Shown in pieces: positions 1 to 64,000 of a DNA stretch of 64,000 nt; the stretch's first letter is position 1; every line of letters begins with the position of its first letter. A model generated the notes under the pieces. It ran no database searches. It had not been told where the DNA came from and saw only the letters and a list, made by a program, of their open reading frames with translations. The translations under genes were made by a program, and so were the position numbers. Location: the NCBI GenBank assembly GCA_017534885.1, contig JAFXVR010000038.1:1-64000 (forward strand), written 5' to 3'. The stretch is from Clostridia bacterium. Its GTDB lineage: Bacteria > Bacillota > Clostridia > Christensenellales > Aristaeellaceae.

Positions 1-516
1 ATCACCGCCATCGACATCGACGCGACCAGCCAGACCCCGGGCATGGGCCGCAACGCCATGCTGGACGAATTCAAGGATCAGTTCATCGGCATGCTGGCGC
101 CCATTGACATCAGCGATATCGACGCGCTGACCTGGTCCACCGTCACCACCAAGGCTGTGATTAATGCCATCAACAGCGCAGCGGAAGCGGAAGCCGCCGA
201 AGAACCCGCGGAAGCCGCTGAAGAAGCCAATGAGGAGGCCGCCCCTGCCGCTGGGACCCGGACAGCCACTGTCAAGGGCTTCGGCGACGGCGAGATCACC
301 GTGACCCTCACCTTGGATGGAGACACCATCACCGCCATCGAGATCGACGCCAGCAGCCAGACCCCCGGGCTGGGACAGAAAGCGATGGAGGAGGCCTTCA
401 CCAGCCAGTTCATCGGCAAGACCCTGCCCGTGGACGCCGGCGCAATTGACGCCATCACCGCGGCGACCATCACCACCAATGCGGTGATCGAAGCCGTCAA
501 CAGCCTGAGCAAGTAA
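1..516 (+). CDS. FMN-binding (flavinylated) repeat protein, C-terminal part
   Basis: The reading frame is open from the first base, so the protein begins upstream of the window. The visible 171 residues hold two copies of an FMN_bind-type unit, each with a 'ITAI-ID-(A)-SQTPG-G' strand and ending in a threonine-rich motif. The units are joined by an Ala/Glu-rich linker (about residues 60-87). The second copy ends DAITAATITT, which fits the ApbE flavinylation pattern D-x-x-[ST]-[GA]-A-[ST]. The first has DALTWSTVTT at the same place, a degenerate version. By family knowledge such domains carry covalent FMN outside the membrane and pass electrons, as in RnfG/NqrC. Further repeats and a signal peptide probably lie upstream, so the exact role is open. 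Confidence 0.8.
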   Translation: MTAIDIDATSQTPGMGRNAMLDEFKDQFIGMLAPIDISDIDALTWSTVTTKAVINAINSAAEAEAAEEPAEAAEEANEEAAPAAGTRTATVKGFGDGEITVTLTLDGDTITAIEIDASSQTPGLGQKAMEEAFTSQFIGKTLPVDAGAIDAITAATITTNAVIEAVNSLSK

Positions 517-525
517 ACACTCACA

Positions 526-553
526 GCCCGCCGGGATCCAGGTTTCGGCGGGC
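526..553 (+). terminator. hairpin after FMN-binding gene
   Basis: A 7-bp GC stem (GCCCGCC/GGCGGGC) with a 14-nt loop starts 10 nt after the stop codon. Only a weak T-rich tail follows (TTGCCATTTC), so termination may be partial. A TTG that could extend the next gene lies directly on the hairpin's 3' edge, which argues against that longer start. Confidence 0.5.
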
Positions 554-580
554 TTGCCATTTCAGAAAGGGGGAAAACCG

Positions 581-2041
581 ATGATCCTGCGCAAGGCCAA
601 GGCAAGTGATTTTGACGCGCTGTGCGAGCTGTATCAGACCGTGTCCGCCCATATGGAATCAGAAGGTGAGTTTCAGTGGGTCTGGGGCAGATATCCTTCC
701 GCTGAACTGGTGCGCCATGACCTGGACGCCGGGCTGATCTGGTGCCTGTATGGCAAGGACGGCATGGCAGTGGCCGTGACGGTGGACGCATCACCCCAGG
801 AGGACTATGCCGGGCGAGACTGGCTGTTCGGCGTGCGGCCCGGCGTGTTCCACCGGATGGCTGTCCGGCCTGATCTGCGGCGCGAGGGCCTGGGGCGCAA
901 GGCGCTGGCGGACGTGGAAACGCTGCTGATTCAGCTGGGTTGTGATTCCCTGCGCTGTGACTGCTATGAGGACAATACCCCGGCCATCCGCTTCTATGTG
1001 ACCGCCGGCATGCGTCAGGCCGGACGCGCAATGCTGAACACCCGGCCCAAGCCCTTCCTGCTGTTTGAAAAGCGGCTGACGGAGGATTGCCCCCTGCTGC
1101 CCCAACGGATGCGGCCCGCCTTCCGCGGCGGCAAGCTGACGCCCTGGGGCGGAGACAAGCTCCTGCGGATCTATGACAAGCCCATCCGGGATATTCCCAC
1201 GGGCGAAAGCCTTGAAATCAGCGCGATTCCCGATCTGGAAAGCCGGAGCGTGACGGGCGTCAACCTGACGGAGCTCATCCGGCGCTATGGCCAGGCGCTG
1301 GTGGGCAAATATGACTTTCAGGCATTCCCGCTGCTGCTGAAGCTGATTGACGCCAAGGAGCCGCTCTCGGTTCAGGTGCACCCGGATGACGCCTATGCCA
1401 GGGCCAATGAGCACGGCAAACTGGGCAAGACGGAAGCTTGGCTGATTCTGGACGCGCCCAAGGACGCGGAGCTGGTATACGGCATCAAGCCCGGCACCAG
1501 CCTGAGCGAGCTGAAGGAAGCCTGTGAGCAGGGCGCGGCTGTGGAACCGCTGCTGCGCCGGGTGAAGGTCAAGGCCGGAGATGTGTGCTATATCCCCTCG
1601 GGCTGTGTGCACGCCATCGGCGCGGGCATCATGCTCTATGAGATTCAGCAGTCCTCGGACATCACCTACCGCTTTTACGACTGGGATCGGGTGGACAAGA
1701 AGGGTAAGCGCCGGGAGCTGCACCTCAGGCAGGCGCTGGACGTGACCGATCTGAATCTCGTGCCTGAACCGGTGCCCGCCCCTGATCAGCCGATCGCAAG
1801 GGTGCTGGACAAGCCCCATTTCACCCTGGACCTGCTGCGCCCCGAGGCCGAGAAGCCCGTCGCGCTCCCCCAGGTGAAGGACTTTGCCTTCCTGACCGTG
1901 CTGGAGGGCGACAGCCTTACCCTGAGCTGGGAAGCGGACGCGCTGACCTTAGCCAAGGGCGAGTCCCTGCTCATCCCCGCCTCCGCCCCCGCCCTGAAGC
2001 TGAACGGCAAGGGCTTCGCCGCGGTGGCGATGCCGAAATAA
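581..2041 (+). CDS. GNAT acetyltransferase - mannose-6-phosphate isomerase fusion
   Basis: The 486-residue protein has two domains. Residues 1-150 are a GNAT N-acetyltransferase, with the acetyl-CoA loop in RPDLRREGLGRKAL and a typical 'YEDNTPAIRFY' C-terminal strand. From about residue 172 it is a class I phosphomannose isomerase. The zinc ligands are visible in QVHPDD (about 264), KTEAW (about 283) and GCVHAIGAG (about 341). The isomerase interconverts mannose-6-P and fructose-6-P in the cytoplasm; the acetyltransferase substrate is unknown. The ATG start at 581 follows AGAAAGGGGG; an in-frame TTG at 554 lies on the hairpin and lacks a ribosome site. ManA-type enzymes usually stand alone at about 310-320 residues, so the fusion is the odd feature. 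The reading frame is continuous with no sign of a frameshift. Confidence 0.85.
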   Translation: MILRKAKASDFDALCELYQTVSAHMESEGEFQWVWGRYPSAELVRHDLDAGLIWCLYGKDGMAVAVTVDASPQEDYAGRDWLFGVRPGVFHRMAVRPDLRREGLGRKALADVETLLIQLGCDSLRCDCYEDNTPAIRFYVTAGMRQAGRAMLNTRPKPFLLFEKRLTEDCPLLPQRMRPAFRGGKLTPWGGDKLLRIYDKPIRDIPTGESLEISAIPDLESRSVTGVNLTELIRRYGQALVGKYDFQAFPLLLKLIDAKEPLSVQVHPDDAYARANEHGKLGKTEAWLILDAPKDAELVYGIKPGTSLSELKEACEQGAAVEPLLRRVKVKAGDVCYIPSGCVHAIGAGIMLYEIQQSSDITYRFYDWDRVDKKGKRRELHLRQALDVTDLNLVPEPVPAPDQPIARVLDKPHFTLDLLRPEAEKPVALPQVKDFAFLTVLEGDSLTLSWEADALTLAKGESLLIPASAPALKLNGKGFAAVAMPK

Positions 2042-2209
2042 CAAGCAGATGGACAGCCGCAAACGTATCTTCTCAACGGGCGTTCTGCTGGACTCTTTCA
2101 GGGAAAACCGGTACATCGACATCACATGCAAAGAAATCAGGCTGACCGAAATCGAATAACAGCCTGAGATACAGAAAAGACCACCATGATGGCGGTCGTG
2201 AACAACATT

Positions 2210-2247
2210 GAGGGAGAGGGAGCAATACGCCTCTCCCTCCTTTTTTT
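2210..2247 (+). terminator. rho-independent terminator after the GNAT-ManA gene
   Basis: A 10-bp perfect stem (GAGGGAGAGG/CCTCTCCCTC) with a 10-nt loop is followed by a run of seven T. It stands about 170 bp after the stop codon, with no convincing gene in between. Confidence 0.85.
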
Positions 2248-2276
2248 ACTAACAGCTAACAGCTGGTAAGGGTGAC

Positions 2277-2372
2277 AAAAGGGCGCTTTCAACCTTGGAG
2301 CCACGACTGGTTGTGGTGATTTCCGCTGTTTTCCACAACCAGTCGTGGCTCAGTTCATGAAAGCGGCCTTTT
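2277..2372. repeat. 96-bp nested inverted repeat
   Basis: The inner arms (2298-2316 and 2333-2351) form a perfect 19-bp stem around a 16-nt loop. The outer arms (2277-2290 and 2359-2372) pair over 14 bp with one mismatch. A 9-bp direct repeat AACAGCTAA lies on both sides (2251-2259 and 2385-2393). It sits between convergent genes. It could be a small non-autonomous mobile element with target duplication, a structured RNA, or an oversized bidirectional terminator. No long U-run follows on either strand. Confidence 0.7.
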
Positions 2373-2403
2373 GACATCCGAATCAACAGCTAATCGCTAA
2401 CGA

Positions 2404-3117
2404 CTATCCTTCCACATAGAACGCCGCCTCATCCCCCAGCCGGAGCAGCATCGGATGCCGGCCCTGACCCGCGCCGGTGTCGATGTCGATCCAGGTGGGC
2501 GTGCGCAGAAGGTGGTTGGCGTACTGGTGGCCGTAGTAGTCGGTGGACGTATGGCCAAAGATGACGGTGGCATCCGAAAAGTATTCCTCGTCCGGCAGCG
2601 GGCGATGCCAGAGCAGCTCGTCAGCGGTGTATTCGGAGAGGAGCTTCTTCGGGGAAAAGCCGCCCAGGCCCGCGTGGGTCAGCACATAGCGCCTGCCTTC
2701 CACCTCCAGCAGCTGATAGAGCGGTGCGTCCCGCAGGTATCGGATCAGCGCGTTCGCCACCTCGGGATCCTCGTGGAAGAGAGCGCGCAGGGAGGCAAGG
2801 GTCGGGGAGGCGCCGTTCATCATCCAGGCGGAGAGCAGTTCAATTTTGCCGTTGTTCATGGCGGCCAGGCTCTGGTCAGTGATGGTGTCAAACAGGAAGG
2901 AGCAGGAGAGCAGCATGGCCTCATGGTTGCCCATGAGCAGCCAGGTATTGGGCTGGCTCATCATCCAGCGCAGGGTCATGATACCGCCGTCTCCGTAGCG
3001 GTCGATCACATCGCCCAACACGATCAGCTGATCGGTGGCGGAGAAATTTGCTTTATCCAGCAGGCGCAGAAACCGGGGCAGGGGGTAGCCGTGAAGATCA
3101 GAGGTGACGTAGAGCAT
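2404..3117 (-). CDS. PPP-family metallophosphoesterase (Ser/Thr phosphatase or Ap4A hydrolase-like)
   Basis: The 237-residue cytoplasmic protein carries the full calcineurin-like metal-binding set in order: DLHG near the N-terminus, GDVIDRY, GNHE, LTHAGL and FGHT. These are the signatures of PPP-type serine/threonine phosphatases and of symmetric Ap4A hydrolases (ApaH/PrpA/PrpE-like). The sequence alone does not separate protein phosphatase from dinucleotide hydrolase. It is the last gene of the leftward plsX operon, 18 nt after the gluQRS stop, and the large inverted repeat lies just beyond it. Confidence 0.85.
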   Translation of the reverse strand: MLYVTSDLHGYPLPRFLRLLDKANFSATDQLIVLGDVIDRYGDGGIMTLRWMMSQPNTWLLMGNHEAMLLSCSFLFDTITDQSLAAMNNGKIELLSAWMMNGASPTLASLRALFHEDPEVANALIRYLRDAPLYQLLEVEGRRYVLTHAGLGGFSPKKLLSEYTADELLWHRPLPDEEYFSDATVIFGHTSTDYYGHQYANHLLRTPTWIDIDTGAGQGRHPMLLRLGDEAAFYVEG

Positions 3118-3135
3118 GAAGCCTCCAAGAAGCGT

Positions 3136-4047
3136 TTATGGCAGAGCCGGCAGCCGGATGTCCCCGCGGGGCACCCGATCCCAGCTGAAATCGCGAAGCA
3201 GGCTGTTGAGGGTGGTTGAAGCCGGGCTGTCCTGAAGCCCAGCCGAATACGCCAGCAAGCCCAGCAACGCTCCCGGCTGACATCGCCTCGACAGCGCGCT
3301 GAGGTCGAGGTCATGGTCGCGCTTGGCCAGCCGCCGGCCGTCCGGGGCCAGCAGCAGGGGAATGTGAATGTAGGCGGGAGAGGGCAGCCCGAGGATTTGC
3401 TGAAGGCACATCTGCACCGGGGTGCTGTCCAGCAGGTCGCGTCCGCGCACCACCTCTGTGACGCCGGACGCTCCGTCGTCCACCACCACAGCCAGCTGAT
3501 AGGCGAAAAGCCCGTCCGAGCGCCGCAGGATCAGGTCGCCCCAGTCCCGGCGCAGGTTTCCGCTGAAGCTTCCCTGCAGGCCATCCTCAAAGGCGATCTC
3601 CTCGTCCGGCACCCGCAGGCGAATGGCCGGTGACCGGGCGAGGGACAGCACAGCGATCTCTGCGGGCTTCAGCGAGCCGCAGGTGCCGGGATAGATGAAA
3701 CGCCTTTCGCCCAGATTCGGTGCGGCCTCCCGGTGGAGCTCTGCGCGGGTGCAGAAGCAGGGATAGGTCAGGTTCATCGCGGACAGGCGATCCAGAGCGG
3801 ACTGATAGCAGCCGGTTCGCTCAGACTGCCACAGCGCCTCTTCGTCCCAGTCAAAGCCCAGCCAGCGCAGATCGTTCAGGGCCTGCTCCCCGGCTTTTCT
3901 GGGGCAGCGGGGTACATCGACATCCTCCACCCGCATCAGGAAACGCCCGTTCTGCTTCCGCGCGCTGAGCCAGGCCAGCAGGCAGCAGAGCGCGTTGCCC
4001 AGGTGCAGGCCGCCCGAAGGGGTCGGTGCAAACCGCCCGGTCGTCAT
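3136..4047 (-). CDS. gluQ: glutamyl-Q tRNA(Asp) synthetase
   Basis: The 303-residue protein is a truncated glutamyl-tRNA synthetase: a catalytic domain without the C-terminal anticodon-binding part. It opens with RFAPTPSGGLHLGNA (the HIGH-type motif). It has the zinc-site pattern PCFCTRAELH followed by YPGTC, and it replaces KMSKS with RLAKRDHDLDL. This fits GluQRS, which glutamylates queuosine in tRNA-Asp without itself binding tRNA-Glu. The ATG overlaps the preceding exporter stop codon (ATGA), so the two are translationally coupled. A degenerate discriminating GluRS is the alternative, but length and motifs favour GluQRS. Confidence 0.85.
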   Translation of the reverse strand: MTTGRFAPTPSGGLHLGNALCCLLAWLSARKQNGRFLMRVEDVDVPRCPRKAGEQALNDLRWLGFDWDEEALWQSERTGCYQSALDRLSAMNLTYPCFCTRAELHREAAPNLGERRFIYPGTCGSLKPAEIAVLSLARSPAIRLRVPDEEIAFEDGLQGSFSGNLRRDWGDLILRRSDGLFAYQLAVVVDDGASGVTEVVRGRDLLDSTPVQMCLQQILGLPSPAYIHIPLLLAPDGRRLAKRDHDLDLSALSRRCQPGALLGLLAYSAGLQDSPASTTLNSLLRDFSWDRVPRGDIRLPALP

Positions 4048-4472
4048 GTGTGCTTCCTCCTGCGGCTCAGGTGGCTGCCCACACTGCTGCCCAGGGCGAT
4101 CATCGCAATGGAGATCATGGCGCTGACGCCAAAATGCGCGGCGGAGCTGTACTCTCCCACCGCCGCCTGTGCCATCAGCCGGTACAGCGCCAGGCCGGGC
4201 ACAAAGGCCACGATGGCCATGGTGTGGAACACGGTGGAGATCATGCGCATTTTCCGCGCACAGACCTGCGCCAGCGCCGCGCCCACCGCCGCGCCGCAGA
4301 ACAGCGCCAGCGATTCCGGAATGATGAGGCAGAGCAGCCAGTACAGGAAGAAGGAGACCGCGCCGATTCCGCTGGCGGGGATCCAGGAGCGGCGGGGCGC
4401 CTGGAGCAGGATGGCGAAGCCTAACGTGCCGAAAAAGGCGGAGAGCAGCGCCCGAAGCGCGTCCATTACCAT
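4044..4472 (-). CDS. threonine/serine exporter, small subunit (ThrE C-terminal type, DUF3815)
   Basis: The 142-residue protein is strongly hydrophobic with about four to five membrane segments. It matches the C-terminal half of ThrE-type exporters, which in many Firmicutes is a separate gene. The ATG at 4472 overlaps the stop codon of the N-terminal subunit gene by one base, so the two halves are made together. The last residues (SRRRKHT) end in an ATGA overlap with gluQ. The pair is expected to export threonine or serine, or small peptides, using the proton gradient. Confidence 0.8.
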   Translation of the reverse strand: MVMDALRALLSAFFGTLGFAILLQAPRRSWIPASGIGAVSFFLYWLLCLIIPESLALFCGAAVGAALAQVCARKMRMISTVFHTMAIVAFVPGLALYRLMAQAAVGEYSSAAHFGVSAMISIAMIALGSSVGSHLSRRRKHT

Positions 4473-5239
4473 CACAGCAAGGCCCCCCTTCTCAGCAGCG
4501 CCCAGAGCGCCGTGCCGGCCGCCGCGCCGCCAGCGATGAAGGCGGCGGTCAGCAGCGCCTGGATGCCGTGACCCAGGCCGGACATCAGGTCTCCGCGTAT
4601 GGTGTCCTGCACCGCGTTGGTCATGGCCAGGCCGGGCAGCATGGGCATCAGCGCGGCGCCGACCGCAGCGTCCAGCGCCAGATCGGGCCAGATCAGCGTC
4701 AGCAGCAGAGGGATCACCGTAGAGAGAAAGCCGCACAGCAGCAGGCTCACAAAGGAGTGAAGCCCCCGCCTCTCCAGCAGCGTCGCAAAGCCCTGCACCA
4801 GCGCGCCGGCGGCAAAGGCTGCGGTGATTTCCGGAATCCCGCCGTTGAACATGGCCGCGAAACCGGCGGCGCACAGACCGGCGGCCGGAATCAGCAGATA
4901 CCAGGGCAGGCGGCGGCCGTTCACGATGTCCTGCAGTGCCTTCAAAGCCTGCTCACTGGTCAGCTCTCCGGCCTCCACCCGGCGCGACACCGCGTTGACC
5001 TGATCCACACGGTTCAGGTCTGTGGCGCCCTTGTGCACCCGCGTCACACTGCACTCAGAGCCGCCGTCGGGCGTGGAAAAGGAGATGAACACGCCGCTGG
5101 GCACTGAGAAGCTCTCGACCTCCTCCAGGCCGAAGGCGCGGCCCATGCGGGTGATGGTCTCCTCCACCCGGTAAATCTCGCCGCCGTTTTCCACGATCAG
5201 CCGTCCGGCCAACCGCATCGCTTCCATTGTGGTACTCAT
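4472..5239 (-). CDS. threonine/serine exporter, large subunit (ThrE N-terminal type, DUF1212)
   Basis: The 255-residue protein starts with the soluble domain typical of DUF1212 (MRLAGRLIVENGGEIYRVEE, with PSGVFISF further on). It then has five or so membrane helices from about residue 115. It forms a split ThrE exporter with the following gene. The start ATG (5239) has only a modest ribosome site. It lies 72 nt after the editing-domain gene in the same direction and probably belongs to the plsX operon transcript. Confidence 0.85.
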   Translation of the reverse strand: MSTTMEAMRLAGRLIVENGGEIYRVEETITRMGRAFGLEEVESFSVPSGVFISFSTPDGGSECSVTRVHKGATDLNRVDQVNAVSRRVEAGELTSEQALKALQDIVNGRRLPWYLLIPAAGLCAAGFAAMFNGGIPEITAAFAAGALVQGFATLLERRGLHSFVSLLLCGFLSTVIPLLLTLIWPDLALDAAVGAALMPMLPGLAMTNAVQDTIRGDLMSGLGHGIQALLTAAFIAGGAAAGTALWALLRRGALL

Positions 5240-5311
5240 GTCTGAGCGGCCGCTCTCAGCGCTTCCTGAGAGGCTGTCCTTTCGTGATGATCGCAGGGAG
5301 GGCGGCAGGAT

Positions 5312-5827
5312 TCAGACCTGCTCATCCGCCCCGGGGAGGGTCAGCAGCACGGGGGATGCGGTCAGGGCCGGCAGTACCTGATTCCAGAATACCTGCTGGC
5401 TGAAGATGACCGTAGAAGTGGCGTCACAGGGGTGGAAGGCAATGCGCCCTTCCCGGCGGATGTCCCGGTCCAGGGCGAGGGTCATGCGTTTTCCGGTGTC
5501 AAACCAGAGCGCCAGGGGGCTGAGGGAGCCGCTCTCCAGACCCAGCAGGGGCATGAGCTGCTCCGATGGGGCGAAGGACAGGCGGGAGGTGCCCAGCAGC
5601 TTGCTCACCACCGCGGTGCGGAAGGGTTTCAAAGGCTCGGTGACAAAGAGCCAGTAGGCGGTCTGCTGCCGGTTACACAGCAGGATGTTCTTGCAGAAAG
5701 TCACGTCCGGCGCGGCGTAGGGCAGGGCCAGACAGTCCGCCATGGTGTGTACCAGCGCGTGTTCGTGGCGCTCATAGGGGATGCCCAGGCCGTCCAGGCG
5801 TTCATATACCGCTTCCTTGTGGGACAT
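5312..5827 (-). CDS. YbaK/ProX-type aminoacyl-tRNA editing protein
   Basis: The 171-residue single-domain protein resembles the free-standing prolyl-tRNA editing family (PrdX/ProXp-ala). Such proteins deacylate mischarged Ala-tRNA-Pro in the cytoplasm. Visible family features are the N-terminal YERLDGLGIPYERHEH, the central CKNILLCNRQ with the lysine expected near the active site, and the C-terminal HPCDATSTVIF. It starts one base after the rnc stop, so it is cotranscribed with rnc. Exact substrate specificity cannot be read from sequence alone. Confidence 0.8.
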   Translation of the reverse strand: MSHKEAVYERLDGLGIPYERHEHALVHTMADCLALPYAAPDVTFCKNILLCNRQQTAYWLFVTEPLKPFRTAVVSKLLGTSRLSFAPSEQLMPLLGLESGSLSPLALWFDTGKRMTLALDRDIRREGRIAFHPCDATSTVIFSQQVFWNQVLPALTASPVLLTLPGADEQV

Positions 5828-5828
5828 A

Positions 5829-6503
5829 TCACTTCACCTCAGCTGGCTGAATCAGTTCCAGGGCGGCTTTGGCTGCGGCGATCTCCGCCTGTTTTTTGCT
5901 CTTGCCGATGCCCCGGGCCAGCTCCTCGCCCTCCACCAGCACGGCGGCGGTGTAGGTGCGGTCGTGGGGCGGGCCTTCCTCCAGGAGGGTGACATAGGTC
6001 GGTGAAGGCTTGCCCGCGGCCTGCACTGCCTGCTGCAGTGCGCCTTTGGTGTCCAGGGCCGGGGCGTGCAGGGTTTCCGGTTCGGGCCAGAAACGGCTGA
6101 CGATGTTCCGGGCAGCTTGCATGCCTCCGTCAAGGTACACCGCGGCCAGCAGGGCTTCCAGGGCGTCGCAGAGCACAGAGGGCTTGTGCCGCCCGCCGGT
6201 GAGTTCTTCGCCGTGATCCATCAGCAAGGCCTCCCCTACCCCCAGCTTCGCCGCAATTTTGCTCTGGGTATCCTCGCAGACCAGCAGGGCGCGCATGCGG
6301 GTCAGGCGGCCCTCCTGCTCCCCCGGATAGGCGGCATATAGCATGTCGCTCATCAGGTACTGGAGCACCGCGTCGCCCAGGAATTCAAGCCGCTGGTTGT
6401 CCTTGCCCGCGATGGAGGGATGCGTCAGCGCCTGGCGGAGCAGCGCTTCCCGCTGAAAAGTATAGCCCAGGGCCGCGCACAGGGCTTTCATCGCTTCAGT
6501 CAT
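5829..6503 (-). CDS. rnc: ribonuclease III
   Basis: The 224-residue enzyme cuts double-stranded RNA, including rRNA precursors. The catalytic domain (about 1-145) has the signature QRLEFLGDAVLQYL with its acidic metal ligands, and a second acidic site in DALEALLAAVYLDGG. The C-terminal double-stranded RNA-binding domain spans about 150-222 and ends in the usual GIGKSKKQAEIAAAKAAL helix. The ATG at 6503 was chosen because GGAGG lies 5 nt before it; a longer in-frame start at 6578 has no ribosome site. It lies between acpP and the tRNA-editing gene, the common plsX-acpP-rnc order of Firmicutes. Confidence 0.95.
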   Translation of the reverse strand: MTEAMKALCAALGYTFQREALLRQALTHPSIAGKDNQRLEFLGDAVLQYLMSDMLYAAYPGEQEGRLTRMRALLVCEDTQSKIAAKLGVGEALLMDHGEELTGGRHKPSVLCDALEALLAAVYLDGGMQAARNIVSRFWPEPETLHAPALDTKGALQQAVQAAGKPSPTYVTLLEEGPPHDRTYTAAVLVEGEELARGIGKSKKQAEIAAAKAALELIQPAEVK

Positions 6504-6588
6504 ATTGCCTCCGGATGGCGGTTCTGCCGTTTTCTCCTTACACCACAAAAGCGCAGCCCATGCCGAGCTGCGCTCCATCGGCAGCGGG

Positions 6589-6816
6589 TTATTGGTGATC
6601 CTCGATGTACTTCACCACATCGCCCACGGTCTTCATCTTCATGATCTGATCGTCCTCGACCATGATGCCGAACTTGTCCTCCAGATCCATGATCATTACC
6701 ATCACGTTGGCGCTATCGGCCTTCAGGTCTTCCACCAGCCGGGTCTCGGCGGTGATGGTGCTCTCGTCAGCCTTGAGCTGCTTGGCGATCATGCTCTTTA
6801 CAGAATCGAAAATCAT
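6589..6816 (-). CDS. acpP: acyl carrier protein
   Basis: The 75-residue acidic helical protein carries fatty acid intermediates on phosphopantetheine. The attachment serine lies in DLKADSANVM; the family normally has DSL, and here the residue after serine is alanine. Both flanking helices are otherwise canonical, ending KTVGDVVKYIEDHQ. AAGGAGG precedes the ATG. It lies between plsX and rnc, as in many Firmicutes. Confidence 0.93.
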   Translation of the reverse strand: MIFDSVKSMIAKQLKADESTITAETRLVEDLKADSANVMVMIMDLEDKFGIMVEDDQIMKMKTVGDVVKYIEDHQ

Positions 6817-6874
6817 AGCTTTTCCTCCTTATCAGTACCGCGCAGGGCGGTCCTCATCAGCCCATCCGGGCGAA

Positions 6875-7876
6875 TCAGCTGTTTTGCATCCGGCTGACAC
6901 CTTCGGCGATTGTCTCCGGCACCTTGGCCTCAATCATCTTGACGCACTGGGCGATGGCGCAGGACAGGGCGTGTCCGTTGGATGAGCCGTGCGCCTTGAC
7001 CACCGCGCCCTGAACGCCCAGCAGCGGCGCGCCGCCCACCTCGGAGTAGTCCATCACGCGCTTGACCCGCTTGAATGCGCCCTTGGCCAGCAGGCCGCCG
7101 ATCTTCGAGACGGTGTCGGCATAAATTTCTTTTTTGATGATGCCCAGCAGGGTTCCCGCGACACCTTCCATGAACTTGAGGATCAGGTTGCCGCAGAAGC
7201 CGTCGGTCACCAGCACGTCCGCCACATCGCCCGTGATATCCCGGGCCTCCACATTGCCCACAAAGTTGTAGGGCGCAGTCTCCATCAGCGGATAGGCAGC
7301 CTTGACCAGGGCGTTGCCCTTCTCGCTTTCCGCGCCGATGTTGACCAGGCCGACCCTCGGGTTTTCAAAGCCCATCACACCGGCCAGGTACACACTGCCC
7401 ATCAGGCCGAACTGCAGCAGGTATTCCGGCTTGCAGTCCACATTGGCGCCGCAGTCGATCAGCAGCGCGCCGCGCTTGCCGTTGGGCAGAACAGGCGCTA
7501 AGGCGGGGCGCTCGATGCCGGGAATCCGGCCCAGGCGGAACATACCGCCCGCCAGCGTCGCGCCGGTGGAACCAGCAGACACAAAGCCGTCGCAGGCGCC
7601 GTCCTTGACCTGCAGCATGCCGATGACGTGGGCGGACTGCTTCTTGGTGCGCACGCCCATCACCGGGCTTTCATCATTGGTGATGACCTCCGGCGCGTCC
7701 ACCAGCGTGATCCGGCCGCGCACATCGTCACAGTCTTTCAGCAGGGGGGTAAAAACGCTCAGGTCTCCCGCCAGGCTGATTTCCAGCTCCGGAAATCGCC
7801 GCAGCGCTTCGATCACGCCGTCCACCGGCGCCTGGGGTGCATTGTCGCCGCCCATACCATCCACGAAAATCCGCAT
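6875..7876 (-). CDS. plsX: phosphate acyltransferase PlsX
   Basis: The 333-residue enzyme makes acyl-phosphate from acyl-ACP for phosphatidic acid synthesis by PlsY. It begins MRIFVDGMGGDNAP and contains the family motifs SAGSTGATLAGGMFRLGRI and VTDGFCGNLILKFMEG. GGAGG lies 7 nt before the ATG. It is the first gene of a leftward operon with acpP and rnc; a clear promoter lies 32-60 bp upstream. Confidence 0.95.
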   Translation of the reverse strand: MRIFVDGMGGDNAPQAPVDGVIEALRRFPELEISLAGDLSVFTPLLKDCDDVRGRITLVDAPEVITNDESPVMGVRTKKQSAHVIGMLQVKDGACDGFVSAGSTGATLAGGMFRLGRIPGIERPALAPVLPNGKRGALLIDCGANVDCKPEYLLQFGLMGSVYLAGVMGFENPRVGLVNIGAESEKGNALVKAAYPLMETAPYNFVGNVEARDITGDVADVLVTDGFCGNLILKFMEGVAGTLLGIIKKEIYADTVSKIGGLLAKGAFKRVKRVMDYSEVGGAPLLGVQGAVVKAHGSSNGHALSCAIAQCVKMIEAKVPETIAEGVSRMQNS

Positions 7877-7907
7877 CGGAACACCTCCGACAACAAACTA
7901 CCCGTCC

Positions 7908-7936
7908 ATTGTAACAGATATGCCCCTGGATTGCAA
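7908..7936 (-). promoter_or_regulatory. sigma-A type promoter of the plsX operon
   Basis: On the minus strand TTGCAA (7931-7936) and TACAAT (7908-7913) are separated by 17 bp, placing the start of transcription about 25 nt before the plsX ATG. No FapR-like operator was recognised. Confidence 0.75.
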
Positions 7937-8037
7937 GCGGTATTCTGCCCGGTCTGTGCGCCGGCCATCCGCTTCGCCGCATGCCGTGAGCCGCGCTCCA
8001 GGGCTATCCTGCGCTGGGAAGAATCTGGCTGCGTCGA

Positions 8038-8718
8038 TTATTCCGCCGGGGTCAGCTCCTCCACCAGGCTGTTCAGCGCTTCCCTGGCGCGCTCCGCTTC
8101 CTCGCCTTTCTGGGAGTTCAGCCAGTCCAGCACGGTGTTGTAGGCTTCCTTCAACTTGTCCGCCGCGACGCTCCCGGCATTTGCCGCCGCTTCCTTCAGG
8201 GTGGCCCAGGCCTCCTGCACGGCGGGCGACGCAGACGCCATGCTGTCGTTGAAATAGGTTTGCACCATGTCTGTCCACAGGGCGATCTTCGCCTCCACCA
8301 CGCCGGCCGCGCCGCCGATCGCGTTCAGGATGGTCTGTGTTTCCTCGCTGACGCTGTCGCCGGCTTCCGCCATCCAGCCCTTGATCTCCTCCCAGGCCGC
8401 GGCTACCTCCTCCTTTGCGTGGGAGCCCGCGTCCTCAGCGGCCTCTGAAAGCACCTGCCAGGCGTTCCGGGTTTCCTGCCGCCAGTCGGGATAGAGCTGT
8501 GTCAGGTATTCCTCGGCTTTCCCGATGAAATCCTTCGCCGCGTCGCCCACCAGCTCCACGCCGGTGCTGAAGAGCTCCGTCGCCTGTCCGGCCAGATCCT
8601 GCGCCACACTGGTCAGATCGTTCCACCAATTGCGCATCTGGTCAAAGAAATCCGCCATAACGGTCACCGGCAGCAGGGCCAGCAGTACGGCCAGCAGCAA
8701 ACTCATGCATTTCTTCAT
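8038..8718 (-). CDS. secreted amphipathic-helix protein of unknown function
   Basis: The family is not recognised. The 226-residue product has a clear signal peptide (MKKCMSLLLAVLLALLPVTV, cut after VMA). The rest of the chain is almost entirely amphipathic helix, rich in Ala, Glu, Trp and Asp. There are repeated stretches of the type 'AWxxLxEAAxxAGSxAxxE', resembling apolipoprotein or LEA-like 11-mer helices. There is no lipobox, membrane anchor or catalytic motif. It stands alone with its own promoter, divergent from the tRNA pair. Binding to the cell surface or to lipid is a guess from helix character only. Confidence 0.75.
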   Translation of the reverse strand: MKKCMSLLLAVLLALLPVTVMADFFDQMRNWWNDLTSVAQDLAGQATELFSTGVELVGDAAKDFIGKAEEYLTQLYPDWRQETRNAWQVLSEAAEDAGSHAKEEVAAAWEEIKGWMAEAGDSVSEETQTILNAIGGAAGVVEAKIALWTDMVQTYFNDSMASASPAVQEAWATLKEAAANAGSVAADKLKEAYNTVLDWLNSQKGEEAERAREALNSLVEELTPAE

Positions 8719-8773
8719 TATTTATGTCCTTCCTTTCTTTGCGCCGCCTGGCTGCTCACCGGCGCACAGGCAT

Positions 8774-8802
8774 ATTATACCACTTGACCCGCCGCTTGCC
8801 AA
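8774..8802 (-). promoter_or_regulatory. promoter of the secreted helical protein
   Basis: On the minus strand TTGGCA (8797-8802), a 17-bp spacer and TATAAT (8774-8779) precede the gene by about 55 bp. It lies back to back with the tRNA promoter, whose -35 box starts at 8820. Confidence 0.75.
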
Positions 8803-8819
8803 GAAATTTTGAAAAGGGC

Positions 8820-8848
8820 TGGACAAACGCCTGTGATTTTGCTATAAT
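8820..8848 (+). promoter_or_regulatory. promoter of the tRNA-Thr/tRNA-Pro unit
   Basis: TGGACA (8820-8825), a 17-bp spacer and a perfect TATAAT (8843-8848) lie 20 bp before the mature 5' end of tRNA-Thr. Confidence 0.85.
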
Positions 8849-8868
8849 CACGTTTGCTGGGTCGCCGC

Positions 8869-8944
8869 GCCGATATAGCTCAGCTGGTAGAGCGGCTGAT
8901 TCGTAATCAGCAGGTCATGGGTCCGAGTCCCATTATCGGCTCCA
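8869..8944 (+). tRNA. tRNA-Thr (anticodon CGT)
   Basis: A 76-nt cloverleaf fits fully: acceptor GCCGATA/TATCGGC, D-arm GCTC/GAGC, anticodon arm GCTGA-TTCGTAA-TCAGC with CGT at 34-36, and T-arm ATGGG/CCCAT with loop TCCGAGT. The 3' CCA is encoded. Confidence 0.97.
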
Positions 8945-8952
8945 GCAGATGA

Positions 8953-9026
8953 CGAGGTGTAGCGCAGTTTGGTAGCGCGCCTGGTTCGGGACTAGGAGGC
9001 CGTGGGTTCGAGTCCCACCACTTCGA
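8953..9026 (+). tRNA. tRNA-Pro (anticodon CGG)
   Basis: A 74-nt cloverleaf fits: acceptor CGAGGTG/CACTTCG with the C1-G72 pair usual in bacterial tRNA-Pro and one G-U pair, D-arm GCGC/GCGC, anticodon arm CCTGG-TTCGGGA-CTAGG with CGG at 34-36, T-arm GTGGG/CCCAC, and discriminator A. CCA is not encoded, unlike in the neighbouring tRNA-Thr 8 nt upstream. Confidence 0.97.
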
Positions 9027-9030
9027 CTCG

Positions 9031-9062
9031 CCGCAGATGCCGGAAGGTGTCTGCGGTTTTTT
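9031..9062 (+). terminator. terminator of the tRNA unit
   Basis: CCGCAGA (9031-9037) pairs with TCTGCGG (9050-9056) and is followed by six T. It begins 4 nt after tRNA-Pro. Confidence 0.9.
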
Positions 9063-9134
9063 GTGCGCTGAAGCGGTTGGGATTGCGCCGCTGCGCTTTG
9101 ATGCGGCCGGGAAAAGCGATGGAATCGCCGGTTA

Positions 9135-9902
9135 TCACTCGCCGAACAGCGCGATGGCATTGGCGGTGGTCTGCTCCGCCAGGCGCTCGATGTCCTCCCC
9201 CCTGATTTCGGCAACGCGCCTGAGAATCAGAGGGAGGTAAGCCGGTTCATTCCGCCCGCCCTGATGCGGGGAAAGCGTCTGCCAGGGACTGTCGGTTTCC
9301 AGCAGCAGGCGATCGGCGGGGATCATTTCCGCGCAGCGCACGGCCTTTTTCGACGTGGGCCAGGTCACCACGCCGCCGATGCCGATGTACAGTCCCAGCT
9401 TCAGATAGGCCTGAGCCAGCTCCCAGCTTCCGGAAAAGCCGTGGCACACACCCTTCACTCGCCCGCCGAAGCGCTTGAGCAGGCTCAGCATGTTTTCGTG
9501 TGCGCGGATGATGTGCAGGCAGACCGGCTTGTTCAGATCCGCGGCTAAGATCAGCTGATCCTCGCACATTCTGCTCTGATTCTCCAGCGGAGGATCATCC
9601 GCCCGGCCCAGCTCCAGCCCAATCTCCCCGATCGCCCGCACTTCCCGGCGATGCAGCAGCTCCGCCAGGCGATCGATATCTCCGGCCTCCCGGGCAGCGC
9701 TCCATCTGGGATGTATGCCCACCGCGGCCCGGAGCGCAGGAAACCTCTCCGCGCACGCAGCCGCACGCAGAGAGGTTTCCATGTCATAGCCCACCACCAG
9801 CGCCCGGCGCACACCGCTTTCCGCCATGCGCTGGATCGCCTCCTCCCGGTCGGGATCAAAGATGTCCTCATCCAGGTGGCAGTGGGTATCGTAGAGTTCC
9901 AT
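9135..9902 (-). CDS. tatD: TatD-family metal-dependent hydrolase (DNase)
   Basis: The 255-residue TIM-barrel protein has the metal-binding set of the TatD family: YDTHCHLDE at the N-terminus, GEIGLE, CLHIIRAHE, CHGFSGS and LLETDSPW. Members are 3'-5' exonucleases or quality-control DNases in the cytoplasm. The start overlaps the metG stop by one base, the frequent metG-tatD pairing in Firmicutes, so it should be under the same T-box control. Confidence 0.93.
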   Translation of the reverse strand: MELYDTHCHLDEDIFDPDREEAIQRMAESGVRRALVVGYDMETSLRAAACAERFPALRAAVGIHPRWSAAREAGDIDRLAELLHRREVRAIGEIGLELGRADDPPLENQSRMCEDQLILAADLNKPVCLHIIRAHENMLSLLKRFGGRVKGVCHGFSGSWELAQAYLKLGLYIGIGGVVTWPTSKKAVRCAEMIPADRLLLETDSPWQTLSPHQGGRNEPAYLPLILRRVAEIRGEDIERLAEQTTANAIALFGE

Positions 9903-11902
9903 CAGCCGATCAGGGCGCCGTCAGCCATGCCGGCCTCGACGGTCATCAGCTTCAGTTCACTGTCATCCGCAGAGGCGGCGCAGAGGATCATGCCCTGGCT
10001 CTCGATGCCAGCCAGTTTGGCGGGCTTCAGGTTGGCCACCAGCACCACCTGCTTGCCCACCATTTCCTCGGGGCTGTAGTGCTGCGCGATGCCGCTGACC
10101 ACCTGGCGCTCTCCGTCCGGGCCAAGGCTCAGGGTCATCTTCAGCAGCTTCTTGCTCTTTTCCACCTTCTCGCAGGTCAGCACCCGGGCCACCTGCAGCT
10201 TCACCTTGAAGAAGTCGTCCACCGCGATTTCCGCCGGATATTCCGGGGCGCTGTGACCTTTTTTGTCCTGCTTTTCCTTCTTCTCGGACTTCGGCTCCGG
10301 CTTTGCGGCAGCCGGCTCATTGCCGCTCAGGGCTTCCAGCTCTTTCTTCACATCAATGCGGGGGAAAAGCGCCTCGCCCTTGCGCACCTGCAGGCCCTCG
10401 GGCAGCGCGCCGAAGCGGGACAGGCTGTCCCAGGTGCGGAGAGCCGGGTCATTTAAACCCAGCTGCTCATAGATGCGGGCGGGGGTGGACGGCATCACAG
10501 GCTGAATCAGCACAGCCACAAAGCGCACGCACTCCGCCAGGGTCAGCAGCACATTGCCCAGCACGCCCTTCTTCTCGGGATCCTTGCAGAGCACCCAGGG
10601 CTGGGTCAGGTCGATGTACTTGTTGCACTCGCCGATGACCTTCCAGATTTCCGTCAGCGCCTGGCTGAACTGCAGCTTGTCCATCTGCTCTTCTACCAGT
10701 CCGGGCAGCTCCGCGCAGTGAGCGCGCAGGCTCTCCCCCACCGACTCCTCCGCCTGAGCGTCCCAGGCGGGTGTCACGCCGCCAAAGTACTTCTCGATCA
10801 TGGCCACCGTGCGGGACACCAGATTGCCCAGGTCGTTGGCCAAGTCAGCGTTCATGCGGGTGAGGAAGGCCTCGTTGGTGTAGTTGCCGTCGGCACCGAA
10901 GGGCATCTCCCGCATCAGGTAGTAGCGCAGGGCGTCCACGCCGTAGCGGGCGACGATGGGCTGGGGATAGACTACATTGCCCTTGGATTTGCTCATCCGG
11001 TCCGCGCCGAAGAGCAGCCAGCCGTGTCCGAAGACCTGCCTGGGCAGGGGCAGGCCTAAGGCGTGCAGCATGATGGGCCAGTAGATGGTGTGGAAACGCA
11101 CAATCTCCTTGCCCACCAGGTGGACGTCCGCCGGCCAGTACTTCTGGTACAGCTCGTCATGGTCGGTTCCGTAGCCCAGGGCGGTGATGTAGTTGCTCAG
11201 GGCGTCGATCCACACGTACACCGTGTGCCTGGGGTCGAAGTCCACCGGGATGCCCCACTTCACGCTGGTGCGGCTGACACACAGGTCCTGCAGGCCGGGC
11301 TTCAGGAAGTTGTTGATCATCTCATTGGCCCGCTTGGCCGGCTGGATGAAATCCGGGTGGGTCTCAATGTAATCGATCAGCCAGTCCTGATACTTGCTCA
11401 TGCGGAAGAAATAGCTCTCCTCTTTCATGGGCTGGCAGGGCCGTCCGCAGTCCGGGCACACCTGCACGCCGTCCTTCTCCACCAGCTGGGTGGGGGTCCA
11501 GAAGGACTCGCAGGGAGTACAGTACATGCCCTCGTACTCGCTCTTGTAGATATCCCCCTGCTCATAAAACCGGCGGAAGATCTTCTGTACGATCTGGACA
11601 TGGCGCTCCTGGCTGGTGCGGATGAAGTCATCGTAGTCGATGTTCATCAGCTTCCACAGCTCCTGGGTTTCCGCCACGATCTTGTCCACGTACTCGATGG
11701 GGGTGACCCCGGCTTCAGCGGCCTTCTTCTCGATCTTCTGGCCATGCTCATCGGTGCCGGTGAGGAAGTAGGTGTCGAAGCCCTGCATCTTCTTGAACCG
11801 GGCCATGGTGTCCGCCGCCACCGTGGTGTAGGTGTGGCCGATGGTCATGTTGCCGGAGGGATAGTAGATCGGTGTGGTGATGTAATAGGTTCCCCTGCTC
11901 AT
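9902..11902 (-). CDS. metG: methionyl-tRNA synthetase
   Basis: The 666-residue enzyme charges tRNA-Met. It has the HIGH-type motif TIGHTY near residue 20 and the knuckle cysteines in CTPCESFW and CPDCGRPC. RMSKSKGNVV is the KMSKS loop. The C-terminal tRNA-binding (EMAPII/Trbp111-like) domain spans about 557-666 and begins DDFFKVKLQVARVL. A Lys/Glu-rich linker joins it to the body. The ATG at 11902 lies 7 nt after AGGAGG; an in-frame ATG at 11908 is too close to that site. Expression is controlled by the T-box leader. Confidence 0.96.
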   Translation of the reverse strand: MSRGTYYITTPIYYPSGNMTIGHTYTTVAADTMARFKKMQGFDTYFLTGTDEHGQKIEKKAAEAGVTPIEYVDKIVAETQELWKLMNIDYDDFIRTSQERHVQIVQKIFRRFYEQGDIYKSEYEGMYCTPCESFWTPTQLVEKDGVQVCPDCGRPCQPMKEESYFFRMSKYQDWLIDYIETHPDFIQPAKRANEMINNFLKPGLQDLCVSRTSVKWGIPVDFDPRHTVYVWIDALSNYITALGYGTDHDELYQKYWPADVHLVGKEIVRFHTIYWPIMLHALGLPLPRQVFGHGWLLFGADRMSKSKGNVVYPQPIVARYGVDALRYYLMREMPFGADGNYTNEAFLTRMNADLANDLGNLVSRTVAMIEKYFGGVTPAWDAQAEESVGESLRAHCAELPGLVEEQMDKLQFSQALTEIWKVIGECNKYIDLTQPWVLCKDPEKKGVLGNVLLTLAECVRFVAVLIQPVMPSTPARIYEQLGLNDPALRTWDSLSRFGALPEGLQVRKGEALFPRIDVKKELEALSGNEPAAAKPEPKSEKKEKQDKKGHSAPEYPAEIAVDDFFKVKLQVARVLTCEKVEKSKKLLKMTLSLGPDGERQVVSGIAQHYSPEEMVGKQVVLVANLKPAKLAGIESQGMILCAASADDSELKLMTVEAGMADGALIG

Positions 11903-11934
11903 GCACATGCCTCCTGAAGATGGTCAGCGGCATC

Positions 11935-12155
11935 AAAAAACGCCCCTGCCAGAATTGAGGGGCGGGTTGTCCCGCGGTACCACCCTGATTTGTCGCTTTT
12001 CCTGCGCTGTAACGGACGCGAACCGCCGCAGGCTTGCTCCCCGCTCACCCGCAGAGCTCCGGGGCCATCTTCCCATATCCGGCATGGCTGCCTCTCACCT
12101 TGCGCAGCTCTCTTTGCATGCCCGCGACACCGTACTCTCCCCTTCATCGCTGACG
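11935..12155 (-). promoter_or_regulatory. T-box riboswitch leader of metG-tatD
   Basis: Reading the minus strand from about 12155, the leader contains the stem I element GAAGGGGAGAGTA. Near the 3' end is the near-invariant T-box bulge AGGGTGGTACCGCGG (11971-11985). Next comes a terminator: CGCCCCT and AGGGGCG (11941-11964) followed by six T (11935-11940). T-box RNAs bind uncharged tRNA and let transcription continue. Uncharged tRNA-Met is inferred from the downstream gene; I could not assign the specifier codon with certainty. Confidence 0.93.
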
Positions 12156-12160
12156 CCACG

Positions 12161-12189
12161 ATTATAGCGGCTCACCCCGCGCTTGTCAA
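12161..12189 (-). promoter_or_regulatory. consensus promoter of the metG leader
   Basis: On the minus strand a perfect TTGACA (12184-12189), a 17-bp spacer and a perfect TATAAT (12161-12166) place the transcript start near 12154, at the 5' end of the T-box leader. Confidence 0.92.
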
Positions 12190-12575
12190 GCGTCTGAAAG
12201 CGATCTCGCTTATACGGATCCTGGGGGAAGGGAAGAACTTTTCTGAAGAAGAGTTCCTATCCCTTCTCCCAGACCTCCATCCCATCTTCAAAAGACTTTT
12301 ATCATTTATAGAGCATATATGGATCGGGTTCCTGCAGCGGGATCGTACAGATGGCAGCCTGAGGCTCCATGCAGATGTGCAGACCCGGAAACAGGATTGT
12401 TCTTTATCGTCGCTTTTTTCATAGGTTTGTAAGCGATTGCCCTTAAGCGATCCTCCAAGGACGCCGGCTGATTCCGTCTGTCAGAAAGCGTTCTGTTTGA
12501 TTCGCAAAATCCGAACATTCATCATTTCTAATCCGTACTTCTGATGTTTAAATCTGAATTATCGTCCGTTTTGCA
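12190..12575. other. gene-free divergent spacer with one long hairpin
   Basis: No supported gene is seen between the metG and purE promoters. The only clear structure is an imperfect stem of about 19-21 nt per arm: 12221-12239 pairs with 12252-12272, with a one-base mismatch and a small bulge, around a 12-nt loop. The DNA is noticeably more AT-rich than its surroundings. Short open frames here have no ribosome site or family likeness. Confidence 0.5.
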
Positions 12576-12604
12576 TTGACAATGTTCGTTATTTAGGGTA
12601 TAGT
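12576..12604 (+). promoter_or_regulatory. promoter of the pur operon
   Basis: TTGACA (12576-12581), a 17-bp spacer and TATAGT (12599-12604) precede purE by 44 bp. A 7-bp stem GGCTCAG/CTGAGCC (12611-12628) follows at the expected start of the transcript. No purine riboswitch or PurR box was recognised. Confidence 0.85.
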
Positions 12605-12648
12605 GACGATGGCTCAGGATGCTGAGCCGGAGAGGAAGTCGTGCTGCC

Positions 12649-13149
12649 ATGAAAAAGGTTGGCATTATTATGGGAAGTGACAGTGACCTGCCCGTCGTCC
12701 GGAAGGCGGCGGACATGCTGGCCTCCCTGGGCATTCCCTGTGAAGCCCATGTGTATTCCGCCCACAGGACGCCCGACCAGGCCCGGGATTTCGCCCGCAG
12801 CGCCCGGGAACAGGGCTTTGGCGTGCTGATCGCGGCGGCCGGCATGGCGGCCCACCTGGCCGGAGCCATCGCGGCCAACACCACCCTGCCTGTGATCGGT
12901 ATTCCCTGCCCCGGCTCCCTGCTGGACGGTTTGGATGCCCTGCTGTCCACCGTACAGATGCCCTCGGGCATTCCGGTGGCGACGGTAGCGGTGGGCGGCG
13001 GCGCTAACGCGGCACTGCTGGCCGCCCAGATTCTGGCGGTGGAGGACGCTGCGCTCGCCGCCCGGCTGGAGGAAAAGCGCCGGAAGGACGCTCAGGCGGT
13101 GCTGGGCAAGGATGCCGGCATCATGGATCGCCTGAACGCCCCCGCCTGA
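12649..13149 (+). CDS. purE: 5-(carboxyamino)imidazole ribonucleotide mutase
   Basis: The 166-residue enzyme moves CO2 in step 6 of purine synthesis. Class I motifs are visible: [28 protein letters not shown] and GIPCPGS. The ATG at 12649 follows GGAGAGGAAG by 10 nt; the longer in-frame ATG at 12619 lies inside the leader hairpin. It heads the purE-C-F-M-N-D-L operon. No purK is present, so either purK lies elsewhere or the enzyme works with direct carboxylation of AIR (class II use). Confidence 0.95.
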
Positions 13150-13235
13150 ACCGGCCCGCCCAGCCCCCGGAACACTCAGCCCGTCCCGACCGATGTTATC
13201 CGTCAGCAAACGCGAATGATAAGGAGAGAATGACC

Positions 13236-13922
13236 ATGGAGAAGAAGCTTGTGTACACCGGCAAGACCAAGAATGTGTATGAACTGCCCAGCGGCAACTA
13301 TGAACTGCTCTTCAAGGATGACTGCACCGGCAAGGACGGCGTCTTCGATCCCGGCGAAAACAGTATCGGCCTGACCATCGACGGCGTGGGCGATGTCAAC
13401 CTGCGCATGAGCATCTATTTCTTCGAGAAGATCAACGCCGCGGGCATCCGCACCCATTTCGTCAGCGCCGACCTGAGCAAGACCACCATGGAAGTGCTGC
13501 CCGCCAAGGTCTTCGGCCACGGTCTGGAAGTGATCTGCCGCTACAAAGCGGTGGGCAGCTTCATCCGCCGCTATGGCGAGTATATTGCCGAGGGCGCCGA
13601 CCTCCCCGCCTATGTGGAGATGACCTTCAAGAACGACGCGAAGGGCGATCCGCTGGTCACCCGCGACGGCCTGGTGGTGCTGGGCGTGATGACCGAGAAA
13701 CAGTATGACGACATCAAGACCATGACCCAGCAGATCACCCGCATTGTGGCGGACGAGATGAAGGCCCGCGGCCTGGATCTGTATGACATCAAGTTTGAGT
13801 TCGGCTATGACGCGGACGGCCAGGTGATGCTCATCGATGAAATCGCCAGCGGCAACATGCGCGTGTATAAGGACGGCAAGTACATCGATCCCATGACGCT
13901 GTCCGGGCTGTTCTTTGCCTGA
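13236..13922 (+). CDS. purC: SAICAR synthetase
   Basis: The 228-residue enzyme joins CAIR and aspartate using ATP. Family features are the N-terminal [15 protein letters not shown], the substrate loop [20 protein letters not shown] and the acidic C-terminal block [11 protein letters not shown]. Two ATGs compete: 13230 is 3 nt and 13236 is 9 nt after AAGGAG; the second fits better. It is cotranscribed with purE. Confidence 0.94.
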
Positions 13923-13961
13923 AGCCCCGGTATAAAAGATTATTCAGAAGAGGAGACAGGC

Positions 13962-15386
13962 ATGGGAGGGTTTTTCGGTATTGCCTCTAAGAAGGCCTGC
14001 ATGCTCGATGTGTTCTTCGGCGTGGATTACCACAGCCACCTGGGCACCCGCAGGGCCGGCATGGCCGCATGGGACGGTGAAATCGGCCTGCAGCGGGTGA
14101 TTCACAACATCGAGCACGCGCCTTTCAGAACCAAGTTTGAGCATGTGCTGGAGGAAATGCAGGGCACAGCAGCCATCGGCTGTATCTCCGACGGCGACCC
14201 GCAGCCGCTGCTCATCCGCTCCAGCCACGGCACCTACGCCCTGTGCATGGTGGGACTCATCCGGAACGCCGAATCGCTGATTCAGCAGTACCTGAGCTTC
14301 AGCGGCGGTCACTTCAACGCCATGACCAGCGGCAAGATCAATCAGACCGAGCTGCTGGGCGCGCTGATCGATCAGAAGAGCAGCTTCTGCGACGGCATCC
14401 GCTTCGCCCAGGAACAGATCGAGGGCTCCGCGTCCATCCTGATCCTGACGGATGAAGGCCACCTGATCACCGCCCGCGACCGCTTCGGACGCATTCCCGT
14501 GCAGATCGGGCGCAATGAGGATGGCTTCGCGGTGTCCTTTGAGGGCTTCGCTTATCACAAAACGGGCTATGAGGACTTCCATGAGCTGGGGCCCGGCGAG
14601 ATAGTGGAGCTGACGCCAGAGGGCATGACACAGCTGGCCCCGCCCGGCATGGAGAAGAAGATCTGCTCCTTCCTGTGGAGCTATTACGGCTACCCCACCT
14701 CCACCTACGAGGGCATCAATGTGGAGGAGATGCGCTACCGCAACGGCGCGATCATGGCGGAAAACGACGCCGACGCGGGCATGGACGCGCCCATCGACTA
14801 TGTGGGCGGGGTGCCCGACTCCGGCACACCCCACGCCATCGGCTACGCCAACCGCAGCGGCAAGCCTTTTGCGAGGGCTTTCATCAAGTATACCCCCACC
14901 TGGAGCCGCAGCTTCATGCCCGCCTCCCAGAAGGACAGGGACAAGATCGCCAAGATGAAGCAGATTCCCGTCAACGCGCTGATCCGCGGCAAGAACTTGC
15001 TTTTTGTGGACGATTCCATCGTGCGGGGCACCCAGCTCCGGGAGACGGTGGAGTTCCTCTATGAGAGCGGCGCGGCTTCCGTGCACATGCGCAGCGCCTG
15101 CCCGCCCATCATGTACGGCTGCAAGTACCTGAACTTCTCCCCTTCCACCTCGGACATGGAACTCATCGCGAGGAAAGTGATCATCGAGCTGGAGGGTGAC
15201 GCCGGACTCACCCACCTGGACGAGTACGCCGATCGCTCCACCGAGCGCGGGCAGAAGCTCCGCCAGCGCATCTGTGAGATGCTTCACCTGGCCTCCCTGG
15301 AATTCCAGACCCTGGAAGGCGTCATCAGGGCCATCGGGCTGGACGCCTGCAATCTCTGCACTTACTGCTGGAACGGAAAGGAATGA
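13962..15386 (+). CDS. purF: amidophosphoribosyltransferase-like protein without the glutaminase cysteine
   Basis: The 474-residue protein has the overall PurF layout: an N-terminal Ntn/glutaminase-like domain and a C-terminal phosphoribosyltransferase domain. The latter has the PRPP motif VDDSIVRGT at about 348-356. Iron-sulfur type cysteines are kept (KKICSFLW, and CNLCTYC near the C-terminus). The normal mature N-terminus CG(I/V)FGI is replaced by MGGFFGI, so the cysteine nucleophile is absent. The nearest cysteine is at position 14 in KKACML. By family knowledge, loss of this residue removes glutamine use and leaves ammonia-dependent activity at most. GAGGAG lies 6 nt before the ATG. Its place between purC and purM supports a role in purine synthesis. 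Confidence 0.88.
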   Translation: MGGFFGIASKKACMLDVFFGVDYHSHLGTRRAGMAAWDGEIGLQRVIHNIEHAPFRTKFEHVLEEMQGTAAIGCISDGDPQPLLIRSSHGTYALCMVGLIRNAESLIQQYLSFSGGHFNAMTSGKINQTELLGALIDQKSSFCDGIRFAQEQIEGSASILILTDEGHLITARDRFGRIPVQIGRNEDGFAVSFEGFAYHKTGYEDFHELGPGEIVELTPEGMTQLAPPGMEKKICSFLWSYYGYPTSTYEGINVEEMRYRNGAIMAENDADAGMDAPIDYVGGVPDSGTPHAIGYANRSGKPFARAFIKYTPTWSRSFMPASQKDRDKIAKMKQIPVNALIRGKNLLFVDDSIVRGTQLRETVEFLYESGAASVHMRSACPPIMYGCKYLNFSPSTSDMELIARKVIIELEGDAGLTHLDEYADRSTERGQKLRQRICEMLHLASLEFQTLEGVIRAIGLDACNLCTYCWNGKE

Positions 15387-15391
15387 GCGCG

Positions 15392-16435
15392 ATGAACAAC
15401 GCCTCCAGGTCTGACGCCTATGCCGCCGCCGGGGTGGACATCACCGCCGGTTACCAGGCGGTTGAACTGATGAAGAAGCACATTGCCCGCACCGCTGTGC
15501 CCGGCGTCTGCTCGGACGTGGGCGGCTTTGGCGGCCTGTTTGAGCCGGCTTTGACAGGCATCCGCAAGCCGGTGCTGGTCTCCGGCACGGACGGCGTGGG
15601 CACCAAGCTCAAAATCGCCTTCCTGATGGACCGGCACGACACCGTGGGCATCGACTGCGTGGCCATGTGCGTCAACGACATCATCTGCTGCGGCGCGAAG
15701 CCCCTTTTCTTCCTGGACTACATCGCCTGCGGCAAGAACGTGCCTGAGCGCATCGAGCAGATCGTCAAGGGCGTGTGCGACGGCTGCGTACAGGCGGGCG
15801 CCGCGCTGATCGGCGGAGAGACCGCGGAGATGCCCGGCTTCTATCCTGAGGACGAGTATGACCTGGCGGGCTTTGCCGTAGGTCTGGGCGACCGCGAAAA
15901 GCTGATCGACTCTGCTCAGATGGCGGAGGGGGACGCAGTCATCGCCCTGCCATCCTCAGGCGTGCATTCCAACGGCTTCAGCCTTGTGCGCAAGGTCTTT
16001 GACGTGGAAAACACCGACCTGCGCGCGCCGGTTGGAGCCCTGGGCGGCCAGTCTCTGGGCGAAGCTCTGCTGACCCCCACCCGCATTTACGTAAAGCCCG
16101 TGCTGAAACTGTTAGAGGAAGTGACGGTTCACGGCATCAGCCACATCACCGGCGGCGGCTTCTATGAGAACATCCCGCGCAGCATCCCCGACGGCCTCTG
16201 CGCGCAGATCGACCGCAGCGCTGTCCGCGTTCCGGCCGTCTTCAGCCTCATCGCGGAGAAGGGAGGCATCCCGGAGCGCGACATGTTCAACACCTTCAAT
16301 ATGGGTGTCGGCATGAGCATCATTGTTCCCGCCGACATGGCGGACAAGGCCTTGCAAGTGCTCCGGGACTGCGGCGAGGACGCGGCTGTCATCGGGCGGA
16401 TTGTGCGCGGAGACGAGAAGATCAGGATCGACTGA
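15392..16435 (+). CDS. purM: phosphoribosylformylglycinamidine cyclo-ligase
   Basis: The 347-residue AIR synthetase closes the imidazole ring using ATP. Motifs are SGTDGVGTKLKIAF, VNDIICCGAKPLFFLDY, GGETAEMPGFY and THITGGG-like SHITGGGFYENIPR. ATG 15383 overlaps the purF stop but touches the ribosome site; ATG 15392, 9 nt after AAGGA, is the likelier start. Confidence 0.95.
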   Translation: MNNASRSDAYAAAGVDITAGYQAVELMKKHIARTAVPGVCSDVGGFGGLFEPALTGIRKPVLVSGTDGVGTKLKIAFLMDRHDTVGIDCVAMCVNDIICCGAKPLFFLDYIACGKNVPERIEQIVKGVCDGCVQAGAALIGGETAEMPGFYPEDEYDLAGFAVGLGDREKLIDSAQMAEGDAVIALPSSGVHSNGFSLVRKVFDVENTDLRAPVGALGGQSLGEALLTPTRIYVKPVLKLLEEVTVHGISHITGGGFYENIPRSIPDGLCAQIDRSAVRVPAVFSLIAEKGGIPERDMFNTFNMGVGMSIIVPADMADKALQVLRDCGEDAAVIGRIVRGDEKIRID

Positions 16436-16450
16436 AGCGGAGCGTTTCAC

Positions 16451-17068
16451 ATGAGCGATACAAAGGCAAGGATTGCGGTGCTGGTCTCCGGAGGCGGCAC
16501 CAACCTGCAGGCGATTCTGGACGCACAGCAGCGCGGCGGGCTTCCCTCCGGCGAGGTAGCGCTGGTTATCAGCGACCGTCCCGGCGCTTACGCGCTTGAG
16601 CGCGCCAGGACGCACGGGATCCCCGCCGCCGCATTCAGCAAGAAGGAATGCGGCGGGCAGCGCGCTTTTGAGGAGCGCCTTGCGGAAGCCATTGACGGCG
16701 TCGGGGCAGAGCTGATCGTGCTGGCGGGCTTCCTGAGCATCCTCAGCGAGGACTTCACCCGCAGGTATGCGGGTCAGATCATCAACATTCACCCCAGCCT
16801 GATCCCCAGCTTCTGCGGGGCGGGCTATTACGGGCTGAAGGTGCACGAGGCCGCTCTCGCCCGGGGCGTGAAGGTCACCGGCGCCACCGTTCATTATGTC
16901 AACGAGATTCCGGACGGCGGCGAGATCATCGCCCAGAAGGCCGTGAACGTGCTTCCCGGCGACACCCCGGAGACGCTGCAGCGCCGCGTGATGGAGGAGG
17001 CCGAGTGGATTCTCCTGCCCCAGTGCGTGGAAGCGCTCTGCGCGAAGATTGTCCGGAGGCGCGGCTGA
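16451..17068 (+). CDS. purN: phosphoribosylglycinamide formyltransferase
   Basis: The 205-residue enzyme uses 10-formyl-tetrahydrofolate to formylate GAR. It shows the N-terminal LVSGGGTNLQAIL, the catalytic IINIHPSLIPSF with its Asn-His pair, and GATVHYVNEIPDGGEII with the catalytic Asp. GCGGAG lies 8 nt before the ATG. It follows purM by 15 nt. Confidence 0.95.
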   Translation: MSDTKARIAVLVSGGGTNLQAILDAQQRGGLPSGEVALVISDRPGAYALERARTHGIPAAAFSKKECGGQRAFEERLAEAIDGVGAELIVLAGFLSILSEDFTRRYAGQIINIHPSLIPSFCGAGYYGLKVHEAALARGVKVTGATVHYVNEIPDGGEIIAQKAVNVLPGDTPETLQRRVMEEAEWILLPQCVEALCAKIVRRRG

Positions 17069-17106
17069 ATCAGCCTGCTTATACCAGCTGAAAGGGACTG
17101 ACCGTT

Positions 17107-18375
17107 ATGAAACTCATGGTCATCGGCAGCGGCGGCCGCGAGCACGCGCTGATCCGCAGCCTCAAAAAAAACCCCACCGTCACCGAGATTTATGCCCTGC
17201 CCGGCAACGGCGGGATCGCTTCTGACGCCGTCTGTGTGGACATCGGCGCGAAGGACATTCCCGCCATTGTGCGCTTTGCGCGGGAGGCAGCGATTGATTA
17301 CGCCGTCGTCGCGCCGGACGATCCGCTGGCCCTGGGCTGTGTGGACGCGCTGGAAGCCATCGGCGTGCCCTGCTTCGGCCCCCACAAGGCCGCTGCGGAA
17401 ATCGAGAGCAGCAAGGTCTTCGCCAAGAATCTCATGCGGAAGTACGGCATACCCACCGCCGCCTATGAAGTCTTCAACAGTGCGGAAGCCGCCCTCTCGT
17501 ACCTGGATACCGCGCCGCTGCCCACCGTCGTCAAGGCGGACGGCCTGGCCTTGGGCAAGGGTGTGATCATCGCTAAGACCCGGGAGGAAGCCCGGACCGC
17601 GGTGCGCGAGATCATGCAGGAAAAGAGATTCGGCGACAGCGGCAGCCGTGTGGTCATCGAGGAATTCCTCGAAGGGCCCGAGGTGTCCGTCCTGTGCTTC
17701 ACCGACGGGAAAACCGTTGTGCCCATGGTTTCCAGCATGGATCACAAGCGCGCCGGCGACGGGGACACCGGGCTGAACACCGGCGGCATGGGCACCATCG
17801 CGCCCAATCCGTATTACACGCCTGAGGTGGCGGAGAGGTGCATGCGGGAAATCTTCCTGCCCACCATCCGCGCCATGAAGCAGGAAGGCCGGGAGTTCCG
17901 GGGCTGCCTGTACTTCGGCCTGATGATCACTTTTGACGGCCCCAAGGTCATCGAGTACAACTGCCGCTTCGGCGATCCCGAGACGCAGGTGGTGCTTCCG
18001 CTGCTGGACAGCGACCTGCTGACCGTGATGCAGGCCGTGACGGAAGGCCGCCTCGCGGACTGCCCCGTGCGCTTCCGGGACGCCCACGCCTGCTGTGTAA
18101 TCTTGGCCTCCGCCGGATATCCGGAGCACTATGAAAAGGGCCTCCCCATCAGCATCCCGGAGGACGTGCTTCCTCACGTGTATGTGGCCGGCGCGGCGCT
18201 CAGGGATGGGCAGCTGGTGACCGGCGGCGGGCGTGTGCTGGGGGTGACGGCTGTGGCGGACACCCTGCTGGAAGCCATCGGGGAAGCCTATCGCATGGCG
18301 GATCAAATCACCTTTGAAAACCGTTATTGCCGCAGGGATATCGGCCAGCGGGCGCTGCAGGCCAAGCAGAACTGA
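17107..18375 (+). CDS. purD: phosphoribosylamine-glycine ligase
   Basis: The 422-residue ATP-grasp enzyme makes GAR from phosphoribosylamine and glycine. It starts MKLMVIGSGGREHAL (typical PurD N-domain). The ATP-grasp core includes PTVVKADGLALGKGVIIA, VIEEFLEGPEVS and EYNCRFGDPETQ. AAAGGGA precedes the ATG. purH, which most often stands between purN and purD in Firmicutes, is absent here. Confidence 0.95.
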   Translation: MKLMVIGSGGREHALIRSLKKNPTVTEIYALPGNGGIASDAVCVDIGAKDIPAIVRFAREAAIDYAVVAPDDPLALGCVDALEAIGVPCFGPHKAAAEIESSKVFAKNLMRKYGIPTAAYEVFNSAEAALSYLDTAPLPTVVKADGLALGKGVIIAKTREEARTAVREIMQEKRFGDSGSRVVIEEFLEGPEVSVLCFTDGKTVVPMVSSMDHKRAGDGDTGLNTGGMGTIAPNPYYTPEVAERCMREIFLPTIRAMKQEGREFRGCLYFGLMITFDGPKVIEYNCRFGDPETQVVLPLLDSDLLTVMQAVTEGRLADCPVRFRDAHACCVILASAGYPEHYEKGLPISIPEDVLPHVYVAGAALRDGQLVTGGGRVLGVTAVADTLLEAIGEAYRMADQITFENRYCRRDIGQRALQAKQN

Positions 18376-18416
18376 TTCTATTCGCTGATCTATCGCTGAT
18401 AAATGAGGAGCTTCGC

Positions 18417-21400
18417 ATGGTATACCGAGTGTTCGTGGAAAAGAAACCCGGCCTGGACAACGAGGCGAGGGCGCTGCTGAACGACGCCAGGAGTCTGCTG
18501 AGCATCAGCGGGCTCGAAAAGGTCAGGCTGCTGAACCGCTACGACGCCGAGCGCATCGACCCGGAGCTGTTTCAGTACGCTGTCCGGACGGTGTTCTCCG
18601 AGCCGCAGCTGGACATCGTCTATGACGCGGTGGACACGGAGGGCGCTGCTGCCTTTGCTGTTGAATACCTGCCCGGTCAGTTCGACCAGCGGGCGGACTC
18701 CGCCGCGCAGTGCATCCAGATCATCAGCCGGGGCGAGCGCCCCCTGGTTCGCAGCGCCAGGCTGTACCTGCTCTACGGCGAACTGACAGAGGCTGAGATC
18801 GCTGAGATTCAGAAGTACGTCGTCAATCCGGTGGAATCCCGCCTGGCCTCCCTCGATAAGCCGGAGACCCTGGCCGCGGCGTACGCCGTGCCCGCAGACG
18901 TGGCGGTGCTGGAGGGCTTCCGCAGCCTGGACCGGGAGGGCCTCGAGCGCTTTGTCGCCCAGTATGGCCTGGCCATGGACACCGACGACATCGCCTTCTG
19001 CCAGGCCTATTTCCGCAGCGAGGAACGGGATCCGACCATCACCGAGATCCGCATGCTGGACACCTACTGGAGCGACCACTGCCGCCACACCACCTTCCTG
19101 ACGGAAATTGACGCGGTGACCTTTGCCGATCCCCTGCTGGAAAAGGCGTATCAGCACTATCTCGAGGTGCGCCGGGAGCTGGGGCGAACCAAGCCGGTCT
19201 GCCTGATGGATATCGCCACCCTCGCCGTCCGCGCCCTGAAAGCCCAGGGCAGGCTCCCCAGACTCGACGAGAGCGAGGAAATCAACGCCTGCACCGTGAA
19301 GATCGAGGTGGAGGTGGACGGCAGGAAGGAGCCCTGGCTGCTCCTGTTCAAGAACGAGACCCACAATCATCCCACGGAGATCGAACCTTTCGGCGGCGCG
19401 GCGACCTGCATCGGCGGCGCGATCCGCGATCCCCTCAGCGGCCGGGCCTATGTGTACGGTGCCATGCGGCTGACCGGCGCAGCTGACCCCACCGTGCCTG
19501 TCTCCGAGACGATTCCCGGCAAGCTGCCCCAGCGCAAGCTTGTGACCACCGCCGCGGCGGGCTATTCCTCCTACGGCAACCAGATCGGCCTGGCCACCGG
19601 CATTGTGGATGAAATCTACCATCCCGGCTACGCGGCCAAGCACATGGAAATCGGCGCGGTTATCGCGGCTGCCCCGGCTGAAAACGTCCGCCGCGAGCAG
19701 CCCCTGCCCGGCGATGTCGTGATCCTGCTGGGCGGCAGCACCGGCCGTGACGGCATCGGCGGCGCCACCGGCTCCTCCAAGGCGCACAACGCCCACTCGG
19801 TGGAGACCTGCGGCGCGGAGGTGCAGAAGGGCAACGCGCCTGAAGAGCGCAAGCTCCAGCGTCTCTTCCGCAGCCGGGAAGCCTGCCGGATGATCAAGCG
19901 CTGCAACGACTTTGGCGCGGGCGGCGTCTCGGTGGCCATCGGCGAACTGGCGGATGGCCTGGACATCGACCTGAACGCCGTGCCCCGCAAGTATGAGGGT
20001 CTGGACGGCACCGAGCTGGCGATCTCTGAGAGCCAGGAGCGCATGGCCGTGGTGGTCAGCCCGGAGGACGTACCCGCCTTCCTGAAGCTGGCCGAGGGTG
20101 AAAACCTACAGGCCTGCCCGGTGGCCCGCGTGACCGAAGAAAAGCGGCTGGTGATGCGCTGGCGCGGCAAGACCATCGTCAACATCAGCCGGGATTTCCT
20201 CAATTCCAACGGCGCGCCCAAGCACATCACCGTCACCCCCGCCGCGCCGGAAAGCTTCACCGATGAGGAAAAGGACAGCTTCACCGGCATGATGCAGCGC
20301 ACCGCCGGTGACCTCAACCTCTGCTCCCGCCGCGGCCTGAGCGAGCGCTTTGACTCCACCATCGGCGCGGGCACTGTGCTCATGCCCTTCGGCGGCAGGA
20401 ACCAGCTGACCCCCATCCAGGCCATGGTGCAGAAAGTCAGCGTTGAGCGCGGCCACACCGATGACTGCTCCCTGATGGCCTGGGGCTACAATCCGCGCAT
20501 CAGTGAAAAGAGCCCCTATCACGGCGCGTACATGGCCGTGGTGGAGTCTGTCAGCCGTCTGATGGCCACCGGCGCGTCCTTCAAGGATGTCTACCTGACC
20601 TTCCAGGAATACTTCGAGAAGCCCGGACGGGATGGCCGCCGCTGGGGCAAGCCCCTGTCTGCCCTCCTGGGCGCCTTTGAGGCCCAGATGCAGCTGGGCA
20701 TCGGCGCGATCGGCGGCAAGGACTCCATGAGCGGCTCCTTCGAGCAGCTGGACGTGCCGCCCACCCTGGTGTCCTTTGCGGTGACCACCGCGAAAACCGG
20801 CGCGATCGTCTCCCCCGAGCTGAAAAAGGCCGGCAGCAAGCTGGTGCTGATTCACACGCAAACCGACGCTGACGGACTGCCGGAGACCCAGAGCCTGCTC
20901 GCCTCCTTTGAGACCGTCGACCGCCTCCTGCACGCTGAAAAGGCGGCCCTCAGCTGCTATACCCCCGGCATGGGCGGCATCGCGGAAGCGGTCATGAAGA
21001 TGGCCTTCGGCAACGGGCTGGGCGTGCGCTTTGACAGCAGCCTGACCCCTGACGACCTCTCCCGCTTCCGCTGCGGCGACTTCCTGCTGGAAGTGGAGGG
21101 CGACCACCCCGAGGGGGAAGTCATCGGTGAAGTGACCGCGGAGGCAGCGCTCTCCCTGGGCAATGAAAGCGTCTCCCTGAGCGAGCTCCGCGCCCTCTGG
21201 GAAGGCCGTCTCGAGGACGTCTACCCCACTGGGATGAACGCGCCCTCCGACGCGGTGGAAGCCTTCAGCCACAGCTGCGCCGCCTGGCCGGCTCCCCATG
21301 TGAAGACCGCGAAGCCGCTGGTGCTGATTCCCTCCTTCCCCGGCACCAACTGCGAGTATGACAGCGCCAAGGCCGTACGCGACGCCGGCGCGGAAGCCCG

Positions 21401-22109
21401 GATCATGGTGGTCAACAACCTGACCCAGGAGGGCATCGCCCGCAGTGTGGACGCCTTTGCCGACGCGCTGCGCGAGGCGCAGATCGTATTCATCCCCGGC
21501 GGTTTCAGCGGCGGCGACGAGCCCGACGGCAGCGCCAAGTTCATCACGGCCTTCTTCCGCAATGAGGCGGTCAAGGCGGGCGTGACCGAACTGCTGGACA
21601 GGCGTGACGGCCTGATGTGCGGCATCTGCAACGGCTTCCAGGCGCTCATCAAGCTGGGTCTGGTGCCCTATGGAAAGATCATCGACACCGACGAGCACTG
21701 CCCGACCCTCACCTTCAACACCATCGGCCGCCACCAGAGCCGCATTGTGCGCACCCGTGTGGCCAGCAATCTGAGTCCCTGGCTGCGCTTTACCGAAGTG
21801 GGTCAGGTCTTCAGCGTGCCCATCAGCCACGGCGAAGGCCGTTTCATGGCGGATGAGGCGCTGATCCGCGAGCTGGCCGCCAGGGGACAGATCGCAACCC
21901 AGTATGTGGATCTGGACAGCATACCGACCATGGATCTCCGCTTCAATCCCAACGGCAGTCTCTTCGCCATCGAGGGCATCACCAGCCCCGACGGCCGCGT
22001 CTTCGGAAAGATGGGGCACAGCGAGCGCGTCGGCTCCGGCCTGTACCACAATGTGCCCGGCCTGTACGACATCCGCATGTTTGAAGCCGCGGTGCGGTAT
22101 TTCAGCTGA
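18417..22109 (+). CDS. purL: phosphoribosylformylglycinamidine synthase, single-chain
   Basis: The 1230-residue protein is the long single-chain FGAM synthase seen in many Clostridia rather than the PurS/Q/L trio of Bacillus. It has the N-terminal PurS-like part, two AIR-synthetase-type ATP domains (FKNETHNHPTEIEPFGG in the first) and a C-terminal class I glutaminase. Glutaminase signatures are IPSFPGTNCEYD, IPGGFSGGDEPDG, the nucleophile in GICNGFQALIKLG, and SHGEGRF. GAGGAG lies 6 nt before the ATG at 18417. Its glutaminase appears intact, in contrast to the PurF-like enzyme of the same operon. A terminator follows. Confidence 0.95.
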   Translation: MVYRVFVEKKPGLDNEARALLNDARSLLSISGLEKVRLLNRYDAERIDPELFQYAVRTVFSEPQLDIVYDAVDTEGAAAFAVEYLPGQFDQRADSAAQCIQIISRGERPLVRSARLYLLYGELTEAEIAEIQKYVVNPVESRLASLDKPETLAAAYAVPADVAVLEGFRSLDREGLERFVAQYGLAMDTDDIAFCQAYFRSEERDPTITEIRMLDTYWSDHCRHTTFLTEIDAVTFADPLLEKAYQHYLEVRRELGRTKPVCLMDIATLAVRALKAQGRLPRLDESEEINACTVKIEVEVDGRKEPWLLLFKNETHNHPTEIEPFGGAATCIGGAIRDPLSGRAYVYGAMRLTGAADPTVPVSETIPGKLPQRKLVTTAAAGYSSYGNQIGLATGIVDEIYHPGYAAKHMEIGAVIAAAPAENVRREQPLPGDVVILLGGSTGRDGIGGATGSSKAHNAHSVETCGAEVQKGNAPEERKLQRLFRSREACRMIKRCNDFGAGGVSVAIGELADGLDIDLNAVPRKYEGLDGTELAISESQERMAVVVSPEDVPAFLKLAEGENLQACPVARVTEEKRLVMRWRGKTIVNISRDFLNSNGAPKHITVTPAAPESFTDEEKDSFTGMMQRTAGDLNLCSRRGLSERFDSTIGAGTVLMPFGGRNQLTPIQAMVQKVSVERGHTDDCSLMAWGYNPRISEKSPYHGAYMAVVESVSRLMATGASFKDVYLTFQEYFEKPGRDGRRWGKPLSALLGAFEAQMQLGIGAIGGKDSMSGSFEQLDVPPTLVSFAVTTAKTGAIVSPELKKAGSKLVLIHTQTDADGLPETQSLLASFETVDRLLHAEKAALSCYTPGMGGIAEAVMKMAFGNGLGVRFDSSLTPDDLSRFRCGDFLLEVEGDHPEGEVIGEVTAEAALSLGNESVSLSELRALWEGRLEDVYPTGMNAPSDAVEAFSHSCAAWPAPHVKTAKPLVLIPSFPGTNCEYDSAKAVRDAGAEARIMVVNNLTQEGIARSVDAFADALREAQIVFIPGGFSGGDEPDGSAKFITAFFRNEAVKAGVTELLDRRDGLMCGICNGFQALIKLGLVPYGKIIDTDEHCPTLTFNTIGRHQSRIVRTRVASNLSPWLRFTEVGQVFSVPISHGEGRFMADEALIRELAARGQIATQYVDLDSIPTMDLRFNPNGSLFAIEGITSPDGRVFGKMGHSERVGSGLYHNVPGLYDIRMFEAAVRYFS

Positions 22110-22140
22110 GCTCTCTGCCGCTGACCTTCCCGTATGCAAA

Positions 22141-22167
22141 GCGCACGTCTCCGGGCGTGCGTTTTTT
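22141..22167 (+). terminator. terminator of the pur operon
   Basis: CGCACG (22142-22147) pairs with CGTGCG (22156-22161), followed by six T, 32 nt after the purL stop. Confidence 0.85.
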
Positions 22168-22217
22168 GCCGGCTTTCCGCAGATGGAGTGATTCTCCGCG
22201 CCGCCTTCACTGCGTGA

Positions 22218-22245
22218 TTGACATTCAACCGCGGCAGTGTATAAT
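22218..22245 (+). promoter_or_regulatory. promoter of the esterase gene
   Basis: TTGACA (22218-22223), a 16-bp spacer and TATAAT (22240-22245) lie 67 bp before the chosen ATG. Confidence 0.85.
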
Positions 22246-22312
22246 GGATGATGGATTTCAGAAAAATACACAGCAGCATGGCCGGCGTGCCATGCAGATG
22301 GGGGGATGTCTC

Positions 22313-23911
22313 ATGGGCATGAATCAGGTGCCGGAAGTCCGCCGTCTCGAAGGCGGGATTGCCGCCTGGGGCTGGCATTTTGACAGCTTTCAGGTGAAGG
22401 TGCTGGTGCCGCCGCCTCAGCCGCTGGCGGACCTGGTGAATTTCGGCTTCAAGGCACCCTACCTGCTGGTGTTCGAGGATAAGGAGCAGACCGAGGAAGA
22501 GGCCCTGCGCTATGCGCGGGAGGAAGGCTTGCTGGCCCTGGCCCAGGAGTACTCAGGCTCGGTGGTTTTCGTCCGCCCCAACGGCGAGGGCGGCTGGAGC
22601 CAGGCCCCAGACACGCTTTACGCCGACATCATCGCGGAATCCCGCATCCAGCAGTACTATAGGGACGGCATCATCTTCAGCCGGGAGCGCTTCACCCGGG
22701 AATGGGGCGACCGCTTCATCCGGGGCGCCATCTTCCGCGTCTGCCTTTACGGCTCGGGCGAAGCCGCTGACTACATCGCGGAGCACTGCCTCAAAACACT
22801 GCACGGACTGTACCTCTGGGGGCCCGGGGAGATCACGCCCCTGGCGGTGACCCTCGCCGGATTGAGCGTCATCCCCCAGCCGGAGCGCCGGGATATCCTG
22901 ACCGTGTCCGTCGGCAACAGCCCGGAGGTCAACGCCGCCCTGCAGGCCGGCTGCGATCATCTGCGCATCCGGGAGAAGGCGGATCATCAGCGGGATTATG
23001 AAACCTTCTTCGGCCATTACAAGCGCTGGTGTGGCACGCTGGAGGAGGAGCCCGATTTTGAGGCCCTCGGCATGGCGGAGGAAGCCGGCTGCGTCACCGT
23101 GGCTACATCAAGGGACAACCGCGGAGACGACGCGGGCACTGAAACGCACCGGATCGGCTACATCGCTTACTACCGCAGAAACCTGTTTGACCATGGGCCT
23201 GTTCCGCTGGTTTTGGCCTTCCACGGGGGCGGCGACTCCGCCCTGCACATCGCTCACGTCTCCGGCTGGTGGCGCGTCGCTTACCGGCACGACTTCCTGC
23301 TGGTGGCGGTGGAGAACCACCTGAACAGCACCGCGTCCGAGACCATCGCGCTGATTGAGCATCTACGGCAGAAGTACCCCATCGACAGCCGGCGCATCTA
23401 TGCCAGCGGCTTCTCCATGGGCGGCTGCAAGTGCTGGGATCTGTACCAGGAGTATCCGCAGGTCTTCGCGGCGCTCGCGCCCATGTGCGCCACCTTTGAG
23501 GTGGGGCTGAACGTCTACGGGCAGATCGCGCCTGTGCCCATCAACCGGAATGTGCCTGTGCCGCTGTTCTATGTGGGCGGCGAGCAGTCTCCCCTGCCGG
23601 AGCTTCCCTTCCAGGGCGAAAAGTGCGTGGACAGGGTGCGCTATGTGTTTGAGGTGAACCGGCTGAAGGCGCAATACAAAGCGCAGTACGCTGAGCGCGA
23701 CACCTGGGAGGAGCGCGTCTGGGGCGTGCGCGGCGACCGCATGGAAAGTTTTTATGATGAATCGCGCCATGATACGCTGACCGTGCATTTCTTTGAGAGC
23801 GAGGACGGCGTGACCCGGACGGCCTTTGCCAGCGTCCGCGGTCAGGCCCACGAATGCCGGGAGCATTCCTGCGAACAGGCCTGGCAGTTCATGTCTCGCT
23901 TCATCCGTTAA
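22313..23911 (+). CDS. alpha/beta hydrolase (esterase-like) with a large extra N-terminal domain
   Basis: The 532-residue protein has a C-terminal alpha/beta-hydrolase domain from about residue 280. It shows the oxyanion strand [10 protein letters not shown], the nucleophile elbow [10 protein letters not shown] (Ser about 367) and a C-terminal histidine candidate in ESRHDTL. It resembles PHB-depolymerase/feruloyl-esterase-like (LpqC) hydrolases. The first 270 residues are not recognised. No signal peptide is seen, so it is probably cytoplasmic. GGGGGG lies before the ATG at 22313, with another ATG two codons on. Substrate unknown. Phosphoketolase follows after 64 nt and may share the transcript. 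Confidence 0.75.
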
Positions 23912-23975
23912 CCAATCGTCAGAACCACCGGCCACAGTTTTGATGGCCGCTACCCACATTGAAAGGAGACTGCCC

Positions 23976-26366
23976 ATGAGCGAACCCGCCGTCAACTGCT
24001 GCCCGGAGAAGGGCCCCATCACCGAGGAACTGCTGGAGCGCATGAACAGATGGTTCCGCGCCGCCAACTACCTCTCCGCCGGCCAGCTCTACCTGCTGGA
24101 GAACCCGCTGCTCCGCAAGCCGCTGACCCTGAATATGATCAAGAAGAAGATCGTCGGCCACTGGGGCACTGTGCCCGGACAAAACTTTGTGTTCGTGCAC
24201 ATGAACCGCGCCATCAAGCGCTACGATCTGGATCTGATCCTGCTCTCCGGCCCCGGGCACGGCGGCAACTTCTTCATTGCCAACGATTACCTGGATGGCA
24301 CCTACTCCGAAGTCTATCCCAACATCTCCGAAGATGAGGCCGGCATGGCCAAGCTGTTCAAGCAGTTTTCCTTCCCCGGCGGCGTTCCCTCCCACTGCGC
24401 GCCGGAAACACCCGGCTCCATCAATGAAGGCGGCGAGCTGGGCTACGGCATCGCCCATGCCTTTGGCGCGGTGTTCGACAATCCCGGTCTCATCGCTGCG
24501 GTGACCGTGGGCGACGGCGAGGCGGAGACCGGCCCGCTGGCCACCTCCTGGCAGTCCAACAAGTTCCTGAATCCCGTCAGCGATGGCGCTGTGCTGCCCA
24601 TCCTACACCTGAACGGATACAAGATCGCCAACCCGACGGTCTTCGCCCGGATGAGCCATCAGGAGATCGTCGACTTCTTCCACGGCTGCGGCTGGGAGCC
24701 CTATTTCGTGGAGGGCGATGAGCCTATGGACATGCACCGCAAGATGGCGAAAGCCGTTGACGCGGTCATCGAGCGCATCCAGGCCATCCAGAAGCACGCC
24801 CGGGACAACGGCGACAGCACCCGCCCGGTCTGGCCCATGATCGTTCTGCGCACGCCCAAGGGCTGGACGGGTCCGAAGGAAGTGGACGGCCAGCGCATCG
24901 AGGGCAACTTCCTGGCCCACCAGGTGCCCATCTCCATGTCTAAGCCTGAGGAGCATCTCAAAATTCTCGAGGACTGGCTCCGCTCCTATCACCCCGAAGA
25001 GCTCTTTGACGAGGAAGGCCGCGTCCTGCCCGATATCAAGGCGCTCTCCCCCGTGGGCAACGCCCGCATCGGCGCGAATCCCCACGCCAACGGCGGCCTG
25101 CTGCTCCGCGACCTGCGCCTGCCGGACTTCCGCGATTACGCCTTTGACACCCAGGGTCACGGCGAGCTGGAAGGCCAGGACATGATCGAGCTGGGCAAGT
25201 TCGTGCGGGACATCTTCCGTCTGAATCAGGAAGCCCGGAACTTCCGCATCTTCGGGCCGGACGAGACCAATTCCAACCGGCTGAACGCGGTATTTGATGT
25301 GGAAAACCGCAGCTGGAACGCCGAACGCTATGACACGGACGACCATCTGGCCGCGGATGGCCGCGTGATGGACTCCATGCTCAGCGAGCATATGTGCGAG
25401 GGCTGGCTGGAGGGCTACCTGCTCACGGGGCGCCACGGCTTCTTCGCCACCTACGAGGCCTTCGCCCGCATCATTGACTCCATGGCCGCCCAGCATGCCA
25501 AGTGGCTGAAGGTCTGCAACCAGCTGCCCTGGCGCGAAGAGCTGGCCTCCCTCAACCTGATCATGGCCTCCACGGTCTGGCAGCAGGATCACAACGGGTT
25601 CACCCATCAGGATCCCGGCTTCATGGATCATATCGCCAACAAAAAAGCCGACGTGGTGCGGCTGTATCTGCCCCCGGATGCCAACTGCCTGCTGTCCACC
25701 TTTGACCACTGCATACGCTCCCGGAATTATGTCAACGTGATCGTGGCCTCCAAGCATCCCCGCCCCCAGTGGCTCTCCATGCACGAGGCCATCAAGCACT
25801 GCACCCAGGGCATCGGCATCTGGGACTGGGCCAGCAACGACCAGGGTCAGGAGCCGGACATCGTCTTCGCCTGCGCCGGCGAGACGCCCACTCTGGAGGC
25901 GCTGGCGGCCGTGTCCATCCTCAACAGCGAGCTGCCGGACATCCGTATCCGCTTCATCAACGTGGTTGACCTCTTCAAGCTCCAGCCCGCGACCGAGCAT
26001 CCCCACGGCCTGACTGACGCGGAGTACGACATCCTCTTCACCCAGGACAAGCCGGTGGTCTTCGCCTTCCACGGCTATTCCTCCCTGGTGCATGAGCTGA
26101 CCTACCGCCGCCACAACAACCGCCTGATGCACGTCCGCGGCTACAAGGAGGAGGGCACCATCACCACGCCCTTTGACGTGCGGGTGCAGAACAATGTCGA
26201 CCGCTTCCACCTGGTGCAGGAAGCCATCAAGTATCTGCCGCAGCTGGGCAACCGCGGCGCGTACCTCTACCAGCGCATGAGCGACAAGCTGGTGGAGCAC
26301 AAGCAGTACATCCACGAGTTCGGCGAGGATCTGCCCGAGGTGGCCGGCTGGAAGTGGCGCAGATAA
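23976..26366 (+). CDS. xfp: xylulose-5-phosphate/fructose-6-phosphate phosphoketolase
   Basis: The 796-residue thiamine-diphosphate enzyme splits xylulose-5-P (and often fructose-6-P) into acetyl-phosphate and an aldose phosphate. It has the family N-terminus, [17 protein letters not shown], the thiamine-binding [15 protein letters not shown], and the C-terminal [19 protein letters not shown]. Length matches the family (about 790-800). GAAAGGAG precedes the ATG at 23976 by 8 nt. Its presence implies a pentose route to acetyl-phosphate. Confidence 0.96.
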
Positions 26367-26393
26367 GCTGCGGATGCCGGCGGAGGAACCGTA

Positions 26394-26681
26394 ATGACAA
26401 GACTGGAGAGAATCGCGCATTTTGAACAGGTGCTGGATCAGGCCGCAGCAGCGGCCCGGCAGCTGGAAAACGCGCTGGACACCTATGACAGCCTGAAGGA
26501 TGACCTGAAGGCGCTGGAGCAGTACTACATCGGCCTGGAATGGATGGAGGATTACGCGGCGGATGAAGCCGGCCTCCTCCCCGCCGGGATGAAGCGGGGC
26601 GTCCTCTCCCAGGACGGCATCGACGACCTGCTGAACCGCATCCAGGAACTGCGTGTCCGGATGGGCGCGGCAGGGAACTGA
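26394..26681 (+). CDS. DUF4298 family small protein
   Basis: The 95-residue acidic helical protein matches DUF4298, a family of unknown function in Firmicutes. The typical features are LERIAHFEQVLD, a coiled-coil-like helix, then EQYYIGLEWMEDYAADEAGLLP and the conserved KRGVLSQDGIDDLL. No catalytic motif is seen. GGAGGAACCGTA leads to the ATG. It lies 27 nt after xfp and is the last gene before a terminator. Confidence 0.8.
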   Translation: MTRLERIAHFEQVLDQAAAAARQLENALDTYDSLKDDLKALEQYYIGLEWMEDYAADEAGLLPAGMKRGVLSQDGIDDLLNRIQELRVRMGAAGN

Positions 26682-26698
26682 TTTCAGACCATATCAAA

Positions 26699-26747
26699 AG
26701 TGCGCTGTGCGCGGGTCCTGAGACCTGTGGCAGCGCGCTCTTTTTAT
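26699..26747. terminator. terminator shared by xfp unit and the convergent LysR gene
   Basis: AGTGCGCTG (26699-26707) pairs with CAGCGCGCT (26731-26739) with one G-U, followed by C and TTTTTATTT. The LysR stop codon lies inside the T-tract, so the element could serve both strands. Confidence 0.75.
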
Positions 26748-27673
26748 TTCACCCATTCTGTCGGATTCTTCTCCCTCAGCAGTCGGGCCAGAGCGGCTTC
26801 AAACGCTTTCAGCTCAGGGTTGTCCAGGCTGATGAGCCCAAGGGTGCGGAAGAGGCCGCCTTCCCGGAGCCTGTAATAAACGGGCCGGTTGGCGGGAGCG
26901 CACAGCATCGCCGTCACCGCCGGGACAAAGGCCAGGCCGATCCCCTGAAAGGCCATGGCGTTGGCGGCCTCCGTACTGTACCCGGTGATCGCTCCCCGGG
27001 GCGCAAAGCCCGCGCGCTGGGTTTCAGAGACGACGATGCGCTGAATCCGTCTGTCCTCCGGGTACATGATGAAGGGCTCGTCGCGGCAGATGCGCAGGTC
27101 GGCCACGGGATAGGCTGAGCCGCTGTCCGGTTGCCGCGGAAACTTTTCGATGAGCGCAGAGCCAGGCGGCACCGCCAGGAAGATTTCCTCCTGGGCGATC
27201 GGTTCCGCGATCACCCGGTCGCTGAAGGGCTCAACCGCCAGCGCAACCTCCATTTCCCCGTTCTCCACCATTCGGCTCATGCCATGGCTGAAGCCCTCGA
27301 GGATGTGGATGTGAATGTTCGGAAAGAGCGTCTGCAGGCGGGCCAGCGTGTCGGTCAGGTAATACCGCTGATAGGTGGGCGCCGCGCCGATGCGCACCGT
27401 GTGCGGCTTCCGGTCTTTCAGCGCCTCCAGACGGGCGTAGGTGCGCTTCTCATCGTCCAGCATCCCCCGCCCTTCCTCCACCATGATCCGCCCGGCTTCC
27501 GTCAGGCGCAGCTGTCCCTTTTCCCGCACAAACACCGGCATCCCGATATCCTGCTCGAAGCGCTGAATGGACTGGCTCAGCGCAGGCTGGCTCACAAAGA
27601 GTTCGGCAGCCGCCCGGGTAAAGCTGCCCGTCTCGGCAACCTTGACGATATACCGGATCGTGGACAAACGCAA
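26744..27673 (-). CDS. LysR-family transcriptional regulator
   Basis: The 309-residue regulator has an N-terminal winged helix-turn-helix (VAETGSFTRAAAELFVSQPA) and a periplasmic-binding-like effector domain from about residue 90. The likely start is TTG at 27673, 7 nt after GGAGG; the TTG at 27688 overlaps that site. It is transcribed away from the tandem aconitase genes, the classic arrangement for a LysR protein that controls the divergent operon in response to a pathway compound. The palindromes before both the aconitase and transporter operons are the candidate operators. Confidence 0.92.
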   Translation of the reverse strand: MRLSTIRYIVKVAETGSFTRAAAELFVSQPALSQSIQRFEQDIGMPVFVREKGQLRLTEAGRIMVEEGRGMLDDEKRTYARLEALKDRKPHTVRIGAAPTYQRYYLTDTLARLQTLFPNIHIHILEGFSHGMSRMVENGEMEVALAVEPFSDRVIAEPIAQEEIFLAVPPGSALIEKFPRQPDSGSAYPVADLRICRDEPFIMYPEDRRIQRIVVSETQRAGFAPRGAITGYSTEAANAMAFQGIGLAFVPAVTAMLCAPANRPVYYRLREGGLFRTLGLISLDNPELKAFEAALARLLREKNPTEWVK

Positions 27674-27734
27674 GGGAACACCTCCCAATCAGCATGCCAT
27701 TCGCATCGTACGATTCCTTCGATTCCATTATAAC

Positions 27735-27752
27735 ATAATCTTATGAGATTAT
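27735..27752. promoter_or_regulatory. candidate LysR operator (perfect palindrome)
   Basis: ATAATCT-TATG-AGATTAT is a perfect 18-bp palindrome containing a T-N11-A core. It lies between the divergent LysR and aconitase genes, 12 bp before the -35 box of the aconitase promoter. Confidence 0.7.
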
Positions 27753-27794
27753 TCAAGATTAATATTGTACAAAACCGATATTATCTCGTATGAT
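27751..27794 (+). promoter_or_regulatory. promoter of the tandem aconitase operon
   Basis: TTGTAC (27765-27770), an 18-bp spacer and TATGAT (27789-27794) form the promoter. The 30-bp block 27751-27780 is 80% identical to that at 31757-31786 before tctC. The palindromic core TTGTACAA overlaps the -35 box. Confidence 0.7.
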
Positions 27795-27864
27795 TTTTTC
27801 AGCTATATCCCGCATGCGGTTGCCTTGTGAACCTGTCCGACTGACGCAAGGGAGGATGGAGCAT

Positions 27865-29808
27865 ATGACTGCCAGACAGACTCTGACTGAAAAGCTGCTG
27901 AGCGCGCATCTGATTTCAGGTGAGATGACTGCAGGCGCGCTGTGCCGCTTCCGGGTGGACAGCGTCCTGTTTCACGACATGTCCGGCATCCTCGCGCTGA
28001 TGGCCTATGACGCCATGGAGCAGAAGCGGGCGGGTGTTGCGCTGCCCCTGGTTTTCACGGATCACAACCTGGTGGGCATGGACGCCCAGACCGCGGGGGA
28101 TCAGGCCTTTGTGAAGAGCTGCGCCAGGGCTTTCGGCCTGAAGTATTCCCGCCCCGGCAACGGCGTCTGCCACAGCCTGGTGGCCGAGGATTATGCCCGG
28201 CCGGGGCTGCTGCTCATCGGCGCGGACAGCCATACCGCCACCTGCGGCGCGCTGGGCATGCTCGGCATCGGCCTGGGCGGGATGGAAGCAGCCACCGCCA
28301 TGACCGGCAAGCCCTTTCCCCTGCGGGTGCCGAAGGTCATCGGCGTGCACCTGGCCGGTCGGCTGAAGCCGGGCGTCAGCGCAATGGATATCGCCCTGAC
28401 CCTGCTGGCGAAAATGACCATCAAAGGCGCGGTCAACGCGGTGCTGGAATACACCGGCGAGGGCACTGCCGCCCTGACCGTGCCCCAGCGGCTGACGCTG
28501 GCCAACTTAGGGGCGGAGATGGGCGCTACCAGCTCCCTCTTTCCCTCGGACGCGCAGGTGGATGCCTGGCTGAAGGCCCAGGGCCGGCCTGAGGCCTACA
28601 CCCCGCTGGCGGCTGACGAGGGTGCGGCCTACGCGCAAACCGTTCCGCTCAATTTGTCTGAGGTTGAACCCATGGTGGCCCTGCCCGGCCGGCCGGACCG
28701 AGGTGTGCCCATCCGCGCCGCCGAGCCCGTGTCTTTCAGCCAGGTGTTCATCGGCAGCTGCGCCAACGGCAGCTATGAGAGTCTGGTTCGGGCGGCGCAG
28801 GTGCTGAAGGGGCGGCATGTGGCAGACAATACGGAGCTGCTGGTCGCCTGCGGCAGCCGGAGGGTTTACCGGCAGCTGCTCCGGGACGGTTATGTGGACA
28901 TCTTTCTGGACGCCGGCGCACGGCTGCTGGAGAGCGGCTGCGGCCCCTGCATGGGCATCGGCCAGGCCCCGACCCCGGGCGCTCATGTGCTGCGCACCAC
29001 CAACCGCAATTTCCCCGGCCGCAGCGGCACCAGGGACGCTGAAATCTATCTGGCCAGCCCGGAGACGGCGGCGGCTTCCGCCGTCACAGGCCGCCTGACC
29101 GCGGTCTCGGAGCTGTTGGATCCGGCGGAGATGGACGCGCTTCCGCCCCTCCCGGAGAAAAGCGGCTTTGACGGGCTCTACCTTCCTTATGATCAGACCT
29201 GGACAGGAGAGGACAGGCCGGTCTACACCGCCAGCATTCGCCCGATTCCCACTGGCGAGCCCCTGCCGGACGCGCTTCGCCTGCCCGTATCCCTGAAGGC
29301 GGGAGACGGCATCAGCACCGACGACATCGTGCCCGGCGTGCCCCAGGCGCTGGCGCTCAGGGCCAACATCCCCGAGTTGGCGAAATATCTGTTCCACTAT
29401 CTGGATGAGGGCTTTGCCGGCCGCGCTGCCGGGCTGGGCACCAGCATGATCGTGGCCGGAGAGGACTATGCCCAGGGCTCCAGCCGGGAACACGCGGCCG
29501 CCGGCTGCCTGGCCCTTGGCGTGCGGGCGGTGCTGGTGAAGTCGATTCACCGCATTCACCGGGCCAATCTCATCAACTACGGGATCCTGCCGCTGCTCTT
29601 TGACCGGGCGGAGGATGACAGCCTGATTCAGCAGGGCGATGTCCTCAGCCTGACGGGCATCCACGAAGGCATGCGAAGCGGACATCTGCTGATTCACAAT
29701 GATACCAATGGCGCGGAGATCTCCTGCCATACCGACCTGAACAGCCATGAAGCGCAGCTGCTGCGCATGGGTGGACTGCTGCGCAGCGCAAGGAGGGAAA
29801 GCAAATGA
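27865..29808 (+). CDS. aconitase-family hydratase, divergent paralog
   Basis: The 647-residue protein has both the iron-sulfur domains and the swivel domain of the aconitase superfamily in one chain, like the 640-residue clostridial/archaeal aconitases. Cluster cysteines are in GSCANGSYES and SGCGPCMG. The catalytic pair is kept in ADSHTATCG, as are NRNFPGR and the serine loop AQGSSREHAA. It departs from its neighbour and from usual aconitase in GSCANGS (normally SCTNS) and VKSIHRIH (normally SFARIH), so its substrate may differ. GGAGG lies 9 nt before the ATG at 27865. Candidate substrates are citrate, isocitrate, homocitrate or dimethylmalate-like acids. Confidence 0.85.
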   Translation: MTARQTLTEKLLSAHLISGEMTAGALCRFRVDSVLFHDMSGILALMAYDAMEQKRAGVALPLVFTDHNLVGMDAQTAGDQAFVKSCARAFGLKYSRPGNGVCHSLVAEDYARPGLLLIGADSHTATCGALGMLGIGLGGMEAATAMTGKPFPLRVPKVIGVHLAGRLKPGVSAMDIALTLLAKMTIKGAVNAVLEYTGEGTAALTVPQRLTLANLGAEMGATSSLFPSDAQVDAWLKAQGRPEAYTPLAADEGAAYAQTVPLNLSEVEPMVALPGRPDRGVPIRAAEPVSFSQVFIGSCANGSYESLVRAAQVLKGRHVADNTELLVACGSRRVYRQLLRDGYVDIFLDAGARLLESGCGPCMGIGQAPTPGAHVLRTTNRNFPGRSGTRDAEIYLASPETAAASAVTGRLTAVSELLDPAEMDALPPLPEKSGFDGLYLPYDQTWTGEDRPVYTASIRPIPTGEPLPDALRLPVSLKAGDGISTDDIVPGVPQALALRANIPELAKYLFHYLDEGFAGRAAGLGTSMIVAGEDYAQGSSREHAAAGCLALGVRAVLVKSIHRIHRANLINYGILPLLFDRAEDDSLIQQGDVLSLTGIHEGMRSGHLLIHNDTNGAEISCHTDLNSHEAQLLRMGGLLRSARRESK

Positions 29809-31739
29809 CCCAGCCGATGAACCTGATCGAAAAGATTCTGGCTCCCCATGTGCTCTCCGGAGATATGCGGCCGGGCCAGCCCCTCTCCCTGCGGGTGGAG
29901 CAGACCCTGACCCAGGACGCTCTGGGCATGATTGCCTACCTGGCCTTTGAGTTCCTCGGCCTCCCGGCTGTGCAGACGGAGCTTTCCGTCAGCTACATGG
30001 ATCACAACCTGCTCTACACCGATTTCCGCAATCCGGATGACCACGCCTATCTGATGAGCGTCGCTCGGAAGTACGGCATTGTGGTCTCCAGAGCCGGCAA
30101 CGGCATCTGCCATTCCGTGCACCTGGCACGGTTTGCCAAGCCTGGCAAGCTGGTCATCGGCACAGACAGCCACACGCCCAGCGCCGGCGCTTTAGGCATG
30201 ATCGGCATCGGGGCGGGCGGCATGGAGGTGGCCGCGGTCATGGCGGGCGAACCCCTGTCCCTGGCCATGCCGGAGGTGGTCCGAATCGAGCTGACGGGGA
30301 AGCTCCGGCCGGGCGTCAACGCCAAGGACATCGCCCTGGAAATCCTCAGGCGCTTCGGGGTGAAGGGCGGCCTCGGCCTGGCCTTTGAATTCGGGGGTGA
30401 AGGACTTGAAACCCTGAGCGTGCCCGAGCGCATGACCCTCACCAACTTAGCCGTGGAGACCGGCGCCACCACCAGCGTATGTCCCGTGGATGAAGAAGCC
30501 CGGCGTTTTCTCCGCGCCCAGGGCCGGGAAGCGGATTTCGTTCCGCTCACCGCCGATCCCGATGCGGCCTACGCCCAGACCGTCACCATCGATCTGGGCG
30601 CGCTGGAGCCCCTGCTGGCCCTGCCGCACCAGCCGGACAAGGTGGTGCCAGTGCGGGAAGCCGAGCCCGTTCAGGTGGATCAGGTCTTCATCGGCAGCTG
30701 CACCAACAGCTCCTTCAGCGACATGATGAAAGCGGCCCGGATCCTGCGCGGCCGTCATATCGACCCTTCAGTCAGCCTGATCGTCACGCCGGGCACGAGG
30801 CAAAACTATCTGGCCCTGCTGGAGAGCGGTGCGGTCGAAACCTTCGTGCGGGCCGGAGCGCGGGTGCTGGAATGCGGCTGCGGCCCCTGTGTGGGCATGG
30901 GGCAGGCGGTGCGCACCGGCGGCGTGAGCCTGCGCACGGTCAACCGGAATTTCAAGGGGCGCTGCGGCACCAAGGAATCCAGCGTGTATATCGCCAGTCC
31001 GGAAACCGCCGCCTTCACCGCTTTAGCCGGACACCTCGCCTGGGGACTGGAGGGTTTCGATCCCGCCTGCCTGCAGGACATCCGCGAGCCGGAGCGCTAT
31101 GACACCGATGACAGCCTGATCCTCTGCCACCCGGAGCCGGACAGGGACGTCAAAATCGTCCGCGGGCCCAACATCCGGGAGATTCCCCTGGGCGATCCCT
31201 TGCCGGACAGCCTGACCGCCACAGTGGCCATCCGATTGGGCGACAATGTCTCCACCGACGACATCGCCCCCTCCGGCGCAAAGAACGTGGCCAACCGCGC
31301 CAACATTGAGGAGGTCTCCAAATCCACTTTCGAGCGCATTGATCCGGATTTCTGGAAACGGGCACTGGCGCTCGGGAACTCGGTCATCGTGGCGGGAGTC
31401 AACTACGGACAGGGATCCAGCCGGGAACACGCGGCGCTGATGCCCCGGTATCTGGGGGTGCGCGCTGTCATCGCCCGCGGCTTTGCCCGCATCCACCGCG
31501 CCAACCTGATCAACTTCGGCATTCTCCCCCTCGAGTGCGCCGACGAATCCCTCTTCAGCCCCGGCGATCAGCTTCTCCTGTCCGGCCTGCTCCGGTCCGG
31601 TGAGAGAGGCGCCGTCACCCTGCGCTGCCTGACCATCGGCCAGTCCCTCGAACTGTCTCTGCGGCTGTCGCCCTACGAATGGGCGGTGGTGAAGGCCGGC
31701 GGGCTGCTGCCCTACATACGGGCGAAGCGTCAGCTATAA
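29805..31739 (+). CDS. aconitase-family hydratase, canonical paralog
   Basis: The 644-residue protein is a second complete aconitase-like enzyme whose ATG overlaps the stop of the first (ATGA). It keeps more of the usual signatures: GTDSHTPSAG, GSCTNSS, CGCGPCVG, NRNFKGRCGT, STDDIAPSGA, GQGSSREHAALMPRYLG and GFARIHRANL. It should carry a [4Fe-4S] cluster and interconvert citrate-type tricarboxylates. Two adjacent, non-identical, full-length aconitases suggest two successive or stereo-distinct dehydration and hydration steps. Confidence 0.88.
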   Translation: MTQPMNLIEKILAPHVLSGDMRPGQPLSLRVEQTLTQDALGMIAYLAFEFLGLPAVQTELSVSYMDHNLLYTDFRNPDDHAYLMSVARKYGIVVSRAGNGICHSVHLARFAKPGKLVIGTDSHTPSAGALGMIGIGAGGMEVAAVMAGEPLSLAMPEVVRIELTGKLRPGVNAKDIALEILRRFGVKGGLGLAFEFGGEGLETLSVPERMTLTNLAVETGATTSVCPVDEEARRFLRAQGREADFVPLTADPDAAYAQTVTIDLGALEPLLALPHQPDKVVPVREAEPVQVDQVFIGSCTNSSFSDMMKAARILRGRHIDPSVSLIVTPGTRQNYLALLESGAVETFVRAGARVLECGCGPCVGMGQAVRTGGVSLRTVNRNFKGRCGTKESSVYIASPETAAFTALAGHLAWGLEGFDPACLQDIREPERYDTDDSLILCHPEPDRDVKIVRGPNIREIPLGDPLPDSLTATVAIRLGDNVSTDDIAPSGAKNVANRANIEEVSKSTFERIDPDFWKRALALGNSVIVAGVNYGQGSSREHAALMPRYLGVRAVIARGFARIHRANLINFGILPLECADESLFSPGDQLLLSGLLRSGERGAVTLRCLTIGQSLELSLRLSPYEWAVVKAGGLLPYIRAKRQL

Positions 31740-31800
31740 CAAAAAGTTATCAACTCATTCAAATTAAATATTGTACAAATCCTATGATCTATGAAATAAT
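31736..31800 (+). promoter_or_regulatory. promoter and candidate operator of the tct operon
   Basis: The palindrome ATAAC-N5-GTTAT (31736-31750, a T-N11-A type) starts within the last codon of the aconitase gene. It is followed by TTGTAC (31771-31776), an 18-bp spacer and AATAAT (31795-31800). The -35 region shares the block described before the aconitase operon. Confidence 0.6.
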
Positions 31801-31861
31801 GCAGGTGGACGAAAAAACAGGCACCGATCAATCAGCTGACTCGCTCCCACCCCGAAACGCT

Positions 31862-31884
31862 CACATCGCCGAGGTGACGATGTG
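31862..31884 (+). promoter_or_regulatory. hairpin in the tctC leader
   Basis: CACATCG and CGATGTG form a 7-bp stem with a 9-nt loop ending about 15 nt before the ribosome site AAAGGAAG of tctC. It may stabilise the mRNA 5' end. Confidence 0.5.
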
Positions 31885-31912
31885 TCGCTATAAAAAGAAA
31901 GGAAGATGACTC

Positions 31913-32860
31913 ATGAAGAAGATCCTCGCCCTGATCCTGACCCTCGTGCTGACCTTCGCGTTCGCTTCCACTGCCCTGGCTGCCTTCCCGGAGAAGGAAG
32001 TCACCATCGTGGTGCCCTTCGCAGCCGGCGGCAACGTCGACCTGTGCTGCCGCATCATCGCGGATGAGATGACCAAGATCCTGGGCCAGCAGGTCATCGT
32101 GGATGACCGTCCCGGCGGCGGCGCCATCATCGGCCAGACCTACGCCCTGGGCCAGCCCGCTGACGGCTACACCATGCTGGCGCTGACCTCCTCCTTCGTG
32201 ACCAACATTCTCTCCGGCGACACCGACTTCGGCATGGAGAACGCCACCGCCATCGGCCAGTTCTGCTTCGACCCTGAGATCGTGGTCGTCGGCGTGGATT
32301 CCGGCATCACCACCATCGACGAGTTCATGGCTGCCGCTAAGGCCGGCGCCCTGACCAACTCCACCCCCGGCTTCTCCACCTCCCACCACATCGCCAGCCT
32401 GATTCTGACCGAGACCTTCGGCCTGACGCCCTTCGCCTACATGCACACCGACGGTTCCGCTGAGCAGGTGGTACAGCTGGCCGGCGGCCACGCCCAGTGC
32501 GGCATGACCACCTACGGCGGCGCGGCCACCCTGATCGCTGAAGGCAAGATCATTCCCCTGGCCGTGTGCAATTCCGAGCGTCATCAGGCGCTGCCGGACG
32601 TCCCCACCATGGCTGAGTGCGGCTATGACTTCGTCTACGGTGCCTATCGCGGCTTCGCCGTGCCCGCCGGCACGCCCGAGGACGTGGTGAACACCCTGTC
32701 CGACGCGCTGAAGCAGGCCATGGAGTCTGAGGCGGTCATCAAGGCCTTCAACGACAGCGGCTTCCCGATCATGTATCTGAACGCCGCCGATTACCAGAAG
32801 ATGCTGGACGAAGACTACAAGAACATGGAAGCGATCTACTACCTGCTGGACGAAGAGTAA
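31913..32860 (+). CDS. tctC: tripartite tricarboxylate transporter, substrate-binding protein
   Basis: The 315-residue secreted protein starts with a classical signal peptide (MKKILALILTLVLTFAFAST, cut after ALA). It continues with the TctC/Bug-fold opening FPEKEVTIVVPFAAGG and VIVDDRPGGGAIIG. Such proteins capture carboxylates outside the cell for the TctAB membrane part. There is no lipobox cysteine at the cleavage site, so membrane attachment in this Gram-positive host is not obvious. The ligand could be any di- or tricarboxylate, or a sulfo- or hydroxyacid; the neighbouring enzymes point to a multi-carboxyl acid. Confidence 0.93.
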   Translation: MKKILALILTLVLTFAFASTALAAFPEKEVTIVVPFAAGGNVDLCCRIIADEMTKILGQQVIVDDRPGGGAIIGQTYALGQPADGYTMLALTSSFVTNILSGDTDFGMENATAIGQFCFDPEIVVVGVDSGITTIDEFMAAAKAGALTNSTPGFSTSHHIASLILTETFGLTPFAYMHTDGSAEQVVQLAGGHAQCGMTTYGGAATLIAEGKIIPLAVCNSERHQALPDVPTMAECGYDFVYGAYRGFAVPAGTPEDVVNTLSDALKQAMESEAVIKAFNDSGFPIMYLNAADYQKMLDEDYKNMEAIYYLLDEE

Positions 32861-32876
32861 TCAGACGCTCCATCGG

Positions 32877-32915
32877 AGGGGGCGGAGGTTATTCCGCAAG
32901 GAGCCTTCGCCCCTT
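32877..32915 (+). promoter_or_regulatory. intercistronic hairpin between tctC and tctB
   Basis: A 12-nt arm (32877-32888) pairs with 32904-32915 through GC-rich pairs with G-U wobbles; no T-run follows. Such structures often protect the upstream mRNA so that the binding protein is made in excess over the membrane subunits. Confidence 0.55.
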
Positions 32916-32963
32916 CGCTGTCCCTGTCATTTGCATTCAAAGTGAAATGGAGGAGAGCGCGCT

Positions 32964-33431
32964 ATGCCAAAAAAGGATATCGGTTTAGGCGTCGTCTCAG
33001 TCGGCTTCGGTGCATGGATACTCTATTATACTGCCGAAAACATCAAGAAGAAATCGGCCTTCTGGCCCAACATCATCGGCTGGGGCATCATCGCCCTTGG
33101 TGTGGTGATCCTGGCGATCGGCGTCTTCAACTTCATCAAGGAAAAGAAGGCGAATGGCGGCCAGGCCGAAAAGAAGGCAGTGGACAAAAAAGCTGAGCTG
33201 AACAAGTACCTGAAGGTGGCCGCCGTGGTTGGCCTGCTGGTGGTTTTCTACTTCGTGTTCCAGTACGTCAGCTACATCCTGGCCACGGTCATCCTGATGA
33301 TCGGCACCAGCTTCATCCTCGGCTACCGCAACTGGAAGATCATGATTCCCACGGCGCTGATCCTGTCGGTGCTGCTGTACGTTACCTTTACCCAGGTCTT
33401 TCATGTACACTTCCCGGGCCCATTCTATTGA
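32964..33431 (+). CDS. tctB: tripartite tricarboxylate transporter, small membrane subunit
   Basis: The 155-residue protein has four predicted membrane helices in two pairs with a charged Lys-rich loop (about 56-75). This is the usual topology of TctB. GGAGGAGA precedes the ATG. It lies between tctC and tctA, the standard order, and forms the small subunit of the secondary transporter. Confidence 0.85.
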   Translation: MPKKDIGLGVVSVGFGAWILYYTAENIKKKSAFWPNIIGWGIIALGVVILAIGVFNFIKEKKANGGQAEKKAVDKKAELNKYLKVAAVVGLLVVFYFVFQYVSYILATVILMIGTSFILGYRNWKIMIPTALILSVLLYVTFTQVFHVHFPGPFY

Positions 33432-33450
33432 TGAGGAAAGGTGAAAAGAT

Positions 33451-34998
33451 ATGCTGCAGAACATAGCGGCTGGCTTCGCGGCGCTGTTCACCTGGGAAAA
33501 CATCCTTTTCCTGGTGATGGGCACGCTGGTAGGCCTGATCATCGGTGCCCTGCCCGGTCTGACGGGCAACATGGCCATCGCCCTGATGGTTCCCATCACC
33601 TATACCATGAGCGCCACCACCGGCCTGGTCTTCCTGACCTCCATCTACTGCTCCTCCATCTTCGGCGGCTCGATCTCAGCCATCCTGCTGGGCATACCGG
33701 GCACCATATCCTCCTTTGCCACCACATTGGATGGGTATCCGATGGCCAAACAAGGCAAGGCCGGCATGGCGCTGGGCATCTCCACCATCTCCAGCGTGTT
33801 CGGCGGCCTGTTCAGCGCCATCGTGCTGATGTTCCTGACCACTGTGCTGGCTGAGTTTGCCCTGAAGTTCGGCCCCGCCGAATACTTCGCCGTGGCCGTT
33901 CTGGGCTTGAGCTGCATCGCCTCCATCGGCGGCAAGTCCATCACCAAGGGTCTGCTGTCCGGCTTCATCGGCCTGTTCTTCGCCGTCATCGGACAGGATC
34001 CGCAGCGCGGCACCAAGCGCTTCGTTTTTGACATCCACCTGCTGGGCGGCGTAACGCTTGTCGCGGCTTTGATCGGCATCTTCGGCGTCATCTCCGTGCT
34101 GAAGAATGCGGAGAAGAAGTCCAAGGAGACCGGCCCCATCCCTGAAGTGGACAAGGTCTGGATCGGCTGGAAGATGTGCAGAAAGCTGCTGCCCACCTGG
34201 CTGCGCGGCTCCATCATCGGCACCATCATCGGCATCATACCCGGCGCCGGCACCAATGTGGCCACCTTCCTGGCCTATGACACCGAGAACAAGTTCAACC
34301 GCTCAGAGCCCAAGTTCGGCGAAGGCAATCCCAAGGGCGTCGCCGCGCCTGAAGCCGCCAACAACGGCGTCACCGGCGGCTCCATGGTGCCCCTGCTGGC
34401 CTTAGGCGTGCCAGGCAACGCGACTTCGGCCCTCTTCTTGGGCGCGCTGCTGCTCAAGGGCCTGACCACCGGCCCCGTACTCTTCACCGAGCACGCGGAC
34501 GTGGCTTACTCCCTCTTCTTAGCCTTCTTCTTTGCCAACGTGGTGATGGCGCCTCTGGGTCTGTTCATCCTGCGCTACATGAAGAAGATTCTCTCCATCC
34601 CGGAATCCCTGCTGGGCGGCATCATCCTGGCCTTCTGCATGACCGGTGTGTTCTCCATCTCCTCCAGCTCCTTCGATGTGCTGACCTGCATCTTCTTCGG
34701 CGTGCTGGGCTATGCTTTCTACAAATTCGATATACCCACAGCGCCACTGATCGTCTGCCTGGTGCTTGGATCAATGGCTGAAAGCAACCTGCAGCAGGCC
34801 TTGGTGGCCAACAACCAGTCCTACAGCTTCCTGTGGACGCACCCCATTGCCCTGGTGGTGCTCCTGATCGCCCTGGTCAGCTTCTTCGTGCCGATTATCT
34901 CGAAGCTGGTCAAGTCCACCCGCAAGGCCCGCCATCCCAACACCGTCACCGCCGGTGATCTGGCGGAAGACACCTCCGATGAAATGGATGATGACTGA
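33451..34998 (+). CDS. tctA: tripartite tricarboxylate transporter, large membrane subunit
   Basis: The 515-residue protein has about 11-12 membrane helices. It carries the TctA signatures GALPGLTGNMAIALMVPITY and, in the second half, IIPGAGTNVATFLAYDTE and EAANNGVTGGSMVPLLALG. It is the ion-coupled translocation subunit. Its stop overlaps the ATG of the dehydrogenase gene by one base (TGATG), coupling transport with catabolism. Confidence 0.95.
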   Translation: MLQNIAAGFAALFTWENILFLVMGTLVGLIIGALPGLTGNMAIALMVPITYTMSATTGLVFLTSIYCSSIFGGSISAILLGIPGTISSFATTLDGYPMAKQGKAGMALGISTISSVFGGLFSAIVLMFLTTVLAEFALKFGPAEYFAVAVLGLSCIASIGGKSITKGLLSGFIGLFFAVIGQDPQRGTKRFVFDIHLLGGVTLVAALIGIFGVISVLKNAEKKSKETGPIPEVDKVWIGWKMCRKLLPTWLRGSIIGTIIGIIPGAGTNVATFLAYDTENKFNRSEPKFGEGNPKGVAAPEAANNGVTGGSMVPLLALGVPGNATSALFLGALLLKGLTTGPVLFTEHADVAYSLFLAFFFANVVMAPLGLFILRYMKKILSIPESLLGGIILAFCMTGVFSISSSSFDVLTCIFFGVLGYAFYKFDIPTAPLIVCLVLGSMAESNLQQALVANNQSYSFLWTHPIALVVLLIALVSFFVPIISKLVKSTRKARHPNTVTAGDLAEDTSDEMDDD

Positions 34999-36053
34999 TG
35001 GCTGAGCAGAAGCTGACCCTCGCCTGCGCTGAGGCCGCCGGTCTTGCGGAAGAAATCCTCATCCGCTCCGGCGCGCCCCAGGCGGACGCCTCCCTGGTGG
35101 CAGACTGTCTGCTGGAGGCTGAAATCAGCCGCATGCCCTCCCACGGTTTCCTCCGGCTGCGTCCCACCGTGGAGCGCATTCATCTGGGGCTCATCAATCC
35201 CCGGCCCAACATCCGCTGCCAGATGACCGCGCCCAACATTTGTCTCTTTGACGGGGACGGCGCCATGGGCCAGGTGGCGGGGCATCAGGCCATGCAGGAG
35301 TGCATCCGCATCGCGAAGGAATACGGCAGCGCTTTCGCCGCTGTTCGCAGGGTCTTCCACTTCGGCATGATCGGCCGCTATGTGCGCACGGCCGCTTCGC
35401 AAGGCTGTCTGGCCTTCGTGTGCACCAACGCCAGCGCGCAGATGGCCCCCTTCGGCGGCATGACCAAGGTGCTGGGCACCAATCCCTTCGCCATCGCCTT
35501 CCCCACCGTGGACGGCGACGCCTTCTCCCTGGATGTGTCCACCGCGGCGGCTGCCCGGGGGAAGATCCGCATGGCCGCCCGGGAAGGCAGGGTCATTCCC
35601 GCCGGCTGGGCCATTGACCCGGAAGGCCGGGATACCACTTCTCCCGAGGCCGGCCTGAAGGGCAGCGTCCTGCCTATGGCCGGGCATAAGGGCTTCGGCA
35701 TGGCCATGGCGGTGGATATGCTCAGCGGCATCCTGACCGGAGCCGACCTGAGCTATGAAGCGCCCAATATGTTCGACAGCAGATCGCCCGTCAACACCGG
35801 CTGCTTCATGATGGCGCTTGATCTCTCCCGCTTTGTACCGGATCAGGCAGTCTATGAGGCCCGCATGAGCGCCTGGCTGGAGCGCATCCGCTTTTCTGAG
35901 CTCCGCCCCGGCGTGGACAGCATTCACGTTCCCGGAGACACCCAGAACGCCCTCCGCCGGGATCATCCCAATGAGATCACCCTGTCCCGGAGCACCTGGG
36001 ACGACATGCAGCAGCTCCTGCGCGAGTGCTGCGCCAAGGGGGACAAGACATGA
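34998..36053 (+). CDS. Ldh2/malate-sulfolactate dehydrogenase family oxidoreductase
   Basis: The 351-residue NAD(P)-dependent enzyme belongs to the Ldh2 family. That family holds malate, sulfolactate (ComC), ureidoglycolate and 2,3-diketogulonate dehydrogenases. The conserved active-site stretch is RMPSHGFLRL, with VFHFGMIGRY and GTNPFAIAFP following and AGHKGFGMAMAVDML near the C-terminus. The substrate is a 2-hydroxy (or 2-imino) acid. Its place directly after the transporter suggests it oxidises an imported or derived hydroxyacid such as malate. Confidence 0.88.
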   Translation: MAEQKLTLACAEAAGLAEEILIRSGAPQADASLVADCLLEAEISRMPSHGFLRLRPTVERIHLGLINPRPNIRCQMTAPNICLFDGDGAMGQVAGHQAMQECIRIAKEYGSAFAAVRRVFHFGMIGRYVRTAASQGCLAFVCTNASAQMAPFGGMTKVLGTNPFAIAFPTVDGDAFSLDVSTAAAARGKIRMAAREGRVIPAGWAIDPEGRDTTSPEAGLKGSVLPMAGHKGFGMAMAVDMLSGILTGADLSYEAPNMFDSRSPVNTGCFMMALDLSRFVPDQAVYEARMSAWLERIRFSELRPGVDSIHVPGDTQNALRRDHPNEITLSRSTWDDMQQLLRECCAKGDKT

Positions 36054-37387
36054 ACATGACCCGAGCGCTCTGCGATTTCCTCGCCTCCATGGACATTGCG
36101 CGCATCGGCGAGGACAACCTGCAGGACATCCGATACAAGCTGCTGGACTGGCTGGGCTGCTGCGTCGCCGCCCAGGGTCGGGAGGCGCAGAAGCGGGCCG
36201 CGGCTCTGGCGCTTCGTCAGGGCGGCAATCCCATGAGCAGCGCTGTAGGCCTGCCGGAACGGCTGGGCTCCCACGAGGCCGCATTCTACAACGGCATGAT
36301 GAGCCACCTGCTGGAATACGACGACACCAACAAGATCGCCATCACCCATCCCGGCGCGCCGGTCATCGCCGCCGCCTTAGCCGCCGCTGAGGCGGAACAG
36401 GCCAGCTTCGCGGACTTCGCCTGCGGGGTGGCCAGCGGCTATGAAGCCATGATCCGCCTGGGCGGCGCGGTGAATCCCGACCATTATGAGCGCTGGCACA
36501 CCACGGGCACCTGCGGTACCTTTGCTGCCGCGGCAGCCGCCGGACGTATTTTGAATCTCTCCGGCGAGGAGATGGAGCGCGCCTTCGGCATCGCCGCGAC
36601 CATGGCCAGCGGACTGGTGGGCGTGTTCGGCACCGAGGCCAAGCTGGTGACGGTGGGCAACGCGGCCCGCAACGGCCTGATCGCCGCGGAGCTGGCCCGG
36701 CTGGGCTACACAGCGCCGGAGGACGCCTTCGCCGGAGAAAAGGGCTATGCCCGCGCCGCCAACGCCAAGGAAGACCTGTCCTTCATGGTGCCCCAGCCCG
36801 GGGATGCCCTGCTGCTGGAGGACGCCTATTACAAAATGCACGCCTCCTGCGGCCATACCCACTCCGCCCTGGATGCCCTGCAGGCGCTGATGGCGGACGA
36901 AGGCGTCACGGAAGCGCAGGTGGAAAGCGCGGAGGCGGAGGTCTACCGCACCGCTGAAAAGCTCTGCGCGTCGCTCGCCACTGAGAATGAGATCAAGGCC
37001 AAGTTCTCGCTTCCCTACTGCATCGCCTGCATGCTGCGCTTCGGGCAGGTAACACTGGCGGAATTCACGCCCGAGCTTCTGCGGGACGAAAGCCTGCTGT
37101 CCCTGGCGAGCCGCGTCACGGTGAAGGAGAATCCGGCCTTCACCGCCGCCTATCCCTCTCTGCGGACGGAGCGGGTCATCCTTCACCTGAAAGACGGGCG
37201 CGCCCTGTCCCGGCAGATCGATCTCCCGGTGGGCCGTCCCCCGCACGCCTTCATCGAAAAGAAATTCTTCGCCCTCAGCGGCATGAGCGTCTCACCTTTG
37301 GTGAGTGAAACGCTCATGAAAGCCGTCCTGAGCCTGAAGCTGACTGACACCTTAGAGGATCTGGGCACGCTGATCCGACGCCTCTGA
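36050..37387 (+). CDS. MmgE/PrpD family protein
   Basis: The 445-residue protein has the helical MmgE/PrpD fold signatures LLEYDDTNKIAITHPGAPV near residue 90 and the C-terminal mixed domain. Family members include 2-methylcitrate dehydratase, cis-aconitate decarboxylase and iminodisuccinate epimerase, so family alone does not fix the reaction. The ATG at 36050 overlaps the previous stop (ATGA) and lies 7 nt after AAGGGGG. Next to a fumarase/aspartase-type lyase it recalls the iminodisuccinate epimerase-lyase pair of Agrobacterium. With aconitases nearby, a tricarboxylate dehydratase or decarboxylase is equally possible. Confidence 0.85.
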   Translation: MNMTRALCDFLASMDIARIGEDNLQDIRYKLLDWLGCCVAAQGREAQKRAAALALRQGGNPMSSAVGLPERLGSHEAAFYNGMMSHLLEYDDTNKIAITHPGAPVIAAALAAAEAEQASFADFACGVASGYEAMIRLGGAVNPDHYERWHTTGTCGTFAAAAAAGRILNLSGEEMERAFGIAATMASGLVGVFGTEAKLVTVGNAARNGLIAAELARLGYTAPEDAFAGEKGYARAANAKEDLSFMVPQPGDALLLEDAYYKMHASCGHTHSALDALQALMADEGVTEAQVESAEAEVYRTAEKLCASLATENEIKAKFSLPYCIACMLRFGQVTLAEFTPELLRDESLLSLASRVTVKENPAFTAAYPSLRTERVILHLKDGRALSRQIDLPVGRPPHAFIEKKFFALSGMSVSPLVSETLMKAVLSLKLTDTLEDLGTLIRRL

Positions 37388-37410
37388 CGACACCGAAAGG
37401 AGCTGACACC

Positions 37411-38778
37411 ATGGCTTGCAATATGCTTGACTCCAGCCTGTACCGCAATTCCTTCTCCACCCCCGTGATGCGCGAGATCTTCGACGACAGGAGCATCATG
37501 CAGAACATCCTCGATATCGAGGCCGCCCTCGCCGCCACCCAGGGCGAAATGGGGCTGATTCCCAAGGAGGCCGCCGAGGAAATCTGCCGCAAGGCCAAGG
37601 CGGAGAACCTTGATTTTGCCCGGGTCGAAGCCGGCGTGAACAGGGTGGGCCATTCTCTGGTGCCGATCCTGAAGGAATTCCAGACCGTGTGCGAGGGCGA
37701 TTACGGCGAGTACGTGCACATGGGCGCCACCACTCAGGACATCATCGACACTGCCTTCATGATGGCCATGAAGCGGGGCGTCGAGGTCATACACAAGGAC
37801 ATGCTGGAAACGGAGGTGCTGCTCTGCGACACCGCCGAGAAGTACCGCGACACCATCATGCCCGGCCGCTCCCACACCCAGCAGGCCCTGCCCATCACCT
37901 TTGGCTACAAGGTGGCCGTGTGGGCCAGCGAGCACCGCCGGAACATTGAGCGCCTTGAAGAGTGCATGAAGCGCTGCTTTGTGGGCGAGATGGCCGGCGC
38001 TGTGGGCACCATGGCGGGCTTCGGCCCGGACGGTCTGGAGGTCAGCCGCCGCACCATCGAGCGGCTGGGCTTGGGCGTGCCGGATGTGGCCTGGCACACC
38101 TCCCGCGATCGCATCGCTGAAATCTGCACCACCCTGACCATTATTGCCTACAGCTACGGCAAAATGGGCGCCAACCTGGCCAACATGCAGATGACCGAGC
38201 TGAGTGAAGTGGCCGAGGGCTTCGTGAAGGGCTCCGTCGGCTCCTCCACCATGCCCCACAAGCGCAATCCCAACACCCTGGAATCCCTGCAGATGCTGGC
38301 CCGACTCATCAAGGGCGACACCGAGGCCGCCATCGAGAGCATGTTCTGCGCCCACGAGCGCGACGGCGCCCTGTGGAAGATCGAGTGGAAGGCCGCCAAC
38401 GAGGTGGTCATCTTAGCCGGTTCCTCCGCCATGCGGGCCAAGAAGGTCTTTGCCAACCTGACGGTCAACGCGAAGAAGATGCGGCGTGATCTGGACATCC
38501 TCAAGGGGCTGATGCAGAGCGAGGGCATCATGCTGGAGCTGGGCAAGAAGGTGGGCAAGCAGACCGCCCACAGCATTGTATACCAGGTGTGCATGGACGC
38601 CTTCGAGCAGGACGCCGACTTCTGCGAGATGCTGCTCAAGAACGAGACCGTTGCCGCCAGCGTGACCGAGGAGGAGATCCGCAGGATCCTCGATCCCGAG
38701 GGCTACACCGGTTTGAGCGGCGAAATCGTGGATCAGGTGGTGCGCAATGTGCGCGAAGCCCACAAGAAGTACGAGTAA
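37411..38778 (+). CDS. fumarase/aspartase superfamily lyase (adenylosuccinate lyase / CMLE-like)
   Basis: The 455-residue enzyme has the superfamily signature GSSTMPHKRNPNTLE at about residue 285, and the upstream catalytic regions HMGATTQDIIDTA and GRSHTQQALPITFGYKVA. It is closest in style to adenylosuccinate lyase and carboxymuconate cycloisomerase. The pur operon is separate, and this gene lies in a catabolic operon between prpD-like and uxaA-like genes, so a C-N or C-O lyase releasing fumarate is more likely than PurB. It could still be the organism's PurB, since none is seen in the pur operon. GAAAGGAGC precedes the ATG. Confidence 0.85.
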   Translation: MACNMLDSSLYRNSFSTPVMREIFDDRSIMQNILDIEAALAATQGEMGLIPKEAAEEICRKAKAENLDFARVEAGVNRVGHSLVPILKEFQTVCEGDYGEYVHMGATTQDIIDTAFMMAMKRGVEVIHKDMLETEVLLCDTAEKYRDTIMPGRSHTQQALPITFGYKVAVWASEHRRNIERLEECMKRCFVGEMAGAVGTMAGFGPDGLEVSRRTIERLGLGVPDVAWHTSRDRIAEICTTLTIIAYSYGKMGANLANMQMTELSEVAEGFVKGSVGSSTMPHKRNPNTLESLQMLARLIKGDTEAAIESMFCAHERDGALWKIEWKAANEVVILAGSSAMRAKKVFANLTVNAKKMRRDLDILKGLMQSEGIMLELGKKVGKQTAHSIVYQVCMDAFEQDADFCEMLLKNETVAASVTEEEIRRILDPEGYTGLSGEIVDQVVRNVREAHKKYE

Positions 38779-38791
38779 GGAGGTGCACAAC

Positions 38792-39088
38792 ATGGACATT
38801 TGTCTGGCGCTGAAAGTCACGGACAAGGACAATGTGGCCACCATCTTCGCCAACGGCGTGAAGGACGGCATGCAGGTGGACGTGCATGACAAGAAGGGCA
38901 GCAGCGAGCTCATGACGGTCATCGGCGACGTGCCCTATGGCCACAAGATTGCGGTGCGCGAGATCAAAAAGGGCGAGCTGATCATCAAGTACGGCGAGGA
39001 GATCGGCGCGGCCACCAAGGATATCGCCAAGGGCGAGTATGTACACGTTCACAACCTGGAAGCCCTGCGCGGACGCGGGGATCTGTGA
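38792..39088 (+). CDS. UxaA/SuyA-type dehydratase, small SAF-domain subunit
   Basis: The 98-residue protein is a stand-alone SAF domain as found at the N-terminus of altronate and galactarate dehydratases and as SuyA of sulfolactate sulfo-lyase. Typical residues are YGHKIAVREIKKGELIIKYG and YVHVHNLE at the end. AAGGAGG lies 7 nt before the ATG at 38792. It forms a two-subunit enzyme with the next gene. Confidence 0.88.
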   Translation: MDICLALKVTDKDNVATIFANGVKDGMQVDVHDKKGSSELMTVIGDVPYGHKIAVREIKKGELIIKYGEEIGAATKDIAKGEYVHVHNLEALRGRGDL

Positions 39089-39100
39089 GGGAGGCGCGCC

Positions 39101-40279
39101 ATGAGCTACACTTTTCAGGGCTATCGCCGGGCCAACGGCAAAGTCGGTTCCAGAAATCTGGTGGCAGTGATTCCCAGCGTAATCTGCGCCAACGACGTGG
39201 GTCAGGCCATCTGCCGCCAGGTGCAGGGCACCATCGGCTACTTCCACCATCAAGGCTGCTGCCAGCTGCCCATCGACCTGAAGCGGGTCACGGACACCCT
39301 GTCCAACCTGGGCCAGAGCCCCAATGTGGGCGCTGCCCTGTTGGTCAGCCTGGGCTGCGAGGGCACCGACGCCAACCGCCTGGTGGAGGAAATCTCTGCC
39401 GCGGGCAAGCCGGTGGAAATCATCCGCATCCAGGAGCTGGGCGGCACGGCCCGGGCCATTCAGGCCGGAATTGACGCCGCGCAGCGCCTCGTACAGGAGA
39501 TTTCCGGCATCCAGCGCGAGGAAACGGACGTGTCCGAGGTCGTGATGGCCATCAAGTGCGGTGCCTCCGACACCACTTCCGGCATGGCTTCCAACTGCGT
39601 GATCGGCTATGTGGCTGATAAGCTGGTGGATCTGGGCGCTACCGTGGTCTTCGGCGAGACCACCGAGTTCTTAGGCGGCGAGCACATCTTAGCCCGCCGC
39701 GCGGTGGGCGGCGAAAACGGCCCCGTCGGTCAGAAGATCTATGAGATCGTGGAACGGATGGAAAGCCGCGCCAAGGCCATCGGCGAGGACATGCGCGGCG
39801 GCCAGCCCACCCCCGGCAACATCGCCGGCGGCCTCTCCAGCATCGAGGAGAAGAGCCTGGGCGCCATCGTGAAGTCCGGCACGCGGCCCATCCAGGGCGT
39901 GCTGGAATACACCGAGCGCATCGACGGTCAGAAGGGCCTCTGGATCAAGGACGCCCCCGGCCGCGAGCCCGAGATTCTCACCGGCATGGCGGCCACCGGC
40001 GCCCAGTTCATGATGTTCTCCACCGGCCGCGGCGCTCCCCAGGGCTTCCCGAGCATGCCCGTTATCAAGATCTGCGGCAACCCCAATACCTATGAGCGGA
40101 TGCAGCACGACATGGATCTGAACGCCGGACGGATCATCACCGGCGAGAAGACCATCGAGGAAGTGGGCGAGGAAGCCTTCCAGGAGATGCTGAAGGTGCT
40201 CAGCGGCAAGATGACCAAGAATGAAGCCCTCGGCTACTTCGGCTCCATGGACATCTTCTGCCTGGGTCCCGTGATCTGA
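39101..40279 (+). CDS. UxaA/SuyB-type dehydratase, large subunit
   Basis: The 392-residue protein is the C-terminal catalytic part of the altronate/galactarate dehydratase family, separate here as in SuyB. Recognisable stretches are YRRANGKVGSRN, YFHHQGCCQLP, SLGCEGTDANRLVEEI, KCGASDTTSGMASN and GETTEFLGGEHIL. Metal-binding His and Cys residues are present. The enzyme should eliminate water (or sulfite) from a hydroxyacid to give a 2-oxo acid. Sulfolactate, altronate-like sugar acids or another hydroxy-dicarboxylate are all possible. Only 12 nt separate it from the small subunit. Confidence 0.87.
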   Translation: MSYTFQGYRRANGKVGSRNLVAVIPSVICANDVGQAICRQVQGTIGYFHHQGCCQLPIDLKRVTDTLSNLGQSPNVGAALLVSLGCEGTDANRLVEEISAAGKPVEIIRIQELGGTARAIQAGIDAAQRLVQEISGIQREETDVSEVVMAIKCGASDTTSGMASNCVIGYVADKLVDLGATVVFGETTEFLGGEHILARRAVGGENGPVGQKIYEIVERMESRAKAIGEDMRGGQPTPGNIAGGLSSIEEKSLGAIVKSGTRPIQGVLEYTERIDGQKGLWIKDAPGREPEILTGMAATGAQFMMFSTGRGAPQGFPSMPVIKICGNPNTYERMQHDMDLNAGRIITGEKTIEEVGEEAFQEMLKVLSGKMTKNEALGYFGSMDIFCLGPVI

Positions 40280-40285
40280 GCCAGC

Positions 40286-40323
40286 GCTCCCCTGACGGCG
40301 CATCGCTGTGAGGGGAGCTTTCC
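40286..40323 (+). terminator. attenuator-like hairpin before the LarA-type genes
   Basis: GCTCCCCT (40286-40293) pairs with AGGGGAGC (40311-40318), followed by TTTCCTGT. The weak T-tract suggests partial read-through into the LarA-type and fumarase genes. Confidence 0.55.
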
Positions 40324-40351
40324 TGTCTGTACCTGAAATGCGGAGGATCGT

Positions 40352-41635
40352 ATGATGAGAGCGCCCCAGCCCGTGTGTATTCCCATCGGTGAGCGCGCGG
40401 CGGAAGTCATGGTTCCCAACCTGGTGAAGGTGGTGGAGCCGCCCCGGGTGCCCGGTGTGCCGGACCGTCGGGCGGAAGTCCGCCGTGCCCTGGACGCGCC
40501 CATCGGCAGCCGTTCCCTGCGGGAGATCGCCCGAGGGCGGCGTCAGACGGTGATCGTCGTCAACGACATCACCCGGCCCTATCCAGGTCAGCTGATGGTG
40601 GAGGAAATTGTGAAGGATCTGGCGGAAGCCGGCATGGCTGATGACCAGATCAGCCTCCTCATCGCCTACGGCCAGCACCGGGAGAACACGCCCGATGAGC
40701 TGAAAGCCATGCTCGGCGAAGAACTTCTTCGCCGCTTCAGGGTGGTTCACCACCATGCCGGCATTCCGGAGGAGAACATCACCATCGGTTATACCGCCGG
40801 CGGTGTGGAAGTATCTGTCGACCGCTTCTACATGGAAGCCGACCTCAAAATAATCACCGGCTGCATCGCGCCTCACCAGTTCGCGGGCTTCTCCGGCGGG
40901 CGCAAAAGCGTCATCCCCGGCATTGCGGGCATCGAGGCCGTCAAGCGGCATCATTCTTTTCCCATCCGTCCTGAGAAGGTATCTCTGGGTATTCTGGAGA
41001 ATAATCATTTCCATCTAGAGGCGCTGGAAGCCGCCCGCATGACAGGCGTGGACTTCATCGTCAATTCAGTGGATAACGCGGAGCGGGAGCTGGTGGCCTG
41101 CGTGGCCGGCGATCTGGAAGCCGCTTTCCATGCGGGGGTTGAAGTATCCCGCAGGGTCTGGACAGTGCGCATTCCCGTCCGGCCGAAGGTCGTGATCGTC
41201 AGCCCCGGCGGCTATCCCCGGGATTTCGACCTGCACCAGTCCCAGAAGGCTATCGGCTGCTCCGAGCTGCTTCTGCCGGACGGCGGCGGCCTCATCCTCT
41301 GCGCCGAGTGCCGGGACGGGGCGGGCAAGCCGGGCGAGCTGCTGAAAAAGGCAGCCAGCCCCGATGAGGTCATCGACGATTTCCTGAAGAACGGACTCAA
41401 GCCCAACGGCAACGGCAAGGCTTACATGTTGGCCCGCGCCGCCAGGCGCTACACCATCGCCCTCGCCGGGAGCCGGATTCCCCAGTCCGACCTGCGGGAG
41501 ATGTTCCTGGACGGCTATGACACCGTCGAGGAAGCCATCGCGGTCATGCTGAAGCGGTTCGGCCCGGACGCGCCGATCCTCGTGGTGCCCCACGCATCCG
41601 AAGTCATTCCACTGATCGAATCAACCGACGAATGA
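40352..41635 (+). CDS. LarA-family nickel-pincer-dependent racemase/epimerase
   Basis: The 427-residue protein keeps the hallmarks of lactate racemase LarA. VVHHHAG holds the first histidine of the Ni site. APHQFAGFSGGRKSVIPGI contains the second histidine and the lysine that binds the pyridinium cofactor. A further pair lies in VKRHHSF. LarA relatives racemise lactate, malate and other 2-hydroxyacids. The cofactor makers LarB, LarC and LarE are not in this window and must lie elsewhere if the enzyme is active. CGGAGG lies 5 nt before the ATG. Confidence 0.85.
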   Translation: MMRAPQPVCIPIGERAAEVMVPNLVKVVEPPRVPGVPDRRAEVRRALDAPIGSRSLREIARGRRQTVIVVNDITRPYPGQLMVEEIVKDLAEAGMADDQISLLIAYGQHRENTPDELKAMLGEELLRRFRVVHHHAGIPEENITIGYTAGGVEVSVDRFYMEADLKIITGCIAPHQFAGFSGGRKSVIPGIAGIEAVKRHHSFPIRPEKVSLGILENNHFHLEALEAARMTGVDFIVNSVDNAERELVACVAGDLEAAFHAGVEVSRRVWTVRIPVRPKVVIVSPGGYPRDFDLHQSQKAIGCSELLLPDGGGLILCAECRDGAGKPGELLKKAASPDEVIDDFLKNGLKPNGNGKAYMLARAARRYTIALAGSRIPQSDLREMFLDGYDTVEEAIAVMLKRFGPDAPILVVPHASEVIPLIESTDE

Positions 41636-42930
41636 GGCAGACAGATATGAGCGGAAATCATGAGAACGTCAACGCCCTGCTGCGTGACATCCCCATTCCG
41701 AAGATGTACAGGGTTCGCCAGATCTTTGACACCGCCCGCCTGGAAGACCCAGCGGCAGCCCTGCGGGAAGAACTGAACCGTCCCGGAATCAGGGAGCGGG
41801 TGAAGCCCGGCATGTCCATCGCCGTCACGGCGGGCAGCCGGGGTATCGACAACATTGTGCTCATTTTGCGGGAAACCGTGCGCTTCCTGCAAGAAGCGGG
41901 CGCCAATCCCTTTATCATCCCGGCCATGGGCAGCCACGGCGGCGCCACGGCGGAAGGGCAGGTGGCCATTCTGGAGAGTCTGGGCATCACCATCGAAAGC
42001 GTCGGCTGCCCCATCCGCGCCACCATGGAGGTGGTGAATCTCACCCATCTGGCGGACGGCACGCCTGTGCGAATGGATCGGTATGCCTATGAGGCGGACG
42101 GCGTTGTGGTCGTCAACCGGGTCAAGCCCCACACCGGCTTCCGCGGGCGCTATGAGAGCGGCCTGTTTAAGATGATGACGGTAGGCCTTGGCAAGCAGAA
42201 GGGCGCTGAGCTGACCCACGGCCGCGGCCGCCTGCGCATGGGCGAGACCATCGAAATGTGCGGCAACGCCTATCTGGATCGCGCAAAGATCCTCTTCGGC
42301 GTCGCCACGGTGGAAAACTCCTTTGACAAGACCTGGAAGCTGGCCGCGCTCACCCCGCAGGAGATCCGGGAGCAGGAGCCCGAGCTTCTGCTCAAGGCCC
42401 GGGATCTGCTGCCCAGCCTGCGCCTTCAGTACGCAGATGTGCTGGTGGTGGACACCATGGGCAAGAACATCAGCGGCACCGGCATGGATACCAATATCAC
42501 CCGCTCCTATACCCACGGCTACGGCATCAGCCGGGAGGGCCGGGCCAAGCGCATCGCTGTGCTGGATCTGACAGACGAAAGCCACGGCTCGGCGGTGGGC
42601 ATCGGCCAGGCGGATGTGACCACCCAGCGCATGTTCGAGAAGATCGACTTCAACACCACCTATCCGAACCTGCTGACCTCCGGCGGCACGGACAGCGCGA
42701 AAATCCCCATGGTGCTGGACAATCAGCGGCTGGCCATTCAGGCGGCCATCAAGACATCAGCGGGCAGTGACCCGGAGCATGTCAAGCTGATCCGCATCCG
42801 GGACACCCTCCACATCACCGAAATCGAGGTCTCGGAGGCTTTCATCGAGGAAGCCCGGAAAACCGAGGGGCTGGAAGTGCTGGAAGGCCCCTTCGAGCTG
42901 GCCTTTGACGAGAACGGCAACCTGTTCTGA
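41632..42930 (+). CDS. LarA-like DUF2088 family protein, second paralog
   Basis: The 432-residue protein belongs to the wider LarA/DUF2088 superfamily (AVTAGSRGIDNIVLIL, AMGSHGGATAEGQ). It has VKPHTGFRGRYESGLFKMM where LarA has the cofactor-binding HFAGFSGGRK motif. A histidine and a lysine are kept at roughly corresponding places, but cofactor binding cannot be confirmed. The ATG at 41632 overlaps the preceding stop (ATGA); an ATG at 41647 has a slightly better ribosome site. The tandem LarA-type pair suggests two racemisation or epimerisation steps, or one active and one accessory protein. Confidence 0.8.
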   Translation: MRQTDMSGNHENVNALLRDIPIPKMYRVRQIFDTARLEDPAAALREELNRPGIRERVKPGMSIAVTAGSRGIDNIVLILRETVRFLQEAGANPFIIPAMGSHGGATAEGQVAILESLGITIESVGCPIRATMEVVNLTHLADGTPVRMDRYAYEADGVVVVNRVKPHTGFRGRYESGLFKMMTVGLGKQKGAELTHGRGRLRMGETIEMCGNAYLDRAKILFGVATVENSFDKTWKLAALTPQEIREQEPELLLKARDLLPSLRLQYADVLVVDTMGKNISGTGMDTNITRSYTHGYGISREGRAKRIAVLDLTDESHGSAVGIGQADVTTQRMFEKIDFNTTYPNLLTSGGTDSAKIPMVLDNQRLAIQAAIKTSAGSDPEHVKLIRIRDTLHITEIEVSEAFIEEARKTEGLEVLEGPFELAFDENGNLF

Positions 42931-42966
42931 CCCGCAGCGGCAATCAACCTGAAGGAGAGAGACAGT

Positions 42967-44349
<1,383 letters not shown>

Positions 44350-44355
44350 CCCGGG

Positions 44356-45888
44356 TCACTTCCAGTACTTGCCGTCCAGTTCCCGGTACTGGATGGCCTC
44401 CGCCAGATGGGTGATGCTGATGTTTTCCTCCCCGGCCAGGTCGGCGATGGTGCGCGCCACCTTCAGCACCCTGGTATAGGCGCGCATGGACAGTCCCATC
44501 CGGTCCACCGCCATGTGGAAGAGGTTCACGGCATCCTGCCCCAGGCCGCAGTACTGGCGGGCGAGCTTGCTGTCCAGCTGGGCGTTGCAGTAGATTCCCT
44601 CACCGCGGTAACGCTCCAGCTGCAGTGCCCGGCACTTGCACACCCGCTCCCGCACCACCGCGGAGGACTCAGCGGGCTTGGACTGGCTGATCTCCTTCAC
44701 CGGCACCGCGTCCACTTCAATCTGAATATCGATCCGGTCCAGCAATGGGCCTGACACCCGATCAAGGTAGCGCCTGATCTCATGCTGAGAGCAGCGGCAC
44801 TGCCTTGTTTTGCTTCCGTAGTATCCGCAGGGGCAGGGATTCATGGACGCTACAAGCATGAAACGCGACTGATACTGCGCCTGGTGATGCACCCGGGTGA
44901 CGTTCACAAAGCCGTCTTCGAGGGGCTGGCGCAGGGATTCCAGCGCCTGGCGGCTGAACTCCGGCAGCTCATCCAGAAAGAGCACGCCGTTGTGGCTCAG
45001 GGAGACCGAGCCCGGCATGGCTGTGGAGCCGCCGCCGATCAGGCTAGCCACAGAAGCGGAGTGATGGGGCGCTGAGAAGGGCCGGGTGGCCATCAGCCCC
45101 ATGCCGGGTTGCAGTTTGCCGGAGATGGAATGGATGCGGGTGGTCTCGAGGGCTTCCTCGAAAGTCATGGGCGGCAGGATGCCCGGCAGGCATCGCGCCA
45201 GCATGGTTTTGCCTGAGCCGGGTACGCCCACCATCAGCAGGTTATGCCCGCCGGCCGCGGCCACCTCCAGCGCCCGCCTCGCACCGGCCTGACCCTGCAC
45301 CTGGCTCATGTCCACGTCCGCGTGGACGCCCCGCAGGATATCCTCGTACTGGTGCTGCACCTGCACCGGAATGTGCGCCGTGCCCCGCAGGTGTTCTACC
45401 ACTTCCTTGAGATTCGCGGCAGGGTACACCCGGATGCCCTGAATGCAGGACACCTCCTCCGCGTTGCCCTGGGGCAGGATCACGTCCTCAATCCCCTGCT
45501 CCTTGGCGCTGATCACCATGGGCAGCGCGCCGTTGATGGGCATCAGGGAGCCGTCTAAGGACAGTTCACCCATCATCAGCAGCCGGGAATAGTCCGTCTG
45601 GCTGACCTGATGGGTGGCCGCGAGCACCGCCACCGCGATGGGCAGATCGAAGCTCGGGCCTTCCTTCCGGCGGTCAGCGGGTGCCAGGTTGACAGTCAGC
45701 CGCGCGATGGGCATCGCAAAGCCCGCGTTGACAATGGCCGCGCTCACCCTGTCCCGGCTCTCCTTCACGGAGGCGTCCGGAAGCCCGATGATCTCCATCT
45801 GCGGAATGCCGTTGGCCGCGTACACTTCCACCGTCACCGGAAAGCCGTCCACACCGCTCAGGCCAAAGGACAGGGTTCGCGCAAGCAT
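44356..45888 (-). CDS. YifB/ComM-family Mg-chelatase-like AAA+ ATPase
   Basis: The 510-residue protein has an N-terminal Lon-protease-like fold (GLPDASVKESRDRV), a central AAA+ module with Walker A GVPGSGKTML and Walker B VLFLDELPEF, and a C-terminal MgsB-type domain. The zinc-like cluster CPCGYYGSKTRQCRC is typical. By homology to ComM it may drive branch migration during uptake of DNA. It is convergent with fumC with only 6 nt between the stop codons and follows the peptidase gene by 45 nt. Confidence 0.92.
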   Translation of the reverse strand: MLARTLSFGLSGVDGFPVTVEVYAANGIPQMEIIGLPDASVKESRDRVSAAIVNAGFAMPIARLTVNLAPADRRKEGPSFDLPIAVAVLAATHQVSQTDYSRLLMMGELSLDGSLMPINGALPMVISAKEQGIEDVILPQGNAEEVSCIQGIRVYPAANLKEVVEHLRGTAHIPVQVQHQYEDILRGVHADVDMSQVQGQAGARRALEVAAAGGHNLLMVGVPGSGKTMLARCLPGILPPMTFEEALETTRIHSISGKLQPGMGLMATRPFSAPHHSASVASLIGGGSTAMPGSVSLSHNGVLFLDELPEFSRQALESLRQPLEDGFVNVTRVHHQAQYQSRFMLVASMNPCPCGYYGSKTRQCRCSQHEIRRYLDRVSGPLLDRIDIQIEVDAVPVKEISQSKPAESSAVVRERVCKCRALQLERYRGEGIYCNAQLDSKLARQYCGLGQDAVNLFHMAVDRMGLSMRAYTRVLKVARTIADLAGEENISITHLAEAIQYRELDGKYWK

Positions 45889-45933
45889 TGTTTCAGCCCC
45901 TTTGTGTTGTTCTGATGAGATTGATCAGGCAGG

Positions 45934-48513
45934 TCACTCCGCCGCCAGGCTCTCCGTCCAGTACGCCTGATTGTACACATCCGTCAGCCGGTAGGTGACC
46001 AAAGCCTTCTGGCCTTCGGGCAGCCAGACGTCGCTGACGGCCATCGGCCCGCTCACGGTCAGCGGCCGGCCCATCCTGTAGCTGTCGTCGTACACGCCCG
46101 AATAGGTGTAGTAATCGCACAGCAGGATGATTTCGTCCCCGTCGGCGAGCTCCGTGATATTCTTGGCCACCGTGTCGGTCTCCCCTTCCCTGTAATCGGT
46201 CTGGGCGCCGACCACGGAGCCATAGCCCTCGCTGTCAAAGAACACCAGCAGGCGCACCCGCTCCCCGTTGAGCAGAGCGGGGATGTAACCTACCACCGTG
46301 CTGTCTTCCTTATCATAGAGGTGATAGTAGGGCACAAGTTGTCCGTCGATGGCCAGCCAGGTGCGCTGCATATCGATCACCAGGTTGCCGTCCTGATCCC
46401 AGGAAAAGGTGTTGTCCAGGCCCAGGTCAATATATCCTTCGCCGTCGTCGATAAAGAGGTTGCGGTCGACGCTGTGCACCAGCGACCAGTCCCGCTCGCT
46501 CATGGCCAGCACCACATCGCCCGCGTCGTTCAGGCTGAAGCGCATGCTGTCGCTGATGCGGTTGTCCGTCACCAGGCTGATGATGTCCTCGTTGCTGATG
46601 GCGCGTCCTCCGAAGAGGAAGTCCATGCTGGAGGAGGATGAGCCGCCGCCCAGGAGCACGCTCAGCAAGCTGGTCAGGTCATCATCCCCCACGCCGTATG
46701 CGCCGGTCGCCCCGCCGGAGAGGGAATAGTACGGGGAGTGAGAGCCGCCCATGGCTGTCTGGCCGCTGGACTGCACGCTGGCAAAGGCGCGGATGCAGTC
46801 GCTGTAGCTCTCGTCCAGGCCGATGGCGTTGTAGGTGCTCACCGCCTTGTTGACGGTGCTGGTCTTCTGGTAGGGGAAGTATACCGACACACCATATGCG
46901 TTGGACATGGTGGAGCGATTGTACTTCACCGCGCTCCGCAGCGTGTTCGCCAGGTTCTCGCCTTCCTCTGTGCCGGTCTTGAGGGCCAGGTCGGTCAGGT
47001 CCACCTGATCGATGCGGCTGGAGCTGGCAAACTCGCGGCTTCCCGCCCGGGCGTTGGAGATGGTGTTGTAATCCTTGGCGGCAATCTGGTCGCTGACCGA
47101 CCGGCTCCAGGCCGTCAGCGCCTCCGGCACGGTGTGCTGCACCTCCGCCAGGTCGATCACGCTGAGGGTGGTGTCCTGCCCGCGGCACTGGGAAGCGCAG
47201 GCCGAGGTGAACCCGTCGCAGATCATCTTGCCCAGGTCGAGGGTATCAATGGAGGTGTCGCGGCCCAGCGCCGTCAGCCAGTCCGTGTAATACCAGCCAA
47301 TGCCCGGCTCGCTCTCCTCGGAGGCGATCAGGTAATCGCCGTACTCCGCGCAGACCAGGGCTGTCTCCACCGTGGCCATGAGGCAGGCGTCAAAGCCGAT
47401 GATGTCAAACTTCACCCCTGCGTTTTTCAGCGCGGTGTTGATGCCGGCCAGAGACATGGCGCCTGAGGACTTGTATTTTTCATCATAGCCGTAGCCGCTC
47501 ACCGAACCGCCGCCGTGATCCCAGAAGATCAGCATATTGCGGCTGGCCGGGTAATTGCTGGCGCAGTATTTGATGAAGCGGGTCAGGGTCGCCGGGTTGG
47601 TCATCGCGTCGCTGCCGTCATTATCCACAAGGCGCTGGAGTTTTCCGCTCGCCACCCGGTAAATCTGGTTGACGGAGGAGGAAATGCCTTGCACATGCCA
47701 GGAGGAGCAGCCGCCGGTGTACACAATCACCTGCACATTGTCCCCATAGCTCGCCTTGGTGATCTCCTGCAGATCCCGGGACGCCATGCCGGAGCGGCTC
47801 TCCAGATCCGTGCCGCACATGTAGATCATCAGGGTAACGGTATCCTTGCCACTGCCCTTCAGCCGGGTATACTTCTCCCGGGAGCCGGGCGCCACTTCCC
47901 GGTTGAGGGCGGTGGAATCCGTGCCCGCCCCGGACGCCACCGAGCCGGACGCGCCGCTGAACAGGCTGTACCAGCTGTTGCCGCCGTAGCCGGAGGGCTT
48001 GGCGGTCGCCTTGGGCGTGGCCGTGGGTTTCGCGGTTTTCTTTGCGGTCGCCTTGGGCGTCGCCGTGGGCTTAGTCGTCTTCTTCGAGGTCGCCTTGGGC
48101 GTGGCGGTCACCCGGGGCGCTTCTGTCGGCCTGGCGGTCACCCGCGGTGTGGCGGTAGCAGTCTCCACATAGACCTGCTGACCGTAGTCCTGCGAGCTGT
48201 TATTGCCGCCGCCAAAGATGCCGCTCAGCCCGCCGCCGCCCAGCAGCAGCACCACCAGCAGGATGATCAGGGGGTTGAAGCCGCCCCCGCCGCTTCCTGT
48301 CGAGCGCCGTCCGCCGCCGAAGCCGGAAGGGCGTCCGCCTGAAAAAGATCCCGAGCCGCCCGCCGTGGGTCTCGAACCTCCGCCTGAGGAGGAGCCGGAG
48401 CTGCCACGGCCCGCGCCGACCGGCCCCGTGCCGAGCCCCTGTCCGTGTTTTTCCGCACCGCTGCCTGTACCCGTGATGTGCTTCTGGCGGCCCGCCGGTC
48501 TGTTTTCACTCAT
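45934..48513 (-). CDS. membrane-anchored clostripain-family (C11) cysteine peptidase
   Basis: The 859-residue protein begins with a Gly/Ser-rich disordered stretch (1-75), then one membrane helix (NPLIILLVVLLL, about 80-95). A Thr-Lys-Pro-Ala linker with repeated TATPKAT units spans about 118-172. The C11 peptidase domain follows, with the catalytic histidine in FWDHGGG (about 331) and cysteine in GFDACLMA (about 374). The last 250 residues are unassigned. The domain should lie outside the cell. The ATG at 48513 follows GAGGAAGGG. Cleavage after Arg is typical of clostripain but is not readable here. Confidence 0.88.
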   Translation of the reverse strand: MSENRPAGRQKHITGTGSGAEKHGQGLGTGPVGAGRGSSGSSSGGGSRPTAGGSGSFSGGRPSGFGGGRRSTGSGGGGFNPLIILLVVLLLGGGGLSGIFGGGNNSSQDYGQQVYVETATATPRVTARPTEAPRVTATPKATSKKTTKPTATPKATAKKTAKPTATPKATAKPSGYGGNSWYSLFSGASGSVASGAGTDSTALNREVAPGSREKYTRLKGSGKDTVTLMIYMCGTDLESRSGMASRDLQEITKASYGDNVQVIVYTGGCSSWHVQGISSSVNQIYRVASGKLQRLVDNDGSDAMTNPATLTRFIKYCASNYPASRNMLIFWDHGGGSVSGYGYDEKYKSSGAMSLAGINTALKNAGVKFDIIGFDACLMATVETALVCAEYGDYLIASEESEPGIGWYYTDWLTALGRDTSIDTLDLGKMICDGFTSACASQCRGQDTTLSVIDLAEVQHTVPEALTAWSRSVSDQIAAKDYNTISNARAGSREFASSSRIDQVDLTDLALKTGTEEGENLANTLRSAVKYNRSTMSNAYGVSVYFPYQKTSTVNKAVSTYNAIGLDESYSDCIRAFASVQSSGQTAMGGSHSPYYSLSGGATGAYGVGDDDLTSLLSVLLGGGSSSSSMDFLFGGRAISNEDIISLVTDNRISDSMRFSLNDAGDVVLAMSERDWSLVHSVDRNLFIDDGEGYIDLGLDNTFSWDQDGNLVIDMQRTWLAIDGQLVPYYHLYDKEDSTVVGYIPALLNGERVRLLVFFDSEGYGSVVGAQTDYREGETDTVAKNITELADGDEIILLCDYYTYSGVYDDSYRMGRPLTVSGPMAVSDVWLPEGQKALVTYRLTDVYNQAYWTESLAAE

Positions 48514-48593
48514 GAACAATTCCCTTCCTCTCTGTTTGCTGCTTGCCGGGGAAGCCCGCCCTCTTCAGGCGTGTCCCCCGGCTGAATCCCGCG

Positions 48594-49694
48594 TTACCGG
48601 ATGTAATCCACCGTCACATTGGACCAGGGGCCGCGGACATTGGGGTCGCCGGTGGCGGCGTCAGCGTCCACCTGCAGCGCGCCGCTCTTCATCGCCTCCA
48701 CTATCGCGTTGTACTCCCCGATGGTGAAGTTCTCCATGGACCAGGTCTCGATGGGCAGACCAACAGCGTCCTCGCTGATCCCCAGGGTCACAAAGCCGTT
48801 CAGCTCCTTCCAGCTGCCGTCATAGACCTTTTCCAGCATCTGCCGTGTACCGGATGTGATGCCTTTGAGCGCCGAGGTGAGCACAGTATCCGAGAGATAT
48901 GACTGATCCACATCCACACCGATCACATAACCGTCATTGGCCGCAGCCGCAGCCGAAATGGACTCAAACATCGCGCCGCCGCAGGCAAACACGATCTCGG
49001 TGCCCGTGGCATACCAGCTGGAGATGAGCATCTGAAGATCTGCCGAGCCGCTGAAACTCGCTCCATAGGCCCAGCTGAAACGGATGCTGATGTGCTTGCC
49101 CATCTCCACCGCCGCCGCGTTCGCTCCCTGGATATAGCCATAGCCGTATCGGCAGCAGGCCGCGTTTGTTCCGCCGCCACCCCCGGAGAAGCCAAGCTGC
49201 TCAAAGCCGCCCCGAACCGCCGCGTATCCGGCCAGATAGCCGCACTGCTCCTCATGAAAGGAGTAGCTGAGCACATTGTCCAGGCCCATGGCGTCGCCGT
49301 CGTTGAAGAGGAAAATCACATCCGGATAGGCTTCTGCAGCCCTTTTGAGGGCATTGTGCTGCAGGAAGCCCGCAGCTACAACCACTTTTGCGCCGCCCTC
49401 AGCCGCCGCGGCCATGGCTTCGAAGCGGTCGTCGTCGGTCGTCTGGACGCCGTTGGCGGGGATATAATACTTGTAGGTCAGTCCCCGCTCCGCCGCGAAG
49501 GACTTCACCCCGTTCCAGGTGCCCTCGTTGAAGGATCTGTCCTTCAGGTCACCCACGTCCGCCACGAAAGCAACCTCATAAATGCCACTCTCCGAGGTCA
49601 CCGTATCTTCGATGAGATCCGGGTCGCCTGTCTCGGAAAGCGCAGCTGTCATCAGGAGCATCAGTGTCAGCACAAGGATCAGGCCTTTTTTCAT
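48594..49694 (-). CDS. BMP-family (Med/PnrA-like) extracellular substrate-binding protein
   Basis: The 366-residue protein has a signal peptide (MKKGLILVLTLMLLMTAALS) and the BMP-family fold. Visible segments are VAFVADVGDLKDRSFNEGTW, VVAAGFLQHNAL, HEEQCGYLAGYAA and VIGVDVDQSYL. Known members bind nucleosides for an ABC transporter. No cysteine lipobox is present at the cleavage site, and no permease or ATPase genes lie nearby, so it is an orphan here. The ATG at 49694 follows AGGAGGAG. It is the first gene of the unit with the peptidase and yifB. Confidence 0.88.
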   Translation of the reverse strand: MKKGLILVLTLMLLMTAALSETGDPDLIEDTVTSESGIYEVAFVADVGDLKDRSFNEGTWNGVKSFAAERGLTYKYYIPANGVQTTDDDRFEAMAAAAEGGAKVVVAAGFLQHNALKRAAEAYPDVIFLFNDGDAMGLDNVLSYSFHEEQCGYLAGYAAVRGGFEQLGFSGGGGGTNAACCRYGYGYIQGANAAAVEMGKHISIRFSWAYGASFSGSADLQMLISSWYATGTEIVFACGGAMFESISAAAAANDGYVIGVDVDQSYLSDTVLTSALKGITSGTRQMLEKVYDGSWKELNGFVTLGISEDAVGLPIETWSMENFTIGEYNAIVEAMKSGALQVDADAATGDPNVRGPWSNVTVDYIR

Positions 49695-49748
49695 CAATAC
49701 TCCTCCTGTCAGTCTGGTCTCGTTTTCCGTTGTCCATTTTCAGCACAC

Positions 49749-49777
49749 ATCATAGCAGATTTCGCAGGTTTTGACAA
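49749..49777 (-). promoter_or_regulatory. promoter of the BMP-peptidase-yifB unit
   Basis: On the minus strand TTGTCA (49772-49777), a 17-bp spacer and TATGAT (49749-49754) lie about 55 bp before the ATG. Confidence 0.75.
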
Positions 49778-49903
49778 GGGCTGAGTCTGTCTGCCGCTGT
49801 CTGTCCGATCACAATTTCCCCGTCATGCGCCTGCACGCTGACCAAGTGCAATGGCTTTTCGGGCTTCCACGCTGCCATGCTTTCATAACTTTTTCACAAA
49901 TGC

Positions 49904-49932
49904 TTGCATTCGGGCGGCTTTCATGCTATAAT
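49904..49932 (+). promoter_or_regulatory. promoter of the ferredoxin gene
   Basis: TTGCAT (49904-49909), a 17-bp spacer and a perfect TATAAT (49927-49932) stand 42 bp before the ferredoxin ATG. Confidence 0.85.
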
Positions 49933-49974
49933 CACTGCATCAGCCGAGCAATCGGTATTTTATGGAGGTGTACC

Positions 49975-50145
49975 ATGGCATACAAGATTACCGACGCGTG
50001 CATCGCCTGTGGCGCCTGCGCCGCTGGCTGCCCCGTGGAAGCGATCTCTGAGGGCGACGGCAAGTACGAAATCAACGCCGATCTGTGCATCGAGTGCGGC
50101 GCCTGCGCCGACAACTGCCCCGTTGGCGCTCCCGTGCAGGAGTAA
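49975..50145 (+). CDS. 2[4Fe-4S] ferredoxin
   Basis: The 56-residue protein is a classic clostridial ferredoxin with two cluster motifs, CIACGACAAGCP and CIECGACADNCP, in a pseudo-twofold repeat. It carries low-potential electrons in fermentation. GGAGGTGTACC precedes the ATG at 49975. It has its own promoter and terminator and is therefore independent of the antiporter operon that follows. Confidence 0.96.
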   Translation: MAYKITDACIACGACAAGCPVEAISEGDGKYEINADLCIECGACADNCPVGAPVQE

Positions 50146-50160
50146 GCTGACCGTCAAGGA

Positions 50161-50192
50161 GAAGGAGTCCGGCCCGCCGGGCTTCTTTTCTT
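50161..50192 (+). terminator. terminator of the ferredoxin gene
   Basis: GAAG-CCGG and CCGG-CTTC arms (50161-50184), with small internal loops, are followed by TTTTCTT. It begins 15 nt after the ferredoxin stop. Confidence 0.75.
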
Positions 50193-50247
50193 GTGTCCGG
50201 CTGTTTCCCGGGTCTGTCTTTTTCCCATCCTTTCATTAGAAAAGCAT

Positions 50248-50276
50248 TTGACTTTAATCCCCTGTGGTTGTAAAAT
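50248..50276 (+). promoter_or_regulatory. promoter of the Mrp/Mbh-like operon
   Basis: TTGACT (50248-50253), a 17-bp spacer and TAAAAT (50271-50276) give a leader of about 75 nt before the TTG start of the first subunit gene. Confidence 0.75.
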
Positions 50277-50359
50277 GCCTTTGTCCCAATCAATCGTCCC
50301 ACCGCCTTTTGCAGGCGCTTCCAATTGATCCCGAACGCTTTCCCGGGGAGGAACATCCC

Positions 50360-50836
50360 TTGTTCATTCTGCTGTTTGTCTTCTGGCTGCTGCTGAACGG
50401 ACGCTTCACGGTGGAAGTCGCCGTTACCGGCGCGGTCATCAGCCTGCTGATCTGGCTGCTGTCCTGGCGCTGCATGGGGCTCACTCCCCGAAAGGAATGG
50501 GCGCTTTTCCTGCGCCTGTGGAAGTGGCTGGGCTATCTGGCCTTCCTGGCCGGACAGGTGATTCTCGCCGGCGTGCAGGTGATCCGGCTGATCTGGTCGC
50601 CCACTCTGGTGGCGGAGCCTGTTCTCTTTACGGTGCGCACCCGGCTGAAGACCCGGCTGGGGCGCGTCAGCCTGGCCAATTCCATCACCCTGACCCCCGG
50701 CACCATCACTGTCTCCCTCCAGGACGGTCGCCTGCTGGTGCACGCCCTGGACACCGACATGGCGCAGGGAATCGAGGGCGGCGAGATGGAAAAGCGGCTC
50801 CTGGCCGTGGAGGGAGGTGCGTCTCCCGATGCCTGA
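50360..50836 (+). CDS. mnhE: Mrp-type antiporter subunit E (MnhE / MbhA)
   Basis: The 158-residue membrane protein begins FILLFVFWLLLNG and carries the usual MnhE C-terminal domain with SLANSITLTPGTITV and the HALDTD motif. The start is taken as TTG at 50360, 7 nt after GGGGAGGA. This matches the family length; the longer open frame upstream includes promoter sequence. First gene of the cation/proton antiporter operon. Confidence 0.9.
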   Translation: MFILLFVFWLLLNGRFTVEVAVTGAVISLLIWLLSWRCMGLTPRKEWALFLRLWKWLGYLAFLAGQVILAGVQVIRLIWSPTLVAEPVLFTVRTRLKTRLGRVSLANSITLTPGTITVSLQDGRLLVHALDTDMAQGIEGGEMEKRLLAVEGGASPDA

Positions 50837-51188
50837 GAGCAAGCTGGCTGAAACCGCCGCCGCGTCCCCGGCGCCGCCCTGGGAAGCGCTTTTCACCATT
50901 GCCGCCATCGCCGTCGGCGTTTTGATGGCGCTCTGCCTGCTGCGGGCCATCTCAGGCCGGCGCACCGCTGACCGCGTCATCGCCATCAACATGCTGGGCA
51001 CCCATACGGTCATCGCCATCGGCCTCCTGGCTCTCATCAAGCAGGAGGGCTATCTCATAGACGTCGCCCTGATCTACACCATGCTGTCCTTCTTGGCGGT
51101 GGTGGTGCTTTCCCGCTTGAGCGTGGGAGCCGCCCGCGCTGCGAAAAACCGCGATCAGTCCGGAGAGGAGGAAGCGGAAGATGCTTGA
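50829..51188 (+). CDS. mnhF: Mrp-type antiporter subunit F (MnhF / MbhB)
   Basis: The 119-residue protein has three membrane helices and the family stretch RRTADRVIAINMLGT followed by YLIDVALIYTMLSFL. The ATG at 50829 lies 11 nt after GGAGG; an in-frame GTG at 50817 overlaps the ribosome site. It overlaps the end of the subunit E gene by 8 nt. Confidence 0.9.
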   Translation: MPESKLAETAAASPAPPWEALFTIAAIAVGVLMALCLLRAISGRRTADRVIAINMLGTHTVIAIGLLALIKQEGYLIDVALIYTMLSFLAVVVLSRLSVGAARAAKNRDQSGEEEAEDA

Positions 51189-51534
51189 GTGGGCGCGTTT
51201 TGTGCTGTCCGCCCTGCTGCTGGCCCTGGGCCTGTTCGTCCTGGCCTCCGGTGTGCTGGGCGTGTTCCGCTTCCGGCAGACCCTGAGCCGGGTACATGCC
51301 GCCGCCCTGGTGGATACGCTGGGCATCGCCTCCATGTTCGCGGGGCTGATCGTGGCGGAAGGTTTCACCCCGGCCTCCCTGAAGCTGCTGGCGGTGGTCG
51401 CTTTTCTCTGGCTGACCAGCCCGGTGTCCTCCCACCTGATCGGGCGCATGGAGGTAACCGTCAACGACGCTCTTGAAAAGGATATGCGGGTGGACGACCC
51501 AGAGGCTGTCCGCCGGGAAAAGGAGGGGGAATGA
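51181..51534 (+). CDS. mnhG: Mrp-type antiporter subunit G (MnhG / MbhC)
   Basis: The 117-residue protein has three membrane helices with the typical FRFRQTLSRVHAAALVDTLG and LWLTSPVSSHLIGR. It overlaps subunit F by 8 nt and the next gene by 4 nt, so the small subunits are translationally coupled. Confidence 0.9.
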   Translation: MLEWARFVLSALLLALGLFVLASGVLGVFRFRQTLSRVHAAALVDTLGIASMFAGLIVAEGFTPASLKLLAVVAFLWLTSPVSSHLIGRMEVTVNDALEKDMRVDDPEAVRREKEGE

Positions 51535-51806
51535 TGCAGGCGCTGCTGATTCTGCTGCTTGTTCTCGTTTTGGCCTGCGCGCTGGCCGTGGCCTTTACCC
51601 GGGATCTGCTGACCTGTGCCGTGGTCTTCATGGCCCAGTCCCTGATGCTGGCGCTGATCTGGGTGCTGCTGGAATCCCCTGACCTGGCCATCACCGAGGC
51701 CGCGGTGGGCGCGGGCGTGGACAGCCTGCTGCTCTTTGCGGTGCTCAAGCGAATCGGCGCCATCGGCCCGGGAAAGGGGGAGCGCCATGGCCCGCGTGAG
51801 AAATGA
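51531..51806 (+). CDS. MbhD-like subunit (DUF4040)
   Basis: The 91-residue, three-helix protein matches the MbhD/DUF4040 segment that forms part of the C-terminal region of MrpA in fused systems. The conserved stretch is ESPDLAITEAAVGAGV. As a separate gene it mirrors the archaeal membrane-bound hydrogenase operon. Two adjacent ATGs (51531 and 51534) follow AGGAGGGGG. Confidence 0.88.
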   Translation: MMQALLILLLVLVLACALAVAFTRDLLTCAVVFMAQSLMLALIWVLLESPDLAITEAAVGAGVDSLLLFAVLKRIGAIGPGKGERHGPREK

Positions 51807-52761
51807 CTTTGAAGGCCGCCGCTGGCAGCGCTTCCGCGCCTGGCTGAACGAGGGCGATACCTCCCTGGACAGTCTGCTGATGGACGCGGTGGACGGACGC
51901 TCCTCCGCCCCCCAGCCAGCGCCGTCTGCGCCGGAGAGCGCTGATCCGGGCGCGGTCAACCACCTGCCCCTCAGCGCGGTGCAGGCCCGGCGCGCCCGGG
52001 CGGAGAAATTCAGCCGGGGACTGTACCGGACGCTGGCCGTGCTGATCTGCTTCGGGCTGATCGGGGTGCTGCTGGCCACCGCCGCCGCCCTGCCGCCCTT
52101 CGGCAACCCGGACAATCCGGTGCACAACGAGGTCTCCCGGCGCTATATCGAGCAGGGCATGGCGGAAACCGGTGCGGTCAATGTGGTGGCCGGCATGATT
52201 CTGGATTACCGCGCCTTTGACACCCTGGGCGAGAGCAATGTGCTCTTCACGGCAGCCTGCGCGGTGCTGATTCTCCTGCGGCTGGGCGTATCCGACCGGG
52301 TGCGCCGGTGGGAGCGGGATCTGGACGCCCGCCTGTATGAGCCGCAGAACGACGCCATCCTGCAGACCCTCGCCCGTTTCCTGACACCCATGGCGCTGCT
52401 CTTCGGCTTCTATATCGTGCTGAACGGCCATCTCTCCCCCGGCGGCGGCTTCTCCGGCGGCGCGGTCATGGGCGCGGGGCTTATCCTGTACCTGAACGCT
52501 TTCGGCTATGAGAAGACCGCCCGCTTCATGAACTACCGCGTGTTCCAGACGGCCTCCTGCGCCGCCCTGACATTCTACGCGGCGGCCAAGAGCTATTCGT
52601 TCTTCACCGGGGCCAATCATCTGCCCTCCTTTATCAACGCCGGCATACCGGGCATGCTCTTCTCCGCCGGCCTCATCCCCTACCTGAACATCGCCGTCGG
52701 CCTGGTGGTCTGCTGCACCATGTACGCCTTCTATACCCTTTTCCGAAAGGGGGACATGTGA
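51787..52761 (+). CDS. MbhE-MnhB fusion subunit
   Basis: The 324-residue protein joins three parts. First is a soluble N-terminal extension (about 1-75) not found in usual subunits. Next is an MbhE-like part (about 80-155) with NPVHNEVSRRYIEQG and NVVAGMILDYRAFDTLGE. Last is a MnhB part with GHLSPGGGFSGGAVMGAG. MbhE corresponds to the end of MrpA, so this chain replaces the MrpA tail plus MrpB. The ATG at 51787 follows AAGGGGGAG and overlaps the MbhD-like gene by 20 nt. Confidence 0.88.
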   Translation: MARVRNDFEGRRWQRFRAWLNEGDTSLDSLLMDAVDGRSSAPQPAPSAPESADPGAVNHLPLSAVQARRARAEKFSRGLYRTLAVLICFGLIGVLLATAAALPPFGNPDNPVHNEVSRRYIEQGMAETGAVNVVAGMILDYRAFDTLGESNVLFTAACAVLILLRLGVSDRVRRWERDLDARLYEPQNDAILQTLARFLTPMALLFGFYIVLNGHLSPGGGFSGGAVMGAGLILYLNAFGYEKTARFMNYRVFQTASCAALTFYAAAKSYSFFTGANHLPSFINAGIPGMLFSAGLIPYLNIAVGLVVCCTMYAFYTLFRKGDM

Positions 52762-52763
52762 GC

Positions 52764-53129
52764 ATGAGCCTCCACAATATCGCGGAGATCGCCGCCATCG
52801 CCCTCTTTGGCGTCGGCCTGACGCTGCTGATGATGAGCCGCAACCTGGTCAAAAAGGTCATCGCCTTCGACATGACCGACTCGGCGGTTTTCCTCTTTCT
52901 GGCGGCCAAGGGTTATATCAGCGGCCGCCGCGCCCCCATCATCGAGAATGGCGTTCAGTCCATGGAAGCCTACATCAACCCGATTCCCGCCGGACTGGTG
53001 CTGACGGGCATCGTGGTGTCCGTGGCCTGCTCCGCGGTCATGCTGTCGCTGTGCCTGCGGCTGTACCGGCGCTATCACACCCTCGACCTGGACGAAATCA
53101 CTGCCCTGGCGCGGAAGGAGGAGGACTGA
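52764..53129 (+). CDS. mnhC: Mrp-type antiporter subunit C (MnhC / NuoK-like)
   Basis: The 121-residue protein has three membrane helices of the NuoK/MnhC family, with GLTLLMMSRNLVKKVI and NPIPAGLVLTGIVVSVA, a hallmark of this subunit. ATG 52764 lies 10 nt after AAGGGGG; a GTG at 52758 is a less likely start. Confidence 0.9.
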   Translation: MSLHNIAEIAAIALFGVGLTLLMMSRNLVKKVIAFDMTDSAVFLFLAAKGYISGRRAPIIENGVQSMEAYINPIPAGLVLTGIVVSVACSAVMLSLCLRLYRRYHTLDLDEITALARKEED

Positions 53130-53130
53130 G

Positions 53131-54630
53131 ATGTCCCTGGCGCTCTGGCAGTCCATCCCCCTGGCCTGTGTGCTGCTGCCCCTTGGTTCCGCCGCCCTGA
53201 CAGCCTTCCTGCCCGGCCGCTGGGCCCGGCGCTGGTGTCTGCTGGCGCTGGCGCTCATCACCGGGCTGAGCGCGGTCTTCGTGCTGCGCATCTGGTCTTT
53301 CGGCAGGAGCTACACCTATCCCATGGGCCACTATCCCGCTCCCTGGGGCAACGAGCTCCGGGCCGGCCCGCTGGAAGCCGCGGCGGGGCTGGTCTTTGCC
53401 CTGGTCATGCTGCTCTCGATGTTAGGCGGCCTGGGCTGGCTGGACAGGCACATCGCGGAGGAAAAGCACGCCCTGTACTGCGCGCTGATGCTCCTGCTCT
53501 GCGCTTCCCTGCAAGCGCAGGTCTACACCAACGACCTGTTCACCGCCTATGTGTTCATTGAGATCATGACCTTGGCCGCGGCGGTGCTGATCGCCGTGCG
53601 CTCCAGCGGGCCCGCCCTGCTGGCCGCCACCCGCTACATGATCATGAACCTGATCGCCTCCGCCCTTTTTCTCCTGGGGGTCATCCTGCTCTATGACCTC
53701 ACCGGCCATCTGCTGATGGAGCCGATTCACATCAAGGTGCAGGAGCTGGCAGCCTCGGGCGCCTACCACCTGCCGCTGACGGTGGTCGTGGCAGTCATGG
53801 CTTCCGGCCTGGCCATCAAGAGCGCGCTGTTTCCCTTCCACACCTGGGTGCCCGGCGCTTACGGCACCTCGACGCCCGCCTCGGCGGCGGTGCTCTCGGG
53901 GCTGGTCAGCAAGGGCTATATCTTCCTGCTGCTGAAGGTCTTCCACCGGGTGATCGGCCTTGAAACCATCGCGCAGACCGGCATCGGGGATGTGCTGCTG
54001 TTCTTCGGCCTCGCAGGCATGATCTGCGGCTCTGTGGCGGCCCTCAGCCAGTGCGACCTGCGGCGGATGCTGGCCTGGTCCAGTGTGGCGCAGATCGGCT
54101 ACATCTTCGCGGGTCTCGGCCTGGGCACGGAAGCCGGTCTGAGCGCGGCGGTCGTCCACATGCTGGCCCACGCCGCCTGCAAATCCCTGCTCTTCATCTC
54201 CGCCGGCGGGCTGTATACCGGCGAAAGCGGCGATACCGATTTCAGCCGTCTCTCCGGCGCGGCGCTGTCCGCCCCCCTGGCCGGGGCAGGCTTTACCATC
54301 GGTGCCCTGTCCATTATCGGGCTCCCTTTCCTGGGCGGTTTCACCAGCAAGCTGGCCCTGGCTCAGGCTGCGGCTGCCATCGGCGGACCCGGCGGCTGGG
54401 CGGTACTCATTTGCCTGATCCTCTCCACCCTGCTGAACGTTCTCTACTTCTTCCGCGCCCTGCTGATTCTATGGAAGCGCGGGGAAACCGCCCCCGGCCA
54501 TCCCCCGCTGACCCACAGGACCGCGTCCGGTCTCGCCGTGACCGCCCTCTCCCTGCTGAACTTCGCCATCGGTGTCCTCGCCGTGCCGCTGCTCCAACTG
54601 GTGCGCAGCGGTCTGGGCCTGCTCGACTGA
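53131..54630 (+). CDS. mnhD: Mrp-type antiporter subunit D (first ND2/4/5-like subunit)
   Basis: The 499-residue protein has about 14 membrane helices and the proton-channel residues of the family: the glutamate in YVFIEIMTLAA, and lysines in IKSALFPFHTWVPGAY and SGLVSKGYIFLLLK. Later come CDLRRMLAWSSVAQIGYI and GLPFLGGFTSKLAL. It completes the E-F-G-MbhD-MbhE/B-C-D set. GGAGGAGGACTGAG precedes the ATG. Confidence 0.92.
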   Translation: MSLALWQSIPLACVLLPLGSAALTAFLPGRWARRWCLLALALITGLSAVFVLRIWSFGRSYTYPMGHYPAPWGNELRAGPLEAAAGLVFALVMLLSMLGGLGWLDRHIAEEKHALYCALMLLLCASLQAQVYTNDLFTAYVFIEIMTLAAAVLIAVRSSGPALLAATRYMIMNLIASALFLLGVILLYDLTGHLLMEPIHIKVQELAASGAYHLPLTVVVAVMASGLAIKSALFPFHTWVPGAYGTSTPASAAVLSGLVSKGYIFLLLKVFHRVIGLETIAQTGIGDVLLFFGLAGMICGSVAALSQCDLRRMLAWSSVAQIGYIFAGLGLGTEAGLSAAVVHMLAHAACKSLLFISAGGLYTGESGDTDFSRLSGAALSAPLAGAGFTIGALSIIGLPFLGGFTSKLALAQAAAAIGGPGGWAVLICLILSTLLNVLYFFRALLILWKRGETAPGHPPLTHRTASGLAVTALSLLNFAIGVLAVPLLQLVRSGLGLLD

Positions 54631-54657
54631 ACCGATTCCGCTTGACAGGAGGCCATC

Positions 54658-56130
54658 ATGCTGTACCTGCTCGTTCCCGTCTTCTTCCCCGTGCTCTGCG
54701 CCCTGCTGGTGGGTCTTGTGCCCGCCTTTGAGCAGTCCCGTCCCCGCAAGTGCCTCGTCAGCGTCACCCTGCTGCTGAACGCGGCCATGCTGCTGCCGGT
54801 GCTGCTGGGCGGAGAAGGCACCTTAGAGCTCTTCCGCTTCTCAGACAGCCTGCCGGTCTTCCTCCGGGTGGACGGCACGGGCAAGGTTTTCGCGGCGCTG
54901 ATCGCCCTGGTCTGGGCGATGGCCGGCATCTATTCCTTTGAATACATGGAGCACGAAGGCCACCTGCAGCGCTACTACGCCTTCTACCTGTCCACCCTGG
55001 GCGTGCTGATGGCCCTGTGCTTCGCCGGCTCCATCGTGACCTACTACATGTGCTATGAGCTCATGACCCTGCTCACAGTGCCGCTGGTCATGCATGAGAT
55101 GAGCAAGGAAGCCGTGGCGGCGGGCATCAAGTATCTGATTTACTCGGTCTTAGGCGCGTCCCTGGTGCTGCTGGGCGTCTTCATTCTCTCGCCCTATGTC
55201 AGCAGCTTCTCCTTTGTTCCCGGCGGTGTGCTGGACGCGGCAAAGGTCTCGGGGCACGAGAGCAGCCTGCTGATCGTCGTCTTCCTGATGCTGGTGGGCT
55301 TCGGCACCAAGGCGGGCATGTTCCCGCTGCACGGCTGGCTGCCCACGGCCCATCCGGTGGCGCCCTCCCCTGCCTCGGCGGTGCTCTCGGGCATCATCAC
55401 CAAGGCGGGCGTGCTGGGCATCCTGCGGCTGATCTACTGCTTTGTCGGCGCGGACTTCATCCGGGGCACCTGGGTGCAGACAGCCTTTATGTCGCTGACC
55501 CTCTTCACGGTCTTCATGGGCTCGCTGATGGCCTACAAGGAGGGCCTGCTGAAGAAGCGGCTGGCCTATTCCTCCGTGTCGCAGGTCTCCTATGTGCTCT
55601 TCGGCCTTTCAACCCTGCATCCCCTCGGCCTGACCGGCAGCCTGCTGCACGTCATCGCCCACAGCCTCATCAAGGACACCCTCTTCATGTCCGCCGGCGC
55701 GATCATCCACAAGACCGGCAAAAAGCGGGTGGACGAGCTGACCGGCATCGGTCGGCAGATGCCCGTTGTCATGTGGTGCTTCACCCTGGTCTCCGTGGGT
55801 CTGGTGGGTATTCCGCCCTGTCTGGGCTTTGTGTCGAAGTGGTACCTGGCGCAGGGCGCCCTGGGCATGGATGGCGTGGCGGGCTTCTTCCGCTATCTCG
55901 GCCCGGCGGTATTGCTGATTTCCGCCCTGCTGACCGCCGGCTACCTCATCACCATCTCCATCAAGGCCTTCTTCCCGGGAGAGGACGCGCCTGATCTGGA
56001 GAAGGCTGAGCCCACTCCCGTGATGCTGGTGCCCATGCTGATCCTCACCGCCCTGTCCGTGCTGCTGGGGCTCTTCCCTGCCGGGCTCATCCAGTTCTTC
56101 AGCGGGATCGCCGCCGCGCTCATCCCCTGA
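54658..56130 (+). CDS. second ND2/4/5-like antiporter subunit (MnhD family)
   Basis: The 490-residue protein is another MnhD/NuoM-type proton-translocating subunit. It has the glutamate in CYELMTLLTVPLV and lysines in TKAGMFPLHGWLP and SGIITKAGVLGIL. AYKEGLLKKRLAYSSVSQ and PPCLGFVSKWYLA follow. It is clearly different from the first copy, so it is not a recent duplication. AGGAGG lies before the ATG. An extra subunit of this kind is not part of a standard Mrp complex. Confidence 0.9.
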   Translation: MLYLLVPVFFPVLCALLVGLVPAFEQSRPRKCLVSVTLLLNAAMLLPVLLGGEGTLELFRFSDSLPVFLRVDGTGKVFAALIALVWAMAGIYSFEYMEHEGHLQRYYAFYLSTLGVLMALCFAGSIVTYYMCYELMTLLTVPLVMHEMSKEAVAAGIKYLIYSVLGASLVLLGVFILSPYVSSFSFVPGGVLDAAKVSGHESSLLIVVFLMLVGFGTKAGMFPLHGWLPTAHPVAPSPASAVLSGIITKAGVLGILRLIYCFVGADFIRGTWVQTAFMSLTLFTVFMGSLMAYKEGLLKKRLAYSSVSQVSYVLFGLSTLHPLGLTGSLLHVIAHSLIKDTLFMSAGAIIHKTGKKRVDELTGIGRQMPVVMWCFTLVSVGLVGIPPCLGFVSKWYLAQGALGMDGVAGFFRYLGPAVLLISALLTAGYLITISIKAFFPGEDAPDLEKAEPTPVMLVPMLILTALSVLLGLFPAGLIQFFSGIAAALIP

Positions 56131-56169
56131 ACAGTCTGTCTCCCGACTGCCTGAATCCATTCCAAGGCG

Positions 56170-57648
56170 GTGATTCGCTTGCGGCTCATGCTGCCCCTGC
56201 TCCTGCCCCTGGTGTCCGGCGCGCTGCTGCCCCTGTTCCGCTTCCGCCGGGAGGGCTGGCGCAACGCCTACGTGCTGTTTTTCACCCTGCTGACCTCCGT
56301 TTTGACCCTGTGGCTGCTCCTCTCGGGGGAGGCCCTCAGCCTCAGCGTGGCGGAGATCTATCCTGGCTTATGTCTTGCCTTCCGTCTGGATGACGCCTCC
56401 CGGCTTTTCGCGGGGCTGGTGGCCGTTCTCTGGCCGCTGTGCGTCCTGTACGGCTTTGCCTACATGCGCCATGAAGAGCGCCCTAACACTTTTTTCGCCT
56501 GGTACACCATGTCCTACGGTGTCACCCTCTGCTGCGCCCTATCGGCCAATCTTTTCACCCTGTACATCTTTTACGAGTGCCTTTCCCTGGTCACCCTGCC
56601 CCTGGTCAGCCACAAGCAGGACAAGGCTTCCATCCGCGCCGGCCGGCTCTACATAGCCTATACCATCACCGGGGCGGCCCTGGGCTTTATCGCCATGGCG
56701 GTGGCCATGCAGTACGGCCTGACGCTGGATTTCACCCCCGGCGGCGTGCTGACCGGCGAGGCCGCGCAGGCCAGCGCTGAGCTTCTGCGCTGGGTCTGGC
56801 TGCTGGCCTTCCTCGGCTTTGGCGTCAAGGCGGCGGTGCTGCCCCTTTCCGCCTGGCTGCCGGCCGCCTCCGTAGCGCCCACGCCCGTCACCGCCCTGCT
56901 GCACGCGGTGGCCGTGGTCAACACCGGCGCTTTCGCGGTGATGCGCGTCACCTATGGCACCTGGGGCACCGAACTCCTGAAGGGCAGCGTTCCGCAGGGC
57001 ATTGCGCTGGGGCTGAGCTGCCTCACCCTTCTGTACGCCTCCGCCACCGCGGTGCGGGAAAACCACCTCAAGCGCCGCCTGGCCTGGTCCACCGTGTCCA
57101 ACCTGAGCTACATGCTGATGGGCCTTTGCCTGATGACGGCGGACGGCGTGACCGGCGCGCTGGCGCATCTGGTCTTCCATGGGCTGATGAAGATCACCCT
57201 CTTCCTCTGCGCCGGCGCCATCCTGACTCAGACCGGTCTCAACCATGTGCGGGAGATGGGCGGCCTCCACCGGGTGATGCCCCTGACCTGCGCCCTGTTT
57301 GCCATCGCCTCGGTGGCGCTGGTGGGCACCCCGCCGCTGGTGGGCTTTGTGAGCAAGTGGCAGCTGCTGACCGCCGCCGCGGATCTGGGCGGCTGGATGG
57401 GTCTGCTCGCCATAGCCAGCGTGATCCTGTCCTCGGTGCTGACAGCCATCTATCTCTTCTCTGCCGTAGGCGTCATGTGCTTCCGGCCCGCCGGCCCCGC
57501 TCTGGGATCAGAACCGCTTCAGCGCCGGGAAGCGCCCTGGGAGATGTGGCTGCCGCTCTGCCTGCTGACACTCTCCCTGCTGGCCCTCGGCGTCTGGTCT
57601 TCTCCCCTGCTGAACCTGATGCGCGCCGCTTCTGTATCCCTGTTCTGA
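56170..57648 (+). CDS. third ND2/4/5-like antiporter subunit
   Basis: The 492-residue membrane protein has the glutamate in FYECLSLVTLPLV and the first lysine in VKAAVLPLSAWLP. At the place of the second lysine (TKAG in its neighbours) it has AVVNTGAF. This suggests a changed or lost proton path. The start is GTG 56170 or TTG 56179; the second has a better-spaced AAGGCGG. It follows the second copy by 39 nt. Confidence 0.87.
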   Translation: MIRLRLMLPLLLPLVSGALLPLFRFRREGWRNAYVLFFTLLTSVLTLWLLLSGEALSLSVAEIYPGLCLAFRLDDASRLFAGLVAVLWPLCVLYGFAYMRHEERPNTFFAWYTMSYGVTLCCALSANLFTLYIFYECLSLVTLPLVSHKQDKASIRAGRLYIAYTITGAALGFIAMAVAMQYGLTLDFTPGGVLTGEAAQASAELLRWVWLLAFLGFGVKAAVLPLSAWLPAASVAPTPVTALLHAVAVVNTGAFAVMRVTYGTWGTELLKGSVPQGIALGLSCLTLLYASATAVRENHLKRRLAWSTVSNLSYMLMGLCLMTADGVTGALAHLVFHGLMKITLFLCAGAILTQTGLNHVREMGGLHRVMPLTCALFAIASVALVGTPPLVGFVSKWQLLTAAADLGGWMGLLAIASVILSSVLTAIYLFSAVGVMCFRPAGPALGSEPLQRREAPWEMWLPLCLLTLSLLALGVWSSPLLNLMRAASVSLF

Positions 57649-57720
57649 AGCGAATCCGTACCGTGAGGCCAAAGCCCTGCCTGAACCACGGTCACACAAC
57701 CCCCACCAAGGAGGCCCGCC

Positions 57721-59988
57721 ATGCTCCTGCCACTCTTGTGTTTCCTGCCGATGCTGATGGGCGCGGTCTGTTATGCCGCCGGCCGTTTTTCGGCGCGGGC
57801 GCGCTGGACGCTGATGGTGCTGACCGACGCGGCGGCGCTGGCGGGCTGCATTGCGCTGTGGGGCGGCGACACCCGCTTTGTGTGGGATGGCTTCTGCGGG
57901 CTCGGACTTACTCTGCGGGCGGACGGTTTCCGCTCCCTGTACGCCGCGGTGGCGGCCTTCATGTGGCTGATGACCGGCCTGTTCTCCCCGGAATACTTTG
58001 CCCACTATCACCGGCGCGGCCGCTATGTGTTCTTCAACCTGATGACCCTCGGCGCGACCCTCGGCGTCTTCCTCTCGGACGACCTGTACACCACGCTGAT
58101 CTTCTTTGAAATCATGTCCCTGACCAGCTACACCTGGGTGGCGCAGGAGGAAACCCCCGGCGCCATGAAGGCCGCGGGCACTTACCTGGCGGTGGCGGTC
58201 ATCGGCGGACTGACCACCCTGATGGGTCTCTTCCTGCTCTGGCGGGAGCTGGGCACCCTGTCCTTTGACGAGATGCGGGCTGCCATGCAGACCGGCCAGA
58301 TGAACCACAGCCTGGTAACCGCCGCTTCCTGGCTGACCCTCTTCGGCTTTGCGGCCAAGGCGGGCATGTTCCCGGTGCACATCTGGCTGCCCAAAGCCCA
58401 CCCGGTGGCGCCCGCGCCGGCTTCCGCCCTGCTGTCCGGCGTGCTGACCAAGACCGGCGTCTTCGGGGTGATCGTCATTACCTCCCGGCTGATGGCGGAC
58501 AACGAGGCCTTCGGCAAGCTGCTGCTGATCTTTGCCGCCGTCACCATGTTCCTCGGCGCTTTGCTGGCCCTCTTCTCGGTGGATCTCAAGCGAACCCTCG
58601 CCTGCTCCTCCGCCTCCCAGATCGGCTTCATCACCGTGGGGCTCTCGATGGCTCTGCTGCTGGGCGAGGAGGGCTCGCTGGCGGCCTACGGCGCACTGGA
58701 GCACATGGTCAACCACTCCCTGATCAAGCTCTGCCTCTTTCTCTGCGCCGGCGCGGTGTTCATGAACCTCCACCAGCTGAACCTCAACGACATCCGGGGC
58801 TTCGGCCGGGGCAAGCCGGTGCTGCACATCGCCTTCCTGATCGGCGCCCTGTCCATCGGCTGTGTGCCGCCCCTGGGCAGCGGCTTCAATTCCAAATCGC
58901 TGATTCACGAGGGCATCCTCGAGTACATCGCCCACCTGCAGCACCACAGCCAGCCCTGGGGAATCTACAAGGCGCTGGAGATTCTCTTCCTGATATCCGG
59001 CGGCCTGACCCTCGCCTACATGACCAAGCTCTACATCTGTCTTTTCTGGGAGAAGCATCCCACCCGTCAGGCGGAGTTTGACGCGAAAAACAAGACCTGC
59101 ATAAAGCCGCTGTCCGCCGCGGTGCTGCTGCTGACCGCCCTGCCCCTGCCCTTCCTGGGCCTGTTCGGGGCGCAGCTGCTGACCCCACTGGCGGAGCTTT
59201 CGATGCCCTTCTTCGGTCAGGAAACGCTGCACCACGCCATCCATTACTTCTCCGGGGAAAACCTGCTGGGCGCTGCGGAATCTCTGGCCATCGGCGCGGC
59301 GGTGTATCTGGGCGTGGTGCGACCACTGCTGATGCGCCGCGAGGCCGATGGCACCCGGGTCTACGTCAACCGCTGGCCGGCCTGGCTTGACCTGGAGCTG
59401 GGCTACCGGGCGGTGCTGGGCTTCCTGGTGAAGGCGCTTCACACGGTGGTGCGTTTCATCGCGGGCATCCCCGATTCCCGCCTCATCCGGGTATGGATTC
59501 CCGCCGCTGTCTGCGCCGTCACCCGCTTCTTCGAGCGCATCCCCGAGTCGAGGCTCGTTACCCGCTGGATTCCCGGCCTGATCAGCGCTGTCACCCGCTT
59601 TTTCTCCGGCCTGCCCGAGTCCTGGGCCGTCACATGCTTCCTCCCGACCGCTGTCACCGCCGTCTTCCGCTTTGTGGCGGAGATTCCCGAGCGGCTGGTG
59701 GTGCTGGCGCGGCGCTCCGTGCTCTCGCCCCTCCGGCAGCGCCGTCAGGCTCCTGTGGGCACCCGCGCCACCTGGACATTAGGCTGCGCCCTGAACCGGC
59801 TGGCCGCAAAGCTCAACGCCTCTGGGCGCTTCCGCCGCCTTTTCCGCACCGATTATGAATATGTGCTGGACGAGGAGCGGCGCGTCCTTCAGGATGAGTC
59901 CAGCGTGATCACCGGCTCCGTGTCCTTCGGCCTGCTGCTGATGGTCATTGGCCTGCTGGGCACGGTGCTCTACCTGCTGCTTCACTGA
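57721..59988 (+). CDS. fourth, extended ND2/4/5-like subunit with tandem C-terminal repeats
   Basis: The 755-residue protein has a full antiporter-like core (about 1-480) with FFEIMSLTSYTWVAQE, AKAGMFPVHIWLPKAH and SGVLTKTGVFGVI. Next is a long tail with four imperfect 24-residue repeats at about 575-672, each built as V-x-RF-x-x-(I/L)P-(E/D)-(S/R) and ending in proline or a small residue. A Cys-containing domain and a final membrane helix (SFGLLLMVIGLLGTVLYLLL) complete the chain. The tail may act like the lateral helix of NuoL or anchor a partner. AAGGAGG precedes the ATG. Confidence 0.87.
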   Translation: MLLPLLCFLPMLMGAVCYAAGRFSARARWTLMVLTDAAALAGCIALWGGDTRFVWDGFCGLGLTLRADGFRSLYAAVAAFMWLMTGLFSPEYFAHYHRRGRYVFFNLMTLGATLGVFLSDDLYTTLIFFEIMSLTSYTWVAQEETPGAMKAAGTYLAVAVIGGLTTLMGLFLLWRELGTLSFDEMRAAMQTGQMNHSLVTAASWLTLFGFAAKAGMFPVHIWLPKAHPVAPAPASALLSGVLTKTGVFGVIVITSRLMADNEAFGKLLLIFAAVTMFLGALLALFSVDLKRTLACSSASQIGFITVGLSMALLLGEEGSLAAYGALEHMVNHSLIKLCLFLCAGAVFMNLHQLNLNDIRGFGRGKPVLHIAFLIGALSIGCVPPLGSGFNSKSLIHEGILEYIAHLQHHSQPWGIYKALEILFLISGGLTLAYMTKLYICLFWEKHPTRQAEFDAKNKTCIKPLSAAVLLLTALPLPFLGLFGAQLLTPLAELSMPFFGQETLHHAIHYFSGENLLGAAESLAIGAAVYLGVVRPLLMRREADGTRVYVNRWPAWLDLELGYRAVLGFLVKALHTVVRFIAGIPDSRLIRVWIPAAVCAVTRFFERIPESRLVTRWIPGLISAVTRFFSGLPESWAVTCFLPTAVTAVFRFVAEIPERLVVLARRSVLSPLRQRRQAPVGTRATWTLGCALNRLAAKLNASGRFRRLFRTDYEYVLDEERRVLQDESSVITGSVSFGLLLMVIGLLGTVLYLLLH

Positions 59989-59996
59989 GGATCATT

Positions 59997-60722
59997 ATGG
60001 CCAACATGCTTTCCTGGTATACCTCCCGGAAACGCGCCCAGGACTGGTTCTGCTGGAACAGTCTGGCCCGCTTGGCCCTGCCCGTGGCTGCCGGGGCCCT
60101 GCTGCTCATCGCCGGCCTGGAGCTGGCGGGCGGCGGCTGGCGGGGGCTCGAAAACCTCTTCACCAAAGGGCTGGGAATCACACTCCTCTGGATGCTGCTG
60201 ACGCTGGTGATCGGAGCCTGGCTGCTCTTCACCCTGCAGGGCACGGACGTTCTGGAGTGCGTGCTGGACGGCAAAGGCGCGCATCTGCGCATCTTCCTGC
60301 CCGCGCCGACGCCGCTGAAGCTGCTGCTGCGGGGGCTGCGGCCCGACAAGCAGACCGCCTACCCCGGCGAGCCCGTACAGACCGCCTCCCTGGACATCGC
60401 CTGGAAGGACATCCGGCGGGTGCAGCTCTGGCCCGAGAAGGGCGCGGTGCTGCTGTACGCGCCGCACTTCTGGCTCAGGGTTTGGCTGCCCTGCACCGCT
60501 GACACCTGGCAGCCCGTTCTGCAGGAAATGCAGTCCCGCCTGGGGAAGAAGAAGCAGGTCTCCCTGCCCGCCTGCCTCCGCCAGGATCAGGCAGCCAGGC
60601 CCGCGAGGAAGTCCTCCGCCCGATCTTCCGCGTCCGTTCCCCCGGCCTCTGACCACCTGATGGAGGACATCCGCCGGATGAACGCCGAGGCCGAGAAGAA
60701 TGACCAATCCGCCGAAACCTGA
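59997..60722 (+). CDS. membrane protein of unknown function closing the antiporter operon
   Basis: The family is not recognised. The 241-residue product has two membrane helices (about 26-45 and 58-80). A cytoplasmic beta-rich domain (about 85-170) resembles a bacterial PH-like module, with IAWKDIRRVQLWPEKGAVLL. The C-terminal tail is charged and disordered. The ATG follows the preceding stop by 8 nt, so it belongs to the same operon and may be an assembly or regulatory factor of the complex. Confidence 0.7.
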   Translation: MANMLSWYTSRKRAQDWFCWNSLARLALPVAAGALLLIAGLELAGGGWRGLENLFTKGLGITLLWMLLTLVIGAWLLFTLQGTDVLECVLDGKGAHLRIFLPAPTPLKLLLRGLRPDKQTAYPGEPVQTASLDIAWKDIRRVQLWPEKGAVLLYAPHFWLRVWLPCTADTWQPVLQEMQSRLGKKKQVSLPACLRQDQAARPARKSSARSSASVPPASDHLMEDIRRMNAEAEKNDQSAET

Positions 60723-60745
60723 CCCATACCCGCCCGGAGGTGACC

Positions 60746-62485
60746 ATGCAGCCATCGCCCAACCTGTTCCGCCGCTTTCTGCCATATTATCAGAAGTACT
60801 GGAAGACCGTCATTTTTGACCTGCTCTGCGCCAGCCTGACCACCCTGACCGAGCTGGCGCTTCCGCTGATCGTGCGCACCCTGACCGCCGAAGCCACCGC
60901 CGGGCAGCTCACCTCATCCCTCATTCTCCGGCTGGGGCTCACCTATGTGGTGCTGCGGCTGATCGATATCGCCGCCAACTATTACATGCAGTACGTCGGC
61001 CATGTGATGGGCTCCCACCTGGAGACTGACATGCGCACCGACCTTTTCCACCACCTTCAGCAGCTCTCCTTCAGCTATTACTCCCATACCAAGGTGGGAC
61101 AGATCATGTCCCGCATCACCTCCGACCTGTTTGAGGTCACGGAGTTCTGTCACCACTGCCCGGAAGAATTCTTCATCGCCGGCATCAAGATCATTGTGGG
61201 CTTCGTGATGCTCATCCGCATGAACATTCTGCTGACCCTGCTGATGTTCGCGGTGCTGCCGGGCATGATTTTCTTCGCCTACCGCTACAATCACAAGTTC
61301 CGTGCTGCTTTCAAGGAACGCAACAAGCAGGTGGGCGAGATCAACGCCCAGGTGGAGGACAGCCTGCTGGGCATCCGCGTGGTGAAGTCCTTCGCCAACG
61401 AGCGCCTGGAGGAGGAGAAGTTCGACAAGGGCAACCAGCGCTTCCTGGAGCTGAAATCCATCTCCTACCGGTACATGGCGGAATTCGGCTCCTCCAACCG
61501 CGTTTTCGACGGCCTGATGTACATCATCGTGGTGCTGGCCGGTGGCTTCCTGATGCTCTCCGGCTCGCTGACGGTGGCGGATTTCACCGCCTACCTGCTC
61601 TACGCCAACGTCCTTCTGGCCTCCATCCGGCGCATTGTGGAATTCATCGAGCAGTTCCAGCGCGGCATGACGGGCATCGAGCGCTTCTATGAGGTGATGG
61701 ACGCGCCGGTGGAAATCCGCGATGAGCCAAACGCTGTGCCGCTGAAGGATGTGCGCGGCGCGGTGGACTTTGACAACGTCAGCTTCCACTATACCGACGA
61801 CGGCACGCAGGTGCTCTCTCACCTGAATCTCTCGGTTCAGCCCGGCCAGTCCATCGCCCTGGTGGGGCCTTCCGGCGCGGGCAAGACCACCCTGTGCAAC
61901 CTGATTCCCCGCTTCTACGATGTCAGCGGCGGCCGGATCCTGATTGACGGTCAGGACATCCGCCATCTGACCCAGGCCTCCCTGCGGGCTGCCATCGGCA
62001 TGGTGCAGCAGGACGTGTATCTGTTCTCCGGCTCTGTGCTGGACAACATCCTCTACGGCAAGCCCGGCGCTTCCCGGGAAGAAGCGATGGAGGCGGCGAA
62101 GCTGGCCGGGGCTCACGAATTCATCTGCGCCCTGCCCAAGGGCTATGACACCTATGTGGGCGAGCGCGGCGTGCGGCTCTCCGGCGGACAGAAGCAGCGC
62201 ATTTCCATCGCCCGCCTCTTCCTCAAAAACCCGCCCATCCTGATTCTGGATGAAGCCACCTCCGCCCTGGACAACGAATCCGAACGCCTGGTGCAGCAGT
62301 CTCTGGACAAGCTGGCCCACGGCCGCACCACCTTCACCATCGCCCACCGCCTGACCACCATCCGCAACGCGGATGTGATCTGGGTGCTGACGGACAAGGG
62401 CGTGGAGGAGACCGGCACCCATGCCGAACTCATGGCGAAGGGCGGCATCTACGCAGGCCTGTACCAGATGTACACCGCCGGCTAA
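60746..62485 (+). CDS. ABC exporter, fused permease and ATPase
   Basis: The 579-residue half-transporter has six membrane helices (about 1-310) and an ATPase domain. Walker A is GPSGAGKTTL, the signature is RLSGGQKQRISIAR, Walker B is ILILDEATSALD, and the switch histidine is in TIAHRLTT. It probably works as a homodimer exporting a lipid, drug or peptide. The ATG at 60746 lies 6 nt after GGAGG; no partner half-transporter is nearby. Confidence 0.93.
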   Translation: MQPSPNLFRRFLPYYQKYWKTVIFDLLCASLTTLTELALPLIVRTLTAEATAGQLTSSLILRLGLTYVVLRLIDIAANYYMQYVGHVMGSHLETDMRTDLFHHLQQLSFSYYSHTKVGQIMSRITSDLFEVTEFCHHCPEEFFIAGIKIIVGFVMLIRMNILLTLLMFAVLPGMIFFAYRYNHKFRAAFKERNKQVGEINAQVEDSLLGIRVVKSFANERLEEEKFDKGNQRFLELKSISYRYMAEFGSSNRVFDGLMYIIVVLAGGFLMLSGSLTVADFTAYLLYANVLLASIRRIVEFIEQFQRGMTGIERFYEVMDAPVEIRDEPNAVPLKDVRGAVDFDNVSFHYTDDGTQVLSHLNLSVQPGQSIALVGPSGAGKTTLCNLIPRFYDVSGGRILIDGQDIRHLTQASLRAAIGMVQQDVYLFSGSVLDNILYGKPGASREEAMEAAKLAGAHEFICALPKGYDTYVGERGVRLSGGQKQRISIARLFLKNPPILILDEATSALDNESERLVQQSLDKLAHGRTTFTIAHRLTTIRNADVIWVLTDKGVEETGTHAELMAKGGIYAGLYQMYTAG

Positions 62486-62509
62486 AGCAGTCAGAAAGGA
62501 GTCCTGCCC

Positions 62510-63886
62510 ATGTTCACCCCCAGCGAATTGATCGCCGCCTGGCCTGTTCCCCTGCCCGATGACATCCTGCGGCTCCGGGAAGCAGGGCGGTATGAGGAGG
62601 CCATCGAGGCCATTGACTGCCGCCTGCGCTGCGGCCTGCCGGAGATCATGCAGAAGCGGCTGACCCTCGAGCGCGAGCGCCTGCGCCGTCTGCCCCTCTC
62701 CTATCCATACGGATCGGAGGAGGCGCTGAAGAAGGTGCAGGAGATCATGCCGGACGTGACGGAGGAAGAGTTCCGCCGCATGGAGCTGGACGGCAAGCTG
62801 GACTACATCTTCTGGCAGGGGGAGAAGCGGTATTTCGTCCGCGCCGCTCTCAGCCTGACCCGCCGGCCTGAATACCTGCGCCGCGCCGATCCCAGTGCCA
62901 GCCCCGAGTCCCCCTGGCTGGATCCGATGATCCGCGAGATCCGGGAGAAGGGCCGTCTGGCCCGGCGCATTGAGCTGGAGATGCGCATCCGTCCCGAGGA
63001 GGAGGCCTGGCAGGAGGGCGTCTACCGCGCCTGGCTTCCCTATCCCGTCGAGAGCGATCAGCAGCGCGATGTCCGCCTGCTGGAGGGCAAGCCGACACTG
63101 ATTGCGCCCTCTGATGCCACTGCCCGCACGGCATACTTTGAGGGCCCGCTGGCCAGGGGAGAGGCCTTCGCCCTTCGCTTCAGCTATGTCAACGAGATCC
63201 GCTATGCCGATCCGCTGAACGCGCCGCCTCCCGCTGAGCCGCTGTATCCCAACGCCGCTCCGCCCACGGCGGCCGATCTGCAGGAGGAAACGCACATCCG
63301 CTTCACCCCCCTGCTGCGGGCCATCGCCGCCGAGGCCACCGAAGGCGCGGCCACGCCCCTCGAAAAGGCGAAGGGCATTTATGACTTCATCACCACCCGG
63401 GTGCGCTATTCCTTTGTGCGCGGGTACTTCTGCATCGACAACCACGCGGAATTCTGCGCCTGCAACATGCGCGGCGATTGCGGCCTTCAGGCCCTGCTCT
63501 TCATCGTCCTCTGCCGGATCAGCGGCATCCCGGCCCGCTGGCAGAGCGGCTGTTCCATCAGCGGAGACGGCGTCGGCAGCCACGACTGGGCCCAGTTCTA
63601 CCTGGACGGCTGGGGCTGGCTCTTCGCCGATCCGAGCTTCGGCGGCGGTGCCTTCCGCGCTGGCAATGAGAGCCGCCGGGCCTTCTATTTCGGCAACCTG
63701 GATCCCATGCGCCTGGCCGCCGCCCGCAGCTTCATGGCAGCCTTCGAGCCCGCGTCCGGCTTCCTGCGCCTCGACCCCACCGACAACCAGAGCGGCGAGA
63801 TCGAGCGGATCGGCGCAGCCCTACCCTTCACCGGGCGTGAGGTGGACGACCGGCAGGTGCTGGTGCGCTGGGAGGACGCGGAATGA
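62510..63886 (+). CDS. transglutaminase-like domain protein
   Basis: The 458-residue protein has a transglutaminase-like fold in its second half, with the catalytic triad visible as MRGDCGLQALLF, GSHDWAQFYLDGWGW and FADPSFGG. The first 220 residues are charged and helical with no recognised domain. No signal peptide is seen, so a cytoplasmic role is likely. AAAGGAG precedes the ATG. It overlaps aroE by ATGA. Confidence 0.85.
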   Translation: MFTPSELIAAWPVPLPDDILRLREAGRYEEAIEAIDCRLRCGLPEIMQKRLTLERERLRRLPLSYPYGSEEALKKVQEIMPDVTEEEFRRMELDGKLDYIFWQGEKRYFVRAALSLTRRPEYLRRADPSASPESPWLDPMIREIREKGRLARRIELEMRIRPEEEAWQEGVYRAWLPYPVESDQQRDVRLLEGKPTLIAPSDATARTAYFEGPLARGEAFALRFSYVNEIRYADPLNAPPPAEPLYPNAAPPTAADLQEETHIRFTPLLRAIAAEATEGAATPLEKAKGIYDFITTRVRYSFVRGYFCIDNHAEFCACNMRGDCGLQALLFIVLCRISGIPARWQSGCSISGDGVGSHDWAQFYLDGWGWLFADPSFGGGAFRAGNESRRAFYFGNLDPMRLAAARSFMAAFEPASGFLRLDPTDNQSGEIERIGAALPFTGREVDDRQVLVRWEDAE

Positions 63887-64000
63887 AGCGCTATGCGCTG
63901 ATCGGCGAGCATCTCGGCCACTCCTGGTCGCGGGAAATCCACGAGGCTTTCTTCCGGCTGATGGGCATCGAAGCGCGCTATGACCTGACAGAGCTTGCGC
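63883..64000 (+). CDS. aroE: shikimate dehydrogenase, N-terminal part
   Basis: Thirty-nine residues are visible before the window ends. MKRYALIGEHLGHSWSREIH is the typical opening of AroE, with the substrate-binding S-x-S-type motif as HSWS, and YDLTEL follows. The enzyme reduces 3-dehydroshikimate in aromatic amino acid synthesis. The ATG overlaps the previous stop codon. Confidence 0.88.
   Translation, partial: MKRYALIGEHLGHSWSREIHEAFFRLMGIEARYDLTELA

Follow-up and report, generated by a model that had tools for sequence, protein, structure and literature searches.

The ten-gene operon analyzed here probably encodes one redox-free, multisubunit cation/proton antiporter of the Mrp (CPA3) kind, a membrane complex with four proton channels instead of two. 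The operon occupies positions 50360-59988 of the forward strand in the 64,000-nucleotide stretch of Clostridia DNA under study (the window), and is composed of mrpE, mrpF, mrpG, mbhD, a fusion of mbhE and mrpB, mrpC, and four genes for complex-I-type antiporter subunits, which we name D1, D2, D3 and L. The gene content and order, their conservation, the channel residues, the absence of redox genes from the window's genome and the origin of D3 from D2 are established directly. The operon and its immediate flanks comprise the following features:

50248..50276 (+): promoter-like site before mrpE, TTGACT-17-TAAAAT, with 10 of 12 consensus matches; weak, as the region holds 3 such sites against 1.5 expected
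50360..50836 (+): MrpE/MbhA-like subunit (PF01899, 1.8e-29); TTG start behind GGGGAGG, frame open from 50264
50817..51188 (+): MrpF/MbhB-like subunit (PF04066, 4e-14), aligned to the solved MrpF, MbhB and MbsB
51181..51534 (+): MrpG/MbhC-like subunit (PF03334, 8.9e-21) with an invariant helix-breaking Pro
51531..51806 (+): MbhD-like subunit, first part of the MrpA C-terminal region (PF13244, 7.6e-17); key Glu 97% conserved
51787..52761 (+): MbhE and MrpB fused, as in MbsE (PF20501 and PF04039; 6u8y_E, 4.7e-23); FDTLGE invariant
52758..53129 (+): MrpC/MbhG/NuoK-like subunit (PF00420, 7.8e-19; 6u8y_G, 1.6e-20)
53131..54630 (+): D1, antiporter subunit at the MrpD/MbhH position (PF00361, 1.1e-48; 6u8y_H, 3.8e-44); channel residues conserved
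54658..56130 (+): D2, second antiporter subunit (PF00361, 1.2e-53; 6cfw_H, 3.5e-53); channel residues invariant in 79 sequences
56170..57648 (+): D3, third antiporter subunit (PF00361, 6.7e-54), derived from D2 by duplication according to the tree, the TM8 channel residue being His
57721..59988 (+): L, terminal antiporter subunit of 755 aa (PF00361, 8.1e-51); AlphaFold2 model with MrpA and NuoL as best structural matches
59997..60722 (+): X, two-helix membrane protein outside the conserved unit, starting 8 bp behind L

The order of Pfam families on the forward strand (MNHE, MrpF_PhaF, PhaG_MnhG_YufB, MbhD, MbhE and MnhB in one protein, Oxidored_q2 of the MrpC/NuoK type, and four Proton_antipo_M proteins) bears out the Mbh/Mbs-like arrangement and the four proton-channel subunits that a preliminary description of this DNA had read from the sequence. 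That description had also noted the lack of a full-length MrpA, and none is present in the operon: the parts of MrpA are split over separate genes, with L as the ND5-like part carrying the lateral helix and mbhD and mbhE as the C-terminal part. The mbhE+mrpB fusion is likewise present, but is not specific to Mbh, since MbsE of the archaeal MBS complex has the same arrangement and is the best solved match (6u8y_E). Adjacent genes of the operon overlap or are separated by at most 72 bp, and the D1-D2, D2-D3 and D3-L gaps are free of all the terminator-like sites detected. Translation of MrpE most likely begins at the TTG at 50360, judging by the GGGGAGG motif in front of it. The first three antiporter subunits are of similar size (D1 499 aa, D2 490, D3 492), and L is considerably longer (755).

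The same ten genes are found in the same order in 18 of 20 loci fetched from related genomes, a survey that the preliminary description had proposed; the two remaining loci are interrupted by contig ends. A named scan returned 63 loci, approximately 53 of them with the ten genes in order, from rumen and gut Clostridia, Lachnospiraceae, Oscillospiraceae-labelled genomes and one spirochaete. The Lachnospiraceae carriers include Hungatella hathewayi WAL-18680 (L128) and a Lacrimispora isolate (L166). Such conservation of gene order is far beyond chance. After the removal of repeats, approximately 74 distinct four-subunit operons remain, distributed over several families of Clostridia. Around the window's family, L has a match in 26 of the 60 relatives tested, some of which lie outside that family, and its presence is thus patchy; in an even sample of the class, strong L matches occur in 29 of 391 genomes.

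The residues that line the proton channels are preserved in all four antiporter subunits. Across 76-85 orthologues of each of D1, D2, D3 and L, there is little or no variation at Glu-TM5, Lys-TM7, Lys-TM8 (His in D3) and Lys-TM12. Most of the residues named for the sodium path of Mrp (PMC7419157) are kept as well: the MbhD Glu in 97% of sequences, and the Asp and Glu of the MbhE FDTLGE motif, the MrpG Pro and the MrpE Pro and His in 100%. The exceptions lie in MrpF and MrpC. Asp35 of MrpF, described as invariant and important in Mrp, is replaced by Asn at the equivalent position of the 50817-51188 product in 98% of 73 orthologues, and the histidines H37 and H40 of MrpC are not kept, an Asp (97%) standing at the place of MBH Asp37 and MBS Glu37. 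Because of these substitutions, the cation path may differ from that of Mrp in ion or rate. The nearest solved structures of the small subunits are those of MBS and MBH.

Subunit L is predicted to consist of a 14-helix antiporter core, a helix 15, a nearly continuous helical stretch of approximately 109 residues (558-666) and a last membrane helix. Its AlphaFold2 model has a mean pLDDT of 87.5, yet only ~58-79 across most of the lateral helix. The best structural matches are MrpA and NuoL (VIA Z 45-43), and MrpA 7qru_A superimposes with a VIA Z of 45.3 and an rmsd of 3.0 over 560 residues. Within the lateral helix, residues ~560-650 form four imperfect repeats of ~24-27 residues that end in IP[DE]S and vary in copy number among the relatives. 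Published work on MBH, MBS and complex I relates a longer lateral helix to a larger number of antiporter subunits (PMC7684303). A similar trend is seen in L: the tail behind Lys-TM12 has a median length of 315 residues in 73 four-subunit operons versus 276 in 13 three-subunit operons (214 in E. coli NuoL), with overlapping ranges (255-381 versus 233-315) and a p-value of 1.6e-5 that ignores relatedness. A second lineage repeats the difference, with tails of 349-370 residues in the four-subunit and 300 in the three-subunit form. Given the overlap and the relatedness of the sequences, we regard this as a trend only and reject the length of the lateral helix as an exact ruler of subunit number.

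Several relatives retain part of the antiporter row and none of the small subunits. Four such genomes were found, carrying D2-D3-L (G447, locus L133), D2-L (G448, locus L158, and G396, locus L177, the latter genome 99% complete) and L alone (G002, locus L075, a 97% complete genome from the same genus as the window); no MnhB and no further antiporter subunit is encoded anywhere in them. Their sequences fall inside the four-subunit clade, and these forms are therefore reductions, at least two of them independent. In all four genomes L ends before the lateral helix and the last membrane helix, leaving a tail of 163-198 residues. In the orphan L proteins the set of four channel residues is complete, whereas the orphan D2 of G396 has lost its Glu and the orphan D3 of G447 both the Glu and the TM7 Lys. 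The partial sets of antiporter subunits may act on their own in these relatives. At L133 and L177 the orphan modules are located behind the same ROK-type kinase and DivIVA-like genes.

The existence of stand-alone D2-D3-L, D2-L and L in genomes without MnhB brings up the idea that the operon specifies two complexes, an ordinary small Mrp (E-F-G-D-E/B-C-D1) and a separate ion channel or antiporter made of D2-D3-L or D2-L. We consider this division improbable. The tail of L is lost exactly where the cation half has been lost, while the lateral helix and the last membrane helix are present in every complete operon, which fits a lateral helix that fastens L to the other subunits and can be dispensed with after their loss. 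The strictly kept gene order and the short intergenic gaps likewise argue against two complexes.

A single antiporter complex could still be the membrane arm of an electron-driven enzyme onto which a partner encoded elsewhere docks, be it a non-homologous redox module, Rnf or a soluble ferredoxin enzyme. The Mbh/Mbs-like gene order and the closeness of the small subunits to the solved MBS and MBH invite such a reading, as do the frequency of Rnf among the carriers and, in the window's species, a small 2x[4Fe-4S] ferredoxin gene at 49975-50145, 215 bp upstream of the operon. The search for electron input speaks strongly against it, and we judge an electron-driven arm very improbable. The preliminary description had seen no redox subunit, and family searches, on which all genome-wide absences here rest, found none at the locus or in the window's genome (3.36 Mb, 93% complete), which contains exactly four antiporter-domain genes, all within the operon. 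PF00346 (NuoD/hydrogenase large-subunit type), PF01058 (NuoB), PF00146 (NuoH) and PF00374 (NiFe hydrogenase) have no match in this genome, so that a hydrogenase located elsewhere and able to dock, for which the same description had proposed a search, is rejected together with a complex-I-type partner. PF10070 (DabA) has no match either, and a DabA-type carbon pump is rejected on this ground.

The absence extends to other carriers. PF01058 and PF00146 are found in 0 of 22 operon-carrying genomes and PF00346 in one, many of the 22 being incomplete drafts in which a single absence means little; the joint absence of the redox families across the carriers is strong evidence. The one PF00346 match (L071, G006:C152) is an isolated gene in a draft assembly, on a contig of 6 kb, and may be contamination. 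That these searches work is shown by G055 and G059, two further members of the order in whose genomes they recovered true redox operons. No NuoB-, C-, D-, H- or I-type gene stands beside any carrier operon examined, the NuoC and NuoI types having been looked for in the operon neighbourhoods, and none of the intact carrier loci has a redox neighbour. The case named beforehand as speaking against a joint complex, extra subunits transcribed apart and served by a redox module of their own, was looked for and not found. The ferredoxin gene is separated from mrpE by terminator-like hairpins and the promoter-like site, and was not found beside the operon in the relatives' loci examined; being unlinked there, it is rejected as electron input. 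Rnf, a ferredoxin-driven ion pump, is encoded in the window's genome and in 34 of the 37 genomes tested for it. Its frequency is almost equal in genomes that carry the operon and in those that lack it, and we reject it as a linked partner.

The origin of the fourth subunit is found among redox-free relatives with three antiporter subunits. In Peptoclostridium acidaminophilum, genes EAL2_RS12435-12475 follow the same E-F-G-mbhD-mbhE-B-C-D1-D2-L order without redox genes, but lack D3 and keep mbhE and mrpB separate. The three-subunit form (D1, D2, L) occurs in nine or more further genomes of the class and is common in other Clostridia. In a maximum-likelihood tree of 80 antiporter subunits, D1 and L each form one line (100/100 for both), and the D2 and D3 of four-subunit operons form sister groups, with 100/99 for the joint clade and at least 100/99 for each subclade; the three-subunit operons contribute one D2 each. 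The base of the tree is weakly supported, and its long branches (HyfB, MrpD) should not be over-read. Judged from this tree, D3 is a duplicate of D2 that arose inside an already redox-free lineage, and nothing was replaced. The preliminary description had proposed that extra antiporter subunits took the place of a hydrogenase half. This is not supported: D3 derives from D2, a single D2 is present in the three-subunit operons, and these redox-free operons of the same order are the closest relatives. The MrpD-like subunit of a rhizobial complex I (L168:8803-10266) also falls within the D2/D3 clade.

Enlargement to four subunits happened more than once. At L165, from Spirochaetaceae, the fourth subunit of the operon is a second D1-type protein, which suggests transfer and independent gain, and at L190 and L191, from other families of the class, the row includes an extra subunit of unclear origin. 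Three further loci from other families of the class (L193, L195, L197) contain two L-type subunits without D2. That D2 and D3 are alternatives for one position, with three channels present at a time and the composition switched by conditions, is suggested by the duplication and by the His at TM8 of D3, but is just as improbable as an electron-driven arm, since every intact four-subunit operon retains the two genes next to each other, both with their channel residues complete, and the L tail is longer in four- than in three-subunit operons of two lineages.

Among known systems, the operon agrees with the subunit definition of Mrp (CPA3): the MrpB, C, D, E, F and G types occur together, all MrpA domains are present in several genes, and there is no redox module. 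It shares with Mrp all of the small subunits, the MrpD-type subunits, the channel residues and most of the cation-path residues, and differs in having four antiporter-like subunits versus two, no full-length mrpA, an mbhD gene, the mbhE-mrpB fusion and the replacement of MrpF Asp35 by Asn. The features of Mrp groups 1 and 2, a full-length mrpA or mrpA' in first place and two antiporter-type subunits, are not found in it. Group 3 collects irregular clusters, of which those with an extra mrpD were reported to have three antiporter subunits (PMC5703873); the operon fits this loosely defined group and exceeds the number reported there. The lone MrpA/MrpD-type Nt-Nha of Natranaerobius thermophilus has Na+(K+)/H+ antiport of its own (PMC5703873), and as a single subunit resembles the orphan L genes, whereas the window encodes a full complex.

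The redox-coupled relatives share the membrane architecture and differ in their redox parts. The sulfane sulfur reductase MBS (Mbx) of Pyrococcus furiosus (PMC7684303) has the same membrane-arm order, the mbhE+mrpB fusion, the small subunits closest in sequence and a terminal antiporter subunit with a lateral helix, but combines two antiporter subunits with a redox arm (MbsJ, K, L, N, M) of which nothing is present in the operon; the NuoB/NuoD-like peripheral arm and the MbsM/NuoH anchor that mark MBS/Mbx and Ehr are absent. With MBH the operon shares the order mbhA-H, and D2, D3 and L all find their best solved match in MbhH, but MBH has one antiporter subunit and a NiFe hydrogenase, and the window's genome has no hydrogenase module (mbhI-N). 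Four or five antiporter-like subunits also occur in complex I with extra pumps: the 2M complex I of Nitrospira, the rhizobial green complex I and Complex_I_3 of Manganitrophaceae (PMC9040806). The 2M form is reported to have a longer lateral helix with its extra pump, and the rhizobial complex at L168, with four antiporter-like subunits, is the green complex I (PMC9040806). These enzymes are quinone-linked and carry NuoA-F/H/I, whereas the operon has none of these; of the complex I core (NuoB, C, D, H, I) nothing is found with it, the NuoB, D and H families being absent from the genome. The DAB inorganic carbon pump, defined by DabA (PF10070) and a single ND5-like DabB, does not correspond to the operon either. 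No description of a four-subunit redox-free operon was found in the literature searched, which mostly did not extend to subscription papers (e.g. Chadwick et al. 2018), and an earlier description is possible.

The arrangement of the preferred redox-free antiporter can be laid out by homology. MrpE-F-G-MbhD-MbhE/B-C would probably form the cation half, with D1 placed against MrpC, D2 and D3 next in the row and L last. From there the lateral helix would run back along D3, D2 and D1, anchored by the final membrane helix of L. The small-subunit half would conduct cations (Na+ or K+), and the Lys/Glu channels of D1, D2, D3 and L would conduct protons the other way, with electrostatic coupling passed on between subunits as has been proposed for Mrp. 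We infer the assembly of all ten proteins into one complex, as well as the direction, ion and stoichiometry of transport. As a working idea, each extra channel would add approximately one proton per cation. At approximately four protons per cation the sodium gradient could reach several times the proton-motive force, and even anaerobes whose proton-motive force is weak could maintain a large sodium gradient, with Rnf alongside as the primary pump. A division of labour in which Rnf pumps and the antiporter complex exchanges the two gradients is plausible. We put forward only tentatively the fuller scenario in which a redox-free Mrp was enlarged stepwise, more than once, to four channels, moves approximately four protons per cation versus approximately two, and left orphan D2-L or L, now without the lateral helix, as small stand-alone transporters.

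The number of protons exchanged per sodium in Mrp, and whether each subunit passes one proton per cycle, is unsettled (PMC7419157, PMC7684303). According to the Mrp structure paper, complex I-like enzymes can enlarge the two-channel unit to three or four channels; the operon, by contrast, extends the channel row without any redox part. In complex I-like enzymes, where extra subunits are known, electron coupling complicates measurement. The natural series of three- and four-channel redox-free operons, D2-D3-L, D2-L and L-only forms, some of them in culturable species, makes the proton/sodium question directly testable. The findings also bear on annotation: MbhD and MbhE are annotated as hydrogenase subunits in these Clostridia, and are no sign of a hydrogenase.

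Gene X was counted by the preliminary description as a PH-like membrane protein of the operon, but no gene related to it follows L in the neighbours examined. Its PH-like nature is unproven, as it matches no Pfam family and its single-sequence model is poor (mean pLDDT 59.8). Being neither conserved nor modelled well enough to interpret, X is rejected as a subunit. Further upstream in the window, 45934-48519 on the reverse strand encodes a protein of the clostripain family (C11) in which a long, repetitive stretch rich in Thr, Pro and Lys lies near the N-terminal membrane segment. Two adjacent LarA-like genes (lactate racemase N-terminal domain) are located at 40352-42930, the second of which has a weak match and no match to the C-terminal domain.
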